Below are positions 1 through 64,000 of a DNA stretch of 64,000 nucleotides, piece by piece. This DNA comes from Drouetiella hepatica Uher 2000/2452 (GTDB lineage Bacteria; Cyanobacteriota; Cyanobacteriia; Elainellales; Elainellaceae). Both the position numbers and the translations under genes were made by a program. Under the pieces are notes generated by a model. The model worked only from the letters and a program-made list of their open reading frames with translations, ran no database searches and had not been told where the DNA came from. The DNA lies in contig JAHHHD010000007.1 in NCBI GenBank assembly GCA_019359505.1, positions 124,001 to 188,000 on the forward strand, read 5' to 3'. Every line of letters begins with the position of its first letter. Within the stretch, counting starts at the first letter, position 1.

Positions 1-95
1 TATCCCCCTGCACCCATTTTTCAGTATTCTCCTAATTGCGCTTTCCCACACATCAGTGAATTGAGTATCTCAGTAAGTTACATAAACAAAACATC

Positions 96-872
96 ATGCT
101 AGACCTGACCAGAAAAAACGCTCTCGTTACAGGAATCGCCAACAATCGATCGATTGCTTGGGGAATCGCACAGCAGCTCCATGCGGCAGGAGCTAACATT
201 GGAATCACCTATTTGCCCGATGACAAGGGTAGATTTGAGAAAAAAGTCGCAGAACTGGTTGAACCGCTCCAGCCCACACTGTTTCTTCCTTGCAATGTTC
301 AGGATGAGTCCCAAGTTGAGGCAACATTTAGAACGGTGCAAGAAAAATGGGGCAAGCTAGATATCTTGATCCACTGTCTTGCCTTTGCCAGCAAAGAATC
401 GCTGAGTGGCGACTTTAGCAGCGTCTCTCTTCAAGACTTTGCCCAAGCGATCGAGATTAGCGCCTATTCTCTCATCAGCCTCAGCAGAGCAGCCAAGCCG
501 CTTATGACTGAGGGTGGCAGCATTGTAACATTAACTTACGTAGGTGGCGCACGCGTAATTCCCAACTACAACACCATGGGCATTGCGAAGGCGGCGCTGG
601 AGATGAATGTCCGCTACCTTGCCGCTGAGTTGGGAGAGCACAATATTCGAGTCAACGCCATTTCTGCCGGTCCCATTCGCACCCTGGCATCGTCAGCCAT
701 AGGCGGCATCCTAGATGCGATTCATCATGTTGAGAAGATTGCACCCCTCAAGCGCACCGTGACTCAGATTGAGGTAGGTAATGCGGCTGCATTCTTGTGT
801 AGCGATTTATCGAGCGGCATCACAGGGCAAATTCTCTATGTCGATGCAGGTTACGAGATCATGGGAATGTAG
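96..872 (+). CDS. fabI: Enoyl-[acyl-carrier-protein] reductase (NADH), FabI type
   Basis: A 258-residue protein of normal FabI length. It reduces the enoyl-ACP double bond in the last step of each fatty-acid elongation cycle, in the cytoplasm. Visible FabI marks are the N-terminal nucleotide-binding segment GIANNRSIAWGIA (residues 13-25) and the divergent SDR catalytic group: Tyr148, then Tyr158 and Lys165 spaced Y-x6-K, which is characteristic of FabI rather than of ordinary SDRs (Y-x3-K). The start is the first ATG and no strong ribosome binding site precedes it, as is common in cyanobacteria. It converges with the flippase gene, leaving 3 bp between the stops. Confidence 0.96.
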   Translation: MLDLTRKNALVTGIANNRSIAWGIAQQLHAAGANIGITYLPDDKGRFEKKVAELVEPLQPTLFLPCNVQDESQVEATFRTVQEKWGKLDILIHCLAFASKESLSGDFSSVSLQDFAQAIEISAYSLISLSRAAKPLMTEGGSIVTLTYVGGARVIPNYNTMGIAKAALEMNVRYLAAELGEHNIRVNAISAGPIRTLASSAIGGILDAIHHVEKIAPLKRTVTQIEVGNAAAFLCSDLSSGITGQILYVDAGYEIMGM

Positions 873-875
873 TGC

Positions 876-2165
876 TCAGGCATCTTGAGCAGGTTTAACC
901 TGTTGGTAGTACAAGTAAGCGACCACCAGACAGAGGCTAACCAGCCTCATTGTCTCAGAAGCTAGCGTTGCCCAAGCTGATCCTTTCCAGGCATAGAGAG
1001 GAATCAGCCAAAAGTTGAGCGCAACGTTGAGCAGCGCCGATGACACCTGAACAATGCTGCGGATGCCTTGAAACCCAGAACCCGTTAAGGTGTCTGCGGC
1101 TAGATATTGGAGGCACATCAGCAAGGGCACGGGGGCAAGCCAGCGCACGGCTTCTACTGAGTTAGCGTATTCAGCTCCCAGCAGTCGGGGGATCACTGGA
1201 GCGCATAGAAAAAATCCGACACAGACGATCGCTCCATAGGCGCTAACGACCGGAAAGAGGCGTTTGGCAAAGCCCAAGCTGCCTTTGATGCCCTTAGCGC
1301 CCTGCTGAAAAAACTTGGCATAGGCAGCTCCAGAAATTGCCTGTAGCCCCAAATAGCCCGCATCAATACAGCGATAGGCAGCGGCATAGAGACCCGTAGC
1401 CTCAGCGGTAGAGAGACTAGCTAGCATTGTTTTGTCAATGCCTGCGTTGATGCTGTCTGCTGAAAGCCCGATCGAAAAATAAACGCCTTGAATAATTTCT
1501 GAATCTAGTTTTGGAATAATGAGCTGAGGTGGAGCGATGAGCTTGGCAATTAGCAGCAAAGATCCGATTGCGGCGATCGCCGTTGCGGATAAATATAAAA
1601 CTGTCCAGGTACCAATGCTGGGATCTTTGAAACAGAAGAGCAACACAGCTGCTGCGATCAGTTTATTAAAGTTCAGAAATAGCTTAACTTTTGCGGCCAA
1701 GCCCACTAAATCAACACACATAAAAGCCCGAACGGAAACTTCCCAGAGCTTGAGGAAAAACAGGTCAGACAACAAAATTAGAAAGATCAGTAGCGGAGAA
1801 GTTCTGGAAGGAATGATGGCGTTAATCGTAAAAAAAGAGATGCCAACCAGCAGCGCCCCAGAAGCCAAAACCGTAAACAGCGTCTCTCCCCAATAGCGAT
1901 CGAACAGACTGCGATCCCTTGCCACCTGCTTCACCAGAATCTCGCCACTGCCTACGCCCACAAAAGGCACTAAAATGGCGGCAAATGCAGTGATCCCAAT
2001 GAAAAGACCATAGTCTTGAACGCCCAAAGCACGAGCAATAAACACAAAGCTCGTGAGCTGCATTCCTAGCCCCAACCCTTGTGAAACCATCATCCACAGA
2101 GTGTCTCGAACGATGCCTTTTCGTGAAATTTGAGTAATACGCGCCTTGGCTGATTGAAATTTCAT
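876..2165 (-). CDS. Polysaccharide flippase, Wzx/MATE-like
   Basis: A 429-residue, strongly hydrophobic protein with about twelve predicted membrane helices and a charged N-terminal tail of about 20 residues. The segment with GVQDYGLFIG near residue 50 resembles the RALG-x2-YG motif of oligosaccharide flippases (polysaccharide biosynthesis protein family). Such proteins move lipid-linked glycans across the inner membrane. No glycosyltransferase lies next to it; the large polysaccharide cluster is more than 40 kb away, so its substrate cannot be inferred from context. An exporter of another lipid-linked compound is possible. Confidence 0.82.
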   Translation of the reverse strand: MKFQSAKARITQISRKGIVRDTLWMMVSQGLGLGMQLTSFVFIARALGVQDYGLFIGITAFAAILVPFVGVGSGEILVKQVARDRSLFDRYWGETLFTVLASGALLVGISFFTINAIIPSRTSPLLIFLILLSDLFFLKLWEVSVRAFMCVDLVGLAAKVKLFLNFNKLIAAAVLLFCFKDPSIGTWTVLYLSATAIAAIGSLLLIAKLIAPPQLIIPKLDSEIIQGVYFSIGLSADSINAGIDKTMLASLSTAEATGLYAAAYRCIDAGYLGLQAISGAAYAKFFQQGAKGIKGSLGFAKRLFPVVSAYGAIVCVGFFLCAPVIPRLLGAEYANSVEAVRWLAPVPLLMCLQYLAADTLTGSGFQGIRSIVQVSSALLNVALNFWLIPLYAWKGSAWATLASETMRLVSLCLVVAYLYYQQVKPAQDA

Positions 2166-2256
2166 GGCTCACGAGCTTTCTAGATGGCTCTAGAGTTCCC
2201 CGAATCTCAGTTTTGGCGACAGGGTGCGACTGGATGCGACAGGGCGCTATTGAAGC

Positions 2257-3165
2257 TCAGGCAGCTTTTTGCAGAGCTAAAATCCAATCTCGCAGAATCG
2301 GATTGACTTGCTCAGGTGCTTCATCCTGGGGACAATGCCCTACGCCTTCTAGGGGAATAAACTGCTGTACGCAAGGAAACTTGGATAACTCTCTACCTTG
2401 GGCGATCGGCTCCCAAGGATCGGCAGTGCCCCACAGCATTAGCGCCGGACAGGGGAGCGCTTCTAGCAAATCTTCGGGTAACGGTCCTTGAGAGTAGCGC
2501 GTGAAAGCCAGAAACACATCTGCTGCGCCAGCATCCGCCGCTGGCGCCATCAGCATTGCCACCAGCTCGTCTGTGACCGCTTCATCGCGTCCGTAGGCTT
2601 GCAGCAAGATTTTACGCACGGTCTTGGGGTTGGCAAGGAGGCGAAAGAAACTATGCCCCAGCCAGCGAATGGACAGCAGATTTTGCAAAATGGGGGTGCC
2701 TATACTGCGATACCAGGGCAGTTTGTCCCGACGGCGATCGTGCAGCATTCTGAGCGAACAATTTAGTAGGGCAACCCCTAGGGCAATCTCAGGATGATCG
2801 ACGGCAGCCTGCATTGCCGCGATCGCCCCAATAGAGTTACCAACCAAGAAAGCCGGAGTGGCAACAACCTCTCGGCAAAAGTCGGCAATTTGTGCGCCCC
2901 AAGTCTCAAAGGTGTAGGCGATCTCGTCAGGAGAAGGCTTGTCAGAATCGCCAAACCCAATTAGATCGATCGCATAGACCCGAAAATGCTCAGATAACTC
3001 CGGAATATTTTTCCGCCAGTGCCCCCAAGATGCGCCAAACCCGTGGATTAAAACCACGGCTTCTCCCACTTCTCCCTGTGTCTGATAGCTAATAGAAAAA
3101 CCTCGCCAAGTCCAGTTTTTCGGAGTTGCAAGGGCATTGAAAGAAGTGGAAATTGCTGATGTCAT
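2257..3165 (-). CDS. Alpha/beta hydrolase
   Basis: Alpha/beta-fold hydrolase of about 302 residues. The oxyanion segment HGFGASWGHW, the nucleophile elbow GNSIGA, the acid segment WGTADPWEP and the terminal GVGHCPQDE supply a complete Ser-Asp-His triad in the expected order. Cyanobacteria carry several such proteins, often plastid-related hydrolases of unknown substrate, and nothing here narrows the substrate. I prefer the ATG at 3165 because the sequence after it fits the family start; an upstream ATG at 3204 adds 13 hydrophobic residues that could be read as a signal segment. Confidence 0.83.
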   Translation of the reverse strand: MTSAISTSFNALATPKNWTWRGFSISYQTQGEVGEAVVLIHGFGASWGHWRKNIPELSEHFRVYAIDLIGFGDSDKPSPDEIAYTFETWGAQIADFCREVVATPAFLVGNSIGAIAAMQAAVDHPEIALGVALLNCSLRMLHDRRRDKLPWYRSIGTPILQNLLSIRWLGHSFFRLLANPKTVRKILLQAYGRDEAVTDELVAMLMAPAADAGAADVFLAFTRYSQGPLPEDLLEALPCPALMLWGTADPWEPIAQGRELSKFPCVQQFIPLEGVGHCPQDEAPEQVNPILRDWILALQKAA

Positions 3166-3295
3166 TGCCGCAATAAAAGAGATTAATAAAACTTTACCTC
3201 CCATTATTTTGGCAGGTTTACAGCGATCGCGCTGAGATTAGTTCAGTCTTTTCTCCTCTGCTCCATATCTTTGCCTTACGGAGTTAGATGTCCTG

Positions 3296-3397
3296 ATACC
3301 GATTTAAACGAATTTGTGGGCACATCAAACCTCAGAAGGGGCTTGGCATTGCCAAGCCCGTACCGGAATCTGTCGTGGTTTCAATTCAAATTGGTAG
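3296..3397. repeat. Palindromic MITE-like repeat, ATACC-end type
   Basis: An element of about 102 bp in the gap between the hydrolase and the YHS gene. The left end reads ATACCGATTTAAACGAA and the right end, reverse-complemented, reads CTACCAATTTGAATTGAA, so it has imperfect terminal inverted repeats. A central palindrome GGCTTGGCA/TGCCAAGCC sits at 3341-3359. The ends match the element at 20259-20357. The rest of the 3205-3580 gap holds only the hairpin listed next. Confidence 0.55.
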
Positions 3398-3482
3398 GAG
3401 TAAAACTTTTCTCAATTCCTTAAGGGGTTTCTAAGCAAAATTTCATCAAACTTGGGGGTCGAATCTCTAATCTGAGTCTGAA

Positions 3483-3512
3483 GGCAAAATTGTTTCGAAA
3501 AACAATTTTGCC
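3483..3512. other. Perfect 13-bp hairpin upstream of YHS gene
   Basis: Arms 3483-3495 and 3500-3512 are exact complements around a CGAA tetraloop. It lies about 70 bp upstream of the YHS-domain gene and is not followed by a T tract, so it is not an obvious terminator. It could act in the leader of that gene or be a repeat remnant. Confidence 0.5.
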
Positions 3513-3580
3513 CTCACATCTCAACCCCAATTGTTTGAACGAATTAATGTCGTGCAAGCATCGGGAAACATCCAGCAAAT

Positions 3581-4141
3581 ATGCAGCCTAAGCAACCTAT
3601 GAATTTCAAACACTTTAAGTATCTGTCAGCCGCTGCCATCATCAGCGGTCTAACCTTAGGGCTGAGCAGCAGCCTGAATGCCTCAGTGACCCGTGAGCTT
3701 GCTACATCTGAATCTGCTGTGTCTCAAGAGATAGCCCAAGCTACCCGCCATCCTGCCGTTTATACCGAGAACGGCGTGGCACTAGATGGACAGGATGTTG
3801 TAGCTTACTTCACCCAAAGCGCACTTGTAGAGGGAAGTCAGCAATACACTCACCGCTGGCAAGGAACAAAATGGCTGTTTTCCAGTGCAGCCAATCGGGA
3901 TTTGTTTGCTCAAAGTCCCGAAAAGTATGCGCCTCAGTATGGCGGCTACTGCTCCAAGGCGGCGGCAGGCGGTGTGTTGGCAACCACTCTTCCCACAGCT
4001 TGGGAAGTGCGTGATGGCAAGCTGTATCTAAACTACAGCGCGGCAGCTCAGCAAGAATGGCGACAAGATACTGCCAGCAAGATTGTGCAAGCCAACGCCA
4101 ACTGGCCGACGATTCTTAACAACGAAACCTTAAAACAGTAA
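3581..4141 (+). CDS. Secreted YHS-domain protein
   Basis: A 186-residue protein with an N-terminal signal peptide (basic MNFKHFK, then a hydrophobic stretch, cleavage probably near the Ala around residue 37). The mature part contains DGQDVVAYFTQ, SAANRDLFAQSPEKYAPQYG and GGYCSKA, which fit the family annotated as YHS domain-containing (seleno)protein; here the selenocysteine position is a Cys. The domain is often linked to metal binding, but the role is unknown. A second ATG at 3599 would still retain the signal peptide. It is monocistronic, ending in the strong terminator at 4163-4199. Confidence 0.82.
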   Translation: MQPKQPMNFKHFKYLSAAAIISGLTLGLSSSLNASVTRELATSESAVSQEIAQATRHPAVYTENGVALDGQDVVAYFTQSALVEGSQQYTHRWQGTKWLFSSAANRDLFAQSPEKYAPQYGGYCSKAAAGGVLATTLPTAWEVRDGKLYLNYSAAAQQEWRQDTASKIVQANANWPTILNNETLKQ

Positions 4142-4162
4142 GTTTTAAGGTTTGCCATCGCA

Positions 4163-4199
4163 ACAGCCACAGCTTACTTAAAGCTGTGGCTGTTTTTTT
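4163..4199 (+). terminator. Rho-independent terminator of YHS gene
   Basis: Thirteen-base arms ACAGCCACAGCTT (4163-4175) and AAGCTGTGGCTGT (4181-4193) are exact complements, followed directly by a run of T. It begins 22 bp after the stop codon of the YHS-domain gene. Confidence 0.88.
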
Positions 4200-4203
4200 G
4201 AGG

Positions 4204-4297
4204 TATGGCAACCGCCAAGGCGGTTAGGACGAGGACATTTTTGTTGGGGCGCGAAGCACCCAACAAAAATGTCCTCAGCAAACTGGCAACAGCTATA
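4204..4297. repeat. Palindromic repeat, TATRGC-end type, copy 1
   Basis: An element of about 94 bp. The left end is TATGGCAACCGCCAAGGCGG; the right end is GCAAACTGGCAACAGCTATA, whose complement starts TATAGCTGTTGCCA, so the ends are imperfect inverted repeats. Between them is a perfect 18-bp stem, 4231-4248 with 4259-4276, closing a 10-nt loop GCGCGAAGCA. The same ends with different stem arms occur at 44719-44814, and the right end alone at 41542-41561. Confidence 0.65.
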
Positions 4298-4312
4298 AAA
4301 GCCAGTAGGGCA

Positions 4313-4350
4313 ATAAAAAAGGGGCGCATGACCATGCGCCCCTTTTTTAT
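4313..4350. terminator. Bidirectional terminator between YHS gene and pstB
   Basis: Arms 4313-4329 and 4334-4350 are perfect 17-bp complements with a GACC loop. Each begins or ends with a run of A or T, so the hairpin has a T tract on both strands. It sits 5 bp beyond the pstB stop and most likely ends the pst operon. Confidence 0.88.
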
Positions 4351-4355
4351 CAACT

Positions 4356-5180
4356 TTAGCCGAATCGACCGCTGACATAATCTTGGGTCGCCTGTTGCTT
4401 CGGCGCATTGAAGATGTTGTAGGTCTTGTCGTACTCCACCAAGTAGCCAAAGCGGCTACCGCCTTCGGTGGCTTCAGCGTTGAAGAAGGCCGTCATATCA
4501 GCTACCCGCGAAGCCTGCTGCATGTTGTGGGTCACGATGATGATGGTGAACTGCTTCTTCAGCTCATGCATCAGATCTTCGACGCGCAGGGTGGAAATGG
4601 GGTCAAGCGCCGAGCAAGGTTCGTCCATCAGAATCACTTCAGGCTCAATGGCGATCGTCCGAGCAATGCACAGACGCTGCTGCTGACCACCTGAGAGCGA
4701 CAGACCGCTTTCCTTCAGCTTGTCCTTAACTTCGTCCCAGAGGGCAGAACCTCGGAGCGATCGCTCAACCAGCTCGTCCATATTGCCCTTAAAGCCGTTG
4801 ATCCGCGCTCCAAACGCTACGTTCTCATAGATAGATTTGGGGAAAGGGTTCGCCTTTTGGAACACCATGCCAATCCGCCGCCGCACTTCTACGGGGTCAA
4901 TTTTGGGATCGTATAGGTCAACGCCCTGGTAGGCAATCTTGCCTTCTACTCTAGCGCCCGGAATCAAATCGTTGAGGCGGTTGTAGCAGCGCAGCAAGGT
5001 GCTTTTACCACAACCCGAAGGTCCAATCAGAGCCACCACGTTATTTTTGGGAACATCGAGGAAAACGTTCCGTACCGCCTGAAAAGCACCGTAGAAAATC
5101 GAGACATTTTCTGTCCGAATCACGATGTCGTTATTTTCCAAAGTATCGCTTGCAGAATTGGGCCGAGTTGAGGGATTCAT
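4356..5180 (-). CDS. pstB: Phosphate ABC transporter ATPase PstB
   Basis: ATP-hydrolysing subunit of the PstSCAB high-affinity phosphate importer, 274 residues. Walker A GPSGCGKS is at residues 53-60, the Q-loop is [11 protein letters not shown], the signature LSGGQQQRL is at 162-170, Walker B VILMDE is at 182-187, and the H-loop is in IIVTHNMQQ. The [10 protein letters not shown] segment is typical of PstB rather than of other importers. It is the last gene of the pst operon, 10 bp after pstA, and is followed by a bidirectional terminator. Confidence 0.97.
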
Positions 5181-5190
5181 ATGTCAAACC

Positions 5191-6072
5191 TTAGTAAACC
5201 TTGCGACGGGAAACGATTCTAGCCAGGATGCTGACCACCAAAATCAGAAGCACAACAATCAGAGCTGCGACCCAAGCCAAAGCCTGCTGATTCTTGTAGG
5301 GAGAAATTGCGAAGTTATAGATCAAAACCGACAGCGTAGCCGTTGGTTCCCAGATGCTTTTGGCATCGTACTGATTAAACAAGGCGGTAAACAGCAAAGG
5401 AGCCGTTTCTCCTGCCGCTCTCGCGAGAGCCAGCGTAACGCCTGTTGCAATAAACGGCATTGCTGCAGGCAAGATGATTTGCGTGACGCTCTGAAAGTTA
5501 GTGGCACCGATGCCAGTTGCCGCCAGTCGAGTATCCCTCGGAATCGACTTGAACCCTTCCTCGCTGGTGCGGATAATGATGGGCAGCATCAGCACCGATA
5601 GGGCAATGCCCCCCGCAACTGCCGAGAAGGTTCCAGTTGCCAGCACCACAATCCCGTAAGCAAACAGACCCGCAATGATGGAGGGTACGCCACTGAGAAT
5701 GTTGGTGCAAAAGCTGACAAACTGCGAGAGCTTGTTGCCGCGACCAAACTCAATAGTATAAACAGCAGTCAAAACGCCAAAGGGAACGCTAATCAGCGCC
5801 CCAATTAAACAAGTGATCAGGGTTCCTGTGATCGCATTCCTGAAGCCACCGCCTGCAACCCCTGCTGCCGGGGGTAGATCCGTGAAGACAGCAGGAGTCA
5901 ATCCCCCTAGCCCTTTAGTGATCACCATGAACAGAATAGAAACCAGGGGAATAGCCGCGATCGCCACACAAGAGAACACTAGGGCAGTCATGATGTTGCC
6001 AAACATCTTCCGACCCGAAGAGACAGCAAACTGATTATCCAAAGGAGCAGATTGAGAGGATGAATGAGCCAT
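5191..6072 (-). CDS. pstA: Phosphate ABC transporter permease PstA
   Basis: Inner-membrane permease, 293 residues, with about six membrane helices after a roughly 25-residue cytoplasmic tail. The permease-ATPase coupling loop carries the PstA-typical ALARAAGETAPLLFTALF near residues 215-235. It pairs with PstC to form the phosphate channel. The gene follows pstC after 108 bp, a wide gap for this operon in which I see no terminator. Confidence 0.96.
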   Translation of the reverse strand: MAHSSSQSAPLDNQFAVSSGRKMFGNIMTALVFSCVAIAAIPLVSILFMVITKGLGGLTPAVFTDLPPAAGVAGGGFRNAITGTLITCLIGALISVPFGVLTAVYTIEFGRGNKLSQFVSFCTNILSGVPSIIAGLFAYGIVVLATGTFSAVAGGIALSVLMLPIIIRTSEEGFKSIPRDTRLAATGIGATNFQSVTQIILPAAMPFIATGVTLALARAAGETAPLLFTALFNQYDAKSIWEPTATLSVLIYNFAISPYKNQQALAWVAALIVVLLILVVSILARIVSRRKVY

Positions 6073-6180
6073 AGTTCACAAGTAATGAGCCAACAAGTAC
6101 TTATCCAAATAAACAGCGCCAGATAAACAGCCTGACAAATCAGCCAATGCAATTAGCGACACATGTCCACTTAACTGGGT

Positions 6181-7143
6181 CTACTCAACCTGCTGAAAGC
6201 GGCTGACTACCATTTGCGCCAGGATATTGACCAATAGCGTCAAAACCATCAGAATCAAGGCTCCGTAGAACAAAGAAGATTTCTGAAGACCGCTAGCTTC
6301 GCCAAACTGGTTGGCAATCAGTGAAGCAATGGTTGATGCTGGAGAAAACCAGGAAATATTTGCGTTATTGGCGTTGCCCACCAGCATGGCCAGCGCCATG
6401 GTTTCGCCCAATGCTCGCCCTAGTGCCAGCATGACTGATCCAATGATTCCAGACAGTCCAGCCGGAACCAAAACGCGGGTGATCGTTTCCCAACGAGTCG
6501 CGCCCAGCCCGTAGGAACCCTGACGGAGTTGGGGCGGCAAAGAACTCATAGTATCTCGTGAGATAGCCACAATCGTCGGCAGAATCATAATTGCCAGAAC
6601 CAACGATGCGCCAAACAGATGCCGACCACCTGGAGTGGTTGAGAAAAAGGGAATCCAGCCAAACGCTCGATTGATGCCCTGCAAGATTGGCCTGATGGCT
6701 GGCAGGAAAACGAAAATGCCCCACAAGCCGTAGACGACGCTAGGAATTGCCGCTAGCAGCTCCATGATGAAGGCGATCGGCGTCAGAATTTTGGGCGGCA
6801 GAAAGTTTTCAGTTAAGAAAACAGCTACGCCAACGCCTAGAGGCACAGCAAACAGCAGCGCCAGAAAAGAGCTAAGGATGGTGCCGTATATCTGAGGAAA
6901 TACACCGTAGATCTCTTCAACCGGATTCCAGGTACTGTTGGTCAGAAATCCCAGACCAAACGTGCGAATGGCGGGTAGAGCGATCAAAAGCAGCGAGTAG
7001 GTAATCCAAAGAAGAACTAAACCCACACAGACCGCCAGGGCGATCGTCAACCAGCGAAAAATCTGGTTAATCTGCCGCTCTGGCTGAAACTTAGTTGATG
7101 AATCTATGAGGGTTTCTGCTGGAGCCGTGGTCAGTGAGGTCAT
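6181..7143 (-). CDS. pstC: Phosphate ABC transporter permease PstC
   Basis: Second permease of the phosphate importer, 320 residues. A cytoplasmic N-terminus of about 30 residues is followed by six hydrophobic segments. The coupling motif ALGRALGETMALAMLVGN is diagnostic for PstC, and the large loop after the first helix fits PstC rather than PstA. It lies between the nucleotide-binding-domain gene (69 bp upstream) and pstA. Confidence 0.96.
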   Translation of the reverse strand: MTSLTTAPAETLIDSSTKFQPERQINQIFRWLTIALAVCVGLVLLWITYSLLLIALPAIRTFGLGFLTNSTWNPVEEIYGVFPQIYGTILSSFLALLFAVPLGVGVAVFLTENFLPPKILTPIAFIMELLAAIPSVVYGLWGIFVFLPAIRPILQGINRAFGWIPFFSTTPGGRHLFGASLVLAIMILPTIVAISRDTMSSLPPQLRQGSYGLGATRWETITRVLVPAGLSGIIGSVMLALGRALGETMALAMLVGNANNANISWFSPASTIASLIANQFGEASGLQKSSLFYGALILMVLTLLVNILAQMVVSRFQQVE

Positions 7144-7212
7144 AGGGGGTTCTAACGACTGTAACGATTTAGATTTTTCAATAGCCTTAAAACTGAGCCT
7201 TGAACGACTGGA

Positions 7213-7614
7213 CTAGGCTTTTCCACCTAGCGGGTGCTTGCTAAGGCGACGCAAGCGCTCAGAGTAGTTACGCATTACATCTAGGGCAAACATGGGCGTT
7301 TCCTGAATCGCAAATAGCATTCGAGACTCATCCATGTAAGCCAGCTTGCAATCTGTTTTGGCGATCGCGCTGTAGACTCGAATCCCTTCTGGGTGAATCA
7401 AAGCACCGGCACCAAACACACCGCCCATTTCGATAGTTTCGAGGACTTTACCATCAACAGCCAGATCAACAGCGCCCTCTAGAACGCCATAGAGATAGTC
7501 ACCCGGCTGTCCATCTTCAAAAATCACTTCACCCACCGAGAAAACTTTAGGCTCAGACTGCCGTTGAAAGATGGCGACTTTCCCCGCAGGACCTAAATTG
7601 AGTTGCTGCACCAT
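7213..7614 (-). CDS. Stand-alone cyclic-nucleotide-binding-like domain protein
   Basis: A 133-residue protein that is essentially one Crp/cNMP-binding beta-roll: FSVGEVIFEDGQPGDYLYGV, then FGAGALIHPEGIRVYSAIA at the phosphate-binding-cassette position, then a helical tail MRNYSERLRRL. There is no DNA-binding domain. The usual cassette Glu (FGE) is Ala here while the following Arg is kept, so cAMP binding may be lost or altered. It sits inside the pst operon between pstS and pstC in the same direction, which suggests a role in regulating the importer. That role is inferred; no function is known to me. Confidence 0.82.
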   Translation of the reverse strand: MVQQLNLGPAGKVAIFQRQSEPKVFSVGEVIFEDGQPGDYLYGVLEGAVDLAVDGKVLETIEMGGVFGAGALIHPEGIRVYSAIAKTDCKLAYMDESRMLFAIQETPMFALDVMRNYSERLRRLSKHPLGGKA

Positions 7615-7651
7615 GAAATCCTTGATATACAGTGGCTCAAAAGGGATAAGT

Positions 7652-7680
7652 TCATGGGGTGAGACTAGCTCACCCCATGA
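7652..7680 (-). terminator. Intercistronic hairpin after pstS
   Basis: Perfect 12-bp arms TCATGGGGTGAG (7652-7663) and CTCACCCCATGA (7669-7680) with a 5-nt loop, located between the pstS stop and the next gene. On the coding strand it lacks a strong U tract, so partial termination or 3'-end protection of pstS mRNA is more likely than full termination. Binding-protein genes in import operons often carry such a hairpin. Confidence 0.6.
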
Positions 7681-7698
7681 TGGCAGTAGATGCTAAAC

Positions 7699-8802
7699 CT
7701 ACTTAACTTTGTCGAGTTCGGCGTTAACCTTTGTCACCAGAGATGCTTCTAAAGGAACATAGCCCAGCTCACTAGCCGTAGCTTTGCCAGTAGTCAAAGA
7801 CCAATCAATGACCTCCTTCAGAGCTGCGCTCTTGGCAGTGTCTTTGTACTCCGGATAGAGCAATAGCCAGGTTAGACCTGAGATGGGGTAAGCATTGGGG
7901 TTGCTAGAATCTGGAACTTCTAACGCCAGATCAGCAGGAACGGTTTCTCCCTCAAAGGCTGCTGCACCACCTTCAGGAGAAGGGGCAACTATCTTGCCCG
8001 ACTTGTTTTCGATCGCCGCCATCGTCAGACCATTTTCCTTGGCATAGGAATACTCGACGTAGCCGATTGCGCCAGGAGTTTGCTGAACTTGAGCCGTCAC
8101 GCCCTCGTTACCCTTCGCACCTGTACCCGCAGGCCACTGCACTGATTTGTTTGCACCCGCAGTCCAGTCGGGACAAGCTGCCTTCAGGTGAGAGGTGAAC
8201 TGATAGGTTGTGCCGCTGCCGTCTGAACGGTGAACAAACTCGATCGGCTGGTCGGGTATGGTGGCACCAGCATTGGCTTTGGCGATCGCCGGATCACTCC
8301 AGTTTGTGATCTTGCCTGCAGCAATACCGCAATAGGCTTCACGAGACAGCTTCAGATCTTTTACACCATCCAGGTTATAGGCAAACACAACGCTACCACC
8401 CGTCATCGGAATCTGGATAGGTTCTGCGCCATATTTTGCCTTAAACTTGGCGCGATCCTCAGCTTTCAAAGGAGCGTCCGTTGCGCCAAAGTCCACGGTA
8501 CCTGCTTGAAATTGCTCTACACCAGCACCACTACCCACAGATTGGTAGCTGATCTGAACGCCGGGATTTGCTTTGTTGTAATCAGCAAACCAACGCTGAT
8601 AAACAGGAGCGGGGAAGGATGCACCTGCACCGCTGAGAGTAGCGCTGCCGCCACCGCCACCAGCGGGCGAAGACATGGCATCGGTCGAAGGAGAAGTTGC
8701 TACATCAGGGCTAGAAGGAGCACAGGAGACAGCCAATCCCATCGAGAAAGCTGCCAGGGTTGTCAGAACAGTGCGTCGTCTGAGACGTGATTGTGAGGTC
8801 AT
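7699..8802 (-). CDS. pstS: Phosphate-binding protein PstS (lipoprotein)
   Basis: Periplasmic phosphate receptor of the importer, 367 residues. The N-terminus has RLRRR, a hydrophobic segment and the lipobox LAVSC with Cys27, so it should be lipid-anchored. A Ser/Gly/Pro-rich linker follows. The binding domain starts at SGAGASFPAPVYQRW and contains SVGSGAGVEQF, TDAPLK and HRSDGSGTTYQF, the phosphate-contact loops of PstS. It is the first gene of the operon and is followed by an intercistronic hairpin before the next gene. Confidence 0.96.
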   Translation of the reverse strand: MTSQSRLRRRTVLTTLAAFSMGLAVSCAPSSPDVATSPSTDAMSSPAGGGGGSATLSGAGASFPAPVYQRWFADYNKANPGVQISYQSVGSGAGVEQFQAGTVDFGATDAPLKAEDRAKFKAKYGAEPIQIPMTGGSVVFAYNLDGVKDLKLSREAYCGIAAGKITNWSDPAIAKANAGATIPDQPIEFVHRSDGSGTTYQFTSHLKAACPDWTAGANKSVQWPAGTGAKGNEGVTAQVQQTPGAIGYVEYSYAKENGLTMAAIENKSGKIVAPSPEGGAAAFEGETVPADLALEVPDSSNPNAYPISGLTWLLLYPEYKDTAKSAALKEVIDWSLTTGKATASELGYVPLEASLVTKVNAELDKVK

Positions 8803-9126
8803 GCGGTCTACTCAGTAAAGAATTTTTACGTGGTGTGTCGCAAGCATCGTACTGTCCTAGGGTCTAGGTCACGTGATCTTTTGGTAAAGGATTGTTTATC
8901 TTTTTAGAGATTTTAATAAACTTAACAGGTTCTCAGGAAAAACTTTCCTTTGAGTTCACATGAATTGCGACTTAAGTAAGAGTTTAGTGAAGTCTCTGGG
9001 CGAGCTTTCAGCGGAGACCGCCAACCTAAGATCGCCCTCTGTGACAAAGTGTTAGAAGACAAAGTGTTAAAAATTAGAAGAGTCGTTTTAGTGTCGCCTC
9101 CTATCAACTCTCTGTGACCGCAAGCA
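8803..9126. promoter_or_regulatory. Divergent intergenic region upstream of pstS and the DCC gene
   Basis: This 324-bp gap must hold the pst promoter (minus strand) and that of the DCC gene (plus strand). A 15-bp direct repeat, GACAAAGTGTTAGAA then GACAAAGTGTTAAAA, lies at 9043-9072. CTTAAC-like half sites occur near 8920 and 8970, but I could not find an array of three properly spaced Pho-box units, so no operator is called. Confidence 0.4.
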
Positions 9127-9534
9127 ATGTATCAAGTTATCTACGATGGCAACTGTAACCTTTGCGTCAATTTAGTTAAGCTCCTAGAAACCCTCGATCG
9201 CGGAGAACGGTTTCTCTACACGCCTATGCAAGACCAGCAAATCCTCGATCGCTTCGGCATCACGCCTCAAGACTGCGAACTCGGCATGATTTTGCTGAAC
9301 GCAGAAGCGCCCGACCAGCGATGGCAGGGCAGCGACGCAGCCGAAGAAATCGGACGCTTGTTGCCCCTAGGCAGCATTTTTATCAGCGCCTACCGGACAT
9401 TACCCGGCATGAAATGGATGGGCGATCGCACCTATGAGCAGATTCGAGACAATCGCTACACCCTATTCGGCAAGCGCAGCGCCACCTATCAGTCTGCATA
9501 TCCGGCTTGTGGTGGAGGCTGCGATGCTCACTGA
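9127..9534 (+). CDS. DCC-family thiol-disulfide oxidoreductase-like protein
   Basis: A 135-residue protein of the DUF393/DCC1-like family. The defining motif D-x2-C-x2-C is present as DGNCNLC (Asp7, Cys10, Cys13) just after the first strand, a thioredoxin-like arrangement. The C-terminus contains another Cys pair region, ACGGGCDAH. Family members are thought to be thiol oxidoreductases, with no defined substrate. It is monocistronic, followed by low-complexity DNA. Confidence 0.85.
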   Translation: MYQVIYDGNCNLCVNLVKLLETLDRGERFLYTPMQDQQILDRFGITPQDCELGMILLNAEAPDQRWQGSDAAEEIGRLLPLGSIFISAYRTLPGMKWMGDRTYEQIRDNRYTLFGKRSATYQSAYPACGGGCDAH

Positions 9535-9540
9535 CAGAGT

Positions 9541-9675
9541 GGGGGAGATGGATGGGTGGATGAGTCGATGGGTAGGTGCGTCGATAGGTGGGGGAGTGGT
9601 TTTTCTTCTTCCCATTACCCATCCACCCATCGTCTCATTCCCCCATTACCCATCCACCCATCCTTTCATCCACTC
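9541..9675. repeat. G-rich / C-rich low-complexity inverted block
   Basis: The first half (9541-9597) is a purine-rich mix of GGATGGGTGG-like units; the second half is its pyrimidine-rich counterpart. A 21-bp direct repeat beginning CCCATTACCCATCC occurs at 9611-9631 and 9642-9662. The halves could fold back on each other. Open frames here are low-complexity artefacts. Confidence 0.6.
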
Positions 9676-9693
9676 TTAACTGTTCCCCTAACT

Positions 9694-11085
9694 TTAATTC
9701 CCAGCCACTCCGTCCGCCCGTGCCGCCCGCTGCACCGCCGCCGCCACCGTCGTTGCCACCCGCTCGTCAAACACCGAAGGCACAATATGCTCGGCATCGA
9801 GTTCGCTAGGCTTGACCAGAGAGGCGATCGCCATCGCCGCTTCCAAAAACATCGAAGTCGTCATTGTTTTAGCGCGACAGTCTAACGCACCCCGAAAAAT
9901 ACCCGGAAATGCCAGCACGTTGTTAATTTGATTGGCGTAATCGCTACGACCTGTCGCCATCACCGCCACATCGTCCACAACCAGCTCCGGCTGAATTTCT
10001 GGAACCGGATTCGCCATGGCAAACACGATCGGCTTTGCCGCCATCGATCGCACCATTTCTGGCGAGACAACCCCTGGAGCGCTTACCCCCAGAAACACAT
10101 CCGCACCCGCCATGGCATCGGCAAGCCCACCGCTCTGCGCCACCGCAAATTCCAGCTTTTGACTGTTCAGATCCGTGCGGCTCGTAGACAAAATGCCGCG
10201 AGAGTCGCACATCACAATATGAGCTGCCCCCGCCTTTTGCAGCAGTCTGGCGATCGCCACACCCGCAGCTCCTGCCCCATTAATCACAATCTTGATATCT
10301 GTCATCGACTTCTCGACCACCTTCAGGGCGTTGAATAACGCCGCTAGGCTGACGATCGCCGTGCCATGCTGATCATCATGAAAAATCGGAATATCCAGCT
10401 CTTTCTGCAACCTCGCCTCAATCTCAAAGCAGCGAGGAGCGCTAATATCCTCTAGGTTGATACCGCCAAACACAGGCGAGATATTCTTAATGGTCTGAAC
10501 AATCTCGTCGGTGTCCTGCGTTGCTAAGCAGATAGGGAATGCGTCCACACCCGCAAATTCCTTAAACAGCATCGCTTTACCCTCCATTACGGGCAGGGCA
10601 CCCGCCGCACCCAAATTGCCCAAGCCCAAGACCGCACTGCCATCGGTGACGATCGCCACCATGTTGCCCTTTGCAGTTAGGCTGTAAACTTTGTCTGGAT
10701 TTTGGGCAATCTCAGTACAGATTCGCCCCACTCCAGGCGTGTATGCCATTGCCAAATCGCCCTGATTCTTCAGCGGAATTTTGCTGTGGACGCTGATCTT
10801 TCCCCCACGATGGAGATTGAAGGTACGATCGTAGACATTCAGCACCTTAATGTCAGCAATTGCCTTGACCGCTTCCGTAATTTGTTCTGCATGTTCTGTG
10901 CTGAAGGCATCGACGGAGATATCTCGCACCAGCTCTTTGCGCGTCTGTTCAATCAGATCGATTTGCCCGATGCTGCCACCTGCTGAGCCGATCGCCTGCA
11001 TCACATGAGCCAACATACCCGCCTGATTGGGAATCTGTAACCGGAGGGTCAAACTATAACTGGGATTGGGGGTCAACTGTACCAT
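9694..11085 (-). CDS. NAD(P)-dependent malic enzyme with N-terminal ACT domain
   Basis: A 463-residue enzyme that oxidatively decarboxylates malate to pyruvate. Residues 1-75 form an ACT domain, a typical ligand-sensing fold, and the rest is a compact bacterial malic enzyme. Visible marks are HSKIPLKNQGDLAMAYTPGV in the malic domain with the catalytic Lys, FHDDQHGTA for metal binding, and the nucleotide-binding loop INGAGAAGVAIA. This ACT-plus-malic layout is the usual cyanobacterial form. It supplies pyruvate and reductant and links C4 acids to the Calvin cycle. It is monocistronic and divergent from the SRPBCC gene. Confidence 0.92.
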   Translation of the reverse strand: MVQLTPNPSYSLTLRLQIPNQAGMLAHVMQAIGSAGGSIGQIDLIEQTRKELVRDISVDAFSTEHAEQITEAVKAIADIKVLNVYDRTFNLHRGGKISVHSKIPLKNQGDLAMAYTPGVGRICTEIAQNPDKVYSLTAKGNMVAIVTDGSAVLGLGNLGAAGALPVMEGKAMLFKEFAGVDAFPICLATQDTDEIVQTIKNISPVFGGINLEDISAPRCFEIEARLQKELDIPIFHDDQHGTAIVSLAALFNALKVVEKSMTDIKIVINGAGAAGVAIARLLQKAGAAHIVMCDSRGILSTSRTDLNSQKLEFAVAQSGGLADAMAGADVFLGVSAPGVVSPEMVRSMAAKPIVFAMANPVPEIQPELVVDDVAVMATGRSDYANQINNVLAFPGIFRGALDCRAKTMTTSMFLEAAMAIASLVKPSELDAEHIVPSVFDERVATTVAAAVQRAARADGVAGN

Positions 11086-11228
11086 GCGATCGCTGCTGTT
11101 CTCCTGTGCAAAAGTCGTTAACAGGCTTACAATCTTACCGCCTGTCTCAGACTCAATCTAAAAGATCGTGCCTCCCGCAACTGTACTTATTGGTACGGTT
11201 TAGCACGGGGCATTGCTCAATCTGGGTA

Positions 11229-11277
11229 TGAATTTTTTTTGAAAGGAGCGCGGAGCAGCCCTTTCAAAAAAAATTCA
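11229..11277. repeat. 18-bp-stem palindrome
   Basis: Perfect 18-bp arms (11229-11246 and 11260-11277), AT-rich outside and GAAAGG/CCTTTC at the base of a 13-nt loop AGCGCGGAGCAGC. It lies in the divergent gap between the malic enzyme and the SRPBCC gene. No clear terminal inverted repeats were seen outside the stem. Confidence 0.6.
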
Positions 11278-11344
11278 CAGATGAAACCAGCAACACCTGG
11301 CAAGGTTCGGCAAGATGTATTCAAGGATGTTCCAGATTTAGCCT

Positions 11345-11782
11345 ATGCCTAGCCTCTACGCAGAAATTGAAATCAGTGCGCCAAAGTCTGTGATCTGGCA
11401 GGCTTTGGTCTGCAAAGAAAATTGGCTGAAGTGGAACACTTTTCTGTACGATCGCGATCCCAGCAAGCCATTTGTCGAAGGGCAGGTCGTGCATCTCTCA
11501 CTGCGGCGATTGCAGGAAGAATCCGAAACGGAGTTTGAGCCGCGCATCACCTTACTACAGCCAGAAATTTGCCTACGCTGGAGCTACTCGGCTCCAGGGC
11601 TACGGAGCCAGCATGTGTTTGAGCTACAGGAAATCAGCAAAGATCGCACTCAGTATTTACATCAGGCATACTTTTCAGGGATTATTACCCGTTTATTTTT
11701 GCCGTTTTTGCGTCAGGATGAGCAGCAGGGTATGCGGCGCATGGCACGTGAACTAAAACAGCATATAGAAGGTTATCGCTAA
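11345..11782 (+). CDS. SRPBCC-domain protein
   Basis: A 145-residue protein opening with the pattern IEISAPKSVIWQALV followed by W-x2-WNTF, typical of the START/Bet v1-like SRPBCC fold that encloses a hydrophobic ligand. Similar proteins are annotated as polyketide cyclase-like or as lipid-binding. There is no catalytic signature to name. The last codons carry a basic MARELKQHIEGYR helix. Ligand and role are unknown. It is followed by a palindromic repeat rather than a canonical terminator. Confidence 0.8.
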   Translation: MPSLYAEIEISAPKSVIWQALVCKENWLKWNTFLYDRDPSKPFVEGQVVHLSLRRLQEESETEFEPRITLLQPEICLRWSYSAPGLRSQHVFELQEISKDRTQYLHQAYFSGIITRLFLPFLRQDEQQGMRRMARELKQHIEGYR

Positions 11783-11788
11783 GGCATC

Positions 11789-11892
11789 TACAGCAATTTT
11801 CAATTGCCTAAGCCACAGATTTTTTGGTGTGTGCCGCGCTCCGCGCGGCACACACCAAAAAATCTAAAAAGACTCAAGCGCAAAGCGCTGTA
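11789..11892. repeat. Palindromic MITE-like repeat, TACAGC-end type
   Basis: A 104-bp element starting TACAGCAATTT and ending AAAGCGCTGTA, whose complement is TACAGCGCTTT (9 of 11 matching). It contains a perfect 21-bp stem (11818-11838 with 11844-11864) with loop CTCCG. The GC-rich core GCCGCGCTCCGCGCGGC is nearly the same as in the element at 20259-20357, although their ends differ. Confidence 0.65.
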
Positions 11893-11991
11893 AATTCATT
11901 CTCTAGAGAGTAGCGAGAAAGATGCCTTGTCTGGATAAGATGGCTGCATATCTTCCTCTATTTTCTCATTCGCCGCGGTGGGGCAAGTTTT

Positions 11992-13635
11992 ATGCAGGGT
12001 TCACTTTCCTCAGTATCTCAGGAAGCCTCACAGGCTGAAGCTTTGCACGCTGAAAAGTTTCGTCAGCTACAGGGGCAGCTCCGCGATCGCTGGCAGTCGG
12101 GCGGCGAAGACGATTCTGACATTTTGATTGTGCCGTCGCTGAGTCTCGATCAGGGCGAGCTGCGAAAGGTCAAAGGCGTACACCACTATGAAGAACGGCT
12201 GCTGTTTTCTCTAATTCGGCTCCAGAACCCTCGTGCACGGCTGATCTACATCACCTCTCAGCCAATTCACCCCAGCGTTATCGACTATTATCTTCAGCTT
12301 CTCCCTGGCGTACCCTTTTCCCATGCCCGCGATCGCCTCCTGCTCTTTTGTGCCTACGATGCCTCGCTGAAGCCCTTAAGCCAAAAGATTTTGGAACGCC
12401 CTCGGCTGATGGCGCGTTTGCGGAATGCCATGCGGAGCGATCGGGCTTACATGACTTGCTACAACGCTACGCCCTTAGAGAGATCGCTATCCGTTCAGCT
12501 CAACATTCCGCTGCTTGCCGTCGATCCAGATTTGCTGTATTGGGGAACCAAGAGCGGCAGCCGTGAAATTTTTCAGGCTTCAAAAGTGCCTTGTCCGGAT
12601 GGTAGCGGCTTAGTGCGAAATGCCCCAGATTTAGCGGCGGCAGCAGCAGAGCTGTGGGAGAGAAATCCTCACCTGAAGCGGATTGTTGTCAAACTCAACG
12701 AAGGCTTTTCGGGGGGCGGCAACGCTATTTTGAATCTCCAGCCGCTCCAGTCCGTTGCTCCAGGTCTGGCATCCTCAGCCGATCGGGCAACGGCTATGGG
12801 CGATCGCTTTCCCTTTCTCAGCTTCCAAGCCCAGGGCGAAACTTGGGAAACCTTCAGCAGCCGTATTCCTGAACTAGGGGCGATCGTTGAGGCATTTGTC
12901 GAAGGGGAGGAGAAGCGATCGCCCAGCGTCCAGGGCAAAATTACGCCAGCTGGGGAAGTCGAGATCCTTTCGACCCATGACCAAATTTTGGGTGGGCCAG
13001 ACGGTCAGGTGTTTTTGGGCTGTTATTTTCCTGCCGATGAGGCCTATCGCGTACGACTGCATCGGTATGGGATGCAGGTGGGTCAAGCGCTGGCGGCAAA
13101 AGGCGCACTCGAACGCTTTAGCCTCGACTTTATCGCCGTGCGTCAGCCTGACTCATCTAATGCTGTGGGAGAGTGGGAAATTCAGGCGATCGAAATCAAC
13201 CTCCGCAAAGGAGGAACGACCCACCCTTTCATGACCCTCAAACTCCTGACTCACGGGCGCTATGACTTTGCCACCGGGCTTTTCTACAACCAGGAGGGCA
13301 AACCCAAATACTATACCGCCACCGATAACCTACAAAAAGATGCCTACAAGGGACTCAGCCCTCGCGACCTAATGGATATCATTGCCCAACATAATCTCCA
13401 CTTCAACAGCAATACTGAAACAGGCACCGTGTTCCATTTGATCGGCTGTCTCTCAGAGTTTGGCAAATTGGGGTTAACCAGCATCGGCAATTCGCCTCAA
13501 GAAGCAGAAATTATCTACCAGAAGGTCATTCAAGCGCTAGACCAGGAAACTCGGAGCCTAGGAATTCAGGATGACTTGGCGATCGTCCAACATTCTACGC
13601 CGACCTTTCCCAACACCTGGAACAGATATGCCTAA
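11992..13635 (+). CDS. ATP-grasp peptide ligase, PGM1-related
   Basis: A 547-residue protein resembling cyanobacterial proteins annotated as peptide ligase PGM1-related. The N-terminal third has a pre-ATP-grasp Rossmann-like part (ILIVPSLSLD, then a long helical stretch). The C-terminal part has an ATP-grasp pattern: IVVKLNEGFSGGGNA for the nucleotide-binding Lys and Gly loop, VEAFVEG, and the metal site IQAIEINLRKGGTTHP. PGM1 of Streptomyces ligates peptides during pheganomycin synthesis; the substrate of this cyanobacterial branch is unknown. It converges with the anti-sigma-like gene, leaving a 10-bp gap. Confidence 0.78.
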   Translation: MQGSLSSVSQEASQAEALHAEKFRQLQGQLRDRWQSGGEDDSDILIVPSLSLDQGELRKVKGVHHYEERLLFSLIRLQNPRARLIYITSQPIHPSVIDYYLQLLPGVPFSHARDRLLLFCAYDASLKPLSQKILERPRLMARLRNAMRSDRAYMTCYNATPLERSLSVQLNIPLLAVDPDLLYWGTKSGSREIFQASKVPCPDGSGLVRNAPDLAAAAAELWERNPHLKRIVVKLNEGFSGGGNAILNLQPLQSVAPGLASSADRATAMGDRFPFLSFQAQGETWETFSSRIPELGAIVEAFVEGEEKRSPSVQGKITPAGEVEILSTHDQILGGPDGQVFLGCYFPADEAYRVRLHRYGMQVGQALAAKGALERFSLDFIAVRQPDSSNAVGEWEIQAIEINLRKGGTTHPFMTLKLLTHGRYDFATGLFYNQEGKPKYYTATDNLQKDAYKGLSPRDLMDIIAQHNLHFNSNTETGTVFHLIGCLSEFGKLGLTSIGNSPQEAEIIYQKVIQALDQETRSLGIQDDLAIVQHSTPTFPNTWNRYA

Positions 13636-13645
13636 TTTAGAGAGT

Positions 13646-14080
13646 TTATTCGGCAGCTTCTACCTTCTGTGGCAATTCGGTTTCCATTGTTAGACAGTTG
13701 CGACCATTCACTTGCAGCCGATACTCTACTCGATCCATCAAGCGGTTGAGAATTAGCCAACCATATCCGCCCTCCTGATATTCATGCGGTTCAGGAGGAA
13801 GATAGGTAGAAAGATCATATCCCTTGCCGTGATCCCAGATCTCTAGATGCAGATTGCGTTCTTTCAGCTCTAGACGCACCAAAATTGGCAAATTAGGCTG
13901 CTCACGGTGGGCATGGCGCACCACATTTGAGTAAGCTTCTACCAGCACAAGGCGTAGTCGGTTGGCTTGCCGCGACCAATCTACTTCATCCTGCAACTCT
14001 AACTCTAGAGTGCCGAGTAGCCATTCTTCTACAACCGTTAAAAATCTCAGATCGCTGGGTACGTGCAGTTCAGTTCTCAT
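13646..14080 (-). CDS. RsbW-like anti-sigma regulatory factor (HATPase)
   Basis: A 144-residue GHKL-type ATP-binding domain of the serine kinase/anti-sigma class. The N box is EAYSNVVRHAH (Asn52), G1 is DHGKG (83-87) and G2 is GGYGWLILNRL. RsbW/SpoIIAB proteins phosphorylate or bind STAS anti-anti-sigma factors. It lies 3 bp after the SpoIIE-type phosphatase gene in the same direction, so the two are very probably co-translated as opposing enzymes of one switch. No STAS protein lies next to them. Confidence 0.87.
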   Translation of the reverse strand: MRTELHVPSDLRFLTVVEEWLLGTLELELQDEVDWSRQANRLRLVLVEAYSNVVRHAHREQPNLPILVRLELKERNLHLEIWDHGKGYDLSTYLPPEPHEYQEGGYGWLILNRLMDRVEYRLQVNGRNCLTMETELPQKVEAAE

Positions 14081-14083
14081 GGG

Positions 14084-15742
14084 CTACAGCACCTCCAGAG
14101 AGAGCATGGTTTGATCATCTTCCTGAATGGGGTTATGAGCTTGAATTTCTGCGAGCAAACGGTTAAGGTCTAGACAATCTTGTTGAAGCAACATCTGCCA
14201 CAGTCCTGACTGGTGAAGCATACCGCTAGGCTGGCTTCCCTCAGTCTGCAAAACGGTGGCTTCCGTGATGCCGTCTGAGGTGAGCAAAAAGATATCTCCT
14301 GAGCTGAGCTTCAAACTGCCAGGATTGGCTTTCCAGACAGGCAAGATGCCCAGAGGCACCCCTCGCGTCTTAAGATAGGCAGGCTCTCCGCCCTTTTCAC
14401 CAGACCAGACCATCGGATAAATATGCCCTGCATTGGCGTAGACTAGATTACCTGAGCTAGGAGTGTACCGCGCCAGTACCATTGTAATAAAGCAGTTGCT
14501 GCCGACGAGGTCTTCTGAGAGGCTCTGATTGAGGTTGCCCATGACCACATCAGGTTCAGGAGAAACTTCTTGAGTCAGCTCTCGCCGCAGTAGCGAAATG
14601 CCGCTAGCCATAAACAGCGCTGCTGGAACGCCCTTACCTGACACATCGCCGACTGCCAGCCAGATATCGCCCTGGGGATGCACATACACCTCAAAAAAGT
14701 CGCCTCCTACCTGCCGAGCTGGCAGGCATAGCGCCTGCACCTTAGCACTTTCTAGTTTAGGTAAGCTCTGGCGCAGCAGATTGGTTTGAATCTGGCGTGC
14801 CACGGCTAACTCTGCCTGCATTTGAGCCGACTGTTCTTGAATCTGCTGATATAGCTTTGCCTGAGAAATGGCAAGCGCTGCCTGCTCAGCAACTCCCCTT
14901 AATAGCATTCCCTCTTCTGTCGTCCAAAGGGTGGTGTTGCCTTCCCGATGCAGCATTAAGATGGCTAACGTCTCTTGCTGATAGGTCAATGAGACTCTTA
15001 GTTGAAGTTGCTCACGAACCTGAGTTTGAGTGACTTGAGACGTTGGAGAATCTGAAACTTGCTCTAGAGCCATTGCATTAAAGCCTAGCTGCTGCTTATC
15101 AGGCAATTTTTCTGAAGCGATCGCCGAATAAACAAACAGCTCTGAGGAGAACTGGTACGGCACATCTAAGTCTTCTGTCCGTTCTAGAGGACAGAGGGCA
15201 CACACATCGGCTTCAAACGCCTCTCCGATCGCTTCTACAACTTTTTGCAGCATGTTGCGATAGTCGAGCGACTCTCGAATGGTCGTAGTAATAGTGTTAA
15301 ATAAGGACTCTCGGCGCAAGGCGCGATGCAGCTCGTTTGTGCGCCGCTTCAGTATCCCATAGGTTTCGGCAGCTTGCTGAATCGTGACCTTTAGCTCAGC
15401 CGGATTCCAGGGTTTTGTGATGTACTTGAAGACTTTTCCCGCATTGATGGCTCCTACCAGATCTTCGACGTCAGTGTAGGCTGTGAGCAAGATCCGGATG
15501 GTGTCTGGAAAGCGATCGACGGTGCGGCTGAGAAATTCTGTTCCACTCATTTTGGGCATCCGCTGATCTGAGATGATAATTCCCATTTCACCGACCTGCT
15601 CCAGAATTTGAATTGCTGTGGCGGCGCTATCGGCTTTATAGACTTCAAAATCTCGCCGAAAAGTGCGGTAGAGCAAATCTAGATTGTCTGCCTCATCATC
15701 AACAACCATGAGCCTGAGCTTATTCGCGTTTAACTCAGTCAT
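14084..15742 (-). CDS. Response-regulator SpoIIE-type PP2C phosphatase (REC-GAF-PP2C)
   Basis: A 552-residue soluble signalling enzyme. Receiver domain at residues 10-125 with acidic pair Asp15-Asp16, phospho-acceptor Asp59 and Lys110; helical linker to about 150; GAF-like sensor domain to about 300; a coiled coil; then a SpoIIE PP2C domain with GGDFFEVY, VGDVSGKGVPAALFM, YANAGHIYP and TSDGITEA metal-binding motifs. It should dephosphorylate a STAS antagonist when its receiver is phosphorylated, opposing the RsbW-like kinase encoded 3 bp downstream. The cognate histidine kinase is not in this window. Confidence 0.92.
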   Translation of the reverse strand: MTELNANKLRLMVVDDEADNLDLLYRTFRRDFEVYKADSAATAIQILEQVGEMGIIISDQRMPKMSGTEFLSRTVDRFPDTIRILLTAYTDVEDLVGAINAGKVFKYITKPWNPAELKVTIQQAAETYGILKRRTNELHRALRRESLFNTITTTIRESLDYRNMLQKVVEAIGEAFEADVCALCPLERTEDLDVPYQFSSELFVYSAIASEKLPDKQQLGFNAMALEQVSDSPTSQVTQTQVREQLQLRVSLTYQQETLAILMLHREGNTTLWTTEEGMLLRGVAEQAALAISQAKLYQQIQEQSAQMQAELAVARQIQTNLLRQSLPKLESAKVQALCLPARQVGGDFFEVYVHPQGDIWLAVGDVSGKGVPAALFMASGISLLRRELTQEVSPEPDVVMGNLNQSLSEDLVGSNCFITMVLARYTPSSGNLVYANAGHIYPMVWSGEKGGEPAYLKTRGVPLGILPVWKANPGSLKLSSGDIFLLTSDGITEATVLQTEGSQPSGMLHQSGLWQMLLQQDCLDLNRLLAEIQAHNPIQEDDQTMLSLEVL

Positions 15743-15891
15743 GAACTCTCTTACCTGATGTGCGCAACTTAGTTTTTCCTATACTTACGCTATTCTCTCT
15801 ATGTTTAGCTCTTGTCTACAGAAAATAGTGAAAATTCTTCAACTTTTGATGTAATCTCAGTAGATCGCAAAGCTTACCCTCGATCCTCCAC

Positions 15892-15998
15892 CCCCCTTAA
15901 AAGGGAGCTTCAGACAACCCCCTTAAAAGGGAGCTTCAGAACTCAAATCCCCCCTGTTTCTAGCGCAGCGGCGCGATAGCGCGGGGATTTGGGGGATC
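15892..15998. repeat. Tandem CCCCCTTAAAAGGG repeat block
   Basis: A 23-bp unit beginning CCCCCTTAAAAGGGAGCTTC occurs twice (15892-15914 and 15918-15940). An inverted pair AAATCCCC (15946 onward) and GGGGATTT (15983-15990) follows around a CGCGATAGCGCG-like core. Such units are widespread in cyanobacterial gaps. The rest of 15743-16312 shows no gene I can support. Confidence 0.6.
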
Positions 15999-16312
15999 AG
16001 ACAGGAGTATTTCTAGCGTGAGTCTGGCTTACGATCTACTGAATCTCTACTCAAAGCTAAAGTACCCTAATTTCGCTCGAAGCTATCAAGACCCTACTGA
16101 AGAAGCGAGGCTTTTGATTTTTCTAGGCTTGCCTACCAGAAATGCGCCTGGAAGAAAAGCATAGGGCGCGATCGGTTTGTGGGTATGCGATCGGGTTCAG
16201 GGCATTGGTGTCCTGGCTGCATCCAAATCCCTTACTTGGCTTTAGACTGGTTTGTTACAGCCCAGCCAGATTGTCCAGCAGCCAGATTGTCCAGTACAAT
16301 GCGCGTCCAGCC

Positions 16313-17248
16313 ATGTCCAATCAGAACCTGTCTCGTCAGAACTTACCTAGCCGATCGCTTCAATGGGCGTCGCTTCCGCCCCAGCTTACGCCCTACTTAT
16401 TTTTGCTGCCCGCGCTCCTAATCCTCACGCTGACGGTGTTTTATCCGGCTCTACAAGCGTTTTACCTCAGCTTTACCCAATATGATTTTGACATTACCCA
16501 GCCGCCGCGATGGGTGGGGCTAGAGAACTTTCAGCGGCTCCTCTCAGATAGGGTGTTTTGGAGGACGCTGCGGAATACCTTAATTTATCTGATTGGGGCA
16601 GTGCCGATTTTAGTCATTGTGCCTCTGGGTCTGGCAATTCTGGTGAATCAAAAGCTGCCGGGAATGCGCTGGTTTCGTGCGGCATACTATGCGCCCGTGG
16701 TGATCTCGATGGTGGTGGCTGGCATTGCTTGGCGCTGGCTCTACGCCGAGACGGGATTACTCAATCAGTTTCTCCGCTGGCTGCACCTGAGCGATCAGGG
16801 GCTTCCCTGGCTAACCAGCCCGCAGTTTGCGTTGTTTAGCGTCATGGCCGTGACGGTCTGGAAAGGCTTGGGCTACTACATGGTGATTTATTTGGCGGGA
16901 TTGCAGTCGATTCCGGAAGACCTGTATGAAGCTGGGGCGATCGACGGTTCTGACGGCTGGCGCAAGCATTGGGATATCACCATTCCGCTCATGCGTCCCT
17001 ATTTGTTTCTCGTAGCGGTGATTTCGGCAATTTCGGCAACCAAAGTGTTTGAAGAAGTGTTCATTATGACTCAGGGGGGGCCGCGCAACAGCTCTAAAAC
17101 TTTGGTTTATTACGTCTATGAAAGCGCTTTTCAAGATTTAGAAATTAGTTATGCTTGCACGATCGGTTTGGCGATGTTCTTACTGATCTTGAGCCTTTCA
17201 GTATTGCGGCTTGCTGTGAATCGTCGTCAGCCTACCCACTTATTTTAG
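16313..17248 (+). CDS. Carbohydrate ABC transporter permease, MalF/UgpA-like
   Basis: Inner-membrane permease of about 311 residues from the ATG at 16313; the frame is open 57 codons further upstream, but that part lacks homology-like character. Six helices are evident, the first at LFLLPALLILTLTVFYP. The EAA coupling motif is EAGAIDGSDGWRKHWDITIP, which contacts the ATPase. The motif and the VGLENFQ segment place it with sugar or glycerol-phosphate importers. No partner permease, ATPase or binding protein is adjacent, so its subunits are encoded elsewhere. Confidence 0.9.
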   Translation: MSNQNLSRQNLPSRSLQWASLPPQLTPYLFLLPALLILTLTVFYPALQAFYLSFTQYDFDITQPPRWVGLENFQRLLSDRVFWRTLRNTLIYLIGAVPILVIVPLGLAILVNQKLPGMRWFRAAYYAPVVISMVVAGIAWRWLYAETGLLNQFLRWLHLSDQGLPWLTSPQFALFSVMAVTVWKGLGYYMVIYLAGLQSIPEDLYEAGAIDGSDGWRKHWDITIPLMRPYLFLVAVISAISATKVFEEVFIMTQGGPRNSSKTLVYYVYESAFQDLEISYACTIGLAMFLLILSLSVLRLAVNRRQPTHLF

Positions 17249-17569
17249 ATGTTGGGCAGTGTCTTTGAATTCGCGATCGATTTGGAGAAAAGCAGAGTGA
17301 AAATACAGTACGGCTCGACCATGACTCAACATTCACCAAATCTCTTCAAGCATCGGAAACTTAGGGGTCATCACACACATTACTCCTCAGTTCTCACCAT
17401 AAATTGATGCCAGTCATAAAGTTGTACTCTTTATGGTGCAGTGGAGAGGTTTCAGTACGGTAAAAATGCAGAGTAAAAACAGGAAATCTTGGCGCTCCTC
17501 CCTATGCCTCTTGGACAATCACTCCTGATCTCAAAAATATCTGCCCCGTTTAGGCTTTAAAACATCACT
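17249..17569. other. Gene-free gap
   Basis: I see no supported gene here. A small inverted repeat CATAAAG/CTTTATG lies near 17418-17438. The gap should contain the 3' end of the permease transcript and the sfsA promoter. Confidence 0.4.
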
Positions 17570-18292
17570 ATGACCGATTGGGTTTATGCCTATCCACCGC
17601 TGCTGTACGGAACGCTAATTAAGCGATACAAACGGTTTTTTGCCGATATTTTGCTTGATTCGGGCGAAGAAATTGTGGCGCATTGTCCCAACACAGGACC
17701 GATGACCGGAATTTGCATTCCGGGCAATCGAGTTTGGGTGTCTCGCAGCGACAGCAAGACTCGAAAATTGCTCTACACCTGGGAAGCGATCGAAGTGCAT
17801 GACATTCGATCGACCTGGGTAGGCGTGAATACGGCTTTACCTAATCGTCTGATCAAAGCTGCCCTCACCGATCGGCTGTTTCCAACGCTGGGTCGGTACA
17901 GCGAAATTCGCGGCGAAGTGCCTTATGGACTGGATAAAAAAAGCCGCATCGATTTTCTGCTAACGGGCGAAGAGACACCGCCCATTTACGTAGAGGTGAA
18001 AAACACGACCTGGACGAACGGCGAAATTGCTTTATTCCCCGACACCGTTACCACGCGTGGACAGAAGCATCTGCGGGAGCTAACAGCGCTGCTGCCCGAA
18101 GCGCGATCGGTGATGCTGTACTTAATCAACCGGGACGATTGCACTCAGTTTGCTCCTGGAGACAGTGCTGACCCAGTATATGGAAAGTTGCTGAGAGAGG
18201 CGATCGCCCAAGGTTTAGAAGTGCTGCCCTGTCGATTTGAAGTAACTCCAGCAGGCGTAAGATATGTGGGAATAGCGGAGCTAGTAATTTGA
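17570..18292 (+). CDS. sfsA: DNA/RNA nuclease SfsA family protein
   Basis: A 240-residue protein of standard SfsA length. Conserved marks are RYKRFFADI, AHCPNTGPMTG, SRIDFLL followed by YVEVKNTTW (PD-(D/E)xK-like core with Glu and Lys), FPDTVTTRGQKHLREL, and the C-terminal L-x4-QGLEVLPCRFEV. It was first named for sugar-fermentation stimulation in E. coli; later work supports a nuclease. It is monocistronic. There is no local clue to its target. Confidence 0.93.
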   Translation: MTDWVYAYPPLLYGTLIKRYKRFFADILLDSGEEIVAHCPNTGPMTGICIPGNRVWVSRSDSKTRKLLYTWEAIEVHDIRSTWVGVNTALPNRLIKAALTDRLFPTLGRYSEIRGEVPYGLDKKSRIDFLLTGEETPPIYVEVKNTTWTNGEIALFPDTVTTRGQKHLRELTALLPEARSVMLYLINRDDCTQFAPGDSADPVYGKLLREAIAQGLEVLPCRFEVTPAGVRYVGIAELVI

Positions 18293-18370
18293 GAGTACCC
18301 ATGCGGGTACTGTAGACTTCAATTAACAAAAACCTATAGTGGATTCATAGTTGCCTAGAAGCCAAAAAAT

Positions 18371-18970
18371 ATGCTTGTTTCTACTTTTGAAGTTCTCCTT
18401 AAGCCTCAGTTTCCTAAAATTCCAGGTGGTTTTGATGTACTTACCCGGACAACAGTTCAAGGCTATTTTCTGACGATCGCCAACGTCAATTTCTTTCCTG
18501 TTACCGTGTCTGTGGTCTTGACAATCAAGTTTCCTATTAACCTTGATGACCCTTCAGAGCGTCCTACATCGTTTGTAGATTTTATTAATGCTGTTGATAT
18601 TTCAGGACAAAATATTTTCCCAAACGATCCTCAAGCAGTGCTGGTTCCAGAGATTGTTCCACAAAACAATAAGGCGCGACTAACCTTCACTATTCCTGAA
18701 AATGCCACTAGCTTATTTGTGTTGCAGCCTGATTTCATTAAGCAACCTGAGCTACTTAAAGAGGCAAATTTTGAAGCTCGTGGATATGTCGAAATTTTCT
18801 TGTCCTCACTTTCAGGATCAGACACAGCAACCCTGCTAGTTAATCCTGAACAACGTGGAACCTTCTTTAAAGCTTTGGATACTGAGGATCCAGCCGCAGT
18901 TGCACTTGATCAAACCACCTATAACCTGCCTGTTAGCAATGGTGGAGTTTTCAAACTCTCTAACGCGTAA
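18371..18970 (+). CDS. Hypothetical beta-rich protein
   Basis: A 199-residue protein I do not recognise. It is rich in alternating hydrophobic strands with frequent Pro and Gly (for example VTVSVVLTIKFP and NKARLTFTIPENATSLFVLQP), suggesting an immunoglobulin- or jelly-roll-like beta sandwich. No signal peptide, Cys or membrane helix is visible. The start is an ATG 78 bp after sfsA. Another gene, DUF1350, follows in the same direction after 95 bp, so a shared transcript is possible. Confidence 0.65.
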   Translation: MLVSTFEVLLKPQFPKIPGGFDVLTRTTVQGYFLTIANVNFFPVTVSVVLTIKFPINLDDPSERPTSFVDFINAVDISGQNIFPNDPQAVLVPEIVPQNNKARLTFTIPENATSLFVLQPDFIKQPELLKEANFEARGYVEIFLSSLSGSDTATLLVNPEQRGTFFKALDTEDPAAVALDQTTYNLPVSNGGVFKLSNA

Positions 18971-19065
18971 TACAGTTCTGCTTGTTCAAATTGGCTTGAG
19001 GGGTGAATTAAATTTCACCCCTTTTAGTTGCTTCTGTTAGAACAATTTTACAATGTGAAAATACG

Positions 19066-20094
19066 ATGCCTGGAACCTTTAAGTTTAGTCCAATTTCTTT
19101 TAGCTGGGTTGCAATTCATCCCCAACCTAAAGGGGTTATCCAGTTCATTGGAGGTGCTTTCTTCGGCACTTTTCCAACTGTTTTCTATAGATATTTCCTG
19201 CAAACATTATTTGAAGAAGGCTACACAATCATCGCGCTGCCCTTCAGGTTTAGTTTTCGTCACTGGGCGATCGCGATCGACCTGCTTAAGGAGCAAGAGA
19301 TATTGCGCCACGAGCTGACAGAAATTGCCAACAAATTAGGCTATCAGAATGAAATCTATCAAGATAAAGCCAACTACTTTTGGCTAGGACATAGTTTAGG
19401 GTGCAAATACATTGCGCTTCTAGAATTCTTGAGCGGTCAACAGTGGAAACAAATCACAGAGTCTAGCCTTGGGCAGGCTGCTTACCAGCAGATTGAAGCC
19501 CTTATTGTCAGCGCTGGATTAGAAAATGCCTCTATTTTGGATCAACCGTCTTTACTGATTGCACCTGATATTAGCGATACAGAAAGCGCCATTCCGGTTC
19601 GGCCGATCGCTCACTTTCTCGATCGTATCGGGCTAGGGGCAAAGCCAACGAGAGATCAAACTCAACGCTTTGTTGAGCGCAGCCTTTTGTTTAACTTAAC
19701 CGCCCTTATTTCTTTTGATAGCGATACGTTAGCGGGCAGTGAAACTGATGAATGTCGGTCTGAAGATGTTAGATCAAACAGCGACGTGCTGTGGCTGTTT
19801 GGGGAGTTAAAGAAGAGAAAGTTTCCAATTTTGCATAAAGAGTTAGAGGGCAAGCATCTAGAGCCTTTGGGCGTGAAGATAGGTGAATTCATAGTGGATC
19901 TCAATCCGTTTGACATATTTATCAAGCCGCTTCAACGCAGACAACTTGAGCAATTTGCCATTCTATTTTTAGATGAACTGAAGCAACGGCAGAGTCAGCT
20001 TAGTGTTGATTTAGAATCGCTAGAGGATGACATTCTCAACTCAAAGAAATCATCAAACTCTACTCGTCCCATTTCCTTAGAGGCTAAGAATTGA
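19066..20094 (+). CDS. DUF1350 family protein, alpha/beta-hydrolase-like
   Basis: A 342-residue protein of the plant-cyanobacterial DUF1350 family. VIQFIGGAFFG, then LPFRFSFRHWAIA, then FWLGHSLGCKYIALLE form a hydrolase-like core whose GHSLG elbow could carry the nucleophile Ser. The charged C-terminal tail (residues 290-342) is variable. The biochemical function is not established. Plastid homologues exist, pointing to a chloroplast-lineage role. Confidence 0.82.
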   Translation: MPGTFKFSPISFSWVAIHPQPKGVIQFIGGAFFGTFPTVFYRYFLQTLFEEGYTIIALPFRFSFRHWAIAIDLLKEQEILRHELTEIANKLGYQNEIYQDKANYFWLGHSLGCKYIALLEFLSGQQWKQITESSLGQAAYQQIEALIVSAGLENASILDQPSLLIAPDISDTESAIPVRPIAHFLDRIGLGAKPTRDQTQRFVERSLLFNLTALISFDSDTLAGSETDECRSEDVRSNSDVLWLFGELKKRKFPILHKELEGKHLEPLGVKIGEFIVDLNPFDIFIKPLQRRQLEQFAILFLDELKQRQSQLSVDLESLEDDILNSKKSSNSTRPISLEAKN

Positions 20095-20205
20095 CAGATT
20101 GCTTCACAATCGCTGCTGATTAAGCGATCGCAATCAACAGCTCAACCTAACTCCCAATAGCTTTGCACTGGCAAACTGTGCAATGAGGTGATAAAACAGG
20201 CTTTG

Positions 20206-20242
20206 TTGGGGAGTTTGCGCCCGCAGGGCGCAAACTCCCCAA
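20206..20242. repeat. 17-bp-stem palindrome
   Basis: Perfect arms of 17 bp, TTGGGGAGTTTGCGCCC (20206-20222) and its complement (20226-20242), around a 3-nt GCA loop. It is in the gap after the DUF1350 gene and 16 bp before the next palindromic element. A smaller inverted pair TTGCAC/GTGCAA flanks it at about 20163-20183. Confidence 0.62.
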
Positions 20243-20258
20243 TATGAAATCCACAATA

Positions 20259-20357
20259 ATACCAATTTAAATTGATGAGGCGGCAGATGATTTTCGAGAG
20301 CCGCACTCCGCGCGGCTCTCGAAAATCATCTGCCCTGTTTGGGTCTTAAATTGATAT
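20259..20357. repeat. Palindromic MITE-like repeat, ATACC-end type, copy 2
   Basis: A 99-bp element with 12-bp terminal inverted repeats (ATACCAATTTAA on the left; ATATCAATTTAA as the complement of the right). It contains a perfect 23-bp stem, 20282-20304 with 20312-20334, and a 7-nt loop ACTCCGC. Ends match the element at 3296-3397; the core matches that of 11789-11892. Confidence 0.7.
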
Positions 20358-20458
20358 GAGAACTGCTGCTGAAGTGAGGATGAACTTGGCTTTCAAGGCG
20401 ATAATATTACTGGTGGCTATGCACTACCAGCAATCCTATTGAGAGAGGAGATCGATCG

Positions 20459-20692
20459 ATGAATCCGGCAGACCTTGATCCGGCAACAATTGATTGCGCG
20501 ACGGCTTGCGCTGACGGCTGCGTCTTGGGCGAAAGGTGCCCAAACCAAACGTTTCGCGATCAGACGTCTAAGTTTATTCAGGAGACTTCGCTCGATCAGA
20601 TGCTAGCGATCGCCGAGGAAGCCATTCGCAGGAAAGCAACAGCTCCAACGCAGTGGGTCTTTCCCGAAGACGGCATTCCCAAAGACTCTTGA
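20459..20692 (+). CDS. Small four-cysteine hypothetical protein
   Basis: A 77-residue protein that I do not recognise by name. Its N-terminal part has four cysteines spaced C-x3-C-x3-C-x5-C (residues 13, 17, 21, 27), followed by a short helix and an acidic, Pro-containing tail. The spacing could bind a metal or an iron-sulfur cluster. A good ribosome binding site (GAGAGGAG) precedes the ATG. The gene ends 126 bp before the preferred start of nadA, whose product needs a [4Fe-4S] cluster, so co-transcription is suggestive but unproven. Confidence 0.68.
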   Translation: MNPADLDPATIDCATACADGCVLGERCPNQTFRDQTSKFIQETSLDQMLAIAEEAIRRKATAPTQWVFPEDGIPKDS

Positions 20693-20818
20693 CTTAAATT
20701 TACAGCTTAGCGTAGAAATTTACCACTTTGCTTGCTCACATTTTTGGTAAAAAAAACTATAATCGTAGGCAAGAGACTTGATTTTTCTAGCCTAAATATA
20801 GGAAAAGCGCAATTTACC

Positions 20819-21787
20819 GTGTTCACAACTACTCTTTTTCACCAAAATTCGACGCAATCTGCCCTGCCGATCGACCTCTTCTCAGCCATTCAGGCGCTCA
20901 AGCAAGAGCTGAATGCGGTCATTTTGGCGCACTACTATCAAGATCCAGATATTCAAGACATTGCCGACTATATTGGCGACTCTTTGGGGCTAGCACAACA
21001 GGCGGCGAGTACCAATGCCGATGTGATCGTTTTTGCTGGCGTGCATTTCATGGCAGAAACCGCCAAAATTCTCAACCCCCATAAGCTCGTACTACTGCCC
21101 GATCTCAACGCCGGATGCTCTCTGGCTGATAGCTGCCCTCCTCAAGAGTTTGCCCAGTTTAAGGCAGCGCATCCTGGTCACATCGTGGTTTCCTATGTGA
21201 ACTGCACGGCTGAGATCAAGGCCATGAGTGATATCATTTGCACCAGCTCTAATGCGGTCAAGCTCGTGCAGCAAATTCCGGTAGATCAGCCGATTATTTT
21301 TGCCCCCGATCGCAATCTAGGGCGATACGTGATGGAGCAGACGGGTCGCGAAATGGTTCTCTGGCAGGGGAGCTGTATGGTACATGAAACTTTCTCAGAA
21401 AAGAAAATTGTGCAGCTTCAAATTCATCATCCGGATGCGGAAGTGATCGCCCACCCAGAATGTGAACCTGCCGTGCTGCGCCATGCCCACTACATTGGCT
21501 CCACTACAGCTTTGCTCAACTACTCCAAAAGCAGCGCCAGCTCTACGTTTATTGTGGCGACGGAACCAGGAATTATTCACCAGATGGAAAAATATGCGCC
21601 TGAGAAGACTTTTATTCCAGCACCGCCGATGATCCAGTGTGCTTGTAACGAATGTCCTCATATGCGGCTAAACACCCTGGAAAAGCTGTATCTAGCTATG
21701 CGCGATCGATCGCCAGAAATCACGTTACCTGAAGAAGTGCGTTTGGCAGCCCTCAGACCCATTCAGCGAATGCTGGAGATGAGCTAA
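20819..21787 (+). CDS. nadA: Quinolinate synthase
   Basis: NadA condenses iminoaspartate with dihydroxyacetone phosphate to quinolinate in NAD synthesis. Characteristic segments are [44 protein letters not shown] and [11 protein letters not shown], the Cys-containing ones supplying the [4Fe-4S] ligands. I prefer the GTG at 20819 (322 residues); an upstream ATG at 20732 gives 351 residues with a 29-residue, Lys-rich lead that does not resemble the family. A purine-rich AGGAAA lies upstream of the GTG. Confidence 0.95.
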
Positions 21788-21797
21788 GGCAAAACTC

Positions 21798-22895
21798 TCA
21801 CAACCACTGCTCGGCGATCGTCACGCCACGCTGCTGCATGGTCTGCTGAAACAAGTCAGTCGGCAACGCCTGCTCTACTGCCCACACGCCGGGGGAGTTG
21901 AGCTGTCCTGATAGCATGAGCTGCGCTACGCTCCCGGTGCCGTAGCCTACTGCTGCCGCCGTGTCACTCTGCACAAACGTAGAAACATACCGGACGGGCT
22001 GCCCTGCTTTGTATCCTCGTATCTCGGCTCGCATAGCAACCCCAATGCCGCTAAAGCGATTAGTCACTGAAGTCATGCGGTAGCTGACTTGTGACAAAAA
22101 CTCGACGACTTGAGACTGATGCACCCAAGCACGCGGAAAAACATTGGCAACGATCGCCGTTAGATAGTTATAAAAATCAGGTGTAGAGCCAAATTTCACA
22201 ATCACCGTCGCCACCGGAAAGCTCTCAGTTAACGTCAGTGCTTCTGGCATATCAAACCAGTACACTCCCGTTTTCCCAAACGGTTGAGGAAACTCGACAG
22301 TTTCCCGCCCGGTGTAAGGTTTTACTGTTTGCCACTGGCGATCGAGCCACACCTTAAAAGGATTTTGCAGACCCAGAAAAGTGGTGCGCATTACCGTCAC
22401 GCCCGAACCGCCCGAACCTGCTACTACGTAGCTTAAATGAATATAATCAGCCGTATCTAGCTGCTCAATGCCCTGACGCACCATGCTGTTAGAAATGCCG
22501 GGAAAAACGCCAGTGTTAACGATTGCCGTGACGTTTGCAGCCTTTGCCGCTGCCTGATGGCTTAATGCAGCCTGGGTGAAGGCGCGATCGTCGCTCACAT
22601 CAAGATAGTTCACGCCTTGCTCAATGCAGCTTTGTAGAACCTGCGTATTTCTCTGCCGAAACGGCCCTGCACAGTGAATTACTAAATCGGTTGAAGCAAT
22701 CGCTGTTGCCAACCCCTGCTCGTTAGAAAGGTCAAGCGCTAGGTAATCTACGTTTTGACCCGGCATTGCTCCAAGAGGAGCAACTGAATTACGCCCGGTA
22801 ATCGTCACATGAGCGGAGGTATGAGTTAGCAGATCGATCGCCACACTGTTGCCGATTCGTCCTCTACCTCCCAGAATTAAGACTCGGTTTGCCAT
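21798..22895 (-). CDS. Saccharopine dehydrogenase-like NAD(P)-binding protein
   Basis: A 365-residue protein with an N-terminal Rossmann fold (VLILGGRGRIGNSVA, residues 4-18) and the saccharopine dehydrogenase-like layout: DLVIHCAGPF, then CIEQGVNYLDVSDD, then a long alpha/beta second half. Such proteins are used in varied dehydrogenations and the substrate is not visible. It starts 24 bp after the crtO stop on the same strand, making co-transcription likely and suggesting a link to carotenoid or lipid chemistry by context only. Confidence 0.8.
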   Translation of the reverse strand: MANRVLILGGRGRIGNSVAIDLLTHTSAHVTITGRNSVAPLGAMPGQNVDYLALDLSNEQGLATAIASTDLVIHCAGPFRQRNTQVLQSCIEQGVNYLDVSDDRAFTQAALSHQAAAKAANVTAIVNTGVFPGISNSMVRQGIEQLDTADYIHLSYVVAGSGGSGVTVMRTTFLGLQNPFKVWLDRQWQTVKPYTGRETVEFPQPFGKTGVYWFDMPEALTLTESFPVATVIVKFGSTPDFYNYLTAIVANVFPRAWVHQSQVVEFLSQVSYRMTSVTNRFSGIGVAMRAEIRGYKAGQPVRYVSTFVQSDTAAAVGYGTGSVAQLMLSGQLNSPGVWAVEQALPTDLFQQTMQQRGVTIAEQWL

Positions 22896-22919
22896 ACGCT
22901 ATCCTGCATCAATCTCACT

Positions 22920-24614
22920 TCAGCTCCGTTTGAACACAGAGTCAACGGTTGATTTGAACGAACTTTGCACATCTTTGATCACCTGCGCGAGAGGCTGCTG
23001 AGATTTGAGAAACGCACGGGCGCAATTGCGACCTGGCATTCCAGAAATCGATCCACCGGGATGAGTTCCGGCTCCCGTCAAGTAGAGATTGGCGATCGGC
23101 GTTTCATAGTTGGCAAGTTCAGGCAGCGGCCGGAAGAGAATCATCTGCTCTAGCGTCATGTCGATATGATAGTAGTTGCCATTGTATGCACCTAGACGAT
23201 CGCCCAATTCTGCCGGACTTTCTACCTGACGCGCAATTATCGCTTGCTTTAGGTTAGGCGCATAGTCTGCCAGCTTGTCCAACACGCGATCGGCGACCTT
23301 GTTCTTCAACTCCTCTGTCCAGCCTGTGCCCTGCTGTCCTGTGCCTTCTAGCCCTTCAATTTTGTAGGGTGCAAAGAACTCGATCCAGAGGGTATGGCAT
23401 CCGGGGGGAGCCATTGTTGGATCAAGCATGGTGGGCTGCACAATGTACATAGATGGGTCAGCATCGGGAATACGACCGATTCCAGGTTCGCTATGGGCAA
23501 GTTCCACCTGCTTGACTGAATCTGCAATTAATACAGAACCTATGAGATACTCATCTCGGTGATTGTGATGTTCAAACCGCAGCGGTTCAGATAATGCACA
23601 GTCAATCTTGAGAATAGTTTCGTTGTTGTTAATAATTCGGCGCTCTAGGCGATCGCGCAACTCAGGATCAGCCGAATCCACATCACTAGAATCGACCATT
23701 TGCAAGAATAAACGCTTAGCATCAATGTTAGAAATCACGCCACGAGTGGCTCGATACTCGGTGCCACCCTCAACTCGAACACCCACTGCCCGACCGTCAT
23801 CAATCAGCACTTGCTGGACAGATTGATCGGTCAAAACCTTGCCGCCCAAGCTTTGAACCAAGTTCAGCAAAGCCTCAGTCAAAGCGCCTGTTCCACCTTT
23901 AGGACGTGCCATGCCGGGATTGTGCCGCATCGCCATCATAATGGCACCGATCGCCATATTCTTATTGCTGGGTGGCGCACCTAATTCTGAAGCAAGTCGC
24001 GCTAGAGGAGCCTTGAGAAACTCAGAGTCAAACCATTCATTCAAATTATCCTCGGCACTGCTAAGCATCGTGCGAAACAGATCAAGTGTTTTATTGGAGA
24101 ACCCAACGACTGAAAGCAAATTCTTCAGTTTGGGTACATCATAGTTACCGACAATGTCAATAATAGATTTTGGCGGCGCGTTGAAGATAGGAATAATTCC
24201 GTACAGAAGGCGCTGCCAAAAATCAACAAATTCGGCATATTTCTGAGCATCCCTAGGACTGAACTGAGCAATTTCTGCGCAGGTTTTCTCTACAGAGGCG
24301 TGAGCAAGAAAATACTTGCCGTCAGGATGAGGACAAAATACAACGGGATCGCAATAAAGATACTCTAAGCCATACTTTGTTAACTCTAGCTCTTCTACGA
24401 CAGGCCCTAAGTGAATGAACTCATGATCGATCGCACAACGATTGAACATAAATCCTGGTGCTTCGTCTGGCATTAACTCTTCCGTCGTTGCACCACCCCC
24501 TGGAATAGGGCGCTTCTCTAAAAGCAAGACGCTGTACCCTGCCTTGAGCAAATAGGCAGCACAAGTCAGTCCATTGTGACCTGCTCCAATAATGACAACG
24601 TCGTATGACTGCAT
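22920..24614 (-). CDS. crtO: Beta-carotene ketolase CrtO
   Basis: A 564-residue FAD enzyme of the CrtI/CrtO family. CrtO adds a 4-keto group to beta-carotene, yielding echinenone and canthaxanthin in the membranes. The dinucleotide motif VVIIGAGHNGLTCAAYLL opens the protein. FNRCAIDHEFIHLGP, FDSEFLKAPLARL, IEFFAPYKIEGLEGTG, DYAPNLK and TGAGTHPGGSISGMPGRN agree closely with the known Synechocystis CrtO sequence. The ATG at 24614 begins the domain; an earlier ATG adds 12 residues. Echinenone and related ketocarotenoids serve the orange carotenoid protein. Confidence 0.92.
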   Translation of the reverse strand: MQSYDVVIIGAGHNGLTCAAYLLKAGYSVLLLEKRPIPGGGATTEELMPDEAPGFMFNRCAIDHEFIHLGPVVEELELTKYGLEYLYCDPVVFCPHPDGKYFLAHASVEKTCAEIAQFSPRDAQKYAEFVDFWQRLLYGIIPIFNAPPKSIIDIVGNYDVPKLKNLLSVVGFSNKTLDLFRTMLSSAEDNLNEWFDSEFLKAPLARLASELGAPPSNKNMAIGAIMMAMRHNPGMARPKGGTGALTEALLNLVQSLGGKVLTDQSVQQVLIDDGRAVGVRVEGGTEYRATRGVISNIDAKRLFLQMVDSSDVDSADPELRDRLERRIINNNETILKIDCALSEPLRFEHHNHRDEYLIGSVLIADSVKQVELAHSEPGIGRIPDADPSMYIVQPTMLDPTMAPPGCHTLWIEFFAPYKIEGLEGTGQQGTGWTEELKNKVADRVLDKLADYAPNLKQAIIARQVESPAELGDRLGAYNGNYYHIDMTLEQMILFRPLPELANYETPIANLYLTGAGTHPGGSISGMPGRNCARAFLKSQQPLAQVIKDVQSSFKSTVDSVFKRS

Positions 24615-24742
24615 GAGAAACGCCTCAAGGATAAAATTCTGACGGCGCAAATCGCCTTGGATACCAAGATAGAGAGTTTCTTAGGGGCGATCGTCTGTCC
24701 TTAGAGTGAATCCCAAAGATCTCAGGAAGTCGAGCACTACGG

Positions 24743-25477
24743 CTAACTCTCTACTCTGACAAACGTCCAATTTAGAGCTTTAATAGGAGCCTTTTGCAAA
24801 GCTTCAACGAGATCATCATTGCTCTCATACCTCAGTTCAGACAGATAACAAGCTTCAACATTGACGGTAAATTTTTCATCTTCAAACGGCCAGGGTTCCA
24901 CTGTCAAATGACCATCATTCAACTCGCGCACATCGTAACGCTGACCATCGATCCCGCTCGTAATCTCCAGCGCACGTCCGTCTTCAGGAATCTCCCTTTG
25001 CGCTAAAATCAGGGAAAAGCGATCGCACCACTGCATAAATTGGTAAGCCCGCTCTGCTTCTTCTTCACCAATGCCCAACTGCTGACGGTAGCTTTCCTGA
25101 AGTTGCATCTGACTCTTCAAAAACTGATCCCACTCAGGTGATTCACCCTGCTTGTCTTGAGTCAGGTAACAGACATGTTTAGAGGTCAGTAATGTAACCC
25201 AGCGCCCTCGATAACGAGCATTATTCACCAACTCTTCCAGGGCATCAAAAGAATCGCTTGAATTTAGCTTAAAATCTAGCGGTGCCCCTGCTGGTGTCAG
25301 CTGGTCACCTTCCCATTCTTTTGCCAAATCATCGTGATGAGAAATAGCAGCCAACGTTTCGTAAAGGCGTTCGGGGGAATCTTTTTTGCGCCAGTGTCCG
25401 CCAAGCTGAGCCGCAAGCAAAGCATGTGCCCGATGATAAATGACTTCCCAACCATTCTCGATCAAATTAACAATCAT
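24743..25477 (-). CDS. DUF3891 family protein
   Basis: A 244-residue protein beginning with GWEVIYHRAHALLAAQLGGHW, typical of DUF3891. The following SHHDDLAKEW is an H-x-D/HD-like cluster, and a further CDRFSLIL helix follows; the His/Asp residues could form a metal site, as in HD-domain enzymes. The function is unknown. It is monocistronic, 127 bp before the crtO start on the same strand. Confidence 0.78.
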   Translation of the reverse strand: MIVNLIENGWEVIYHRAHALLAAQLGGHWRKKDSPERLYETLAAISHHDDLAKEWEGDQLTPAGAPLDFKLNSSDSFDALEELVNNARYRGRWVTLLTSKHVCYLTQDKQGESPEWDQFLKSQMQLQESYRQQLGIGEEEAERAYQFMQWCDRFSLILAQREIPEDGRALEITSGIDGQRYDVRELNDGHLTVEPWPFEDEKFTVNVEACYLSELRYESNDDLVEALQKAPIKALNWTFVRVES

Positions 25478-25566
25478 GATTTCTAGTGTTAGGTTTTGCT
25501 TTGGCTAATGTTCACTGCTTATTGTCTAGCGGAGGAGAGAATTTGACTACTATCTCTAGCTATATT

Positions 25567-25625
25567 TATGCGATCGCGCACTTTAGCTTTATGCGATTGC
25601 GCACTTTAGCTTTATGCGATCGCGA
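25567..25625. repeat. Short tandem repeat with HIP1 core
   Basis: Two full copies and one partial copy of a unit of about 23 bp, TATGCGATCGCGCACTTTAGC plus CT, one carrying GCGATTGC in place of the HIP1 octamer. It abuts the 3' end of the RCK-domain gene. Confidence 0.65.
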
Positions 25626-25626
25626 C

Positions 25627-27759
25627 CTACAGTCGCAGCGCCAATGCTGCGACATTGGACTCATTGAGCTTACGCACCAATCGCTGAGCTTGATGTTCAT
25701 ATAAAGGCAGCTCTAACGTAGCAGGCAGATTTACCATCAGTTTCTTAGCTGCACCAATATTACAGCCCGAAACTAGAGCAATTTTATTTGCACCTTCAAT
25801 GACAGCATGAGAATTCAAAGCCTGCTCAATTCGCACCTGCCATTGCCGAGGTGCTAGTTCTCCTCGCTCAATCCACTGAAGACTTTGACTCGTCGCCAAA
25901 ACAATCAGTCTTGCTCCTCCATATAGCCGGATATCCTCAGAAGGCATCAGTTCAGGCAGCTCTTGACTGTTGCGTTGATAGAGCACGGGCACAACGCTAT
26001 AACCATAGGCAATTTCAGACAGCAGCTTTCCGTTGAGCGTATCGCCTGCCTCAATGCTGTATTCCGTTACCAGCACCGTTTTTTGATTAAAGTGAAATAG
26101 GCTGATGATATTTTCACCAAACGCTGCCGCTACAAAGACTTCGGCAGAGAGCGCCGAGCCGCACAGCACCTGAGCATAGGGAAACAGGCGGGTGACGCTG
26201 TTGCTGAAATGTTGGTCATAGGTGCGGATCACCAGACGGCTGTTGGGATTGATCGTATGTGCCATCAGCCCCAGCTCCAAATTTTGGATATCGTCCCCTG
26301 TTACCACCACAATGCTTTTGGCTGTCTCTAAGTTTACTTTGGCGAGCAGATGCGGCAGATCGCCCATAATGATCGGCATACGCGGCAACGTGCTGGAATC
26401 GATCGCCTGAATCGTAATTGCCACCAGCGGCTGCTTCAGCTCTTGCAGCAGGGTTGCTACACCTTGCCCGACGCGCCCTAGCCCTACCAAAACCACATGG
26501 TTAGAGTGCGGCACCGGATCGCGGTTGCTGAAAAACATGAATCTAGAGGTGAGCAATGCCTCAGTCAACAACGCATACAGCACACCCACAAAGGCAGTCC
26601 CCGCCAAAGTCAACGTCAGGCTAAACAGCCGCAGCCACCCCGGCATTTCAGCTGCCGGAGCAGGCTGATTGGCGAAATCAACGCTGCCAAACAGATCGCC
26701 ATAGCCCCCTAGCAGCAGAATGATCGGCGCATAGAAAGCTTCTGCAAGACCAATTGTAGGATAGGACATCCGATACAGTAAGATACCTAGCAGCCACATA
26801 AACACCAGCGTGATTCCACAAACGATCGCCACTCGCTGAGTTTGGTATTGCTCAGTCGATCGCCAAAACTGCCGTAGTATTTGGGCTAAGGTTTTCCCCG
26901 GCTTTCCCCAATGCCCTAGCTGAATCCACAGTTGAGATATCCGAGCTACGCTCTTTTGCCAGCGGGAAGGTTTTGTCCGCAGATCATGGTCATTAGAACG
27001 GTCATGCGTGGGACGGGCAAGCATATCACCCATATCCAGTGAATTCATCACTTCTACATAGACCACGGTATCTCCATGCTTGAGGACGGCTTCGGAGTTC
27101 CACTGATGAAACTGCTCAGGATGTAAGGGGTTGAGTGGGGAATCTGATGGAGGGTCTAATGGGGTATGGCTCAGCAACCTCCGACTGCGGCTATTTAATC
27201 CATGTACCCACCAACGATCGCACCAGCGATCGCCCTGCTCCACCTGATATTTCACCACTCGCAGCAGCCGTTTCTCTAGTTTAAAGTACCCTAGCGTCTC
27301 TACGCTCAGCGCAGATAGGGCAAAGGCAGAAGCCGAGAGCTGCGTGGGTTCAAAGGCGGCAAAATTGCCTAAACTCTGCCCCAAAAGCTGATTCAGGTTT
27401 TGCTTGTCCGATCGCACAATCAGCCGCACTTTAGGGTTGAGCGATCGCGCCGCCAGTGCCGCCTCAGTGTTTACCCGCTCGTTGCCTGTAACCAGCAGAA
27501 TAGTACGGCAGTCGTGAATCCGCGCCTGCTTCAGCACAGTTTCTAGCCGACAGTCGCCAATAAGAACCTCCTCTAGCAGCTGAGGTAATTCGGGGATTTC
27601 CCAGCTTTTGGGCGGCGCCTCAACAATGGCGCTGACGATCGCTCCGTATTCTTTCAACTCCGCAACACAGTGCTGTCCTAAGCTACCCAGCCCGCAAACC
27701 AAAAATCGATCGAGCTGAGAGCCATAGGGCAGGTCAAGACTTTTTGAAGGAGAGGGCAT
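25627..27759 (-). CDS. Two-RCK-domain membrane protein (ion-channel-like, TrkA-N)
   Basis: A 710-residue protein with two NAD-binding RCK/TrkA-N modules flanking a membrane part. First module near residues 18-130 (FLVCGLGSLGQHCVAELK, then LLVTGNERVNTEAA). After a variable linker, hydrophobic segments at about 310-400 include a possible pore-like LLLGGYGDLFG. A second module begins at HVVLVGLGRVGQGVA, continues to IVVVTGDDIQNLELG, and has a C-terminal TrkA-C-like part. The family resembles ligand-gated potassium-channel-type proteins, but ion specificity is unknown. The N-terminal position of an RCK module ahead of the membrane part is unusual for simple potassium channels. Confidence 0.8.
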   Translation of the reverse strand: MPSPSKSLDLPYGSQLDRFLVCGLGSLGQHCVAELKEYGAIVSAIVEAPPKSWEIPELPQLLEEVLIGDCRLETVLKQARIHDCRTILLVTGNERVNTEAALAARSLNPKVRLIVRSDKQNLNQLLGQSLGNFAAFEPTQLSASAFALSALSVETLGYFKLEKRLLRVVKYQVEQGDRWCDRWWVHGLNSRSRRLLSHTPLDPPSDSPLNPLHPEQFHQWNSEAVLKHGDTVVYVEVMNSLDMGDMLARPTHDRSNDHDLRTKPSRWQKSVARISQLWIQLGHWGKPGKTLAQILRQFWRSTEQYQTQRVAIVCGITLVFMWLLGILLYRMSYPTIGLAEAFYAPIILLLGGYGDLFGSVDFANQPAPAAEMPGWLRLFSLTLTLAGTAFVGVLYALLTEALLTSRFMFFSNRDPVPHSNHVVLVGLGRVGQGVATLLQELKQPLVAITIQAIDSSTLPRMPIIMGDLPHLLAKVNLETAKSIVVVTGDDIQNLELGLMAHTINPNSRLVIRTYDQHFSNSVTRLFPYAQVLCGSALSAEVFVAAAFGENIISLFHFNQKTVLVTEYSIEAGDTLNGKLLSEIAYGYSVVPVLYQRNSQELPELMPSEDIRLYGGARLIVLATSQSLQWIERGELAPRQWQVRIEQALNSHAVIEGANKIALVSGCNIGAAKKLMVNLPATLELPLYEHQAQRLVRKLNESNVAALALRL

Positions 27760-28038
27760 GGGTAAGCAAACGAGTTTACCGGAGGTTTAAATAGCTATCA
27801 TCCAAACTCAGGGAGCATTCTGCCCTGATTCTAGGCGATTTAGCTTAGGAAAGCCTTGGGAATGAGCGATCGCCTCCCTTAAATGACGTTTAGCTAAGCC
27901 ATTTCACCCAGAGTGGTCGTTCAGTATTATTGCTGACGCTCCCAGGAAAAGTCTTTTTCATTACCGTGAAATAACGATGGTTTGGAAGAGGTTCTCTTTA
28001 GACAATGTGCCTACAACCTGATGAATGGTGGTTCTCAG

Positions 28039-28824
28039 ATGATGGCGATTCAATCCTCTATCCGCGTTAATAGCATGGAACTGCTGATGGCTTATCAGCA
28101 GCAACCCTCTGTCTCTCTTCGTAACAAACTGGTTCGCTTAAATGCTGGGTTAGTCCGCAAGATTGCTCATCGTGTGAGCCATCAATGTGCAGAACCCTAT
28201 GAAGATTTGGAGCAAATTGGTTACTTAGGTTTAATCCGGGCGATCGAGCGGTTCAATCCCACTCAAGGTTGCGCCTTTAGCTCCTTTGCCGTTCCCTATA
28301 TTCGAGGCGAAATGCTGCACTTCCTGCGCGATCGCAGTAGCCCCATCAAGGTGCCCCGTCGCTGGCAAGATTTGCAGAAAGAAGGACAAAAGATTCGCTT
28401 GGAACTCGCCAAAACACTAGGACGGCAGCCTCATGATGGCGAAATTGCCGATGAGTTAGGCATATCTCTGCATGAGTGGCAGGAAATCCGCATGGCTGTT
28501 AAAAACCGTCTGCCTTTGAGCCTTGACGCAACGGTGTGCCATCAGATTGATTCGCCCATTACTTTGGGTGAAACTTTGCCTGATGCTAGCTACTTAATTA
28601 TGCAGCGATTGGAAGAAGATCGGCAGCAGCTCCAGCGGGCTTTGGGTCAGCTAGAGGAAAAAACCAGAGCGGCGATCGAGTTCGTATTCTTTAGCGACTT
28701 GTCCCGTAAAGAAGTTGCCGAGCGCATTGGGGTGAGTCCGATGACGGTCACTCGCCGAATCCAACGCGGGTTGGAGCAAATGGTGGCATTTTTGCAACCC
28801 CAAACCATGCAAACCGATCCCTAG
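28039..28824 (+). CDS. sigF: Group 3 RNA polymerase sigma factor, SigF-like
   Basis: A sigma-B/F/G-type factor of about 261 residues from the ATG at 28039 (the frame is open to an ATG at 27982). Region 2 is EDLEQIGYLGLIRAIERFNP with FSSFAVPYIRGEMLHFLRD; region 3 begins KVPRRWQ; region 4 carries SDLSRKEVAERIGVSPMTVTRRIQ, the helix-turn-helix for -35 contact. In Synechocystis SigF controls type IV pili and motility; the same role here is inferred. A SpoIIE/RsbW-like pair lies 12 kb away, but regulation by it is not shown. Confidence 0.88.
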   Translation: MMAIQSSIRVNSMELLMAYQQQPSVSLRNKLVRLNAGLVRKIAHRVSHQCAEPYEDLEQIGYLGLIRAIERFNPTQGCAFSSFAVPYIRGEMLHFLRDRSSPIKVPRRWQDLQKEGQKIRLELAKTLGRQPHDGEIADELGISLHEWQEIRMAVKNRLPLSLDATVCHQIDSPITLGETLPDASYLIMQRLEEDRQQLQRALGQLEEKTRAAIEFVFFSDLSRKEVAERIGVSPMTVTRRIQRGLEQMVAFLQPQTMQTDP

Positions 28825-28895
28825 CCATGTTTCTACAGCGAGAAGGAGGCGCAGCTCTCCGCACCTCCGCACGCTACTCCTCTCGTACCGTTTGC

Positions 28896-29879
28896 CTACC
28901 CATGTAACCAGCGCGCCGCATCTTTAGCGTGGTAAGTGAGAATTAAATCTGCACCTGCCCGCTTGAAGCCCAAAAGCGTCTCCATGACCACACGCTCTTC
29001 ATCCACCCAGCCGTTTAGGGCAGCCGCTTTGACCATAGAGTATTCGCCTGACACGTTATAGGCCGCTACCGGAAGTTGGGTCGCTTGCTTAACGCGCCAA
29101 ATAATATCCATGTATGCTAAGGCTGGCTTCACCATTAGCATATCTGCGCCCTCAGCAATATCTAGCTCAATCTCCTTGAGGGCTTCGCGTCCGTTTGCTG
29201 GATCCATCTGATAGGTACGGCGATCGCCAAACTGCGGAGCCGATTCGGCAGCATCTCGGAAAGGGCCATAGTACGCCGAAGAATACTTGGCGGCATAGGA
29301 CATGATAGGGATATCTTCAAAACCCGCTTCATCTAGACCTGCACGCACGGCTTGAACAAACCCGTCCATCATGCCAGAGGGTGCAATGATATCCGCGCCT
29401 GCTTTCGCCTGAGCGACAGCCGTTTTCTTCAGCAGCTCCAATGTAGGGTCGTTTAGCACGCGCCCTGTCAGGTCGCCCACCTGCAAGTAGCCACAGTGAC
29501 CATGAGAGGTATACTCGCATAGGCAAGTGTCCACCATGACGATCAGATCGGGTACGGCTTCTTTCACCGCCGTTGCTGCAAGCTGAACAATGCCGTGGTC
29601 ATGCCATGCGCCCGTTGCGTCCACATCTTTATCGGCAGGAATGCCGAACAAAATGATGGCTGGAATGCCGAGGTCGTGAACCTCTTTAGCTTCCTCAACA
29701 ATTTTGTCGATCGAGAGCTGATACACACCCGGCATGGATTTGACTTCTTTGGCAAATCCTTCACCAGGGACGGCAAACAGGGGGTAGATCAAGTCATTGG
29801 TGGTCAACAAATTTTCTTGAACCATTCGACGCAGTTGAGGATGGCTACGCAAACGGCGAGGGCGCTGAATTGGGAACAT
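28896..29879 (-). CDS. hemB: Delta-aminolevulinic acid dehydratase
   Basis: HemB joins two 5-aminolevulinate molecules to porphobilinogen, the committed monopyrrole of chlorophyll, haem and bilins. It has 327 residues. The [15 protein letters not shown] segment has three Cys as in zinc-type enzymes. The Schiff-base lysines lie in [16 protein letters not shown] and in [12 protein letters not shown]. The start at 29879 gives the usual [11 protein letters not shown] opening. It converges with sigF and is monocistronic. Confidence 0.97.
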
Positions 29880-30030
29880 GGCGTTTACTAACGTTGGCTA
29901 AAGGATGAGAATTAAGCTGAAAATTGAAGGGCTGCGATCGCGATATCATCAGCGATATTGCCATCAGTGATCCAGTCTAGAACGGAGTCTGACCTTCCCT
30001 CACAATTCTGTTACGTTCTGTAAAGGTAGG

Positions 30031-30110
30031 TAGTCCTTAAGAGTTAATGATTTTTTGTGGTGTGGGAAAAGCCCACACCACAAAAAATCATTAACTGCAT
30101 ACCACTCAAA
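30031..30110. repeat. 24-bp-stem palindromic repeat
   Basis: Perfect 24-bp arms (30043-30066 and 30072-30095) with the loop AAAAG. The sequence outside the arms reads GGTAGTCC on the left and ATACCACTC on the right, a weak inverted pair. Its TTTTTTGTGGTGTGGG arm is related to that at 41490-41539 and its flank to the element at 33331-33405. It lies between hemB and the methyltransferase gene. Confidence 0.65.
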
Positions 30111-30121
30111 GATATTTGAGT

Positions 30122-31357
30122 CTAGGCAGGTGTTAGAAGAATGAGCTGCTGTCTTTGGAGCGATCGCACCTCTTCCAACCCTACAGTCTGTAAAGTTTCA
30201 TGACTCTGCAAAATCTCACGAACGGTTTTTCGTGCCGTCTGATTGCCGTCACAGGCTAGTAAAAACTGCCATTCAGCTTCTTCAATGCTGACAATTTGAT
30301 AGTCGGGGTTAAAGAACTGCCGACTGTCCTGCCAGCTATGAATACAGGGACTCGGTTCGGGTACCGCAGAGAGGAGGCGATCATCTCCCCGCCAATCTTC
30401 TCTATCGATCGGGCTGCGTCCTAGGAAAAACTCATAGTGGGTAATCGCCTGGGGATCAAGAAGTTCAATTAATCGATAGCGCTGGCGATCGCTCAGCAAT
30501 TTTGCCCGCTCTATTAATTCGGGGTTCTGACCAATTAACCGCGCCAATTGCCACACCTGCGGATTAGAAAAGTCAATAAACTCTAAACCGGATGCGTCAA
30601 TCAACTCAAACACGGTATTGATGTTGTAGTCAATTTCTTGCGGATGCACATACATATCGGCAAAGTAGCCATCTCGCTGATTTTCCCAAGACCAGCGCTC
30701 GGTTTCCCGTTGGCGGAGCCGATTATTTTCTGGCAGCGCCGCAAAAATCTGCCGTCCGACCTGAACGCCATCCGTATAGTCACCCCGCCGATCGCCTTGA
30801 AGGAGTGCGATCGCCTCTTGCATTAATTGAATCTCCCAGCGTCCTAGTTCGCCATACACAAAGATGTGCAGGATGCCCCCCGGAGCCAGCTTTTTTGCCA
30901 AAGCCTGAATGCCGCGAATCGGATCAGGCGTATGGTGTAAGACCCCAACGCAGTTAATCAGCTCAAATTCACCGGGCAGCCTCTCCACATCAAATAGACT
31001 GAGGTGATGAAACTCGACCCGCGATGCCCCGCTCTTTTGGCAGCGCTCTTTTGCTACCGCCAAGGCTCCAGCACTCAAGTCAATCCCTACCACTTCAGCT
31101 TCAGGGTTGAGATGCACCAGATACTCGGTTCCCACGCCCGTGCCGCATCCCGCATCCAGAATTCGGATATTCTGTCGAGCAGGCTTTCGTCCGGTGCAAA
31201 AATTAGATGCCGCCAGCCAGTTCCAGCGCCAGTTATAGCCCGGAGGTGGCTCATCTAACAGTGGCTCTGGCGGAAAGGGATAGGTGTCATACAGTCGGGC
31301 AACTGCCGCGCTGATTTTCTGAGGATTAAGGTGGGAATTGGGTTGAGAATCTGACAT
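30122..31357 (-). CDS. Class I SAM-dependent methyltransferase
   Basis: A 411-residue protein. The start is taken at the ATG 31357, since the longer frame begins with a TTG at 31393. After about 45 residues (Pro-rich PFPPEPLLDEPPPGY), motif I RILDAGCGTGVG is followed by GIDLSAGALAVA, CVGVLHHTPDP and GGILHIFVYG, a complete SAM-binding fold. The roughly 200-residue C-terminal extension is specific to a cyanobacterial branch. The substrate is not known. It precedes cpeZ on the same strand by 56 bp but has no clear functional link. Confidence 0.87.
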   Translation of the reverse strand: MSDSQPNSHLNPQKISAAVARLYDTYPFPPEPLLDEPPPGYNWRWNWLAASNFCTGRKPARQNIRILDAGCGTGVGTEYLVHLNPEAEVVGIDLSAGALAVAKERCQKSGASRVEFHHLSLFDVERLPGEFELINCVGVLHHTPDPIRGIQALAKKLAPGGILHIFVYGELGRWEIQLMQEAIALLQGDRRGDYTDGVQVGRQIFAALPENNRLRQRETERWSWENQRDGYFADMYVHPQEIDYNINTVFELIDASGLEFIDFSNPQVWQLARLIGQNPELIERAKLLSDRQRYRLIELLDPQAITHYEFFLGRSPIDREDWRGDDRLLSAVPEPSPCIHSWQDSRQFFNPDYQIVSIEEAEWQFLLACDGNQTARKTVREILQSHETLQTVGLEEVRSLQRQQLILLTPA

Positions 31358-31412
31358 GAGCTTTGGTAAGAGGTGCAGGGGATCGTGTTTCAACTCTCTA
31401 AAACACTACCTT

Positions 31413-32021
31413 CTATCCTCCCTTAAACTTCACCATCTGTTCTAAACGAGACAGAGAGCTAGCAGCTGATTCTCGCACGTAAGAATCAGCAGATTCATCA
31501 TTGATTAGAGCTTTTAGTACCTCTACCCCTCGACTATCGCCGATCGATCCAAGGGCATTAACCAGCGAGATCCCTAAAGCCGGATTATCGGTGGTTTGCA
31601 GCGCTTCAATCAGCACAGGGACAACCGGAGTGCCAATCTCACCCAACGCCATCACAGCTGCAATATGGACCACAGGGTTTGCATCATTGAGCGCCGTTTT
31701 CAAACCCTGCACAGCTTCCTCTGGGAAGGGTGTCTCTGGATGATTGATGGCAACCTGCGCTAGAGCCTTGGCAGCGCTGCCCCGTACCGTAACATTCTTG
31801 CTCTTCAGCAGCGCCTCTACCAGCGGCGGAATGGCATCAAATCCGATCGCGCCCAAAGTTTTCACTGCCGCCCGACGGTAGGTAGTATCGTCTTCATCTA
31901 AGATACTCATCAGCCGAGGAATGGTGGTTTCGTCTGGGTTTTCAGCCAGTTCCCACATGGCGCGATCGCGCAAGTGCGGGTTGGGATGCTTGAGCTGTTG
32001 AAAAAGTTCTTCTGTAGACAT
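31413..32021 (-). CDS. cpeZ: Phycoerythrin chaperone/lyase partner CpeZ (HEAT repeats)
   Basis: A 202-residue all-helical protein made of about five HEAT-like repeats, e.g. RRAAVKTLGAIGFDAIPPLVEAL and HIAAVMALGEIG. In Fremyella diplosiphon CpeZ is about this length and assists CpeY in joining phycoerythrobilin to phycoerythrin. It sits 30 bp after cpeY in the same orientation, and the order cpeB-cpeA-cpeY-cpeZ matches known loci. Generic HEAT proteins look alike, so the name rests on length and position together. Confidence 0.87.
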   Translation of the reverse strand: MSTEELFQQLKHPNPHLRDRAMWELAENPDETTIPRLMSILDEDDTTYRRAAVKTLGAIGFDAIPPLVEALLKSKNVTVRGSAAKALAQVAINHPETPFPEEAVQGLKTALNDANPVVHIAAVMALGEIGTPVVPVLIEALQTTDNPALGISLVNALGSIGDSRGVEVLKALINDESADSYVRESAASSLSRLEQMVKFKGG

Positions 32022-32051
32022 AGGAGATTTAGAAGGTTAACAATTTTGATA

Positions 32052-33320
32052 TTAGAGCCGCGAATTTGTATGAATTTGCGCTTTCTCTCGAATAAACCAG
32101 TCAGTGTCATCTATAAATGGCTCATAGGTGCTATTCCCCAGCTTTTCCAGAGACATTAGCGCCGCATATTTTAGATCCCAGATTTTGGTTTCTAGGCAGC
32201 TTTGCAGTTCAGGAACGGCTCGTGGATCGCCGAGTTCCCCTAGAGCGATCGCAGCTCCAGCACGCGACTTTTGAAACTGAGGCTGAGTATTGTGCAAGGA
32301 TTCCACTAGCAGATCGTAAGCCGGAGCCTGTTTCAACCAGCCCAACAGCTTGACGACATGGAAATGCGCTCCATAGTCCTGAACGGCTTCTTCATAGGCA
32401 GCAAACAGCGCCGCCGGAGCCGCCTCTGCGTAATGCTCCAGAATGGTTTTGACCGCCAGATAGCAACGCCCAAAGTCCGTTTCGTACAGCCCTCGGATCA
32501 GATCGGGAAGGTCGGGAATTCGATCGTATCGATGCACCAGATCCAAATCTTTCGGATGATCGTATAGCGTTTGTTCTAGGTAGGGCTGAATTGCTGGGAA
32601 GGCGATCGCTCCCTCAGATCCCTCGACCAGCATCCGAATGCCGCGCAGCCGAAACACCAGAGACACTGGACATCGAGCAATGTTAGGAATCGCGTCGTAG
32701 TAATGGGCATCAATCAGATCTTGGATGGACAAACGCCGCGCCAGCACATTTGGGTGTTGCAACATTGCTACCACTTTATCCATCTGGGAAAAATCTTGGG
32801 TGAAGCGACAGACCGCTGTGATCGCTGCACTAGCCGTCGGCGGATCGGCATCCTGAACAAATTTGCGAATGCGCTCTAGGGCAGGGTGATAGTTGAGCTT
32901 TGCCAGCGTGTGAATGATCACCCGATAGGTTTGTCCCGGCCTGTCTAGCAGCTTTGCCACATCTTCCAGAATATCGGGATCTTGGGTGCCAATTTCGCCG
33001 ATCGCCCAGACCGCATTTTCTACCATGTAGCAGTCATCATCTGCTAAACAGGTATGAATTAGCGGCAGTGCCTGGGGTGCCTCTAGCCAGCCCAAAGTCT
33101 CGACCGACTTGCGACGAACAATCCGGTTATCTAGCGCCGAATCGGTTTGCTGCACGGCTCTCATCAACGCCTGAACCGATCGCTCTGTAGGGAAATTCAC
33201 CAAATGGGAAGCTGCAATATAGCGCGAATCCTCTTCACCGATTTGATCTTGAGGCGTGTCTAAAAGGGCGATCGCCTGATCTTCCGTCAGATTAAAAAGT
33301 TTAAAAAAGCGTTTATCCAT
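32052..33320 (-). CDS. cpeY: Phycoerythrobilin lyase CpeY
   Basis: E/F-type bilin lyase, 422 residues from ATG 33320, close to the size of characterised CpeY. It begins MDKRFFKLFNLTEDQAIALL and is built of HEAT repeats throughout (VRRKSVETLGWLEAPQALPLIH, AALMSLEKLG). In Fremyella, CpeY attaches phycoerythrobilin to Cys82 of alpha-phycoerythrin; that Cys is present in the cpeA here. The frame is open a further 51 codons upstream, but that extension runs through a palindromic repeat and is rejected. It is 330 bp downstream of cpeA. Confidence 0.88.
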   Translation of the reverse strand: MDKRFFKLFNLTEDQAIALLDTPQDQIGEEDSRYIAASHLVNFPTERSVQALMRAVQQTDSALDNRIVRRKSVETLGWLEAPQALPLIHTCLADDDCYMVENAVWAIGEIGTQDPDILEDVAKLLDRPGQTYRVIIHTLAKLNYHPALERIRKFVQDADPPTASAAITAVCRFTQDFSQMDKVVAMLQHPNVLARRLSIQDLIDAHYYDAIPNIARCPVSLVFRLRGIRMLVEGSEGAIAFPAIQPYLEQTLYDHPKDLDLVHRYDRIPDLPDLIRGLYETDFGRCYLAVKTILEHYAEAAPAALFAAYEEAVQDYGAHFHVVKLLGWLKQAPAYDLLVESLHNTQPQFQKSRAGAAIALGELGDPRAVPELQSCLETKIWDLKYAALMSLEKLGNSTYEPFIDDTDWFIREKAQIHTNSRL

Positions 33321-33330
33321 AAAGCAAATT

Positions 33331-33405
33331 GTGGTGGTCCTCGAAATGTGATGATTTTTATGGGGTGGGCGAAGTTCACCCCATGAAAAATCATCACATG
33401 AATAC
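33331..33405. repeat. Palindromic repeat between cpeA and cpeY
   Basis: Arms 33347-33367 and 33377-33398 are complementary over about 21 bp apart from a single extra G in the right arm. The central ATGGGGTGGGCGAAG is reminiscent of the hairpin after pstS. Outer sequence GGTGGTCCTC resembles the left flank of the element at 30031-30110. Confidence 0.55.
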
Positions 33406-33540
33406 CAGTATCCAAATTTAGATTTCTTGCAGATTAGAATCTTTAGAGAATGTTTGTTAAAGCAAGCGCTCAAGACAGAGCAAACCTGGAGATTCTGCGC
33501 AATTACTTAACCTAAACAAGTCAAGCAAAGAGCTAAGAAC

Positions 33541-33557
33541 CCCCAGGTTTGCTGGGG
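33541..33557 (-). terminator. Hairpin between cpeA and cpeY
   Basis: CCCCAG(33541-33546)-GTTTG-CTGGGG forms a small GC-rich stem 94-110 bp beyond the cpeA stop. On the coding strand it lacks a good U tract; it may be an attenuator that keeps downstream lyase genes at a lower level than structural genes. This is an inference. Confidence 0.4.
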
Positions 33558-33650
33558 AGGAATTTATCCTGTTACGAAATTAAAAGCCTTGCAATGCGGT
33601 TGTGCAAAGTGTTCAAGTCGTGCCAGAGTCATTCCACCAGAATCACTCAA

Positions 33651-34148
<498 letters not shown>

Positions 34149-34215
34149 TTAAATCTCCCAAATGAATTTTGACTGTAAGCTTCAATCTTCCTGAGCGAAT
34201 CGCGTGGGCGATTGA

Positions 34216-34870
<655 letters not shown>

Positions 34871-34943
34871 AGGACAATTTAGAAGATAGGAGACGGTGGG
34901 GGTGCAAGTCCCAGTTATGAGAAACTAAGCAATAATCCTTAAT

Positions 34944-34985
34944 ATTCAAAAAACAATCCCCCATCAGGCTGATTCTGACGGGGGA
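34944..34985 (-). terminator. Rho-independent terminator of nblA
   Basis: On the minus strand, TCCCCCGTCAG pairs with CTGATGGGGGA (34957-34967 with 34975-34985, one A-C mismatch), followed by a TTGTTTTTTGA tract. It lies 83 bp after the nblA stop and should separate nblA transcription from cpeBA. Confidence 0.8.
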
Positions 34986-35067
34986 TGATACCCTGTTGTC
35001 GGGTGTATTTTCTGCGTTCTCAGCAAGCTCAAAGCTTTACGCCTCAAGGCTTTGCCCTAAGTTAAGT

Positions 35068-35235
35068 CTAGGCTTGCTTAATTAAATGCTTGATCATATT
35101 TTCTTTGATCATTAATTGCCTTAGCACCTCTAGAAGATATTCCTGGGATTCTTCAGTGCTGAGCTTTTTAACCTGCTCTTTATAGGTTCTCAGGGTAAAT
35201 TCCTGCTCTAGATTAAGACCTATCGGGATGTCCAT
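35068..35235 (-). CDS. nblA: Phycobilisome degradation protein NblA
   Basis: A 55-residue protein. NblA proteins are small helical adaptors of about 60 residues that bind phycobilisomes and hand them to a Clp protease under nutrient stress. Residues 1-20, MDIPIGLNLEQEFTLRTYKE, show the family pattern L-x-LEQ-F-x-L/I-R; then QVKKLS, and a second helix with LRQLMIKENMIKHLIKQ that matches the conserved L-x-Q-M-x-(R/K)-E-x-M-(Y/I) stretch. A GGAG site lies 12 bp before the ATG. Its gene is just upstream of cpeBA, same strand, separated by a terminator. Confidence 0.9.
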   Translation of the reverse strand: MDIPIGLNLEQEFTLRTYKEQVKKLSTEESQEYLLEVLRQLMIKENMIKHLIKQA

Positions 35236-35249
35236 AGTATTCGCACTCC

Positions 35250-35262
35250 GTTGTTCAACAAC
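35250..35262 (-). promoter_or_regulatory. Perfect palindrome ahead of the nblA ribosome binding site
   Basis: GTTGTT-C/G-AACAAC, 13 bp, begins 15 bp upstream of the ATG, directly before the GGAG site. It may fold in the mRNA leader or bind a dimeric regulator. No matching family motif such as NtcA was recognised. Confidence 0.4.
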
Positions 35263-35595
35263 ATTAGGCTTCTCTATACTTTGTATCTCAAGGTTAAGAA
35301 AGATTACATACCCCAGAGGTTGAATCTTTGCTCTCAGTTGGTCTCTTAAAAAGACTTGTAGTGTTTATATTTCAGGGCTTTAAGAGATTGAACTTATCTA
35401 TATTTTTTAGCTTGACTTTGACAATAGTAGATTAACAAAAATTACATCTGTTTGACAAGTGAGCCGATTTATACACTTCCGAATAATGGAGCTGGAGTCG
35501 CTGAAGTATGCGATCGCCACCATCCCAGGCAATAGCTCCCAGGCGGAACAGTTAGCGTCACAATAGAAATACTGTTCTTTAGAGCCAAGTTTGAT
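35263..35595. other. Divergent gap between nblA and the lyase gene
   Basis: This 333-bp region should contain the divergent promoters of nblA and the lyase gene. A CTTAACCTTGAGATA stretch on the minus strand near 35285-35300 resembles a single Pho-box unit. I see no second or third unit and no gene. Confidence 0.35.
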
Positions 35596-36186
35596 ATGGA
35601 TGTAATGGAGTTCTTTCAGCTAAGTACAGGGAAGTGGCGATCGCAGCGAACCACCCATCACCTTGCCTTCAGACGCTCTGAAGCCGGAGAGTCCGAGATT
35701 CGAGTTGAGGCGCTTGCTGCCGATCATCCTCAAGTGGTTGAAATCTGTCAGCTCCATGAGGTTGATCCTCAATTAGCGATCGGCGGAGCATTTGTTGCTT
35801 GGCAAGGCTCAATGGGCTGGGACAAGGCGGATGAAAATCACGAAGGAACTACAGTCTTTGCTCTGATTCCTGATCCGACGCAGCCTCGGCAGGGCACTAT
35901 GCTACGCGAACGCGGCTATGCTGAGATTGTCCCTGTTGCAGGGCACTATCACATGGATGAGGAAGACGGGTTGGTTCTGACAACTGACTACGAAACCATG
36001 AGTTCAGTTGAGCGATTCTGGTTTCCTAGCCCTAATCTGAGGATGCGCACCAGCACCGTCAAGCGGTTTGGCGGCTTTAGCACCGCAACGTTCTGTACTG
36101 AATTTCGGGTGGCAGAAGATCCGGAAGAGACTTCAGACAAAAGTGCTACTGAACCTGCAAAATACTTCTCCTTGTTTGGCGGTTGA
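35596..36186 (+). CDS. S/U-type phycobiliprotein lyase (CpcS/CpeS family)
   Basis: A 196-residue lipocalin-like beta-barrel protein. MEFFQLSTGKWRSQRTTHHL at the start, GSMGWDK, MLRERGYAEIVPVAGHYHMD and VERFWFPSPNLRMRTSTV are typical of CpcS/CpeS lyases, which attach bilins to the Cys at the 82-equivalent site of beta (and some alpha) subunits. With cpeBA adjacent, it may load phycoerythrin, but the broad-range CpcS role on phycocyanin and allophycocyanin is equally possible. Its stop overlaps the next gene by 4 bases. Confidence 0.87.
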   Translation: MDVMEFFQLSTGKWRSQRTTHHLAFRRSEAGESEIRVEALAADHPQVVEICQLHEVDPQLAIGGAFVAWQGSMGWDKADENHEGTTVFALIPDPTQPRQGTMLRERGYAEIVPVAGHYHMDEEDGLVLTTDYETMSSVERFWFPSPNLRMRTSTVKRFGGFSTATFCTEFRVAEDPEETSDKSATEPAKYFSLFGG

Positions 36187-36818
36187 ATGACGAGGCAGTT
36201 GAGTTACTGGGTAGAAAGCGATCGGGTAAATCTTGGGCAAACACCTTGACAGATAGGCTGATTATCACAACTAGCGCTAACCCCTTCACTCGCGGGCTGG
36301 ACTACCTGTATGGAGTGCGCGGTTTAGCGCTAGAGCCAGAGATGGTTAATGTGGTTCATGATCTAGATCGCCGCGTTGCTATCTGCACCTGGATTGGTGA
36401 ACATATCGATGCGGTGAATCTCCAGCTTGAAACCTGTCTTCAGGCTTGTTGTGACTGTTTCCATCTTTGGGAGCAGCCTGCTATTCAAATCTTTGCGGCT
36501 CCTCTGGCTCAAGGTTTTGGGGTAGATGGAATCTGCAATTTTCAGACTCATCCCATCACCCTCCTAGTCGATGTGGGGCGCGTACAGCCGCAGGACTGGC
36601 TAGCGTTGGTTGCCCATGAATATGCCCATGCCCATGCGGGTTCTCCAGGGCACCATTCGCAGTTTGCCCGATCGCTCTCTCACTTGTGTTTAGGTTTGGG
36701 CATTGCTCCTCCCCCTGAGGAGTGGGGTATGCAGCCGTCCAGTATGGCAAACCGCCTACGGTTTTATCCCTACTGCCCACCCACCGAAGATCCTCTAGCC
36801 TTTTGGTGCGGAGGCTGA
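36183..36818 (+). CDS. Zincin-like protein of unknown function
   Basis: A 211-residue protein. It starts at a TTG in a 4-base TTGA overlap with the lyase stop, indicating translational coupling. The segment WLALVAHEYAHAHAGSPG followed by HHSQF carries HExxH with more His and a GHH-x2-F tail, similar in arrangement to SprT/Wss1-type minimal zincins. No signal peptide or membrane helix is visible, so it is likely cytosolic. Cys-rich LQACCDCF is in the middle. Family and substrate are unknown. Convergent overlap of 24 bp with the LysR gene. Confidence 0.72.
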   Translation: MNDEAVELLGRKRSGKSWANTLTDRLIITTSANPFTRGLDYLYGVRGLALEPEMVNVVHDLDRRVAICTWIGEHIDAVNLQLETCLQACCDCFHLWEQPAIQIFAAPLAQGFGVDGICNFQTHPITLLVDVGRVQPQDWLALVAHEYAHAHAGSPGHHSQFARSLSHLCLGLGIAPPPEEWGMQPSSMANRLRFYPYCPPTEDPLAFWCGG

Positions 36819-37718
36819 GCTGCAAGTAAGCTTAGAGCGCTTCAGAAAATCAATAAAGACTCGAACTTTGAGGGGAACGTAGGCACGAGAAGGATAGACA
36901 AGCCAAGCGGCGGTACTAAAATCCGTTGCCGTTACCTCGTAATCTGGAAACACATTGATAAGAGTTCCAGTCTGTAGATCTTCGTCAATTAGCCAGTTGG
37001 GAAGCAGTGCTAAACCCATCCCGGCGATCGCACAGTGCTGAAGGGCAATTCCACTTGAAATTAGAGTGCGCCCAGAGACTGCTACTTCACTTAGCGCTCC
37101 ATTCCGATCTTTAAATAACCATCGCGATCGGAAGCCTGCTAGCGGGAAAAGCAAACAGTTCTGCTGTTCCACATCGAGCGGTTTCTCCAGTGACCCCGAT
37201 CGCTTCAGATACTCAGGGCTGGCACAAACTGAATAGTGCGTTCGCATGAGCTGTTGAGCAATCAGAGTCGAATCTGCGAGGAGTCCGAGGCGAATTGCCA
37301 CATCCATTCTTTCGGTGAATAAATCAACAACGGCATCGGTCAGCAGCAAATCGATTGTCAGATCGGGGTAGAGCGATGCAAATTGAGGCAATAACGGCAC
37401 GATGCACTTGTGACCAAAAGAGACAGAAGCCGTCACGCGGAGTATTCCCTTGGGCTGCCCAGAAGCGTCTGCGGCTACGTCAATGGCTTGCTGCATCTCT
37501 TCGACGAGTGGCTCAATGCGCTCAAAATAAATCTTTCCTGCTTCAGTGGGCGACAACTGGCGCGTTGTCCGCTGAAATAATCTGATTCCTAGCTCTGCTT
37601 CTAGACTGGCGATCGCCCGTGAAACTGAAGAGGGGTCAAGATTGCGATCGCGGGCAACAGCAGCAAAATTGCCCTGCTTCATAACCTCTATAAAGAGTTG
37701 TAGCACCGATATATCCAT
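36795..37718 (-). CDS. LysR-family transcriptional regulator
   Basis: A 307-residue protein with the standard LysR opening MDISVLQLFIEVMKQGNFAAV, a winged helix through residue 60 including DPSSVSRAIASLEAELGIRLFQRTTRQ, and a periplasmic-binding-like effector domain (residues 90-300). It is divergent from an SDR/dehydrogenase pair, 225 bp apart, an arrangement typical of LysR proteins controlling neighbours. The effector is unknown. Its 3' end overlaps the zincin-like gene. Confidence 0.93.
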   Translation of the reverse strand: MDISVLQLFIEVMKQGNFAAVARDRNLDPSSVSRAIASLEAELGIRLFQRTTRQLSPTEAGKIYFERIEPLVEEMQQAIDVAADASGQPKGILRVTASVSFGHKCIVPLLPQFASLYPDLTIDLLLTDAVVDLFTERMDVAIRLGLLADSTLIAQQLMRTHYSVCASPEYLKRSGSLEKPLDVEQQNCLLFPLAGFRSRWLFKDRNGALSEVAVSGRTLISSGIALQHCAIAGMGLALLPNWLIDEDLQTGTLINVFPDYEVTATDFSTAAWLVYPSRAYVPLKVRVFIDFLKRSKLTCSSASAPKG

Positions 37719-37883
37719 TGCTGAATTATAAGCATCAATTAGCCGTATTCATCCGCTTTAAAGAGGCTATCCTGCAACAATAGGAATTAATTAATGCGAA
37801 AAATGCACGAGAATCATTCATAAATTTGTATTTACTGCTTCCTTTGCAACAAGTACAGTTTTGTCAAGGTTTTGAGCAATGCC

Positions 37884-37928
37884 TCAATTTCTTGAATCTC
37901 AATTTCTTCAATCTCAATTTCTTCAATC
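37884..37928. repeat. Three 15-bp tandem repeats
   Basis: Three consecutive copies of TCAATTTCTTCAATC (one with G for C) lie 16-60 bp upstream of the SDR gene in a pyrimidine-rich tract. They lie in the leader or promoter region, so copy number could affect expression. Confidence 0.7.
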
Positions 37929-37943
37929 TCAAGGGACACCAAG

Positions 37944-38672
37944 ATGATGAAAATTCAAAATGCAACTGCACTGGTAACTGGCGCAAATCGTGGTATCGGC
38001 TACGCATTCGTCAACGCTCTATTAGAAGCAGGTGTCACGAAAGTGTATGCAACCGCCCGTGATCTGAGCAGTTTGACAGCGGTAACAGCGCTGGATATCC
38101 ATCGGGTCATTCCGCTTCAAGTCGATGTTACAGACTATGACCTTGTGAAGGAATTATCTACTCAGGCACCTGATGTCAATCTCTTGATCAATAACGCTGG
38201 AATTCTTACATTTGGAAGTATCCTAGATGTTCCCGTTGAAGCGATCGCTAGCCAGTTTGAGACTAATTTTTATGGTTCTCTGAACATGGCACGCGCTTTT
38301 GTTCCAGTTATTGAGAAAAATGGGGGCGGCGCTATAGTCAACCTTTTATCAGTAGTAGCGCTGGTCAGTATGCCAGGATTATCTGCCTATAGCGCTTCCA
38401 AAGCCGCTACTTGGTCAATGACGCAATCCCTTCGAGCTAGCGTCGCTGAAAAGGGCATCAGGGTTCACGCAGTTTTTCCGGGACCTGTGGATACAGCTAT
38501 GGCAGCAGAAATTGAGTTTGATAAAACGAGTCCTGCCGATGTTGCCACTGCTGTGCTGTTGGGGATTGAAGCAGGGCAAGAAGATATCTTTCCAGACCCT
38601 ATGTCTACTCAGCTTTATACGGCATGGAAGCAGGATCACAAAGCGATCGAAAAACAATTTGCCACGATGTGA
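37944..38672 (+). CDS. Short-chain dehydrogenase/reductase
   Basis: A 242-residue SDR of the classical type. The NAD(P) motif TGANRGIG is at residues 12-19, the structural NNAG is in LLINNAGILTFG, and the active-site Ser and YSASK lie around residue 150. Two ATG codons are adjacent at the start. It is followed by a second dehydrogenase gene after 48 bp. The function cannot be narrowed; a stress or xenobiotic reductase under LysR control is a guess. Confidence 0.9.
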   Translation: MMKIQNATALVTGANRGIGYAFVNALLEAGVTKVYATARDLSSLTAVTALDIHRVIPLQVDVTDYDLVKELSTQAPDVNLLINNAGILTFGSILDVPVEAIASQFETNFYGSLNMARAFVPVIEKNGGGAIVNLLSVVALVSMPGLSAYSASKAATWSMTQSLRASVAEKGIRVHAVFPGPVDTAMAAEIEFDKTSPADVATAVLLGIEAGQEDIFPDPMSTQLYTAWKQDHKAIEKQFATM

Positions 38673-38720
38673 AAAATGGGTGACAGGAGTGTCCACGCTG
38701 AAAATTTATGGAGGAGTTTT

Positions 38721-39596
38721 ATGGAACGGATTGCAGTTTTAGGGATCGGAGCAATGGGTACTCGTATGGTGCAGAACTTGCTCAAGGCTAAGTATCAAGT
38801 TGTTGTGTACAATCGCACCGAAGCCAAGGTAGAACCTCTGCTAAGTCAGGGGGCTATCTATGCCGCGACACCTAAAGAAGCTGCCGAGCAAGCTGACTTT
38901 GTGATCAGTATGGTTACAAATAATGAGGCATCTCGAAGCGTCTGGCTTGATCCCGATGCAGGTGCCGTGCTGGGATTGGGCAAAGAGGCGATCGCTATTG
39001 AGTCCAGCACCTTGACGGTGGATTGGACACGCGACCTGGCAGCAGAAATCGAGAGTCGTGGAGCTGCTTTTCTGGATGCGCCTGTAGTTGGCTCTCGTCC
39101 GCAGGCAGAAGCCGGAAAACTGATTTATTTGGTGGGGGGCGAGGCAAAAACTCTAGCCCAAGCACAGCCTGTTCTTTTAGCCGCAGGCGCTTCAGCTATC
39201 CATCATGTCGGCTCAGTTGGTCAAGGGATGACCATGAAACTTGCAGTCAATGCCCTATTTAGCATCCAGGTTGCAGCCTTAGCAGAAATGATCGGGATGC
39301 TAGCCAAAAACGGCATAACGGGTCAAAAAGCAATGGAATGTTTAGGTGAATTACCCGTCATCAGTCCAGCGGCGAAGGGAGCAGGCAGCTTGATGGTGGT
39401 GAATCAGCATGCGCCACTGTTTCCGATCGGGCTAGTTGAGAAAGATTTACGCTATGGGATTCAAGCTGGACAAGCCTGCAATGCCCTAACGCCAGTCTCT
39501 ACTGCTATTCATAGTGTCTATCAGGAGGCGATCGCTCAAGGTTATGGCGATGACAACATTACAGGGATTGTTCAACTTTTTCTCTGCCAAAACTGA
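38721..39596 (+). CDS. NAD(P)-dependent beta-hydroxyacid dehydrogenase-like protein
   Basis: A 291-residue protein from ATG 38721, preceded by the strong GGAGG site. It has an N-terminal Rossmann fold GIGAMG (residues 8-13), DAPVVGSRPQAEAG, and GQGMTMKLAVNALF with the catalytic-position Lys, as in 3-hydroxyisobutyrate dehydrogenase and glyoxylate reductase relatives. It is probably cotranscribed with the SDR. An imine reductase is another possibility in this family. Confidence 0.87.
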   Translation: MERIAVLGIGAMGTRMVQNLLKAKYQVVVYNRTEAKVEPLLSQGAIYAATPKEAAEQADFVISMVTNNEASRSVWLDPDAGAVLGLGKEAIAIESSTLTVDWTRDLAAEIESRGAAFLDAPVVGSRPQAEAGKLIYLVGGEAKTLAQAQPVLLAAGASAIHHVGSVGQGMTMKLAVNALFSIQVAALAEMIGMLAKNGITGQKAMECLGELPVISPAAKGAGSLMVVNQHAPLFPIGLVEKDLRYGIQAGQACNALTPVSTAIHSVYQEAIAQGYGDDNITGIVQLFLCQN

Positions 39597-39618
39597 GTGG
39601 CGTTACGAATTGCAGATT

Positions 39619-39755
39619 ACAAAATTAACGCGATGTACAACTTGGTTTAAAAATCTTGTGATGGGCATCCTGCCCGTACGAATCTGGTCAAGCAAGATAC
39701 TCGCCCCACATAGATCAGGGGCTTTAGAAAAAGAGTCACACATCGCGTAAATTAA
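39619..39755. repeat. Degenerate TIR-bearing element
   Basis: Left end AAATTAACGCGATGT (39621 onward) and right end ACATCGCGTAAATT (to 39753) form an inverted pair with an exact 9-bp core ACGCGATGT. Inside, GATGGGCATCCTGCCCGTA near 39660-39680 is a small palindrome. The remainder of the 39597-40141 gap has no supported gene and should hold the linker promoter. Confidence 0.5.
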
Positions 39756-40141
39756 GTCGTTCTGTCGCAGTTCGTGAGTTTAAGGTGTCTACCCAGAGGT
39801 ATTCTCATTTTATAAGACTTCGAATAACAAGATTCCGCCAGCGAACAGCAGGCTTCAGACCGACTTTTTGCTGGCTCAATGCCGGAATTTTCCTAAGAAG
39901 TCACTCTTTTAAGGTGAAGTTATTTCATCGCGTGCTGCATTTTATGGTAGGAAATAGAGGTCTGAAATCTTGGATTGGAGGGGCGTTTCGGTCATTCAAG
40001 ATGGCTCGGTCACCTGGTGAAATGAGTAGCCTGTTAAGTTATGTAATTTTTATCAGACTACATCGAATAATGCTTTCCCCTGTCCCGTATAGTTATGAGT
40101 AATTTGTAAGGTTCCGTAAGATAAAGGGAGTATTGATAAGC

Positions 40142-40897
40142 GTGGCAATTCCTCTTTTAGAATATTCTCCTGCTAGCCAGAATCAGCGGGTAGCAAGCTA
40201 TGAAATACCTGGGGATGAGCAGCCCAGAGTTTACTCTACAGAAAACCTGCTTTCTCCCTCAGACCTAGATACGCTGATTGAAGCAGCCTATCGTCAGTTC
40301 TTCTTCCATGCCTTCGCGGCCGACCGGGAGAAGTTTCTAGAGTCTCAGCTCCGTAGCGGTCAAATCACAGTTCGCGATTTTGTGCGGGGTTTGCTGCTAT
40401 CCAACACCTACAAGCGCAGTTTCTATGAACTTAATAGCAACTACCGCTTTGTAGAGCAGACCGTGCAGCGTGTGTTAGGTCGTGATGTTTATAGCGAACG
40501 TGAAAAGATTGCTTGGTCGATCGTTGTAGCAACCAAGGGTATCGTGGGTTTTGTCGATCAGCTGCTCAATAGCGATGAGTACCTGGGAGCCTTTGGCTAC
40601 GATATTCTGCCCTACCAGCGTCGTCGGGTTTTGCCTGGGCGATCGGAGGGTGAACTGCCTTTCAACATCAAGTCTCCCCGCTATGATGCCTACCATCGCG
40701 CTCAGTTGGGCTTCCCACAGGTGATGTGGCAAACCACGGTACGCAGCTACGTTCCCCAAGAGAAGCAGATCAGAGCGGGCAGCCCCGATCAGTTTCTGGC
40801 TATGGCGCGGAGCATTAACCCCCGGAGCAATCCGCCTCAGAGAATCTCGGCGTTGAACATCAATATCGAGCAGTCGGTTCCTTACCGCAAAAAGTAA
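40142..40897 (+). CDS. cpcG: Phycobilisome rod-core linker polypeptide
   Basis: A 251-residue CpcG-type linker that joins phycobiliprotein rods to the allophycocyanin core. It starts at GTG 40142, giving [17 protein letters not shown], the family's usual beginning; ATG 40133 would add three residues. The Pfam linker domain spans about residues 25-160 with [20 protein letters not shown] and [20 protein letters not shown]. The C-terminal core-attachment tail follows ([18 protein letters not shown]). Its end is a strong bidirectional terminator. Confidence 0.92.
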
Positions 40898-40912
40898 GTG
40901 AGATGGCTTGTG

Positions 40913-40946
40913 AAAAGGGAGAGGGCGATCGCCCTCTCCCTTTTTT
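40913..40946. terminator. Bidirectional terminator after rod-core linker gene
   Basis: A perfect 32-bp palindrome, 40913-40928 with 40929-40944, with a GCGATCGC centre and A/T runs on both sides. It serves the linker gene on the plus strand and the HTH gene on the minus strand. HIP1 is used here as the stem tip. Confidence 0.9.
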
Positions 40947-40965
40947 ATGGTTTGATTCAGCGGCT

Positions 40966-41385
40966 TCAGGCAGATTCGTCGATATCTACTGAAAAACCAA
41001 GCTCTAGAAGAGCTTTGCGGATCTTAGCCTTGGAGGGTCGAACTTTAGGAGCGGCGAGTCCCATCTCTCTAGCCGTCTCAAATAGCTCTCGCATCAGCAT
41101 ATCCAGCGAGTTGTCATCGGCATCTTCTGGTATCTGCTCAATTCTGCCTTCATATGCCAGGGTGTAAAGCTCTAAATGGTGTTTTCCCATCACTCTGGCG
41201 AGTTTTCTCAAGGTTTCAGGAGTGGGACAGGTGCCCTTAAAGCAAGCCCCCCTCAGCCGAGGTTGCGGCACACCTGACAGATCAGCCAGACGATTCATGC
41301 TGATGCTCTGTTCTTCCAGATATTTCAGAATAAATTGCCCTAGAGGAGAGCAATCTTCTGATTTAATTTGCAACCTTGCTGGCAT
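40966..41385 (-). CDS. XRE-like helix-turn-helix protein
   Basis: A 139-residue protein. Residues 12-72 show an HTH of the XRE/Cro type: LGQFILKYLEEQSISMNRLADLSGV, PQPRLRGACF, then PTPETLRKLARVMG. The C-terminal half is acidic then basic and helical (LMRELFETAREMGL; RPSKAKIRKALLELGF). It converges with the rod-core linker gene across a shared terminator. Target operators are unknown. Confidence 0.83.
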   Translation of the reverse strand: MPARLQIKSEDCSPLGQFILKYLEEQSISMNRLADLSGVPQPRLRGACFKGTCPTPETLRKLARVMGKHHLELYTLAYEGRIEQIPEDADDNSLDMLMRELFETAREMGLAAPKVRPSKAKIRKALLELGFSVDIDESA

Positions 41386-41489
41386 GGTTGTGGATCAGAA
41401 AAATCTAACCCTATAGAGTCCGAATATGGTATCAGGATAACGGCTGGAAATCAATTACCCGATCGCATTTAAGTTTGGGCAGTTCTCAA

Positions 41490-41561
41490 AGGGTAATAAT
41501 TTTTTGTGATGAGGGCTTGGCCCCCACCACAAATACCCTAAGCAAACTGGCAACAGCCATA
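41490..41561. repeat. Palindromic repeat, TATRGC-end type, degraded copy
   Basis: The right end GCAAACTGGCAACAGCCATA (41542-41561) matches copies at 4204-4297 and 44719-44814. The left end is missing; instead AGGGTA (41490-41495) pairs with TACCCT (41534-41539) around an eroded TTTTTTGTG/CCACAAA stem with a central GAGGGCTTGGCCCC. It looks like a decayed or recombined copy. Confidence 0.55.
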
Positions 41562-41575
41562 GCTCAGCGCCAAAT

Positions 41576-42670
41576 TTACTCGTCTAGCTGCCAGAGCTGC
41601 TTGTTAAAGTCTTCATCTAGAACTTTTTTGGGACGCAGAACCAGCGCAACTTTGCCCAAAATTGTCAGTTCAGGCACATCTTCAGACCAGTCAATCCGCA
41701 GTTGCCCAGCATCATCCAGGACAAAGTAGCTCTCGCTGTCCCACTGGCGCTGCGATCGATCCACCATTACCAGCATTTCCTCTACCGTATCCAGCGGCGC
41801 ATCGAGGGGCGATCGCGGTAGCTGCTCACTCGAAATTAGCACCATCACCGGATCTTCGGAACCCAAGACAACCTGCCATCCTGGTAGTGCCACCCAGGCT
41901 CCAGCTCCCGAAAATTTAACGATTTGAAACAGACCCTCCGCTTCGACCATGGGCACCGCTTTGAGTTCGGCTGTGCTGAGGGGCATCTTGCCCGCAACTG
42001 GAATTACCACGGGCTGCTCGTCGGCAGATTCCATACGATAAAAAGGAATGCGGGGAGCCGGACGGACTTTGGTTACAGTGAAATCGGTCAAGAGTTTTTC
42101 AATCTGCTGACGGGCTGAGGGACTTTGGGCAAAGCGCAAACCCAAGGCAATGAGACGCGATCGCGCCTGGAGATCGGCTTGCTGGCGTGCCAGCTTCCAG
42201 TAGGCATATGCCACCGCATCATCGGGATAGCTGGCAAAGTCTTCTGGCTTTTTCGACAGGCGCGAATATTCTTTTAACGCTTTGGCAACTTCATGGGCAC
42301 CCTCAGAATCTAAGCCCTTGACGACAAGCAGATTTGCTGCCTCAACGCGATCGGTTTGCGTCAAAATTCGCAGCTCATAGAGTGAGTCGCTGCCCGTCCG
42401 CTCAAATCGTGCTAAAACCTCTGGAGATGCGCCGCCACTCGCCACTGAGCCATAGACTTGCGCCGCAACGATCAGCTGATTTTGCTGAATTGGCTCAAAG
42501 CCCGTTTCTTCAAAAATCTTTTGGGGCGAATATCCTAGCTTTTGAAGCTGCTGGCAGGCTTGCCCCCAGGCAATCCAGTTACCCTCTTTACGGCGAAGCG
42601 ATCGCACCAGATCTTGTTCGGAGTCTCCAGTGGGCTGAAGGTCTGAGTTGTCGGGAGGTGTGGCAGTCAT
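41576..42670 (-). CDS. raf1: RuBisCO accumulation factor 1
   Basis: Raf1 is a cytosolic chaperone that helps assemble the large subunits of RuBisCO. Length is 364 residues. The N-terminal helical part has RRKEGNWIAWGQACQQLQKLGYSPQKIFEETGFEP and ASGGASPEVLARFERTGSDSLYELR, both typical. A flexible linker near residue 200 joins the beta-rich C-terminal domain with GEGAWVALPGWQVVLG-like segments (here SGAGAWVALPGWQ). No neighbours of related role are adjacent. Confidence 0.93.
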   Translation of the reverse strand: MTATPPDNSDLQPTGDSEQDLVRSLRRKEGNWIAWGQACQQLQKLGYSPQKIFEETGFEPIQQNQLIVAAQVYGSVASGGASPEVLARFERTGSDSLYELRILTQTDRVEAANLLVVKGLDSEGAHEVAKALKEYSRLSKKPEDFASYPDDAVAYAYWKLARQQADLQARSRLIALGLRFAQSPSARQQIEKLLTDFTVTKVRPAPRIPFYRMESADEQPVVIPVAGKMPLSTAELKAVPMVEAEGLFQIVKFSGAGAWVALPGWQVVLGSEDPVMVLISSEQLPRSPLDAPLDTVEEMLVMVDRSQRQWDSESYFVLDDAGQLRIDWSEDVPELTILGKVALVLRPKKVLDEDFNKQLWQLDE

Positions 42671-42778
42671 GGGGGTAGGGATGCGAATAAGTTAACAGAT
42701 GAGTTGATCAGCCTGACTAGAATCGGCTCTATCTAGTCAGCTCTGTGTAGAACGCAGCTTTACTAGAATACAGCCTTG

Positions 42779-44002
42779 CTAGAATACAGTGCCATCGCTA
42801 ATGATTTGAACGGGCGGCACTCCGCCTCGCAACTCTGCGGCAATTTTTCGTCCTGCTGCCCAGGTGCCTCCCTCCAAAACCTTGGCAAGCGGCAGCTGCG
42901 TGGCATCCAGATTGAGCTTTTCACGAATGGCTTGCGCGATACGATCGAGCAGGATGACCGTCAGCGATCGCCATTCTACAATCACTTCCGAGCCAGGTTG
43001 ATGAGCTTGACCCATCACTGCCTCATGCTTAGGTTGAAGCAATCCTAGATCCAGACACAGTCCACCGTTACGGTATTCAGAGAGTCCAGTTAGTTCATCT
43101 AAATCAGTGATTTCTAATCCTAATTCTTGTAATGGCTCCAGTAGCGAATAGGTTAGCCACTGAGAGAGCTTATGGAAGGGTACGAGCTGAGAGCCAATAC
43201 CCTGATCAGGTAATGTCTTGTATCTCCAGACATCTCCCAGATTGAGTCCGGCGATCGTCTCTCGCCCCACCCAAATCTCGCTAAATCCCTCTAATACAGC
43301 TGCGAATACAGCACGAGCCTGGAGCTGATGATTAACGGACTGCTGCATGAAGTAATCGACGAGATTTCCCAGACGCGGAGGAGATCCAAATAATTCTGGC
43401 TGATGGACGATCGCCTTTCCTAGCCGATGCATCAGCGCCAGCCGACCTGCCACCCCGACCAGAGGATTGTGCGGACTCACCTGAAAAGCCTGAATAAAAG
43501 CCGCTTCGGCAAGGTTCTGCAAGCCCACAGCATCAGCCTGGAGGCAAGCCGGAGTGCTGGAAAAACCGCCTTGCAGAAAAAGTTCAAAGCTAGCGATCGC
43601 CAATCCTTCCGATCGTCCTAAAGTTAGCCCCGTCCTGATTTCTGAGAACTGCCAATCTGCTCCAGCTCCCGCATCTAGCAAAACGCTGGTAATGGCTAGA
43701 TCAAACTTGGCTCTTGCTTTTTCCATCGGGTCAAGTTCATTCAGCCGAGCGTCGAGCCACTCTAAGCGCGGTATGCCACCCGCCTCAAAATGTCGCCAAC
43801 GGCTATGAAACGGCACCTGTAAGTCAGGATAGTTCGATCGCATCACGTCCAGCACATAGTCTGCCACAGGGTCGATCTGCTCCAAATCTAGCCAAAAATG
43901 TTCTAACCGATCGGCTTCTGCCAGCGCAAAAATTTGACCACAGCGATCGCGGATAGCTTGAGCCGATCGCAGGTAGGTAATCGCTTGCTGTGCATCCTTC
44001 AT
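42779..44002 (-). CDS. URC4/Urg3 family protein (DUF1688)
   Basis: About 407 residues from ATG 44002. It belongs to DUF1688, named URC4/Urg3 for a gene of the fungal uracil-catabolism pathway, whose biochemical role is not settled. Start MKDAQQAITYLRSAQAIRDRC and segments FQVSPHNPLVGVAGRLALMHRLG and DLGLLQPKHE are characteristic. An upstream ATG at 44047 would overlap upp by 32 bp. The preferred start leaves a 13-bp gap after upp. With upp it forms a pyrimidine-salvage or catabolic unit. URC1 is not in this window. Confidence 0.88.
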   Translation of the reverse strand: MKDAQQAITYLRSAQAIRDRCGQIFALAEADRLEHFWLDLEQIDPVADYVLDVMRSNYPDLQVPFHSRWRHFEAGGIPRLEWLDARLNELDPMEKARAKFDLAITSVLLDAGAGADWQFSEIRTGLTLGRSEGLAIASFELFLQGGFSSTPACLQADAVGLQNLAEAAFIQAFQVSPHNPLVGVAGRLALMHRLGKAIVHQPELFGSPPRLGNLVDYFMQQSVNHQLQARAVFAAVLEGFSEIWVGRETIAGLNLGDVWRYKTLPDQGIGSQLVPFHKLSQWLTYSLLEPLQELGLEITDLDELTGLSEYRNGGLCLDLGLLQPKHEAVMGQAHQPGSEVIVEWRSLTVILLDRIAQAIREKLNLDATQLPLAKVLEGGTWAAGRKIAAELRGGVPPVQIISDGTVF

Positions 44003-44015
44003 TGCTTTTTTATCA

Positions 44016-44651
44016 CTACTTGGTTCCATAAAGCCGATCGCCCGCATCGCCTAAGCCTGGAATGATGTAGCCATGACTATCTAGCCCTTCGTCGATTGCC
44101 GCCGTGAAAATGGGCACATCGGGGTGCTGCTCGTGAAAATGCTCAATGCCTTCGGGAGCAGCCAACAGACAGACAAACTTGATGGATGCCGGATTGGCTT
44201 CCTTGAGGCGATCGACTGCGGCAACTGCAGAATTTCCGGTTGCCAGCATGGGGTCAACCACCAACATATCGCGCTGCTCCACGTCGGGTGGCAGCTTGAA
44301 GTAGTATTCGATCGCCATCAGCGTCGTCGGCTCACGGTACAGCCCAATATGACCTACTTTTGCTGTTGGAATCAGCTCAATCATGCCGTCCAGTAAACCT
44401 TGCCCTGCCCGCAAGATTGAGACAATCACCATCTTTTTATCGGCGGCAAGCATGGGTGCCTCCATCTCGGCAAGCGGCGTTTGGATGGACTCAAATTTCA
44501 GAGGCAAATCTCGCGTCACTTCATAAGCCAACAGCATTGAGATTTCCTTTAGCAAACGGCGAAAATCCTGCGTATTGGTTTCTACCAGACGCATGATGGT
44601 CAGCTTGTGTTGTACTAACGGATGCTTGATTAAAACAACTTCGGCAGGCAT
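44016..44651 (-). CDS. upp: Uracil phosphoribosyltransferase
   Basis: Upp converts uracil and PRPP to UMP in pyrimidine salvage. Length is 211 residues. Identifying segments are [26 protein letters not shown] and the PRPP loop [19 protein letters not shown], with the uracil-binding C-terminus [15 protein letters not shown]. It is the first gene of a two-gene unit with the URC4-like gene, 13 bp apart, and no terminator lies between them. Confidence 0.96.
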
Positions 44652-44718
44652 GGAGATCAGTCGGCTCGTTTACCCCAACTTTACCCCAATTGGCAGAAAT
44701 TTGCGGATAAGTGACGGA

Positions 44719-44814
44719 TATAGCAACTGCCAAGGCGGCTAGGGCTTCGGACATTTAGGGTGGGGCGCAAAGCGCCCCACCCTAAATGTCCGAAGCAAAC
44801 TGGCGACAGCCATA
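44719..44814. repeat. Palindromic repeat, TATRGC-end type, copy 2
   Basis: Left end TATAGCAACTGCCAAGGCGG and right end GCAAACTGGCGACAGCCATA flank a perfect 24-bp stem (44745-44768 and 44772-44795) with an AAA loop. Ends match the copy at 4204-4297, whose stem differs in most arm positions apart from GGACATTT and GGGGCGC. Confidence 0.75.
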
Positions 44815-44844
44815 AGTGAATGGCGAGAAGAAAATACCTGTTTG

Positions 44845-45894
44845 CTAGTTCTGGCTTTTAGGCATCTGCTTTGCCAACCAGGGCAGCTGATCAAACCAAT
44901 AGACACAGTCTCGTTCTTCAGCAGAAGCATTTCGAGCTAAGTAATCAAGATCTGATCGAGAGAGGTGCGATCGCTGACAAAAGTAGGGATTTCGAGGACG
45001 GCGGCTGAAGTAGCTGAAAAAAACAGCAGTTCTATGATGCTGAGTAGGCGGTTTGCCCCGGTGATAGTACAAGGCAGTATCGACAAAAATTACGGTGCCC
45101 ATGCTCCCAACTAAAGTTCTGATGCCTTCAGCTTCTGTCCCAGGCAACAGGCTTTTCAATTCTTTATCAGAAAGTAATTTGTATTGATACTGAAACAAGC
45201 CGTAGATAGGGGTATTGACCATTGGCTGCAAGCATTCAAACGGGCCTCCCTCCATCTGGACATCGTTCAAATAAACGCAGACTTTGAGCATCCGTCGATC
45301 TTCTCGATCTTTGTGCCAGGTTCTGACTCCTATTTCTCTACCATCTGCATGGCTACGTACAAGTTGAAGTCCATCGTAACCCACTGGAAGCTGTAGATAA
45401 TTCTCAACGATGTTTAAGAGTTTCCCACTTAAGCCCCATTGAAATATTTCCTCATGCTGCAAGAGTTGAGCCGTATTTGCTAAAACTTCATGTTTACTGC
45501 CATGTTCTGGTAAAGCTGCGCGCTCAGCCAATGCTTGGAAAACTGCCTCAGAGGCTGCCAAGAACTCTTCAGTATGGGGAATATTGAGTGCTTTTAGAGA
45601 AGAAACATGAATACCTGTTTGCCTAATATCTTCAACGATCGCCGTATCTGCCGCACTAAGCTTAGGAAGACGGTTTTTATGTTGCTGTATATACTTTTGA
45701 TAGCGTGGGTACAGAATATTTCTTTCAACAAAAGCTGACTTTGAAATATTCCAAATAGCTTTAGCGGGTAATGAAGAAATGCGCTTAGACCACCAGTCAT
45801 AGCTGTCGTTCAATGCCGCCAGTACATTCATGTTTTTGGAGTTCGGAGCCGGGTTTTGTAGAAAAAAACTTTGCAACTTAAAAAGTTTAAACAC
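44845..45894 (-). CDS. PhyH-like 2-oxoglutarate/Fe(II)-dependent dioxygenase
   Basis: A 349-residue protein of the phytanoyl-CoA dioxygenase type. The iron facial triad is His194 and Asp196 (RTWHKDRED) with distal His278 (YYHRG); Arg288 (HHRTAVFFSY) is the oxoglutarate ligand. The N-terminal 100 residues form a separate helical part. The GTG start at 45894 has AGGA about 8 bp before it; a later ATG is at 45831. It opens the polysaccharide cluster, but a direct role in glycan modification is only inferred. Confidence 0.82.
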   Translation of the reverse strand: MFKLFKLQSFFLQNPAPNSKNMNVLAALNDSYDWWSKRISSLPAKAIWNISKSAFVERNILYPRYQKYIQQHKNRLPKLSAADTAIVEDIRQTGIHVSSLKALNIPHTEEFLAASEAVFQALAERAALPEHGSKHEVLANTAQLLQHEEIFQWGLSGKLLNIVENYLQLPVGYDGLQLVRSHADGREIGVRTWHKDREDRRMLKVCVYLNDVQMEGGPFECLQPMVNTPIYGLFQYQYKLLSDKELKSLLPGTEAEGIRTLVGSMGTVIFVDTALYYHRGKPPTQHHRTAVFFSYFSRRPRNPYFCQRSHLSRSDLDYLARNASAEERDCVYWFDQLPWLAKQMPKSQN

Positions 45895-46195
45895 TATTTT
45901 TTCCTAAAATGAGCTTTAAATTAATGATTTAGATCAGTTCCATAAAAAGCTTGAGCAATTCTTGAAAGTAGAATGACGATATCAAATAATTTGCCAACAC
46001 TCAAAACGTCAAAACGCTAATTTGTTTGTTAAAGCACGAGAAATTCTATGAGAATCGCAAGAGCCTCAGGATTGTCTTGGCGATCGCCACAATACAGCTC
46101 TCCCGTAAAAATCAGCAATTAAAGATTGCCAACTCTTAGGAAAATTACTAAAGAACTCATAATAAGATTAACTAACAAAAGCCATTATTTGTGGT

Positions 46196-46290
46196 AACTC
46201 AAGTATTCATAAACTCAAGTATTCATAAACTCAAGTATTCATAAACTTAAGAATTCATAAGCTTAAGCATTCATAACTTAAGCATTCATA
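46196..46290. repeat. Six 16-bp tandem repeats
   Basis: Six near-copies of AACTCAAGTATTCATA, three identical and three diverging. The last includes the stop codon of the WecG-like gene. Not a CRISPR array since there are no spacers. The rest of the 45895-46195 gap is AT-rich with no supported gene. Confidence 0.8.
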
Positions 46291-47089
46291 AATAGCGCGA
46301 GTAGTCAGATCGCACCTTTCGCAGAGATCTGACCCAATTAGCTAACACTTGTTTACTGGCTAAATAGAGAAAAGGAGGTATGGTTGCAAAGTAGCGCCGC
46401 CATAACCTACGGGGTTCTTGAAGCAATCGATAGAGCCATTCTAAACCTGCTCTCCTAACCCAATTAGGTGCCCATTTATGAATGCCCGCATAGACTGGAA
46501 AAACGCCTCCTAGGCCCAGCATGACGGCCTCAACTTTTCCCTGATGCTGATTCATCCAGATTTCTTGCTTAGGACAGCCCAACGACACTAGAACCAGTCT
46601 AGCCCCGCTCTCATTGATCTTTTGTACCATTGCCTCATCTTCCTCTAGGGTGAGCGGTCGAAAGGGCAAGGGCTGCATATCAGCAACCTGAAGCTCAGGA
46701 AATTCTTCACAGAGATTCTTTTTCATTCGCTCCAAAATATCTGGCTTAGAGCCTAGGAAAAACACGCTGATGCCTTCAGTTGAAGCCTGTTTGCACAGGG
46801 CTAAGAAAATATCCATTCCAGCAACTCGATCTTGATGGGGTACACCCATTAGCTTCATTAGCCAAACCAGTGGCATACCGTCGGGAGTCACCATATCGGC
46901 TGCTTCTAACACCGAAGCAAATGAGGGGTCAGTATGAGCCTCCATTAACATATGCACGTTGGCAACGCAGACATATTTACTGAGTCGAGCGCTAGCCCAT
47001 TTCATCACCAGACTAATCTGGGCATCAAAGGGTAACGCGGTTACAGGAAATCCAATTACATTTTGGATAGGGGGAAATGCCTCTAACAT
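46286..47089 (-). CDS. WecG/TagA/CpsF-type glycosyltransferase (GT26)
   Basis: About 267 residues from ATG 47089; the longer frame begins with TTG at 47140. VANVHMLMEAHTDPSF, TPDGMPLVWLMKLMG, RVAGMDIF, VSLGCPKQEIWM and GLGGVFPVYAG are diagnostic for GT26, which adds ManNAc(A)-like sugars to lipid-linked intermediates at the inner membrane. The basic, aromatic C-terminus is the usual membrane-association helix. It is divergent from the main cluster. Confidence 0.9.
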   Translation of the reverse strand: MLEAFPPIQNVIGFPVTALPFDAQISLVMKWASARLSKYVCVANVHMLMEAHTDPSFASVLEAADMVTPDGMPLVWLMKLMGVPHQDRVAGMDIFLALCKQASTEGISVFFLGSKPDILERMKKNLCEEFPELQVADMQPLPFRPLTLEEDEAMVQKINESGARLVLVSLGCPKQEIWMNQHQGKVEAVMLGLGGVFPVYAGIHKWAPNWVRRAGLEWLYRLLQEPRRLWRRYFATIPPFLYLASKQVLANWVRSLRKVRSDYSRYL

Positions 47090-47127
47090 ATTTTTGTAAG
47101 GCTTACCTATTGAGGAAGGTGTACATG

Positions 47128-47187
47128 TGTCCGAATGCAAGCGTCCGAAGTATAAGCGTCCGAAATATAAGCGCCCGAAGTGTAAGC
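47128..47187. repeat. Four 15-bp tandem repeats
   Basis: Four tandem units of the form GCGTCCGAAGTATAA (first copy one base shorter) lie directly upstream of the WecG-like gene, within its leader or promoter. Confidence 0.72.
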
Positions 47188-48192
47188 AGAAGCTTTAAAG
47201 CTTCCCCGGTATTTAGCAGACCCTTCAGAAAAATTTAAAGTGCTCCGGATAAATTTCCTGCGGATTACAGGAAAATTCAGTGGCGCTCTTAAAAGATTTG
47301 CTTAGAGCGTGAACGAAGCGATCGCTGTTTTGCGATAACTTTGAACTAATTGCTCGTAATAGAGAGGATGAAAGGTTGATGCGCGATCGCAGCTTGGCTG
47401 AGAAAATCTCTTAAAGCGGCGAAGTAAATGCTAGAGGAATAAGTCACTACGCCCGGTAGATGCCTGTCAAATTCTGCAAACAGTGCAATAGTAGATGTGC
47501 GTAGTCGTGCAAAATTAGTTCTGTATTAGCCGTCTTCAGTCGATAACTATCCGGAAAGTGACGTAATAACTTAAGAATCACTTCGGTAGGTTGCATCAAT
47601 GAGACGAAAAGGTAGACAACCCAAAAGCAACCCTCAAGAGAAACCACAAGATATAAGCTTCTATCTAGGGTTATCAGTACATACACTGTCATGGAATGCT
47701 TGAAGATGCAAGGGAAGGCAGCATGGCTGCCACCGTTCCTTACGAAAGATTCATATGTGTTTTCAAAGTGTGTGTCTAGGTTGAACTTTGCAGGTTTTAA
47801 AGATTTGTGGTAGAGACGAAGCTATTTCGATAATGCAGCCTCGATGCTGAATTGACTCTTAGCAATATTTATTCAATCTTTATATAAATCTACGTGATTG
47901 TCCTGAAGAAGCCTGAATAGGTTTGTATGCCAGCAACAGATCTAAGAACTGACTGATGTTTGTACTGCATCTGCATCAAGATAATCAGGGTCTTTATAAT
48001 CAGGGTCGCTGCAAATATAGATCGCTATAGATTACTCTCAGAGATTGTTCTTGGAGACTGTTCTTAGAGATTGTTCTCGGAGCAGTCATAGAAGTGTTGA
48101 GCATGGTCTAGAAATCTTGGGGTAGCTACCGATTCATTTTTATCCTTCTGCAAAAGCATTAGATTCAGTCGTGTAGTCAAAACCGCGAACTT
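47188..48192. other. Long gap upstream of the main polysaccharide operon
   Basis: About 1 kb with no gene I can support; an 81-codon minus-strand frame at 47447-47692 lacks any family likeness. Three copies of a 13-bp unit, GAGATTGTTCTTG and variants, lie at 48041-48079, and ATAATCAGGGTC occurs twice near 47980-48005. The gap is long enough to hold a regulated promoter and leader for the operon. Confidence 0.5.
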
Positions 48193-49281
48193 ATGAAGAT
48201 TGCCTTAGTTCATGATTATCTCACTCAGAGAGGCGGGGCAGAGCGAGTCTTCGAGCTTTTGTGTCAGCAATATCCCAGTGCGGATATTTTTACCTCTCTT
48301 TACGATCGCGATCGCACAATTGAACTGGGAGAACGTCTGGTTCAGACTACTTTTTTGCAGCACATTCCTGGAGCTGCTCAGCATTTTAGGCTAATGGCGC
48401 CTCTGTACTATCCGGCTTTCCGGGCGCTAGATTTACAGGACTACGACTTAATTATTAGCAGCAGCACCAGCTTTGCCAAAGTAGTACGCAAACGACCGGA
48501 TGCTAAGCATATTTGTTTTTGTCATAACGTTACTCGCTTTTTGTGGGACACCAAAACTTATCTCAAAGAATATGGCGACTACCGCCACTTCTACCCCGTG
48601 ATTGAGCGAGTCTTTCGAATGATGCGCAAAGCCGATCTGCGATATTCTCAGGAGCCTGATCTATATATAGCCAACTCTAGCGTGGTGGCGCGTCGCATTC
48701 AAAAGATATACGGCAAACGGGCGATCGTCGTTAATTACCCGATCGACAGTAAGAAGTTTACCTTCTCGGCAGATAAGAGCGACTTTTACCTAGCTTCAGC
48801 ACGGCTACTGCGCTACAAGCGAGTGGATGTTATTATCGAAGCCTTTAACTGGCTGGGTCTACCCTTAGTGATCACGGGGGATGGCCCTGAGCGAGAGCGG
48901 TTACAGGCTCAGGCGCTGCCCAATATCCAGTTTGTGGGACATATTAGCGATGCTGAGCGATGCAATTTGATGTCAAAGGCGCGATCGGTCATTGTTGCAG
49001 CACTAGAGGACTATGGGTTAGTTCCTGTAGAAGCCAATGCTAGCGGTACGCCTGTGCTCGCCTATGGCGCGGGTGGTGTGCTGGATACTCAACAGCATGG
49101 AAAAACAGGTCTTTTATTCAAGCGACAAACGCCAGAGTCCATCCAATCTGCCGTGCTAGAAGCACAAGCTACTGCATGGAATTATCAACAGATTTGTGAC
49201 CATGCAATGAATCAATTCTCAGAACCTGTATTTTTCAGTAAAGTTGAGCGGATTATTAGCCAGTTCTGTGGAATAGGTTAA
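48193..49281 (+). CDS. GT4-family glycosyltransferase
   Basis: A 362-residue glycosyltransferase with two Rossmann-like domains. The start MKIALVHDYLTQRGGAERVF is typical, with the acceptor-binding GGAE loop. The C-terminal half has ARLLRYKRVDVIIEAF, VITGDGPERERL, FVGHIS and the donor-binding E-x7-E pattern ALEDYGLVPVEANASGTPV. It begins the plus-strand cluster and is followed 59 bp later by the Wzc-like gene. Confidence 0.93.
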   Translation: MKIALVHDYLTQRGGAERVFELLCQQYPSADIFTSLYDRDRTIELGERLVQTTFLQHIPGAAQHFRLMAPLYYPAFRALDLQDYDLIISSSTSFAKVVRKRPDAKHICFCHNVTRFLWDTKTYLKEYGDYRHFYPVIERVFRMMRKADLRYSQEPDLYIANSSVVARRIQKIYGKRAIVVNYPIDSKKFTFSADKSDFYLASARLLRYKRVDVIIEAFNWLGLPLVITGDGPERERLQAQALPNIQFVGHISDAERCNLMSKARSVIVAALEDYGLVPVEANASGTPVLAYGAGGVLDTQQHGKTGLLFKRQTPESIQSAVLEAQATAWNYQQICDHAMNQFSEPVFFSKVERIISQFCGIG

Positions 49282-49340
49282 ATGTAATGCTGGGTTCCAA
49301 TGGAATCCAATTAAGCTGACCAAATTTCAGGATTGCAGAC

Positions 49341-51569
49341 GTGACTGATAGCAACCTTAAACTCATGACTGAGAGCGAACCAGGATATGGACAGCTATTT
49401 GCCGTCCTCCTACGTCGCCGATTATGGATGTTAGGTGCGCTAGGTGCAGCTGTAGGAATTGCTTTTGTGATGACGAAGCTACAGCAACCGACATATGTTA
49501 GCTCGTTGCAGCTACTCGTAGAACCCATCTATCAGGGAAAACAGGGGCAGGGGCAGGAACAAAATCTGGACGATCAGTTTGCTGATTCTAATGTTCAGAT
49601 CGATAGCGGTACTCAGATTAGCTTAATGACAAGTTCTGGACTATTGCGGAAAGCTATGGTGTCTCTAAATAGGGAATATCCAGAGATTGATCCAGAAGAT
49701 TCAGATAGCTTAGCAGCCTTTAAAAGCTCTCTGAGTGTGACCCAGGTTACATTTACGGGTGTAAAAGAAAAGGGCGCAACCAAAATTTTTCAAGTAACTT
49801 ATACAGACAATGATCCCGTAAAGACGAAATCTGTATTAGAAACTATGCAGAAGGTCTACCAAGACTATAACCTGGAGCAGCAAAAGAACCGGCTGGCAAA
49901 AGGTCTGGCTTTTATCGATCAACAGCTCCCGCAAATTGAAAATAAGGTAAAACAGTTTGAAGACTCTTTAGAGCAATTTCGAACTGACCAAGAGCTAATT
50001 GATCCGCAGGTACAGGCACAGGCGCAGGCGGAAGCGCTAAACCGAATTCAGGATGAACTGCGAACTAACAGCGCTCAAATTGAAGAACTTCAGGATCGAT
50101 TTACTAGCTTGCAGGCACAGGTAGGGCTGGCTCCTGAAGAAGCCGTCATTGCAGCTCGGTTAAATCAATCACTGCGCTACCAGACACTGCTGAATGAGAT
50201 TCAAAAGACAGAGCTAGAGCTAGTACAGCAGCGCCTATTGTTCAATGACAATACCGCAGAAGTCCAAGTGTTGCTAGACAAGCGTCAGGAGCAGGTGGGA
50301 TTACTTCAAGATGAAGTGAGTCAGGTAGTGGGAGACAGTGGGGATGGGACAGCAATCCAGCTTGGTCAGCTTGACTTAACTCTAATTAACAATTTGGTCG
50401 ATGCGGAAGTTAACTTACGCGCATTAGAGGCGCGAGATTCCAGCCTAGTCAATTCTGAGCAGCAGCTGCGAGCAGAATTGCAGCGCTTTCCTGAATTGCT
50501 AGCTGAGTATGGTCGGCTACAGCCAGAAATTGAGCTGAATCGAGACACCTTGAAGCAGCTCTTGGCAGCACGTCAAGAATTGGGACTGGCGATCGCTCAA
50601 GGAGGGTTTGACTGGCAAGTGGTAGAAGAGCCGCAGCTGGGCTTAAAGACAGGTCCAAGTTTGGCACGAAATCTACTGCTGGGGGCGGTGGTGGGCTTAA
50701 TGCTGGGGGGAGTGGCTGCCTTTTTGCGAGAGGCTTCTGATGATGTAATTCACGATGCAGAGGATTTACGTCGCCAGTCGGGTTTGCCGCTGCTAGGGAT
50801 GCTGCCGCAATTTTCTATCAAGGCTGAAGCCAGACTGCCGATCGCTTTGCCGTTCAGCCGAACTGAGAAATCAACTTTGCCTAGCGATCAGGTTGTCTAC
50901 TGGGCACCCTTCCGGGAAGCCTGCGATCTTTTGTACAAGAACATTCAGCTATTGGACAGTTCCCGATCGCTTAAGTCATTGGTCGTTACTTCGGTGTTGC
51001 CGGGTGAAGGCAAGTCAACGCTGGCATTAGGCTTGGCGATTAGCGCAGCTCGACTTCATCAGCGGGTGCTGTTAATTGATGCCAACCTACGATCGCCCCA
51101 TTTGCACGAGTTGCTGAATTTATCGAACGAGCAGGGTTTATCAACGCTGCTTGCTAGCCATGCGTCTATTCCTAAACACATTGGCTCCCAGGGTGCAGAG
51201 ACCTCTAGCAATGTTTCAGTTCTGACGGCTGGTTCTGCTCCGGATGATCCGGTGATGCTGCTCAGTTCTCAGCGGATGCGAGATGCGATCGCAGTTTTTG
51301 AACAATCCTATGATTTAGTCATTATTGATGCGCCTTCTGTTTCTGGAAAGGTTGATCCGATTCTACTTGGCTCTTGTTGCGATGGCATCCTTTTAGTCGA
51401 ACGAGTTGATCAGGTGACGCGATCGAGAATGAGTCAGGCGATCGCTATGTTGAGCAAATTAAACATTATCGGGGTGGTTGCCAACGGTCTAGAAGATTTT
51501 TCCAACAGTCACTCGTCTCAGTCGCTGCCATTCCAGACTGCTCTTTCTCAAGGCAGCTCTAATCATTGA
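49341..51569 (+). CDS. Wzc-like polysaccharide co-polymerase / bacterial tyrosine kinase
   Basis: A 742-residue fusion. N-terminal Wzz domain with helix about 28-46, a long periplasmic coiled-coil stretch (about 170-430), second helix about 448-466, and a cytoplasmic kinase domain. Walker A LPGEGKSTLALG near 552-563, Walker A' LLIDANLRSPH near 576, Walker B VIIDAPS. The C-terminal tail SSQSLPFQTALSQGSSNH lacks the usual Tyr cluster, so autophosphorylation may differ. It starts at GTG 49341; an ATG at 49365 is an alternative. It controls chain length and export of the polysaccharide. Confidence 0.92.
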   Translation: MTDSNLKLMTESEPGYGQLFAVLLRRRLWMLGALGAAVGIAFVMTKLQQPTYVSSLQLLVEPIYQGKQGQGQEQNLDDQFADSNVQIDSGTQISLMTSSGLLRKAMVSLNREYPEIDPEDSDSLAAFKSSLSVTQVTFTGVKEKGATKIFQVTYTDNDPVKTKSVLETMQKVYQDYNLEQQKNRLAKGLAFIDQQLPQIENKVKQFEDSLEQFRTDQELIDPQVQAQAQAEALNRIQDELRTNSAQIEELQDRFTSLQAQVGLAPEEAVIAARLNQSLRYQTLLNEIQKTELELVQQRLLFNDNTAEVQVLLDKRQEQVGLLQDEVSQVVGDSGDGTAIQLGQLDLTLINNLVDAEVNLRALEARDSSLVNSEQQLRAELQRFPELLAEYGRLQPEIELNRDTLKQLLAARQELGLAIAQGGFDWQVVEEPQLGLKTGPSLARNLLLGAVVGLMLGGVAAFLREASDDVIHDAEDLRRQSGLPLLGMLPQFSIKAEARLPIALPFSRTEKSTLPSDQVVYWAPFREACDLLYKNIQLLDSSRSLKSLVVTSVLPGEGKSTLALGLAISAARLHQRVLLIDANLRSPHLHELLNLSNEQGLSTLLASHASIPKHIGSQGAETSSNVSVLTAGSAPDDPVMLLSSQRMRDAIAVFEQSYDLVIIDAPSVSGKVDPILLGSCCDGILLVERVDQVTRSRMSQAIAMLSKLNIIGVVANGLEDFSNSHSSQSLPFQTALSQGSSNH

Positions 51570-51598
51570 TATTTCTGCTAATCGCCTAGTGAATCTTT

Positions 51599-52558
51599 AT
51601 GAGTGACTTACTGCATGATCTACATAGGTATCTACACAATAAAATTTCTGTGCAGAATGGTCTACAAAAAAAATTATATGATCTTTCTCAAGATGATCTA
51701 TTAATTAGTCAGTCTGATTACCTACCAGATTCCAACGTACCCAATACTTGGATACCCAACTATGCCTTAAGGTGGAGACAGCGCAAGCTCATTGTGCAGC
51801 TTTTGCCTGAGCGCCAGCAGTCCTCTTTATCCTCTTCTCACGAACAGGAATGGCTAGTCGCTTGCCTGCAAAACTCTCCCGTTAAGCTAGTTAAACTTGA
51901 CTTAGGGTTAGGTGACGTCTGTCTTAAAATTTGGGCAGAGGCTTGTCGCCATACGGATAGACAGGCTTTCCTGCGGTTGCCCGCTGCTCCTAATCGACCA
52001 CAGAATAAAAAGCCTCTGCACTGGTGGCTGAAGCGGCGGCTAGATTGGATCATAGCAGCACTACTTTTGGTCGTATTAAGTCCTGTCCTGCTCAGTCTTT
52101 TAGTCCTGCTTCAGCTTGAATCTTCTGAGCCTGCGGTTTTGCGTCAGTGGTGTGTAGGAGAGCGGGGTAGATTATTTCAGTGCTTTAGATTTCGCACGGG
52201 CAGTTCCCTTAACTTGACGGATCTGGGGCAATGGCTGAGTAGATTGAAGTTAGATAGATTGCCAATGCTGTTGAACGTGTTGCGGGGTGAAATGAGTCTG
52301 GTGGGTTCTCATCCTTTCGATTTAAGTAGTGCTACCCAAGTGAATCTAGAATCGCGCTGCTGTCTCAATCTGCTGCCTGGAATTGTGGGGATACAACCTA
52401 TCAAAAGATATTTGCTTGTCGAAGATTCTAAACTTCTATCCTTGTGCGATCGCTATCAAGACGACTGTGCCTATCTGCAAGGCTGGTCGTTAGAGTGGGA
52501 TCTAAAGTTTTTATTGATGGTCATTCCTAAGCTAATCTTGACCCTGAGTGCTGACTAA
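51599..52558 (+). CDS. HepC-like initiating sugar transferase
   Basis: A 319-residue protein of the bacterial sugar-transferase (WbaP/HepC) family, which transfers a sugar-phosphate to lipid carrier. Residues about 1-145 are a divergent N-terminus; WWLKRRLDWIIAALLLVVLSP is the conserved amphipathic membrane entry. FRFRTGSSLN and RLDRLPMLLNVLRGEMSLVGSHP-like (here LKLDRLPMLLNVLRGE) and LPGIVGIQPI are the catalytic segments. Compared with family enzymes, the loop between FRFRT and LPMLLNV is short. It lies 29 bp after the Wzc-like gene. Confidence 0.87.
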   Translation: MSDLLHDLHRYLHNKISVQNGLQKKLYDLSQDDLLISQSDYLPDSNVPNTWIPNYALRWRQRKLIVQLLPERQQSSLSSSHEQEWLVACLQNSPVKLVKLDLGLGDVCLKIWAEACRHTDRQAFLRLPAAPNRPQNKKPLHWWLKRRLDWIIAALLLVVLSPVLLSLLVLLQLESSEPAVLRQWCVGERGRLFQCFRFRTGSSLNLTDLGQWLSRLKLDRLPMLLNVLRGEMSLVGSHPFDLSSATQVNLESRCCLNLLPGIVGIQPIKRYLLVEDSKLLSLCDRYQDDCAYLQGWSLEWDLKFLLMVIPKLILTLSAD

Positions 52559-52635
52559 CAAAAAATTAAGATAGATACTTTCAAAGACAAGTAAGACAAG
52601 TAAGACATGTGCAACATACTAAAGGCGATCGCATC

Positions 52636-53460
52636 ATGAAAACAAAGGAATTGACGATCGAGGCGGGACGCGCTGAAAAACAGTATTGGCAGGATCTTTG
52701 GACTTATCGAGAGCTGTTCTATTTTCTGGCATGGCGCGATATTTTAGTGCGCTATAAGCAAACGGCGATCGGGCTTGCTTGGGCGCTCATTCGTCCTTTT
52801 TTGACCATGGTGGTATTTACAGTTGTCTTTGGTAATCTGGCAAAGCTGCCATCTGAAGGAGCACCTTATCCAATTCTGGTATTCTCAGCAATGTTGCCCT
52901 GGCAGTTCTTTGCCAATGCCCTCAGCGAGTGCAGCAATAGTTTGATTAGCAATTCTAATCTGATCTCTAAAGTGTATTTCCCCAGGCTGATCGTACCGAC
53001 GAGTGCGGTGATCGTTAGCTTTGTTGATTTTATGATCTCAGGCATTATTTTGCTGGGGCTAATGGCGTGGTACAACTTTGTGCCGGACTGGCGAATTTTG
53101 ACGCTGCCGCTGTTTGTGCTCATTGCGTTTGCAGCCTCGATCGGTACAGGGCTATGGCTGGCAGCGTTAAATGTGCAGTACCGCGATTTTCGCTATATCG
53201 TGCCATTTATTGTGCAATTTGGGCTATATATTTCGCCTGTGGGATTTAGCAGCAGCATTGTGCCGGAGCAGTGGCGGTTGCTGTATTCGCTCAATCCGAT
53301 GGTGGGAGTCATTGACGGGTTTCGGTGGGCTATTATTGGCAAAGATGCCGCTATCTACTGGCCAGGGTTTACCCTATCGGTGGGGCTGGTATTTGTGGTG
53401 CTAATTACGGGCATCTGGTATTTTCGCAGGATGGAACGGACGTTTGCAGACGTAATTTAG
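52636..53460 (+). CDS. Polysaccharide ABC exporter permease, Wzm/KpsM type
   Basis: Inner-membrane export permease of about 274 residues with about six helices. ATG 52636 is chosen over the GTG at 52609. The segment DLWTYRELFYFLAWRDILVRYKQTAIG is the family's N-terminal amphipathic part, and QYRDFRYIVPF is conserved. It pairs with an ATPase of the Wzt/KpsT type; that ATPase gene begins 2.66 kb further on, past unrelated small genes. It lies 77 bp after the sugar transferase. Confidence 0.92.
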   Translation: MKTKELTIEAGRAEKQYWQDLWTYRELFYFLAWRDILVRYKQTAIGLAWALIRPFLTMVVFTVVFGNLAKLPSEGAPYPILVFSAMLPWQFFANALSECSNSLISNSNLISKVYFPRLIVPTSAVIVSFVDFMISGIILLGLMAWYNFVPDWRILTLPLFVLIAFAASIGTGLWLAALNVQYRDFRYIVPFIVQFGLYISPVGFSSSIVPEQWRLLYSLNPMVGVIDGFRWAIIGKDAAIYWPGFTLSVGLVFVVLITGIWYFRRMERTFADVI

Positions 53461-53613
53461 GTCGGCTATCTCTCTATTTGTGGAGTAAGCTATTTTCATT
53501 GAATGGGGCGATCGCTTTTTGAGCATGAGCTATGTTAGAGACATAAGCTATGTTAAAGAGTAGAAGGGGCGCTTGGCTACCGCAGCACCCTGTTTATGGA
53601 TAGAGGACGGTTT

Positions 53614-54492
53614 ATGACAGCTCTACAACTTCGTCAGTTAAACGCGCTACCTCCCATCACTTGGGCAAAACTGCCGCCGGATTTCACCTTACCGGATGAA
53701 CCCGTGGAAAGTAATCTTCAGCCTCTACTGGCAGCAGCTTTACGAGAATCTCTAGAGTTGGCAGGGTTAATCCTTGAAGCTAGTCTGGTTGCCTCAAATT
53801 TTGGGATTTGTGCCACGGTAGGCGATAAGACGATCGTAAAAGCTCCAGATTGGGTCTATGTGCCGTCGGTGCAGCCGCTGCCAGAAGGAGAAGTGCGGCG
53901 CAGCTATACACCCCATACTGAGGGGGAGGTTCCGGCGATCGTGATGGAATTTGTCTCTGAAACTGAGGGGGGTGAATACTCGATCAATCCTCACTATCCC
54001 TATGGAAAATGGTACTTTTACGAGCGGATCTTGCAAGTCCCTGTCTATGGAATTTTTCACCCCAAGACTGGTGAACTTGATGTTTATCGCTTGACTGACG
54101 GTAAGTATGAGCAGCAGGTGCCCGATGAGCAGAATCGTTACTGGATTGAGGAAGTCAGCCTATTTCTGGGGGTGTGGCAGGGCAAGAAAGCAAACATGAC
54201 GACTGGTTGGCTACGCTGGTGGGATCAGTCAGGGGGTTTATTGCTGTGGGGGGGAGAACAGATAGAGATAGAGCGGCAACGGGTCGAGCAGGAGCGGCAA
54301 CGGGCGGAGCAGGAGCGGCAACGGGCGGAGCAAGAGCGGCAACGGGCGGAGCAAGAGCGGCAACGGGCGGAGCAAGAGCGGCAACGGGCGGAGCAAGCGC
54401 AAATTGCTTTGGAACAAGAGAGATCTTCAACTCAACGGTTAGCTCAGAAGTTAAGAGAGTTGGGAATAGATCCTGAAACATTTGAAGCCTAG
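53614..54492 (+). CDS. Uma2-family endonuclease-like protein with heptad repeats
   Basis: About 292 residues from ATG 53614, which has GAGGA 6 bp upstream. Residues 1-200 match Uma2 (DUF820), a PD-(D/E)xK-like nuclease family expanded in cyanobacteria: KAPDWVYVPSV, IVMEFVSETEGGEYS and KWYFYERILQVPVYGIF. The C-terminus is a charged helix of six RQRAEQE heptads encoded by 21-bp repeats, then LAQKLRELGIDPE. Function in cyanobacteria is unknown. It interrupts the exporter genes. Confidence 0.88.
   Translation: MTALQLRQLNALPPITWAKLPPDFTLPDEPVESNLQPLLAAALRESLELAGLILEASLVASNFGICATVGDKTIVKAPDWVYVPSVQPLPEGEVRRSYTPHTEGEVPAIVMEFVSETEGGEYSINPHYPYGKWYFYERILQVPVYGIFHPKTGELDVYRLTDGKYEQQVPDEQNRYWIEEVSLFLGVWQGKKANMTTGWLRWWDQSGGLLLWGGEQIEIERQRVEQERQRAEQERQRAEQERQRAEQERQRAEQERQRAEQAQIALEQERSSTQRLAQKLRELGIDPETFEA
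54271..54396. repeat. Six 21-bp coding repeats in Uma2 gene
   Basis: Six units of GAGCGGCAACGGGCGGAGCA plus A/G encode RQRAEQE-type heptads in the helical C-terminus. The last four are almost identical, implying recent expansion or homogenisation. Confidence 0.9.
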
Positions 54493-54717
54493 TCAAAAGG
54501 TTGGAGGATGACCCCAACCCTGACCAGCGGAATTCAGCTGTATCTGGTGCACTTGAGGGGGCGTTTGATCTCTTCAATCAACTATGGTTGTGCAAAAATA
54601 CGTTGGCTACTGACGCGATCACCAAACAAAAACCAGACAGTATCACCAAAAGCATGGACGGAAATTGATCAAAATTTCCATCGATTAGCTAAAGCCAAAT
54701 GTGAGTGTCAGGAATAA

Positions 54718-54933
54718 TTACTTCAAACACTGCCAATCTTCCTCGCCAACAATTGGGCTGACAATGTCGCCCAGTATTTCTACTTTGCCTGCCATAGATA
54801 CGGGGAAGGTGCGTGTCGGCAATTCAGTTTCTGCCAAAATTGTCACAATTACTCGTGCAAACTTAATCTCTGGCTGCTCTGCTAGCCATTTTACTTGGCC
54901 GTTTTCATAAATCGCTTCATAACTTTTCAGCAT
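54718..54933 (-). CDS. Small antitoxin-like protein
   Basis: About 71 residues from the ATG at 54933, which has GGGAG at good spacing. MLKSYEAIYENGQVKWL resembles the opening of AF2212-like or DUF2281-like antitoxins, where EAIYENG is common. The remainder is weakly alike. No clear toxin gene is next to it; the short frame 54508-54717 on the other strand has no recognisable domain. Treat as tentative. Confidence 0.55.
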   Translation of the reverse strand: MLKSYEAIYENGQVKWLAEQPEIKFARVIVTILAETELPTRTFPVSMAGKVEILGDIVSPIVGEEDWQCLK

Positions 54934-55106
54934 GGTCATCTCCCTTCTAAACCGCAGACCTGAGTTGGGGGAACTTGTTTTACGAGTATGGCTCTCACTA
55001 AATCCAACCGTTTTCAGAATTCAGATTCTGTTTGGGTATCGGACAAGATCGCCTGAGCTGCAATGCTGATTTCACGATCAGGCGATCGCGCAGACTTCGA
55101 GGTTTT

Positions 55107-55138
55107 AGACCTCCGAGGTTTTGAAAACTCGGAGGTCT
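55107..55138. repeat. AGACCTCCGAG hairpin repeat
   Basis: Inverted arms AGACCTCCGAG (55107-55117) and CTCGGAGGTCT (55128-55138) with an inner GTTTT/AAAAC pairing, one base bulged. It lies just beyond the stop of the small minus-strand gene and may terminate it, though it lacks a clean U tract. A partial copy, CTTCGAGGTTTTAGAC, immediately precedes it. Confidence 0.6.
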
Positions 55139-55147
55139 GAGGTTCCC

Positions 55148-55393
55148 TTACCCCTGATGCGGACTCGCCGATCGCCCAAAGCGACGAATCAACAGGCGGA
55201 TGACTTCTTGGGAGTCTGGAATCGGCTGGGGTGGACTCCAGGCGGTAACTTCGGCAAAGCCCCGCTGATAGAGGTCATAAATCACGCTGTTGACGTCTTC
55301 GGGGGTGCCGAGCAGGATCATCCGCACTTTGGCGGCGGGGTGAGCGATCGCCCCTTCGGTTTGGGTGAGCGTCGCGATAAAGTCTTGAAGCAT
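55148..55393 (-). CDS. Small conserved-looking hypothetical protein
   Basis: About 81 residues from ATG 55393, with GGAG 8 bp upstream; an earlier ATG adds 17 residues. It starts MLQDFIATLTQTEGAIAHP, has an AAKVRMILLGTPEDVNSVIYDLYQRGFAEVTAWSPPQP middle (given here in outline as a beta-alpha-beta-like segment) and ends in a basic tail. I do not recognise a named family. A 14-bp hairpin lies in its leader. Single Gly-rich loop could be a ligand site, but this is a guess. Confidence 0.6.
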   Translation of the reverse strand: MLQDFIATLTQTEGAIAHPAAKVRMILLGTPEDVNSVIYDLYQRGFAEVTAWSPPQPIPDSQEVIRLLIRRFGRSASPHQG

Positions 55394-55435
55394 AAGGGTT
55401 TCTCCTATTTTGGATGGTTGAAGAAAACCCAAAAA

Positions 55436-55472
55436 CTTAGCCACCTTGCCATAACAAAGCAGGGTGGCTAAG
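55436..55472 (-). promoter_or_regulatory. Leader hairpin of small hypothetical gene
   Basis: Arms 55436-55449 and 55459-55472 pair over 14 bp with a single G-T pair. It lies 43-79 bp upstream of the small gene's start, within its probable leader. Without a T tract it is not an obvious terminator. Confidence 0.45.
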
Positions 55473-56121
55473 AGGAGTGTTAAAATCCATCGTTAGCCAG
55501 CCGAACTGCGTCATCAGTTTGGGCCGGTTAGCCACTCATTGCTGTTACCAGCAGCTTTGGGTGGCGACTAAGTTTTTGAGCGGCGAATAGACAGAAGAGC
55601 AAGGGCGCAACAACTGCCTATAAGTAAGCGAGATTAGCGGAATTTGCGATCGCTGTCAACAGGTAATTTTGAATCGGGCTAATGCAATAGACAACTTGAT
55701 CTAAAAGTCTTATGGGGTGGATATCTCGCTCGTCTGGACTTGGCAAAGAAAGGCACGATCGCCCCAAGTTTTCCTGATTGCACCATCAGCTGCCAGTAAA
55801 GATGGGCAGTGTTGGGATAAGTTTACGGTTAACCGATCGCGCTCATTGAGCAATTCTCCACCTTTCAGTTAACTCTTATACCAACTTATTAAAGATGAAT
55901 CTAAGCTTTAGCTGGGTGAAGATGCGACAAAGAATAGGTTGTTGCCCCAAGTTTTCCTGATAGTGTTATTGGCTGCTGGTAGAGATAGGCAGTGATGGAA
56001 CAACTTCGAGGCTAAGAGGTTGATGCAGAGATTAATCATGCAAGGCTTGTGATATCGACACAGGTTGGGCTTTAATCAACCCTAGCTATCCTATTTGAAC
56101 TTTTGAGTGGGCTTTTGAAGA
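55473..56121. repeat. Gap with a diverged 63-bp direct repeat
   Basis: Two copies starting GCCCCAAGTTTTCCTGAT, at 55761-55824 and 55944-56006, are alike throughout but with scattered changes (for example TGGGCAGTG against TAGGCAGTG). No gene can be supported in this 650-bp gap, which precedes the Wzt ATPase gene. Confidence 0.7.
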
Positions 56122-57426
56122 ATGAGCGATACCGTCATCCGCGTTGAGAATTTGAGCAAGAAGTATGTTCTCAGCCATCAGCGAGAAGGTCAGCAGTATA
56201 AGGCTTTGCGGGATGTGATTGCAGAGGGCGCAAAGTCTTTGGGGCAGAGGCTAATGAAGCCGATGGGGAAACCGGAACTTAGCCCTACTCAGGAAGAATT
56301 TTGGGCGTTGAAGGATGTGTCGTTTGAGATTAAGCAGGGCGATCGGGTTGGCATTATTGGGCGGAATGGGGCTGGAAAATCGACCTTGTTAAAGGTGTTG
56401 AGCCGCATTGTGGAACCGACAAGCGGCAGAATTAGCATTAAAGGTCGCGTGGCGAGTTTGCTGGAAGTAGGGACGGGATTTCACCCGGAGTTAACGGGTA
56501 GAGAAAATATCTACCTGAATGGTGCCATTTTGGGCATGAGCCGCGAAGAGATTAAGCGCAAGTTTGATGAAATTGTGGCGTTTGCAGAAGTGGAGAAGTT
56601 TTTGGATACTCCGGTGAAACGCTATTCATCTGGGATGTATGTGCGGCTTGCATTTTCAGTGGCAGCACACCTGGAACCAGAAGTTTTGATTGTGGATGAG
56701 GTGTTGGCAGTTGGAGACATCCAGTTCCAGAAAAAATGTTTAGGCAAAATGGAGCAAGTTGCAGGGGAGGGGAGAACAATCATTTTCGTTAGCCATGAAA
56801 TGGGCACAATTAGTGCTTTGTGTAATCAAGTAGTTTTTTTGAAGAAAGGACAAGTTCATTCGATTGGAGAAACAGAAAGGATTGTGACAGAGTACTTTTC
56901 TGAAGTACTTAAGAATAAAAATCAGGAACTAGGTGATCTGAGATTGCCGGGATTTGGAAAGAAAATAAGGTTTTCTAACATAGAACTCCTATCAAGAGAT
57001 AACAATATACGATTTGGGGAGCTAATTACTTATAAGTTGGAGATTTCTTCTGATCACAACTTTCAGGGTTTGAGTATAGGATCCAGTTTCTTCAAAAATG
57101 ATGGAATATGTATAGGTTCGCTTATCAGTGATGAATTCGACATTTGTGCAAATAAACAGTTAAACCTACGTCTCACCGTTTCGAATATGAATCTTGCTCC
57201 GGGTTCTTATTACGCTGGCTTTAGTATCGGTTTTGGGCAAAAGGAAGGAGTACGAAAAGATTTAGAAATAGTTGTAGGCAAACCAAGTTTCCAGATTCTT
57301 CCTCTTTTAGAGGATTCAACAAATATATCAAGTTGGAACTCTAGTTGGGGAAACATCTTCTTTAAAGATAATTCTTTGGTAATTGTATCTGGTTCTAGCA
57401 ATGAATCATATAAGATGCTTACCTAG
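56122..57426 (+). CDS. Polysaccharide ABC exporter ATPase with Wzt-type C-terminal domain
   Basis: A 434-residue ATPase. Walker A GRNGAGKS at 80-87, signature YSSGM at 168-172, Walker B LIVDEV with Asp192-Glu193, and the H-loop in VSHEMGTI. Residues 270-434 form a Wzt-C beta sandwich that, in O-antigen exporters, recognises the modified chain end. The ATPase half has normal composition, while the C-terminal half is clearly AT-rich, suggesting a swapped specificity module. It lies 15-40 bp before a methyltransferase, a possible capping enzyme. Confidence 0.93.
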   Translation: MSDTVIRVENLSKKYVLSHQREGQQYKALRDVIAEGAKSLGQRLMKPMGKPELSPTQEEFWALKDVSFEIKQGDRVGIIGRNGAGKSTLLKVLSRIVEPTSGRISIKGRVASLLEVGTGFHPELTGRENIYLNGAILGMSREEIKRKFDEIVAFAEVEKFLDTPVKRYSSGMYVRLAFSVAAHLEPEVLIVDEVLAVGDIQFQKKCLGKMEQVAGEGRTIIFVSHEMGTISALCNQVVFLKKGQVHSIGETERIVTEYFSEVLKNKNQELGDLRLPGFGKKIRFSNIELLSRDNNIRFGELITYKLEISSDHNFQGLSIGSSFFKNDGICIGSLISDEFDICANKQLNLRLTVSNMNLAPGSYYAGFSIGFGQKEGVRKDLEIVVGKPSFQILPLLEDSTNISSWNSSWGNIFFKDNSLVIVSGSSNESYKMLT

Positions 57427-57464
57427 AAATGGAATGAAAATTGCGTAGAGTGGGGATTCGAGAA

Positions 57465-58166
57465 ATGGCAAATAAACTATCTGAAGTCCTACTTGCAGAT
57501 GATTACAAATCAAAACCCTTTCATGTCTACTATGAGGATGACCGTCATGAAATGATTAAATACATACCAGCCGACGTTTCACTAATTCTTGATATTGGAT
57601 GTGCAAGCGGGAGATTTGGTCAGATTCTTAAAGAGATCCGCCAGGTTGAAGTTTGGGGTATTGAGCCAAATGAAGATGCTGCTTCAGTTGCAGGGCAAAG
57701 ACTAGATAAAGTGATCAACAGCACTTTATCTGACGAGCTAGATATACCAGAACACAGCTTCGACTGCATTATTTTTAATGATGTACTTGAACATCTTGTT
57801 GATCCTTTTGGGGCATTGACTTACTGCAAGAAAATCTTGAGAAATAACGGATATTTAGTAATTTCAATTCCAAATGTTCGCTATTTTGACAATATTTGGA
57901 AATTAATAATTGAAAAAGAATGGAAATATGAGGAGTGCGGCATACTCGATAGAACCCATTTGCGCTTCTTTACGGAGAGTAGCATTTTGAGGACGTTGGA
58001 TGACTTAGGCTTTCAAACTGAATTAATAGAGGGTATTAATCCTGTCGAGAAAAAGCATCCTCACCAGTCAAGAAAGTTTAATCTTCTAAACTGTATTACG
58101 CTTGGTAGATTTAGGGATATGCGCTATCTCCAATTTGCCATAGTAGCTCGTCCAAAAGCTAATTGA
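57465..58166 (+). CDS. SAM-dependent methyltransferase
   Basis: About 233 residues from ATG 57465; a TTG at 57441 would add eight. SLILDIGCASGRFGQIL is motif I, GIEPNEDAASVA binds the ribose, and FDCIIFNDVLEHLVDPFGAL plus NNGYLVISIPNVRYF complete the fold. The class resembles enzymes that methylate glycans or lipid-linked sugars. Its place next to a Wzt with a recognition domain suggests a terminal cap, as in some O-antigen systems. It is AT-rich compared with flanks. Confidence 0.88.
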   Translation: MANKLSEVLLADDYKSKPFHVYYEDDRHEMIKYIPADVSLILDIGCASGRFGQILKEIRQVEVWGIEPNEDAASVAGQRLDKVINSTLSDELDIPEHSFDCIIFNDVLEHLVDPFGALTYCKKILRNNGYLVISIPNVRYFDNIWKLIIEKEWKYEECGILDRTHLRFFTESSILRTLDDLGFQTELIEGINPVEKKHPHQSRKFNLLNCITLGRFRDMRYLQFAIVARPKAN

Positions 58167-58189
58167 AGTAGATTAGATATATTTTGAGT

Positions 58190-59323
58190 ATGCAAAACGC
58201 TGAAACAATTCAGGAGAAGTTACGTTGTATTGCTTTTTATCTCCCTCAATATCACCCTATCCCAGAAAATGATAAATGGTGGGGCAAAGGCTTTACAGAG
58301 TGGACGAATGTCACTAGGGCAAAACCACTATTTCCAGGACATTACCAACCTCATCTCCCAGCAGATTTGGGGTTTTACGATTTACGGCTTCCAGAAGCTC
58401 GTCACGCCCAGGCTGATCTTGCTAAAGCACATGGTGTTGAAGGGTTTTGCTATTACCACTATTGGTTCAACGGTAAACGGTTATTAGAGCGACCTTTCAA
58501 TGATGTTTTGTCTTCTGGAAAACCAGATTTACCATTCTGCCTTTGTTGGGCTAATGAAGTTTGGTCTAGACGCTGGCTAGGAGAAGAAAGAGACATCCTA
58601 CAAAAGCAAGCCTATTCTGCTGAAGATGATTTGAATCATATCAGATGGCTAATGAATGCCTTTTCTGACTCTCGATATATTCAAATCAAAGGCAGACCGC
58701 TATTCCTAATTTATAGACCGCTTGACTTGCCTGAACCCAAAAGAACGATAGAAACCTTCAAATCTAAATGTGTAAAACAGGGGCTTCCCGAACCCTATTT
58801 AGTTGGAGTAGATGCCCATCGTCCGGGTTTTAACTTTGCAGAAATTGGCTTCGACAGTACCTTAGCTTTTGAGCCTCAGCTTGGGGCATTACCCGATTTT
58901 ATGGACGATCGAGCCAAGCTATCAAAGTTTTTAAGAAACCTAAAGCTAGGTATTGACAGCCCCAAATTAAAAGTATATGACTACTTGACGGCGCGCCGCC
59001 TGATGCTCCGCCGCCAAAGGAATTTCTCGCATCATCCCTGTATTTTTGTTTCTTGGGATAACACAGCTAGACGAGGGCAAAACGCTACCATCATCGTCAA
59101 TGCTAAACCAGAATATTTTGAAGAAGGTTTATTAAAGATGGTTAATTCTCTAATGGATAAACCCTATGATGAACGATTACTCTTTATTAATGCCTGGAAT
59201 GAATGGGCAGAAGGAAACCACCTTGAGCCTGACTTGAAGCACGGTACTCAATACCTTGAGGCTGTTAAACGTGTAAACCATAACCAAGCTCAAGGGGAAG
59301 TGAAGTGTCAGATCACGAATTAA
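58190..59323 (+). CDS. WbsX-like / GH99-like protein, copy 1
   Basis: About 377 residues from ATG 58190 (TTG at 58184 is an alternative). It belongs to the WbsX-type proteins annotated as glycosyltransferase WbsX or glycoside-hydrolase-99-like. AFYLPQYHPIPENDKWWGKG, then FTEWTNVTRAKPLFPGHYQP, GFCYYHYWFNGKRLLE, and FINAWNEWAEGNHLEPD are the family blocks. Catalytic role is unproved. It overlaps the next gene by 19 bp, and the two are very similar. Confidence 0.85.
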   Translation: MQNAETIQEKLRCIAFYLPQYHPIPENDKWWGKGFTEWTNVTRAKPLFPGHYQPHLPADLGFYDLRLPEARHAQADLAKAHGVEGFCYYHYWFNGKRLLERPFNDVLSSGKPDLPFCLCWANEVWSRRWLGEERDILQKQAYSAEDDLNHIRWLMNAFSDSRYIQIKGRPLFLIYRPLDLPEPKRTIETFKSKCVKQGLPEPYLVGVDAHRPGFNFAEIGFDSTLAFEPQLGALPDFMDDRAKLSKFLRNLKLGIDSPKLKVYDYLTARRLMLRRQRNFSHHPCIFVSWDNTARRGQNATIIVNAKPEYFEEGLLKMVNSLMDKPYDERLLFINAWNEWAEGNHLEPDLKHGTQYLEAVKRVNHNQAQGEVKCQITN

Positions 59324-60450
59324 AGGCAAAAGCGATAGCTTTCTATCTTCCTCAATATCATCCCATTTCCGAAAATGACGCATGGTGGGGCAAGGGCTTC
59401 ACCGAGTGGAGGAATGTTACAAAAGCTAAACCATTATTTCCTGGGCATTATCAACCTCATTTGCCCGCTGATTTAGGCTTCTATGATCTGCGATTGCCAG
59501 AGTCGCAGCAAGCTCAAGCCGAGTTAGCTAAAGCTTATGGCATTCACGGCTTTTGCTATTATCACTACTGGTTTAATGGTAAGCGATTATTAGAGCGTCC
59601 CTTCAATGATGTACTTGCATCAGGAGAACCTGATTTTCCCTTTTGTCTCTGCTGGGCTAACGAAAACTGGACTCGACGCTGGGATGGTCTGGAAGACGAA
59701 GTATTAATGGGGCAGATTTACGCAGAAGAGGACGATCGCCTTCATATGCAATGGTTAGCACAGGCTTTTCGCGATCCTCGTTACATACGGATTGATGGCA
59801 AACCGTTGTTTCTAGTATATCGAGCGGCAAAAATTCCAGATCCTTACAGAACAACTGAGACTTGGCGTGAAGAAGCTCACAAACTAGGCATTGGGGATCT
59901 CCATCTTTGCTTTGTTGAAAGCTTTGCTAATGAGCATAACAATCCTAGTTCGATTGGCTTTGATGCAACAGTCGAATTTCAACCTGATTGGACTCAATTA
60001 GGAAAGCCGCTGCAACGAGGTAGGCGTTGGAATTGGGCAAGAAAACTTGGGATTGCTGAAAAAGCTTATATCGAAAACAATATCTATGAATACGCTGATA
60101 TTGTTGAGCAGATGTTAGCAAAACCAACTGCAGACTATAAGCGTTTTCCCTGTGTTACACCCTCATGGGATAACGCTGCACGCCGCAAAAATGGAAATGC
60201 AACCATATTCCGCAATGCAACGCCTAAGCTTTATGAACACTGGTTAAGTGAAGTGATCCGAAGAGAGCGATCCAAGCAAGAGGGCGATCGCATCGTTTTC
60301 ATCAATGCCTGGAATGAGTGGGCAGAAGGCAATCACTTAGAACCCTGCCAAAAATGGGGACATGCCTACCTAGAAGCTACTACAAGAGCATTGCAGAATG
60401 TAGCATTACCCATTGAACAACAACCTATCTCCGCTATCAGCAATGCCTAA
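59305..60450 (+). CDS. WbsX-like / GH99-like protein, copy 2
   Basis: A 381-residue paralogue of the preceding gene starting at GTG 59305, with AAGGGGAA as ribosome binding site inside the upstream gene. The same blocks recur: WWGKGFTEWRNVTKAKPLF, HLPADLGFYDLRLPE, FCYYHYWFNGKRLLERPFND and NAWNEWAEGNHLEP. The duplicates diverge mainly in the middle (residues 150-310), so substrate differences are plausible. Its stop overlaps the next start. Confidence 0.85.
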   Translation: MSDHELKAKAIAFYLPQYHPISENDAWWGKGFTEWRNVTKAKPLFPGHYQPHLPADLGFYDLRLPESQQAQAELAKAYGIHGFCYYHYWFNGKRLLERPFNDVLASGEPDFPFCLCWANENWTRRWDGLEDEVLMGQIYAEEDDRLHMQWLAQAFRDPRYIRIDGKPLFLVYRAAKIPDPYRTTETWREEAHKLGIGDLHLCFVESFANEHNNPSSIGFDATVEFQPDWTQLGKPLQRGRRWNWARKLGIAEKAYIENNIYEYADIVEQMLAKPTADYKRFPCVTPSWDNAARRKNGNATIFRNATPKLYEHWLSEVIRRERSKQEGDRIVFINAWNEWAEGNHLEPCQKWGHAYLEATTRALQNVALPIEQQPISAISNA

Positions 60451-61441
60451 AGTTAGCGTCATTATTCCCAACTATAATCATGCGCCCTATCTAGAGCAGC
60501 GCATTCATAGTGTTTTAGAGCAAACTTATCAGGATTTTGAGATTCTCTTCCTAGATGATGCTTCAACCGACAATAGCCGTGAAGTATTTGCCCAATTTGC
60601 GGGTCACCCCAAAGTTCAAGCTATTTTCAACGAGCAAAACACTAGATCTCCCTTTAAACAATGGAACAAAGGCATTAGAAACGCTACTGGAGATTATGTT
60701 TGGATCGCAGAATCAGATGATTTCGCAGATCCAAAACTTCTGGAAACGCTTGTTCCGATTCTAGATGCAAACCTGAATGTAGGACTCGCCTATTGCCAAT
60801 CCTGGAAAGTTGATTCACAAGGAGAAATTATCACCAGTTTTCACTACTGGACAGATGATTTAGATGAGCAGCGTTGGCGAAATAATTATCTTAATCACGG
60901 CTTAGATGAGTGTAAAAATTATTTAGCTATTAAAAATATCATCCCTAATGCAAGCGCTGTTTTGTTCAGACGCAGTTTATTTGAACAAGCTGGTTACGCC
61001 GAAGAATCGATGTTCCTATGCGGAGACTGGATAACCTGGATTAAATTGCTTCTGTTAACAGACGTTGCATTTGCTGCTGAGCCACTTAATTACTTTCGTT
61101 ATCATAGCTCCTCAGTTCGCTCAAAGTCGCAGCAAGGAGGGCTTGAAATCTATGAAAAAATGCAGGTGTTTCTATTTCTAAAGGGAGAAATTGAACTATC
61201 TGAAGAAATTTCATCCCTTGTCAAGAGCAAGCTTATTGAAGAACTGTTTTTTAGAATAAGACGAGGAGAGATTACCTCTAAAGGTATATTAAAAATATAT
61301 AACTTATCTAAGAGGATTGAAACCTTTATAGAACTGCGACTTTTAATACAATTAGTTGCTTATTTAAGTTCTGGTGTTAGGCGTAAAACAGACAGTCTGA
61401 TTCATCAAACACAAACATTCATTAATGGGTTGAAGTTTTAA
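60446..61441 (+). CDS. GT2-family glycosyltransferase
   Basis: About 331 residues from ATG 60446, overlapping the preceding stop. PKVSVIIPNYNHAPYLEQRI begins the GT-A fold; FLDDASTDNS and WIAESDDFADP supply the DxD-like metal site. C-terminal segment FLCGDWITWIKLLLLTDVAF with YFRYHSSSVRS is typical. Reading the frame from 60413 would add 11 residues without support. The last 80 residues are AT-rich and more divergent. Confidence 0.92.
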   Translation, partial: PKVSVIIPNYNHAPYLEQRIHSVLEQTYQDFEILFLDDASTDNSREVFAQFAGHPKVQAIFNEQNTRSPFKQWNKGIRNATGDYVWIAESDDFADPKLLETLVPILDANLNVGLAYCQSWKVDSQGEIITSFHYWTDDLDEQRWRNNYLNHGLDECKNYLAIKNIIPNASAVLFRRSLFEQAGYAEESMFLCGDWITWIKLLLLTDVAFAAEPLNYFRYHSSSVRSKSQQGGLEIYEKMQVFLFLKGEIELSEEISSLVKSKLIEELFFRIRRGEITSKGILKIYNLSKRIETFIELRLLIQLVAYLSSGVRRKTDSLIHQTQTFINGLKF

Positions 61442-61470
61442 ATTTGGTTAAAACATTAATAGGAGGACTT

Positions 61471-61830
61471 ATGAAAAAGTTTGAAGTCATTGTTTCTCCT
61501 CCAGTTTGGAGCCTCAATGGAGTAAATATTTTTTCAATCAATTCAAGTCAGCGGTCAACTATGTATTGCACCTTGTTATCATGATGACATAGCTCACTTA
61601 TGGCTGAGCCATCTGCTTTGTTCAAGCGTTCCACAGGGCAGAATGTAGGCAACTATTAGGAATTTCTCAAATATTAAGGAATGCGATCTCTGGCTAAGTC
61701 TGGCTACTAAATACAAGCTAGCTAATTTAAAGATGTCATTAGTTTATTACCGGATTCATAGCTGAAATACAACGCAGTTACAAATTCGCTAAAATAAACT
61801 TAAGGATGAAATTGAAATTTGTGTGATCAG
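61471..61830 (+). pseudogene. Decayed glycosyltransferase remnants
   Basis: An open start at 61471 encodes MKKFEVIVSPPVWSLNGVNI, like a GT4-type N-terminus, but stops after about 37 residues. Further on, in another frame and broken by stops near 61658, 61708 and 61764, fragments resembling LWLSLATKYKLANLKMSLVYYRIHS occur (about 61685-61765), like the C-terminal part of a GT2 enzyme. The 61442-61904 gap therefore looks like the debris of at least two transferase genes. Confidence 0.6.
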
Positions 61831-61907
61831 AAATGCTCCCACGCTAGGTAGATCATTATTTTTCTATACTTTTTTAGACTATTTATGCCTTTAGGCTTGC
61901 TAATGTG

Positions 61908-63071
61908 ATGACAAGAATTGCAATTATTTCAACAATGCAAGGAAGCCCTTGGGGTGGGAGTGAGGAGCTATGGAGTGCAATGGCAACTGTAGCGCTAGAA
62001 GATGGACATTCTGTAATTACTTCAACCTTTCGATGGCCTGCGATCGCACCTCATATCTTGCAGCTTCAGCAAAGAGGAGCAAAATTACTGTTTCAACCAC
62101 GCCCTAAACCTGGAGTTTTAGGTCGGATCATGTCCCAATTTAATATCTCATTTAATAAATTATTTCGTTTTCAGCCTGATGTTCTCATCATTAATCAGGG
62201 CGCAACCTATGATCCCTTAATAATGAAGTTAGGAAACCTGTTCAGTCTGCTCTACAACAGATCAATTCCCTACATCGTTATTTGTCATCGCAACGAGGAC
62301 AGTTATATCCCATCAGATGCAGTTCGAGCAAAAGCTATCCAATTTTTTGAGAATGCGGCATCGGTGCTATTTGTAGCAGAACACAATTTAAGGACGACAG
62401 AACGCCAGCTTGCGCGCAAGTTATCCAATGCACAGGTAGTCCGAAATCCGGTCAACCTTATCACAGTCGGTGCCATAGATTGGCCAATCTTAGAAACGGT
62501 TAACTTTGCGAATGTTGCCCGTTTAGATGTTGTTTCTAAAGGACAAGATTCGCTCTTTGAAGCTCTTAGTGGTGTAATTTGGCAAACCCGTAACTGGCAG
62601 CTGAATCTCTACGGTGGAGGTAATAGCGAGTACTTACAAACGCTTGCCTACCATTATGGCATTGGCGATCGGGTTAAGTTTCATGGTCATGTTCAGGACG
62701 TGAGAAAAATTTGGTCTACCAACCATTGTCTGATTCTTCCTTCTAAGCGTGAAGGAACACCCATATCCCTTGTTGAAGCAATGCTATGTGGTCGCCCTGC
62801 AATTGTCACCGATGTGGGCGGTAATATTGAGTGGGTTGAAGAGGCACTCACTGGTTTTATTGCTGAAGCGCCGACAGTACGATCTCTGACATCTACTCTT
62901 GAAAGAGCATGGCAAGCGCAATCTATTTGGGAAACTATGGGAACTCAGGCTCACAAAGTTGCTCTAAGCAAATTTGATAGAGATCCAGGCAGAACTCTAC
63001 TCAAGATCGTACTTTCTGCTGCTTTACAACAAGCAGCTCCTTTATCTAGTGAATCGGTTCTCAAAAACTAA
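61908..63071 (+). CDS. GT4-family glycosyltransferase
   Basis: About 387 residues from ATG 61908; a GTG three bases earlier is equally possible. The N-terminal RIAIISTMQGSPWGGSEELW resembles glycogen-synthase-like GT4 folds. The C-terminal half carries VARLDVVSKGQDSLFEAL, FHGHVQDVRKIW and PSKREGTPISLVEAMLCGRPAIVTDVGG, the E-x7-E donor site. It follows the decayed gene region. Confidence 0.92.
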   Translation: MTRIAIISTMQGSPWGGSEELWSAMATVALEDGHSVITSTFRWPAIAPHILQLQQRGAKLLFQPRPKPGVLGRIMSQFNISFNKLFRFQPDVLIINQGATYDPLIMKLGNLFSLLYNRSIPYIVICHRNEDSYIPSDAVRAKAIQFFENAASVLFVAEHNLRTTERQLARKLSNAQVVRNPVNLITVGAIDWPILETVNFANVARLDVVSKGQDSLFEALSGVIWQTRNWQLNLYGGGNSEYLQTLAYHYGIGDRVKFHGHVQDVRKIWSTNHCLILPSKREGTPISLVEAMLCGRPAIVTDVGGNIEWVEEALTGFIAEAPTVRSLTSTLERAWQAQSIWETMGTQAHKVALSKFDRDPGRTLLKIVLSAALQQAAPLSSESVLKN

Positions 63072-63146
63072 ATGCCTTGCTTTTCCTCCATAACTCACTT
63101 AATAAATTATTGCGGATACCACTTAAAAGATTTCAAGAAAAAGTCT

Positions 63147-64000
63147 ATGTTAAAAATTGCTTGCTATGGCTATGTTAAAAAGGAATCTGGCAGCGTAACT
63201 GGTGCCAACTTTTTAATGCTACAAGAGCTGCTAGAACGGGGATACAAGATTGATTTTTTTGGATGGAAAGATTCTAATTTTCCATTTGAACTTATAGGAT
63301 GTCCAAACTTTGTTTACTACGAATTACCTAAGCAATCTATTTTCCGCGAGTTTATCAAAGGTTTTTTACCTAAATTGCTACATAATACATTCAACCAAAC
63401 GCTTGGGGCGTTGATGCAAAATCTATACAGCGAGCGACGTAATCAGAAGAATATTCTGAAAGCCGTTGTTGCACAACACGCCATTCACCAATACGATCTT
63501 CTATTATTTCTGGGTCTATATGGAACGTTTAATGTAGATGGAGTACCAACAGTTAGCTGGGTTCAAGGACCTCCCCAAACAGAATGGCACTATATTCACA
63601 AACTCCAAAAAATTCTGGTGCAGTTGTGTGGTCCCTTCGTGTATTGGCAACTTAAGGCATTCTATACCCTGAAATACTCAAGGTTGAGATTTGAAGTATG
63701 GAAGACGGACATTTTCATCTGCGGTAGCAAATGGTCTAAAGAGCAGTTAGTAGCTTATGGTATCCAGCCGGGATCTATCAAAATTCTTCCCTATCCTATG
63801 GATATTCCATTTTTTAATGATGAATCTCAGGTAAAGAAATCTCAGAGCACCGTCAAAACTTTTCTCTGGTTAGGTCGCATCGATCCTAGAAAGCGTCTAG
63901 ATTTAATGATGGAAGCTTTTGCTTTATTGCTCGCAGAACGCCAGGATGTCCGCCTCAAGATTATTGGTGCTGCTAGACCAATGTATAAGGGCTACAAACA
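63147..64000 (+). CDS. GT4-family glycosyltransferase, truncated by window end
   Basis: An open frame from ATG 63147 to the window edge (284 codons seen). MLKIACYGYVKKESGSVTGAN is a plausible acceptor loop; IFICGSKWSKEQLVAYGI, ILPYPMDIPFF and FLWLGRIDPRKRLDLMMEAF are typical of the middle and C-terminal GT4 domain. The donor-site region lies beyond the window. It is 75 bp after the preceding GT4 gene, in the same operon direction. Confidence 0.85.
   Translation, partial: MLKIACYGYVKKESGSVTGANFLMLQELLERGYKIDFFGWKDSNFPFELIGCPNFVYYELPKQSIFREFIKGFLPKLLHNTFNQTLGALMQNLYSERRNQKNILKAVVAQHAIHQYDLLLFLGLYGTFNVDGVPTVSWVQGPPQTEWHYIHKLQKILVQLCGPFVYWQLKAFYTLKYSRLRFEVWKTDIFICGSKWSKEQLVAYGIQPGSIKILPYPMDIPFFNDESQVKKSQSTVKTFLWLGRIDPRKRLDLMMEAFALLLAERQDVRLKIIGAARPMYKGYK

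Follow-up and report, generated by a model that had tools for sequence, protein, structure and literature searches.

The pst operon of Drouetiella hepatica Uher 2000/2452 (Elainellaceae) contains, between the genes for the phosphate-binding protein and a permease, a gene for a stand-alone cNMP-binding (CNB) fold, which raises the question what such a protein may do beside a phosphate importer. The window, i.e. the whole stretch of DNA that was analysed, comprises 64,000 nucleotides (contig JAHHHD010000007.1, positions 124,001 to 188,000). A sequence-only reading had described the gene product as a Crp-like domain with an altered binding cassette and had proposed that it regulates phosphate import.

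A CNB gene within a complete pst operon

The operon is complete, with the order pstS-CNB-pstC-pstA-pstB and all genes on the minus strand. Spacers of 84 nt and 69 nt separate the CNB gene from pstS and pstC, respectively. The features are:

7699..8802, minus strand, pstS, phosphate-binding protein (TIGR00975, 346 bits, cut-off 205)
7652..7680, minus strand, strong hairpin with a 12-bp stem and a 5-nt loop, directly 3′ of the pstS stop and before the CNB gene (RNA fold)
7213..7614, minus strand, stand-alone CNB gene, 133 aa, no HTH (ATG start, ORF 7614-7213; Pfam and predicted fold)
7348..7425, minus strand, phosphate-binding-cassette region of the CNB gene, codons of residues 64-89, GGVFGAGALIHPEGIRVYSAIAKTDC (alignment and CAP superposition)
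6181..7143, minus strand, pstC, permease (TIGR02138, 309.6 bits, cut-off 196)
5191..6072, minus strand, pstA, permease (TIGR00974, 264 bits, cut-off 193)
4356..5180, minus strand, pstB, ATPase (TIGR00972, 385 bits, cut-off 343)

The four Pst assignments are based on NCBIfam equivalog models, all of which score above their cut-offs and confirm the neighbours assigned earlier, with the CNB gene between pstS and pstC on the same strand. The description of the protein as a 133-residue Crp-like domain without a DNA-binding part holds as well: PF00027 (cNMP_binding) is the sole Pfam match, covering residues 23-104 (54.2 bits against a cut-off of 27.5, E 1.5e-14), and the protein ends 29 residues after this match, leaving no room for an HTH domain. 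An AlphaFold model, built with 49 sequences, has a pLDDT of 86.6 and a pTM of 0.82. A Foldseek search with this model reveals GlxR as the top match, with mycobacterial CRP also among the first and the NtcA-2-oxoglutarate complex among the solved structures. Residues 5-129 of the model can be superimposed on residues 8-132 of E. coli CRP/CAP with a Z-score of ∼16 over 120 residues. The protein thus shares with the CNB domains of CRP/CAP and GlxR the fold and the cassette arginine; unlike these, it has a short C-helix, substitutions at Glu72 (Ala) and Ser83 (Val) and no HTH, and it is encoded with a transporter. Its score with the NCBIfam CRP model, 22.6, is far below the cut-off of 266.

These features bear directly on whether the protein could be a Crp/Fnr-type transcriptional regulator comparable to PtrA of marine Synechococcus. 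Two reports present PtrA as a CRP-family transcription regulator in the response to phosphate stress (PMC4415409, PMC11098088), and the input domain of the window protein has the same fold. However, no second domain follows this input domain, and the related small proteins described below are all short as well (about 120-165 aa). A role as DNA-binding regulator is rejected for a protein without HTH, and transcriptional control is highly improbable, being largely refuted unless a DNA-binding partner is involved.

PhoU is a soluble partner of Pst. The earlier statement that PhoU belongs to a different family than the CNB protein is correct, as PF01895 (PhoU) is not among the Pfam matches of the latter; a separate phoU gene lies on the same contig, at ∼100 kb from the pst operon.

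A hairpin is present at the same place after pstS in the other pst operons that were folded, irrespective of the presence of the CNB gene (L039, L040, L041, L044, L052, L075, L149, L151, L152, L155), and a scan of the minus strand from pstS to pstC yields no terminator-like sites. The hairpin probably stabilises the 3′ end of the pstS message, as is common for transcripts of binding-protein genes, and the CNB gene would therefore belong with the pstCAB part of the operon.

The binding cassette

CRP contacts the ribose 2′-OH of cAMP through Glu72 and the phosphate through Arg82 and Ser83. The corresponding residues in the CNB protein are Ala69, Arg79 and Val80, the CRP numbering for Ala69 and Arg79 being consistent with the CAP superposition. 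The alanine at the position where glutamate is expected, as pointed out in the sequence-only reading, is thus present. To place this substitution, 137 members of the small CNB family were compared (151 rows, of which 14 with identical ends were dropped). The cassette arginine is kept in 137 of 137 members. The glutamate is kept in 50 (1 of the 9 pst-linked copies and 49 of the 128 others) and is absent in the other 87. A reversed pattern is observed in 18 other cyanobacterial CNBs, where the glutamate is kept in 15 and the arginine in 13, although these controls are only those with a locus at hand and several are orthologous to each other. The invariant arginine and variable glutamate, as opposed to the reverse in other CNBs, imply that the anion-holding arginine matters to the small family and the ribose-holding glutamate does not.

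The absence of the residue for the ribose 2′-OH means that the ligand need not be cAMP. The earlier suggestion of a ligand other than cAMP, or none, is therefore a reasonable idea, but the substitution on which it was based is a trait of the whole protein family and not specific to the pst-linked copies. Since one pst-linked copy (L149, genome G009) keeps the glutamate, its loss is not required for a role at pst, and the notion that the alanine marks a pst-specific ligand is rejected.

A standard receptor domain for cAMP (or cGMP) that can do without the glutamate, with cAMP passing the carbon or light state of the cell to Pst, would agree with the close superposition on cAMP-bound CRP and with the invariant arginine. 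Moreover, the genome contains nine class III cyclase-domain matches; cyclic nucleotides are therefore likely made, and cAMP stays a possible ligand. Against such a receptor stand the missing glutamate in the majority of the family, the window protein included, and the valine at the Ser83 position. In addition, the positions of CRP Thr127 and Ser128 are occupied by Leu124 and Ser125 near the end of the short C-helix, according to the offset from the CAP superposition. Plain cAMP reception is thus distinctly unlikely.

NtcA, a relative with 2-oxoglutarate as ligand, provides a second point of comparison. Like NtcA, the window protein has the CRP fold with a replaced cassette glutamate, and a non-nucleotide ligand is possible; unlike the window protein, NtcA carries an HTH and regulates nitrogen genes. 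An NtcA-like CNB gene with valine at the glutamate position, which we take to be NtcA from its motif, lies ∼450 bp before the start of the window (L005, G000:C43:123285-123554). Many of these genomes also contain a second short stand-alone CNB family, with a canonical FGEM...PRSAS cassette and frames of ∼160-215 aa (L003, L029-L031, L033-L035, L038).

Distribution and descent of the gene at pst in Elainellaceae

Among 36 Elainellaceae genomes, orthologues of the CNB gene (E ≤ 1e-12) are found in nine and are absent from 27. Every one of the nine carriers has the gene within pst: eight have it between pstS and pstC, and one (G015) has it between pstC and pstA. A tenth genome (G032) retains only a decayed remnant at the pstS-pstC junction, with an N-terminal piece and a QETPMFA end in different frames, and 13 further pst operons examined in the family are without the gene. 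The absence from sister operons, together with the remnant, suggests that Pst works without the CNB protein, and since pst operons lose the gene and persist, the protein is to be regarded as an accessory.

In a tree of PstC, PstA and PstB, carriers and non-carriers are interleaved, requiring at least five state changes when the G032 remnant is counted as a carrier. The tree of the CNB gene agrees with this operon tree in showing the same subgroups. Free CNB trees need three to four changes, yet a topology with the nine pst-linked copies as one clade is not rejected (p-AU 0.565, in a tree of 84 sequences, obtained from the 137 rows by removing 53 that were long branches or thinned near-copies). 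It is thus unnecessary to assume that the link to pst arose several times, although this conclusion is weak, given that trees of ∼120 columns resolve poorly. The simplest account would be that the gene entered pst once, was then inherited vertically with the operon and was lost several times.

A chance ORF is rejected by the orthologues and by the dN/dS ratios of the CNB gene in three congeneric pairs (0.09, 0.13 and 0.08; 0.03-0.07 for PstC and PstA), which indicate purifying selection and therefore a real gene. The same data bear on whether the gene is a passenger that evolves neutrally or decays: a stray copy would have inserted into pst a single time, would contribute nothing to phosphate import and would be in the process of disappearing. 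The restriction to a quarter of the genomes, the remnant in G032 and the number of state changes on the operon tree would all fit such a fate. They are countered by the low dN/dS ratios, by the lack of internal stops in any of the nine pst-linked copies and by the retention of the gene over a wide divergence of the operon (67-95% PstC identity), which make a neutral passenger improbable.

A wider cyanobacterial family and its genomic neighbours

Members of the CNB protein family (E ≤ 1e-15) are found in 117 of 290 genomes of the class, and a scan of GTDB contigs yields 237 relatives, the best 80 of which all have cyanobacterial titles. Alignments of 21, 49 and 137 sequences define the family as short, CNB-only proteins with an FGxGAL-type cassette, the invariant arginine and a QETPxFA motif, a definition to which the window protein conforms. 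No description of the gene or its family was found in the open-access literature, to which the search extended, and the family is apparently unstudied; slr0593 is mentioned in one paper.

The genomic context of the family was derived from 159 loci, nine of which gave no CNB gene and stand outside all context counts (L136, L137, L141, L145, L210, L211, L215, L220, L221). PstS, PstC or PstA is encoded in the fetched stretch for six of the 112 distinct CNB genes flanked by 3.5 kb or more on each side, all six from Elainellaceae, and for none of the 106 copies from elsewhere. The conservation of gene order in other cyanobacteria, proposed earlier as a check, thus extends to every carrier in Elainellaceae and to none of these 106 copies outside. 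Recurrent same-strand neighbours are phosphoglucomutase (PGM), transaldolase (TAL), acetate kinase (AckA), phosphoketolase (XFP), glycogen phosphorylase (GlgP), pyruvate kinase (PK), phosphoglucose isomerase (PGI) and enolase. Of the same-strand genes that adjoin the CNB gene within 400 bp, 43 of 142 belong to these eight central-carbon kinds; at a distance of three or more places the figure is 4 of 670 genes. As the families were named after the neighbours had been seen and related genomes are not independent, the corresponding Fisher p-value of 7e-31 overstates the case. After removal of 14 loci repeating a contig, 36 of 136 distinct CNB genes have a central-carbon neighbour, i.e. a sizeable minority, most copies being without one; 9 of the 62 neighbour clusters were left without annotation. 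Transaldolase occurs on either side of the gene in distant groups (upstream in f2 and Arthrospira, downstream in Roseofilum and Baaleninema), acetate kinase occurs under four family codes and pyruvate kinase in two groups. Other neighbours, including Lin0512, PPIase, CpeS, LmeA, SRAP and glutamine synthetase, do not fit this central-carbon theme.

Some individual loci may be recorded separately. In Phormidesmis priestleyi a family member overlaps or almost touches an Ap4A phosphorylase gene (gaps of -4 and 20 bp; L055, L084). A decayed CNB remnant directly follows a gene with a histidine-phosphatase-like end (L137, 5189-5320, G050), and intact pairs of CNB and histidine-phosphatase-like genes occur in L140, L187 and L189. 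One locus (L025, G047) contains two tandem members, at 1501-1854 and 2053-2397, each ∼50% identical to the window protein.

The explanation that we tentatively prefer is that the CNB protein is a metabolite-sensing accessory of Pst. It would be a small soluble sensor consisting of the cNMP-binding fold alone, the pocket of which may bind, through Arg79, a ligand with a phosphate group, whether a metabolite or a nucleotide, either instead of cAMP or in addition to it. Once liganded, the protein would act, by protein-level control, on the products of its neighbouring genes, here presumably PstB or PstCA, and would adjust phosphate import to the phosphorylation or carbon status of the cell. The gene would have been recruited once to pst and then repeatedly lost. 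A sensor of this kind would agree with the position of other family members next to enzymes for phosphorylated sugars, acetyl phosphate or Pi. As the 106 copies outside Elainellaceae lie away from pst, any surface dedicated to contact with Pst would need to have arisen newly. An analogous arrangement is provided by SbtB, a small soluble adenyl-nucleotide sensor that is reported to be co-operonic with the transporter SbtA in sbtAB (PMC11257934). Like SbtB, the CNB protein is small, soluble and encoded with a nutrient transporter; unlike the CNB protein, SbtB is PII-like, and in the present case the transporter is an ABC system and the ligand is a putative one.

The main rival to this accessory role is that the protein has the same central-carbon or global target in all species and that the operon only sets the timing of its expression, here phosphate limitation if pst is Pho-controlled. 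The variation of the neighbours between lineages, Pst included, at constant fold and arginine points in this direction, as does the position inside pst, which is not fixed (L150). The neighbours are, however, far from random, which a mere expression platform would not need. A scan upstream of pstS in six operons, moreover, reveals a single Pho box in three and a weaker site in one more, but none in the window operon or in L075, from the carrier Pegethrix bostrychoides. We consider this alternative possible, though rather unlikely; the readings as cAMP receptor, as neutral passenger and as DNA-binding protein are each less probable still.

The proposed regulation of phosphate import is partly supported: the location inside pst in all Elainellaceae carriers, the purifying selection and the agreement of gene and operon trees are in its favour. 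A dedicated Pst regulator is spoken against by the genomes and pst operons without the gene, the G032 remnant, the copies elsewhere without pst and the sizeable minority beside sugar-metabolism genes. A role in import is possible, but to call the protein a 'regulator of phosphate import' is too narrow, given that its pst-linked form represents a local offshoot of a larger family whose context is one of carbon and phosphate metabolism. A broader reading, which we regard as doubtful, is that of a cyanobacteria-wide minimal CRP-fold family that has given up cyclic-nucleotide recognition, the glutamate having been lost many times and the arginine never, senses a phosphorylated-carbon or phosphate-state metabolite, and would have been placed, lineage by lineage, beside a sugar-phosphate, acetyl-phosphate or phosphate node that needs tuning, this node being the Pst importer in Elainellaceae.

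One annotated match, a Nostoc plasmid gene, is labelled 'Crp/Fnr family transcriptional regulator'; such labels on genes this short may mislead as to the ligand as well as the way in which the protein acts. The matching of phosphate import to carbon in cyanobacteria is largely credited to the Pho two-component system and PhoU. If the broader reading is true, Elainellaceae would possess a direct carbon-phosphate coupling outside these two systems, and the CNB family, located at pst in Elainellaceae and beside transaldolase, phosphoglucomutase, acetate kinase or enolase elsewhere, provides a concrete and easily purified candidate for carbon-phosphate coupling.
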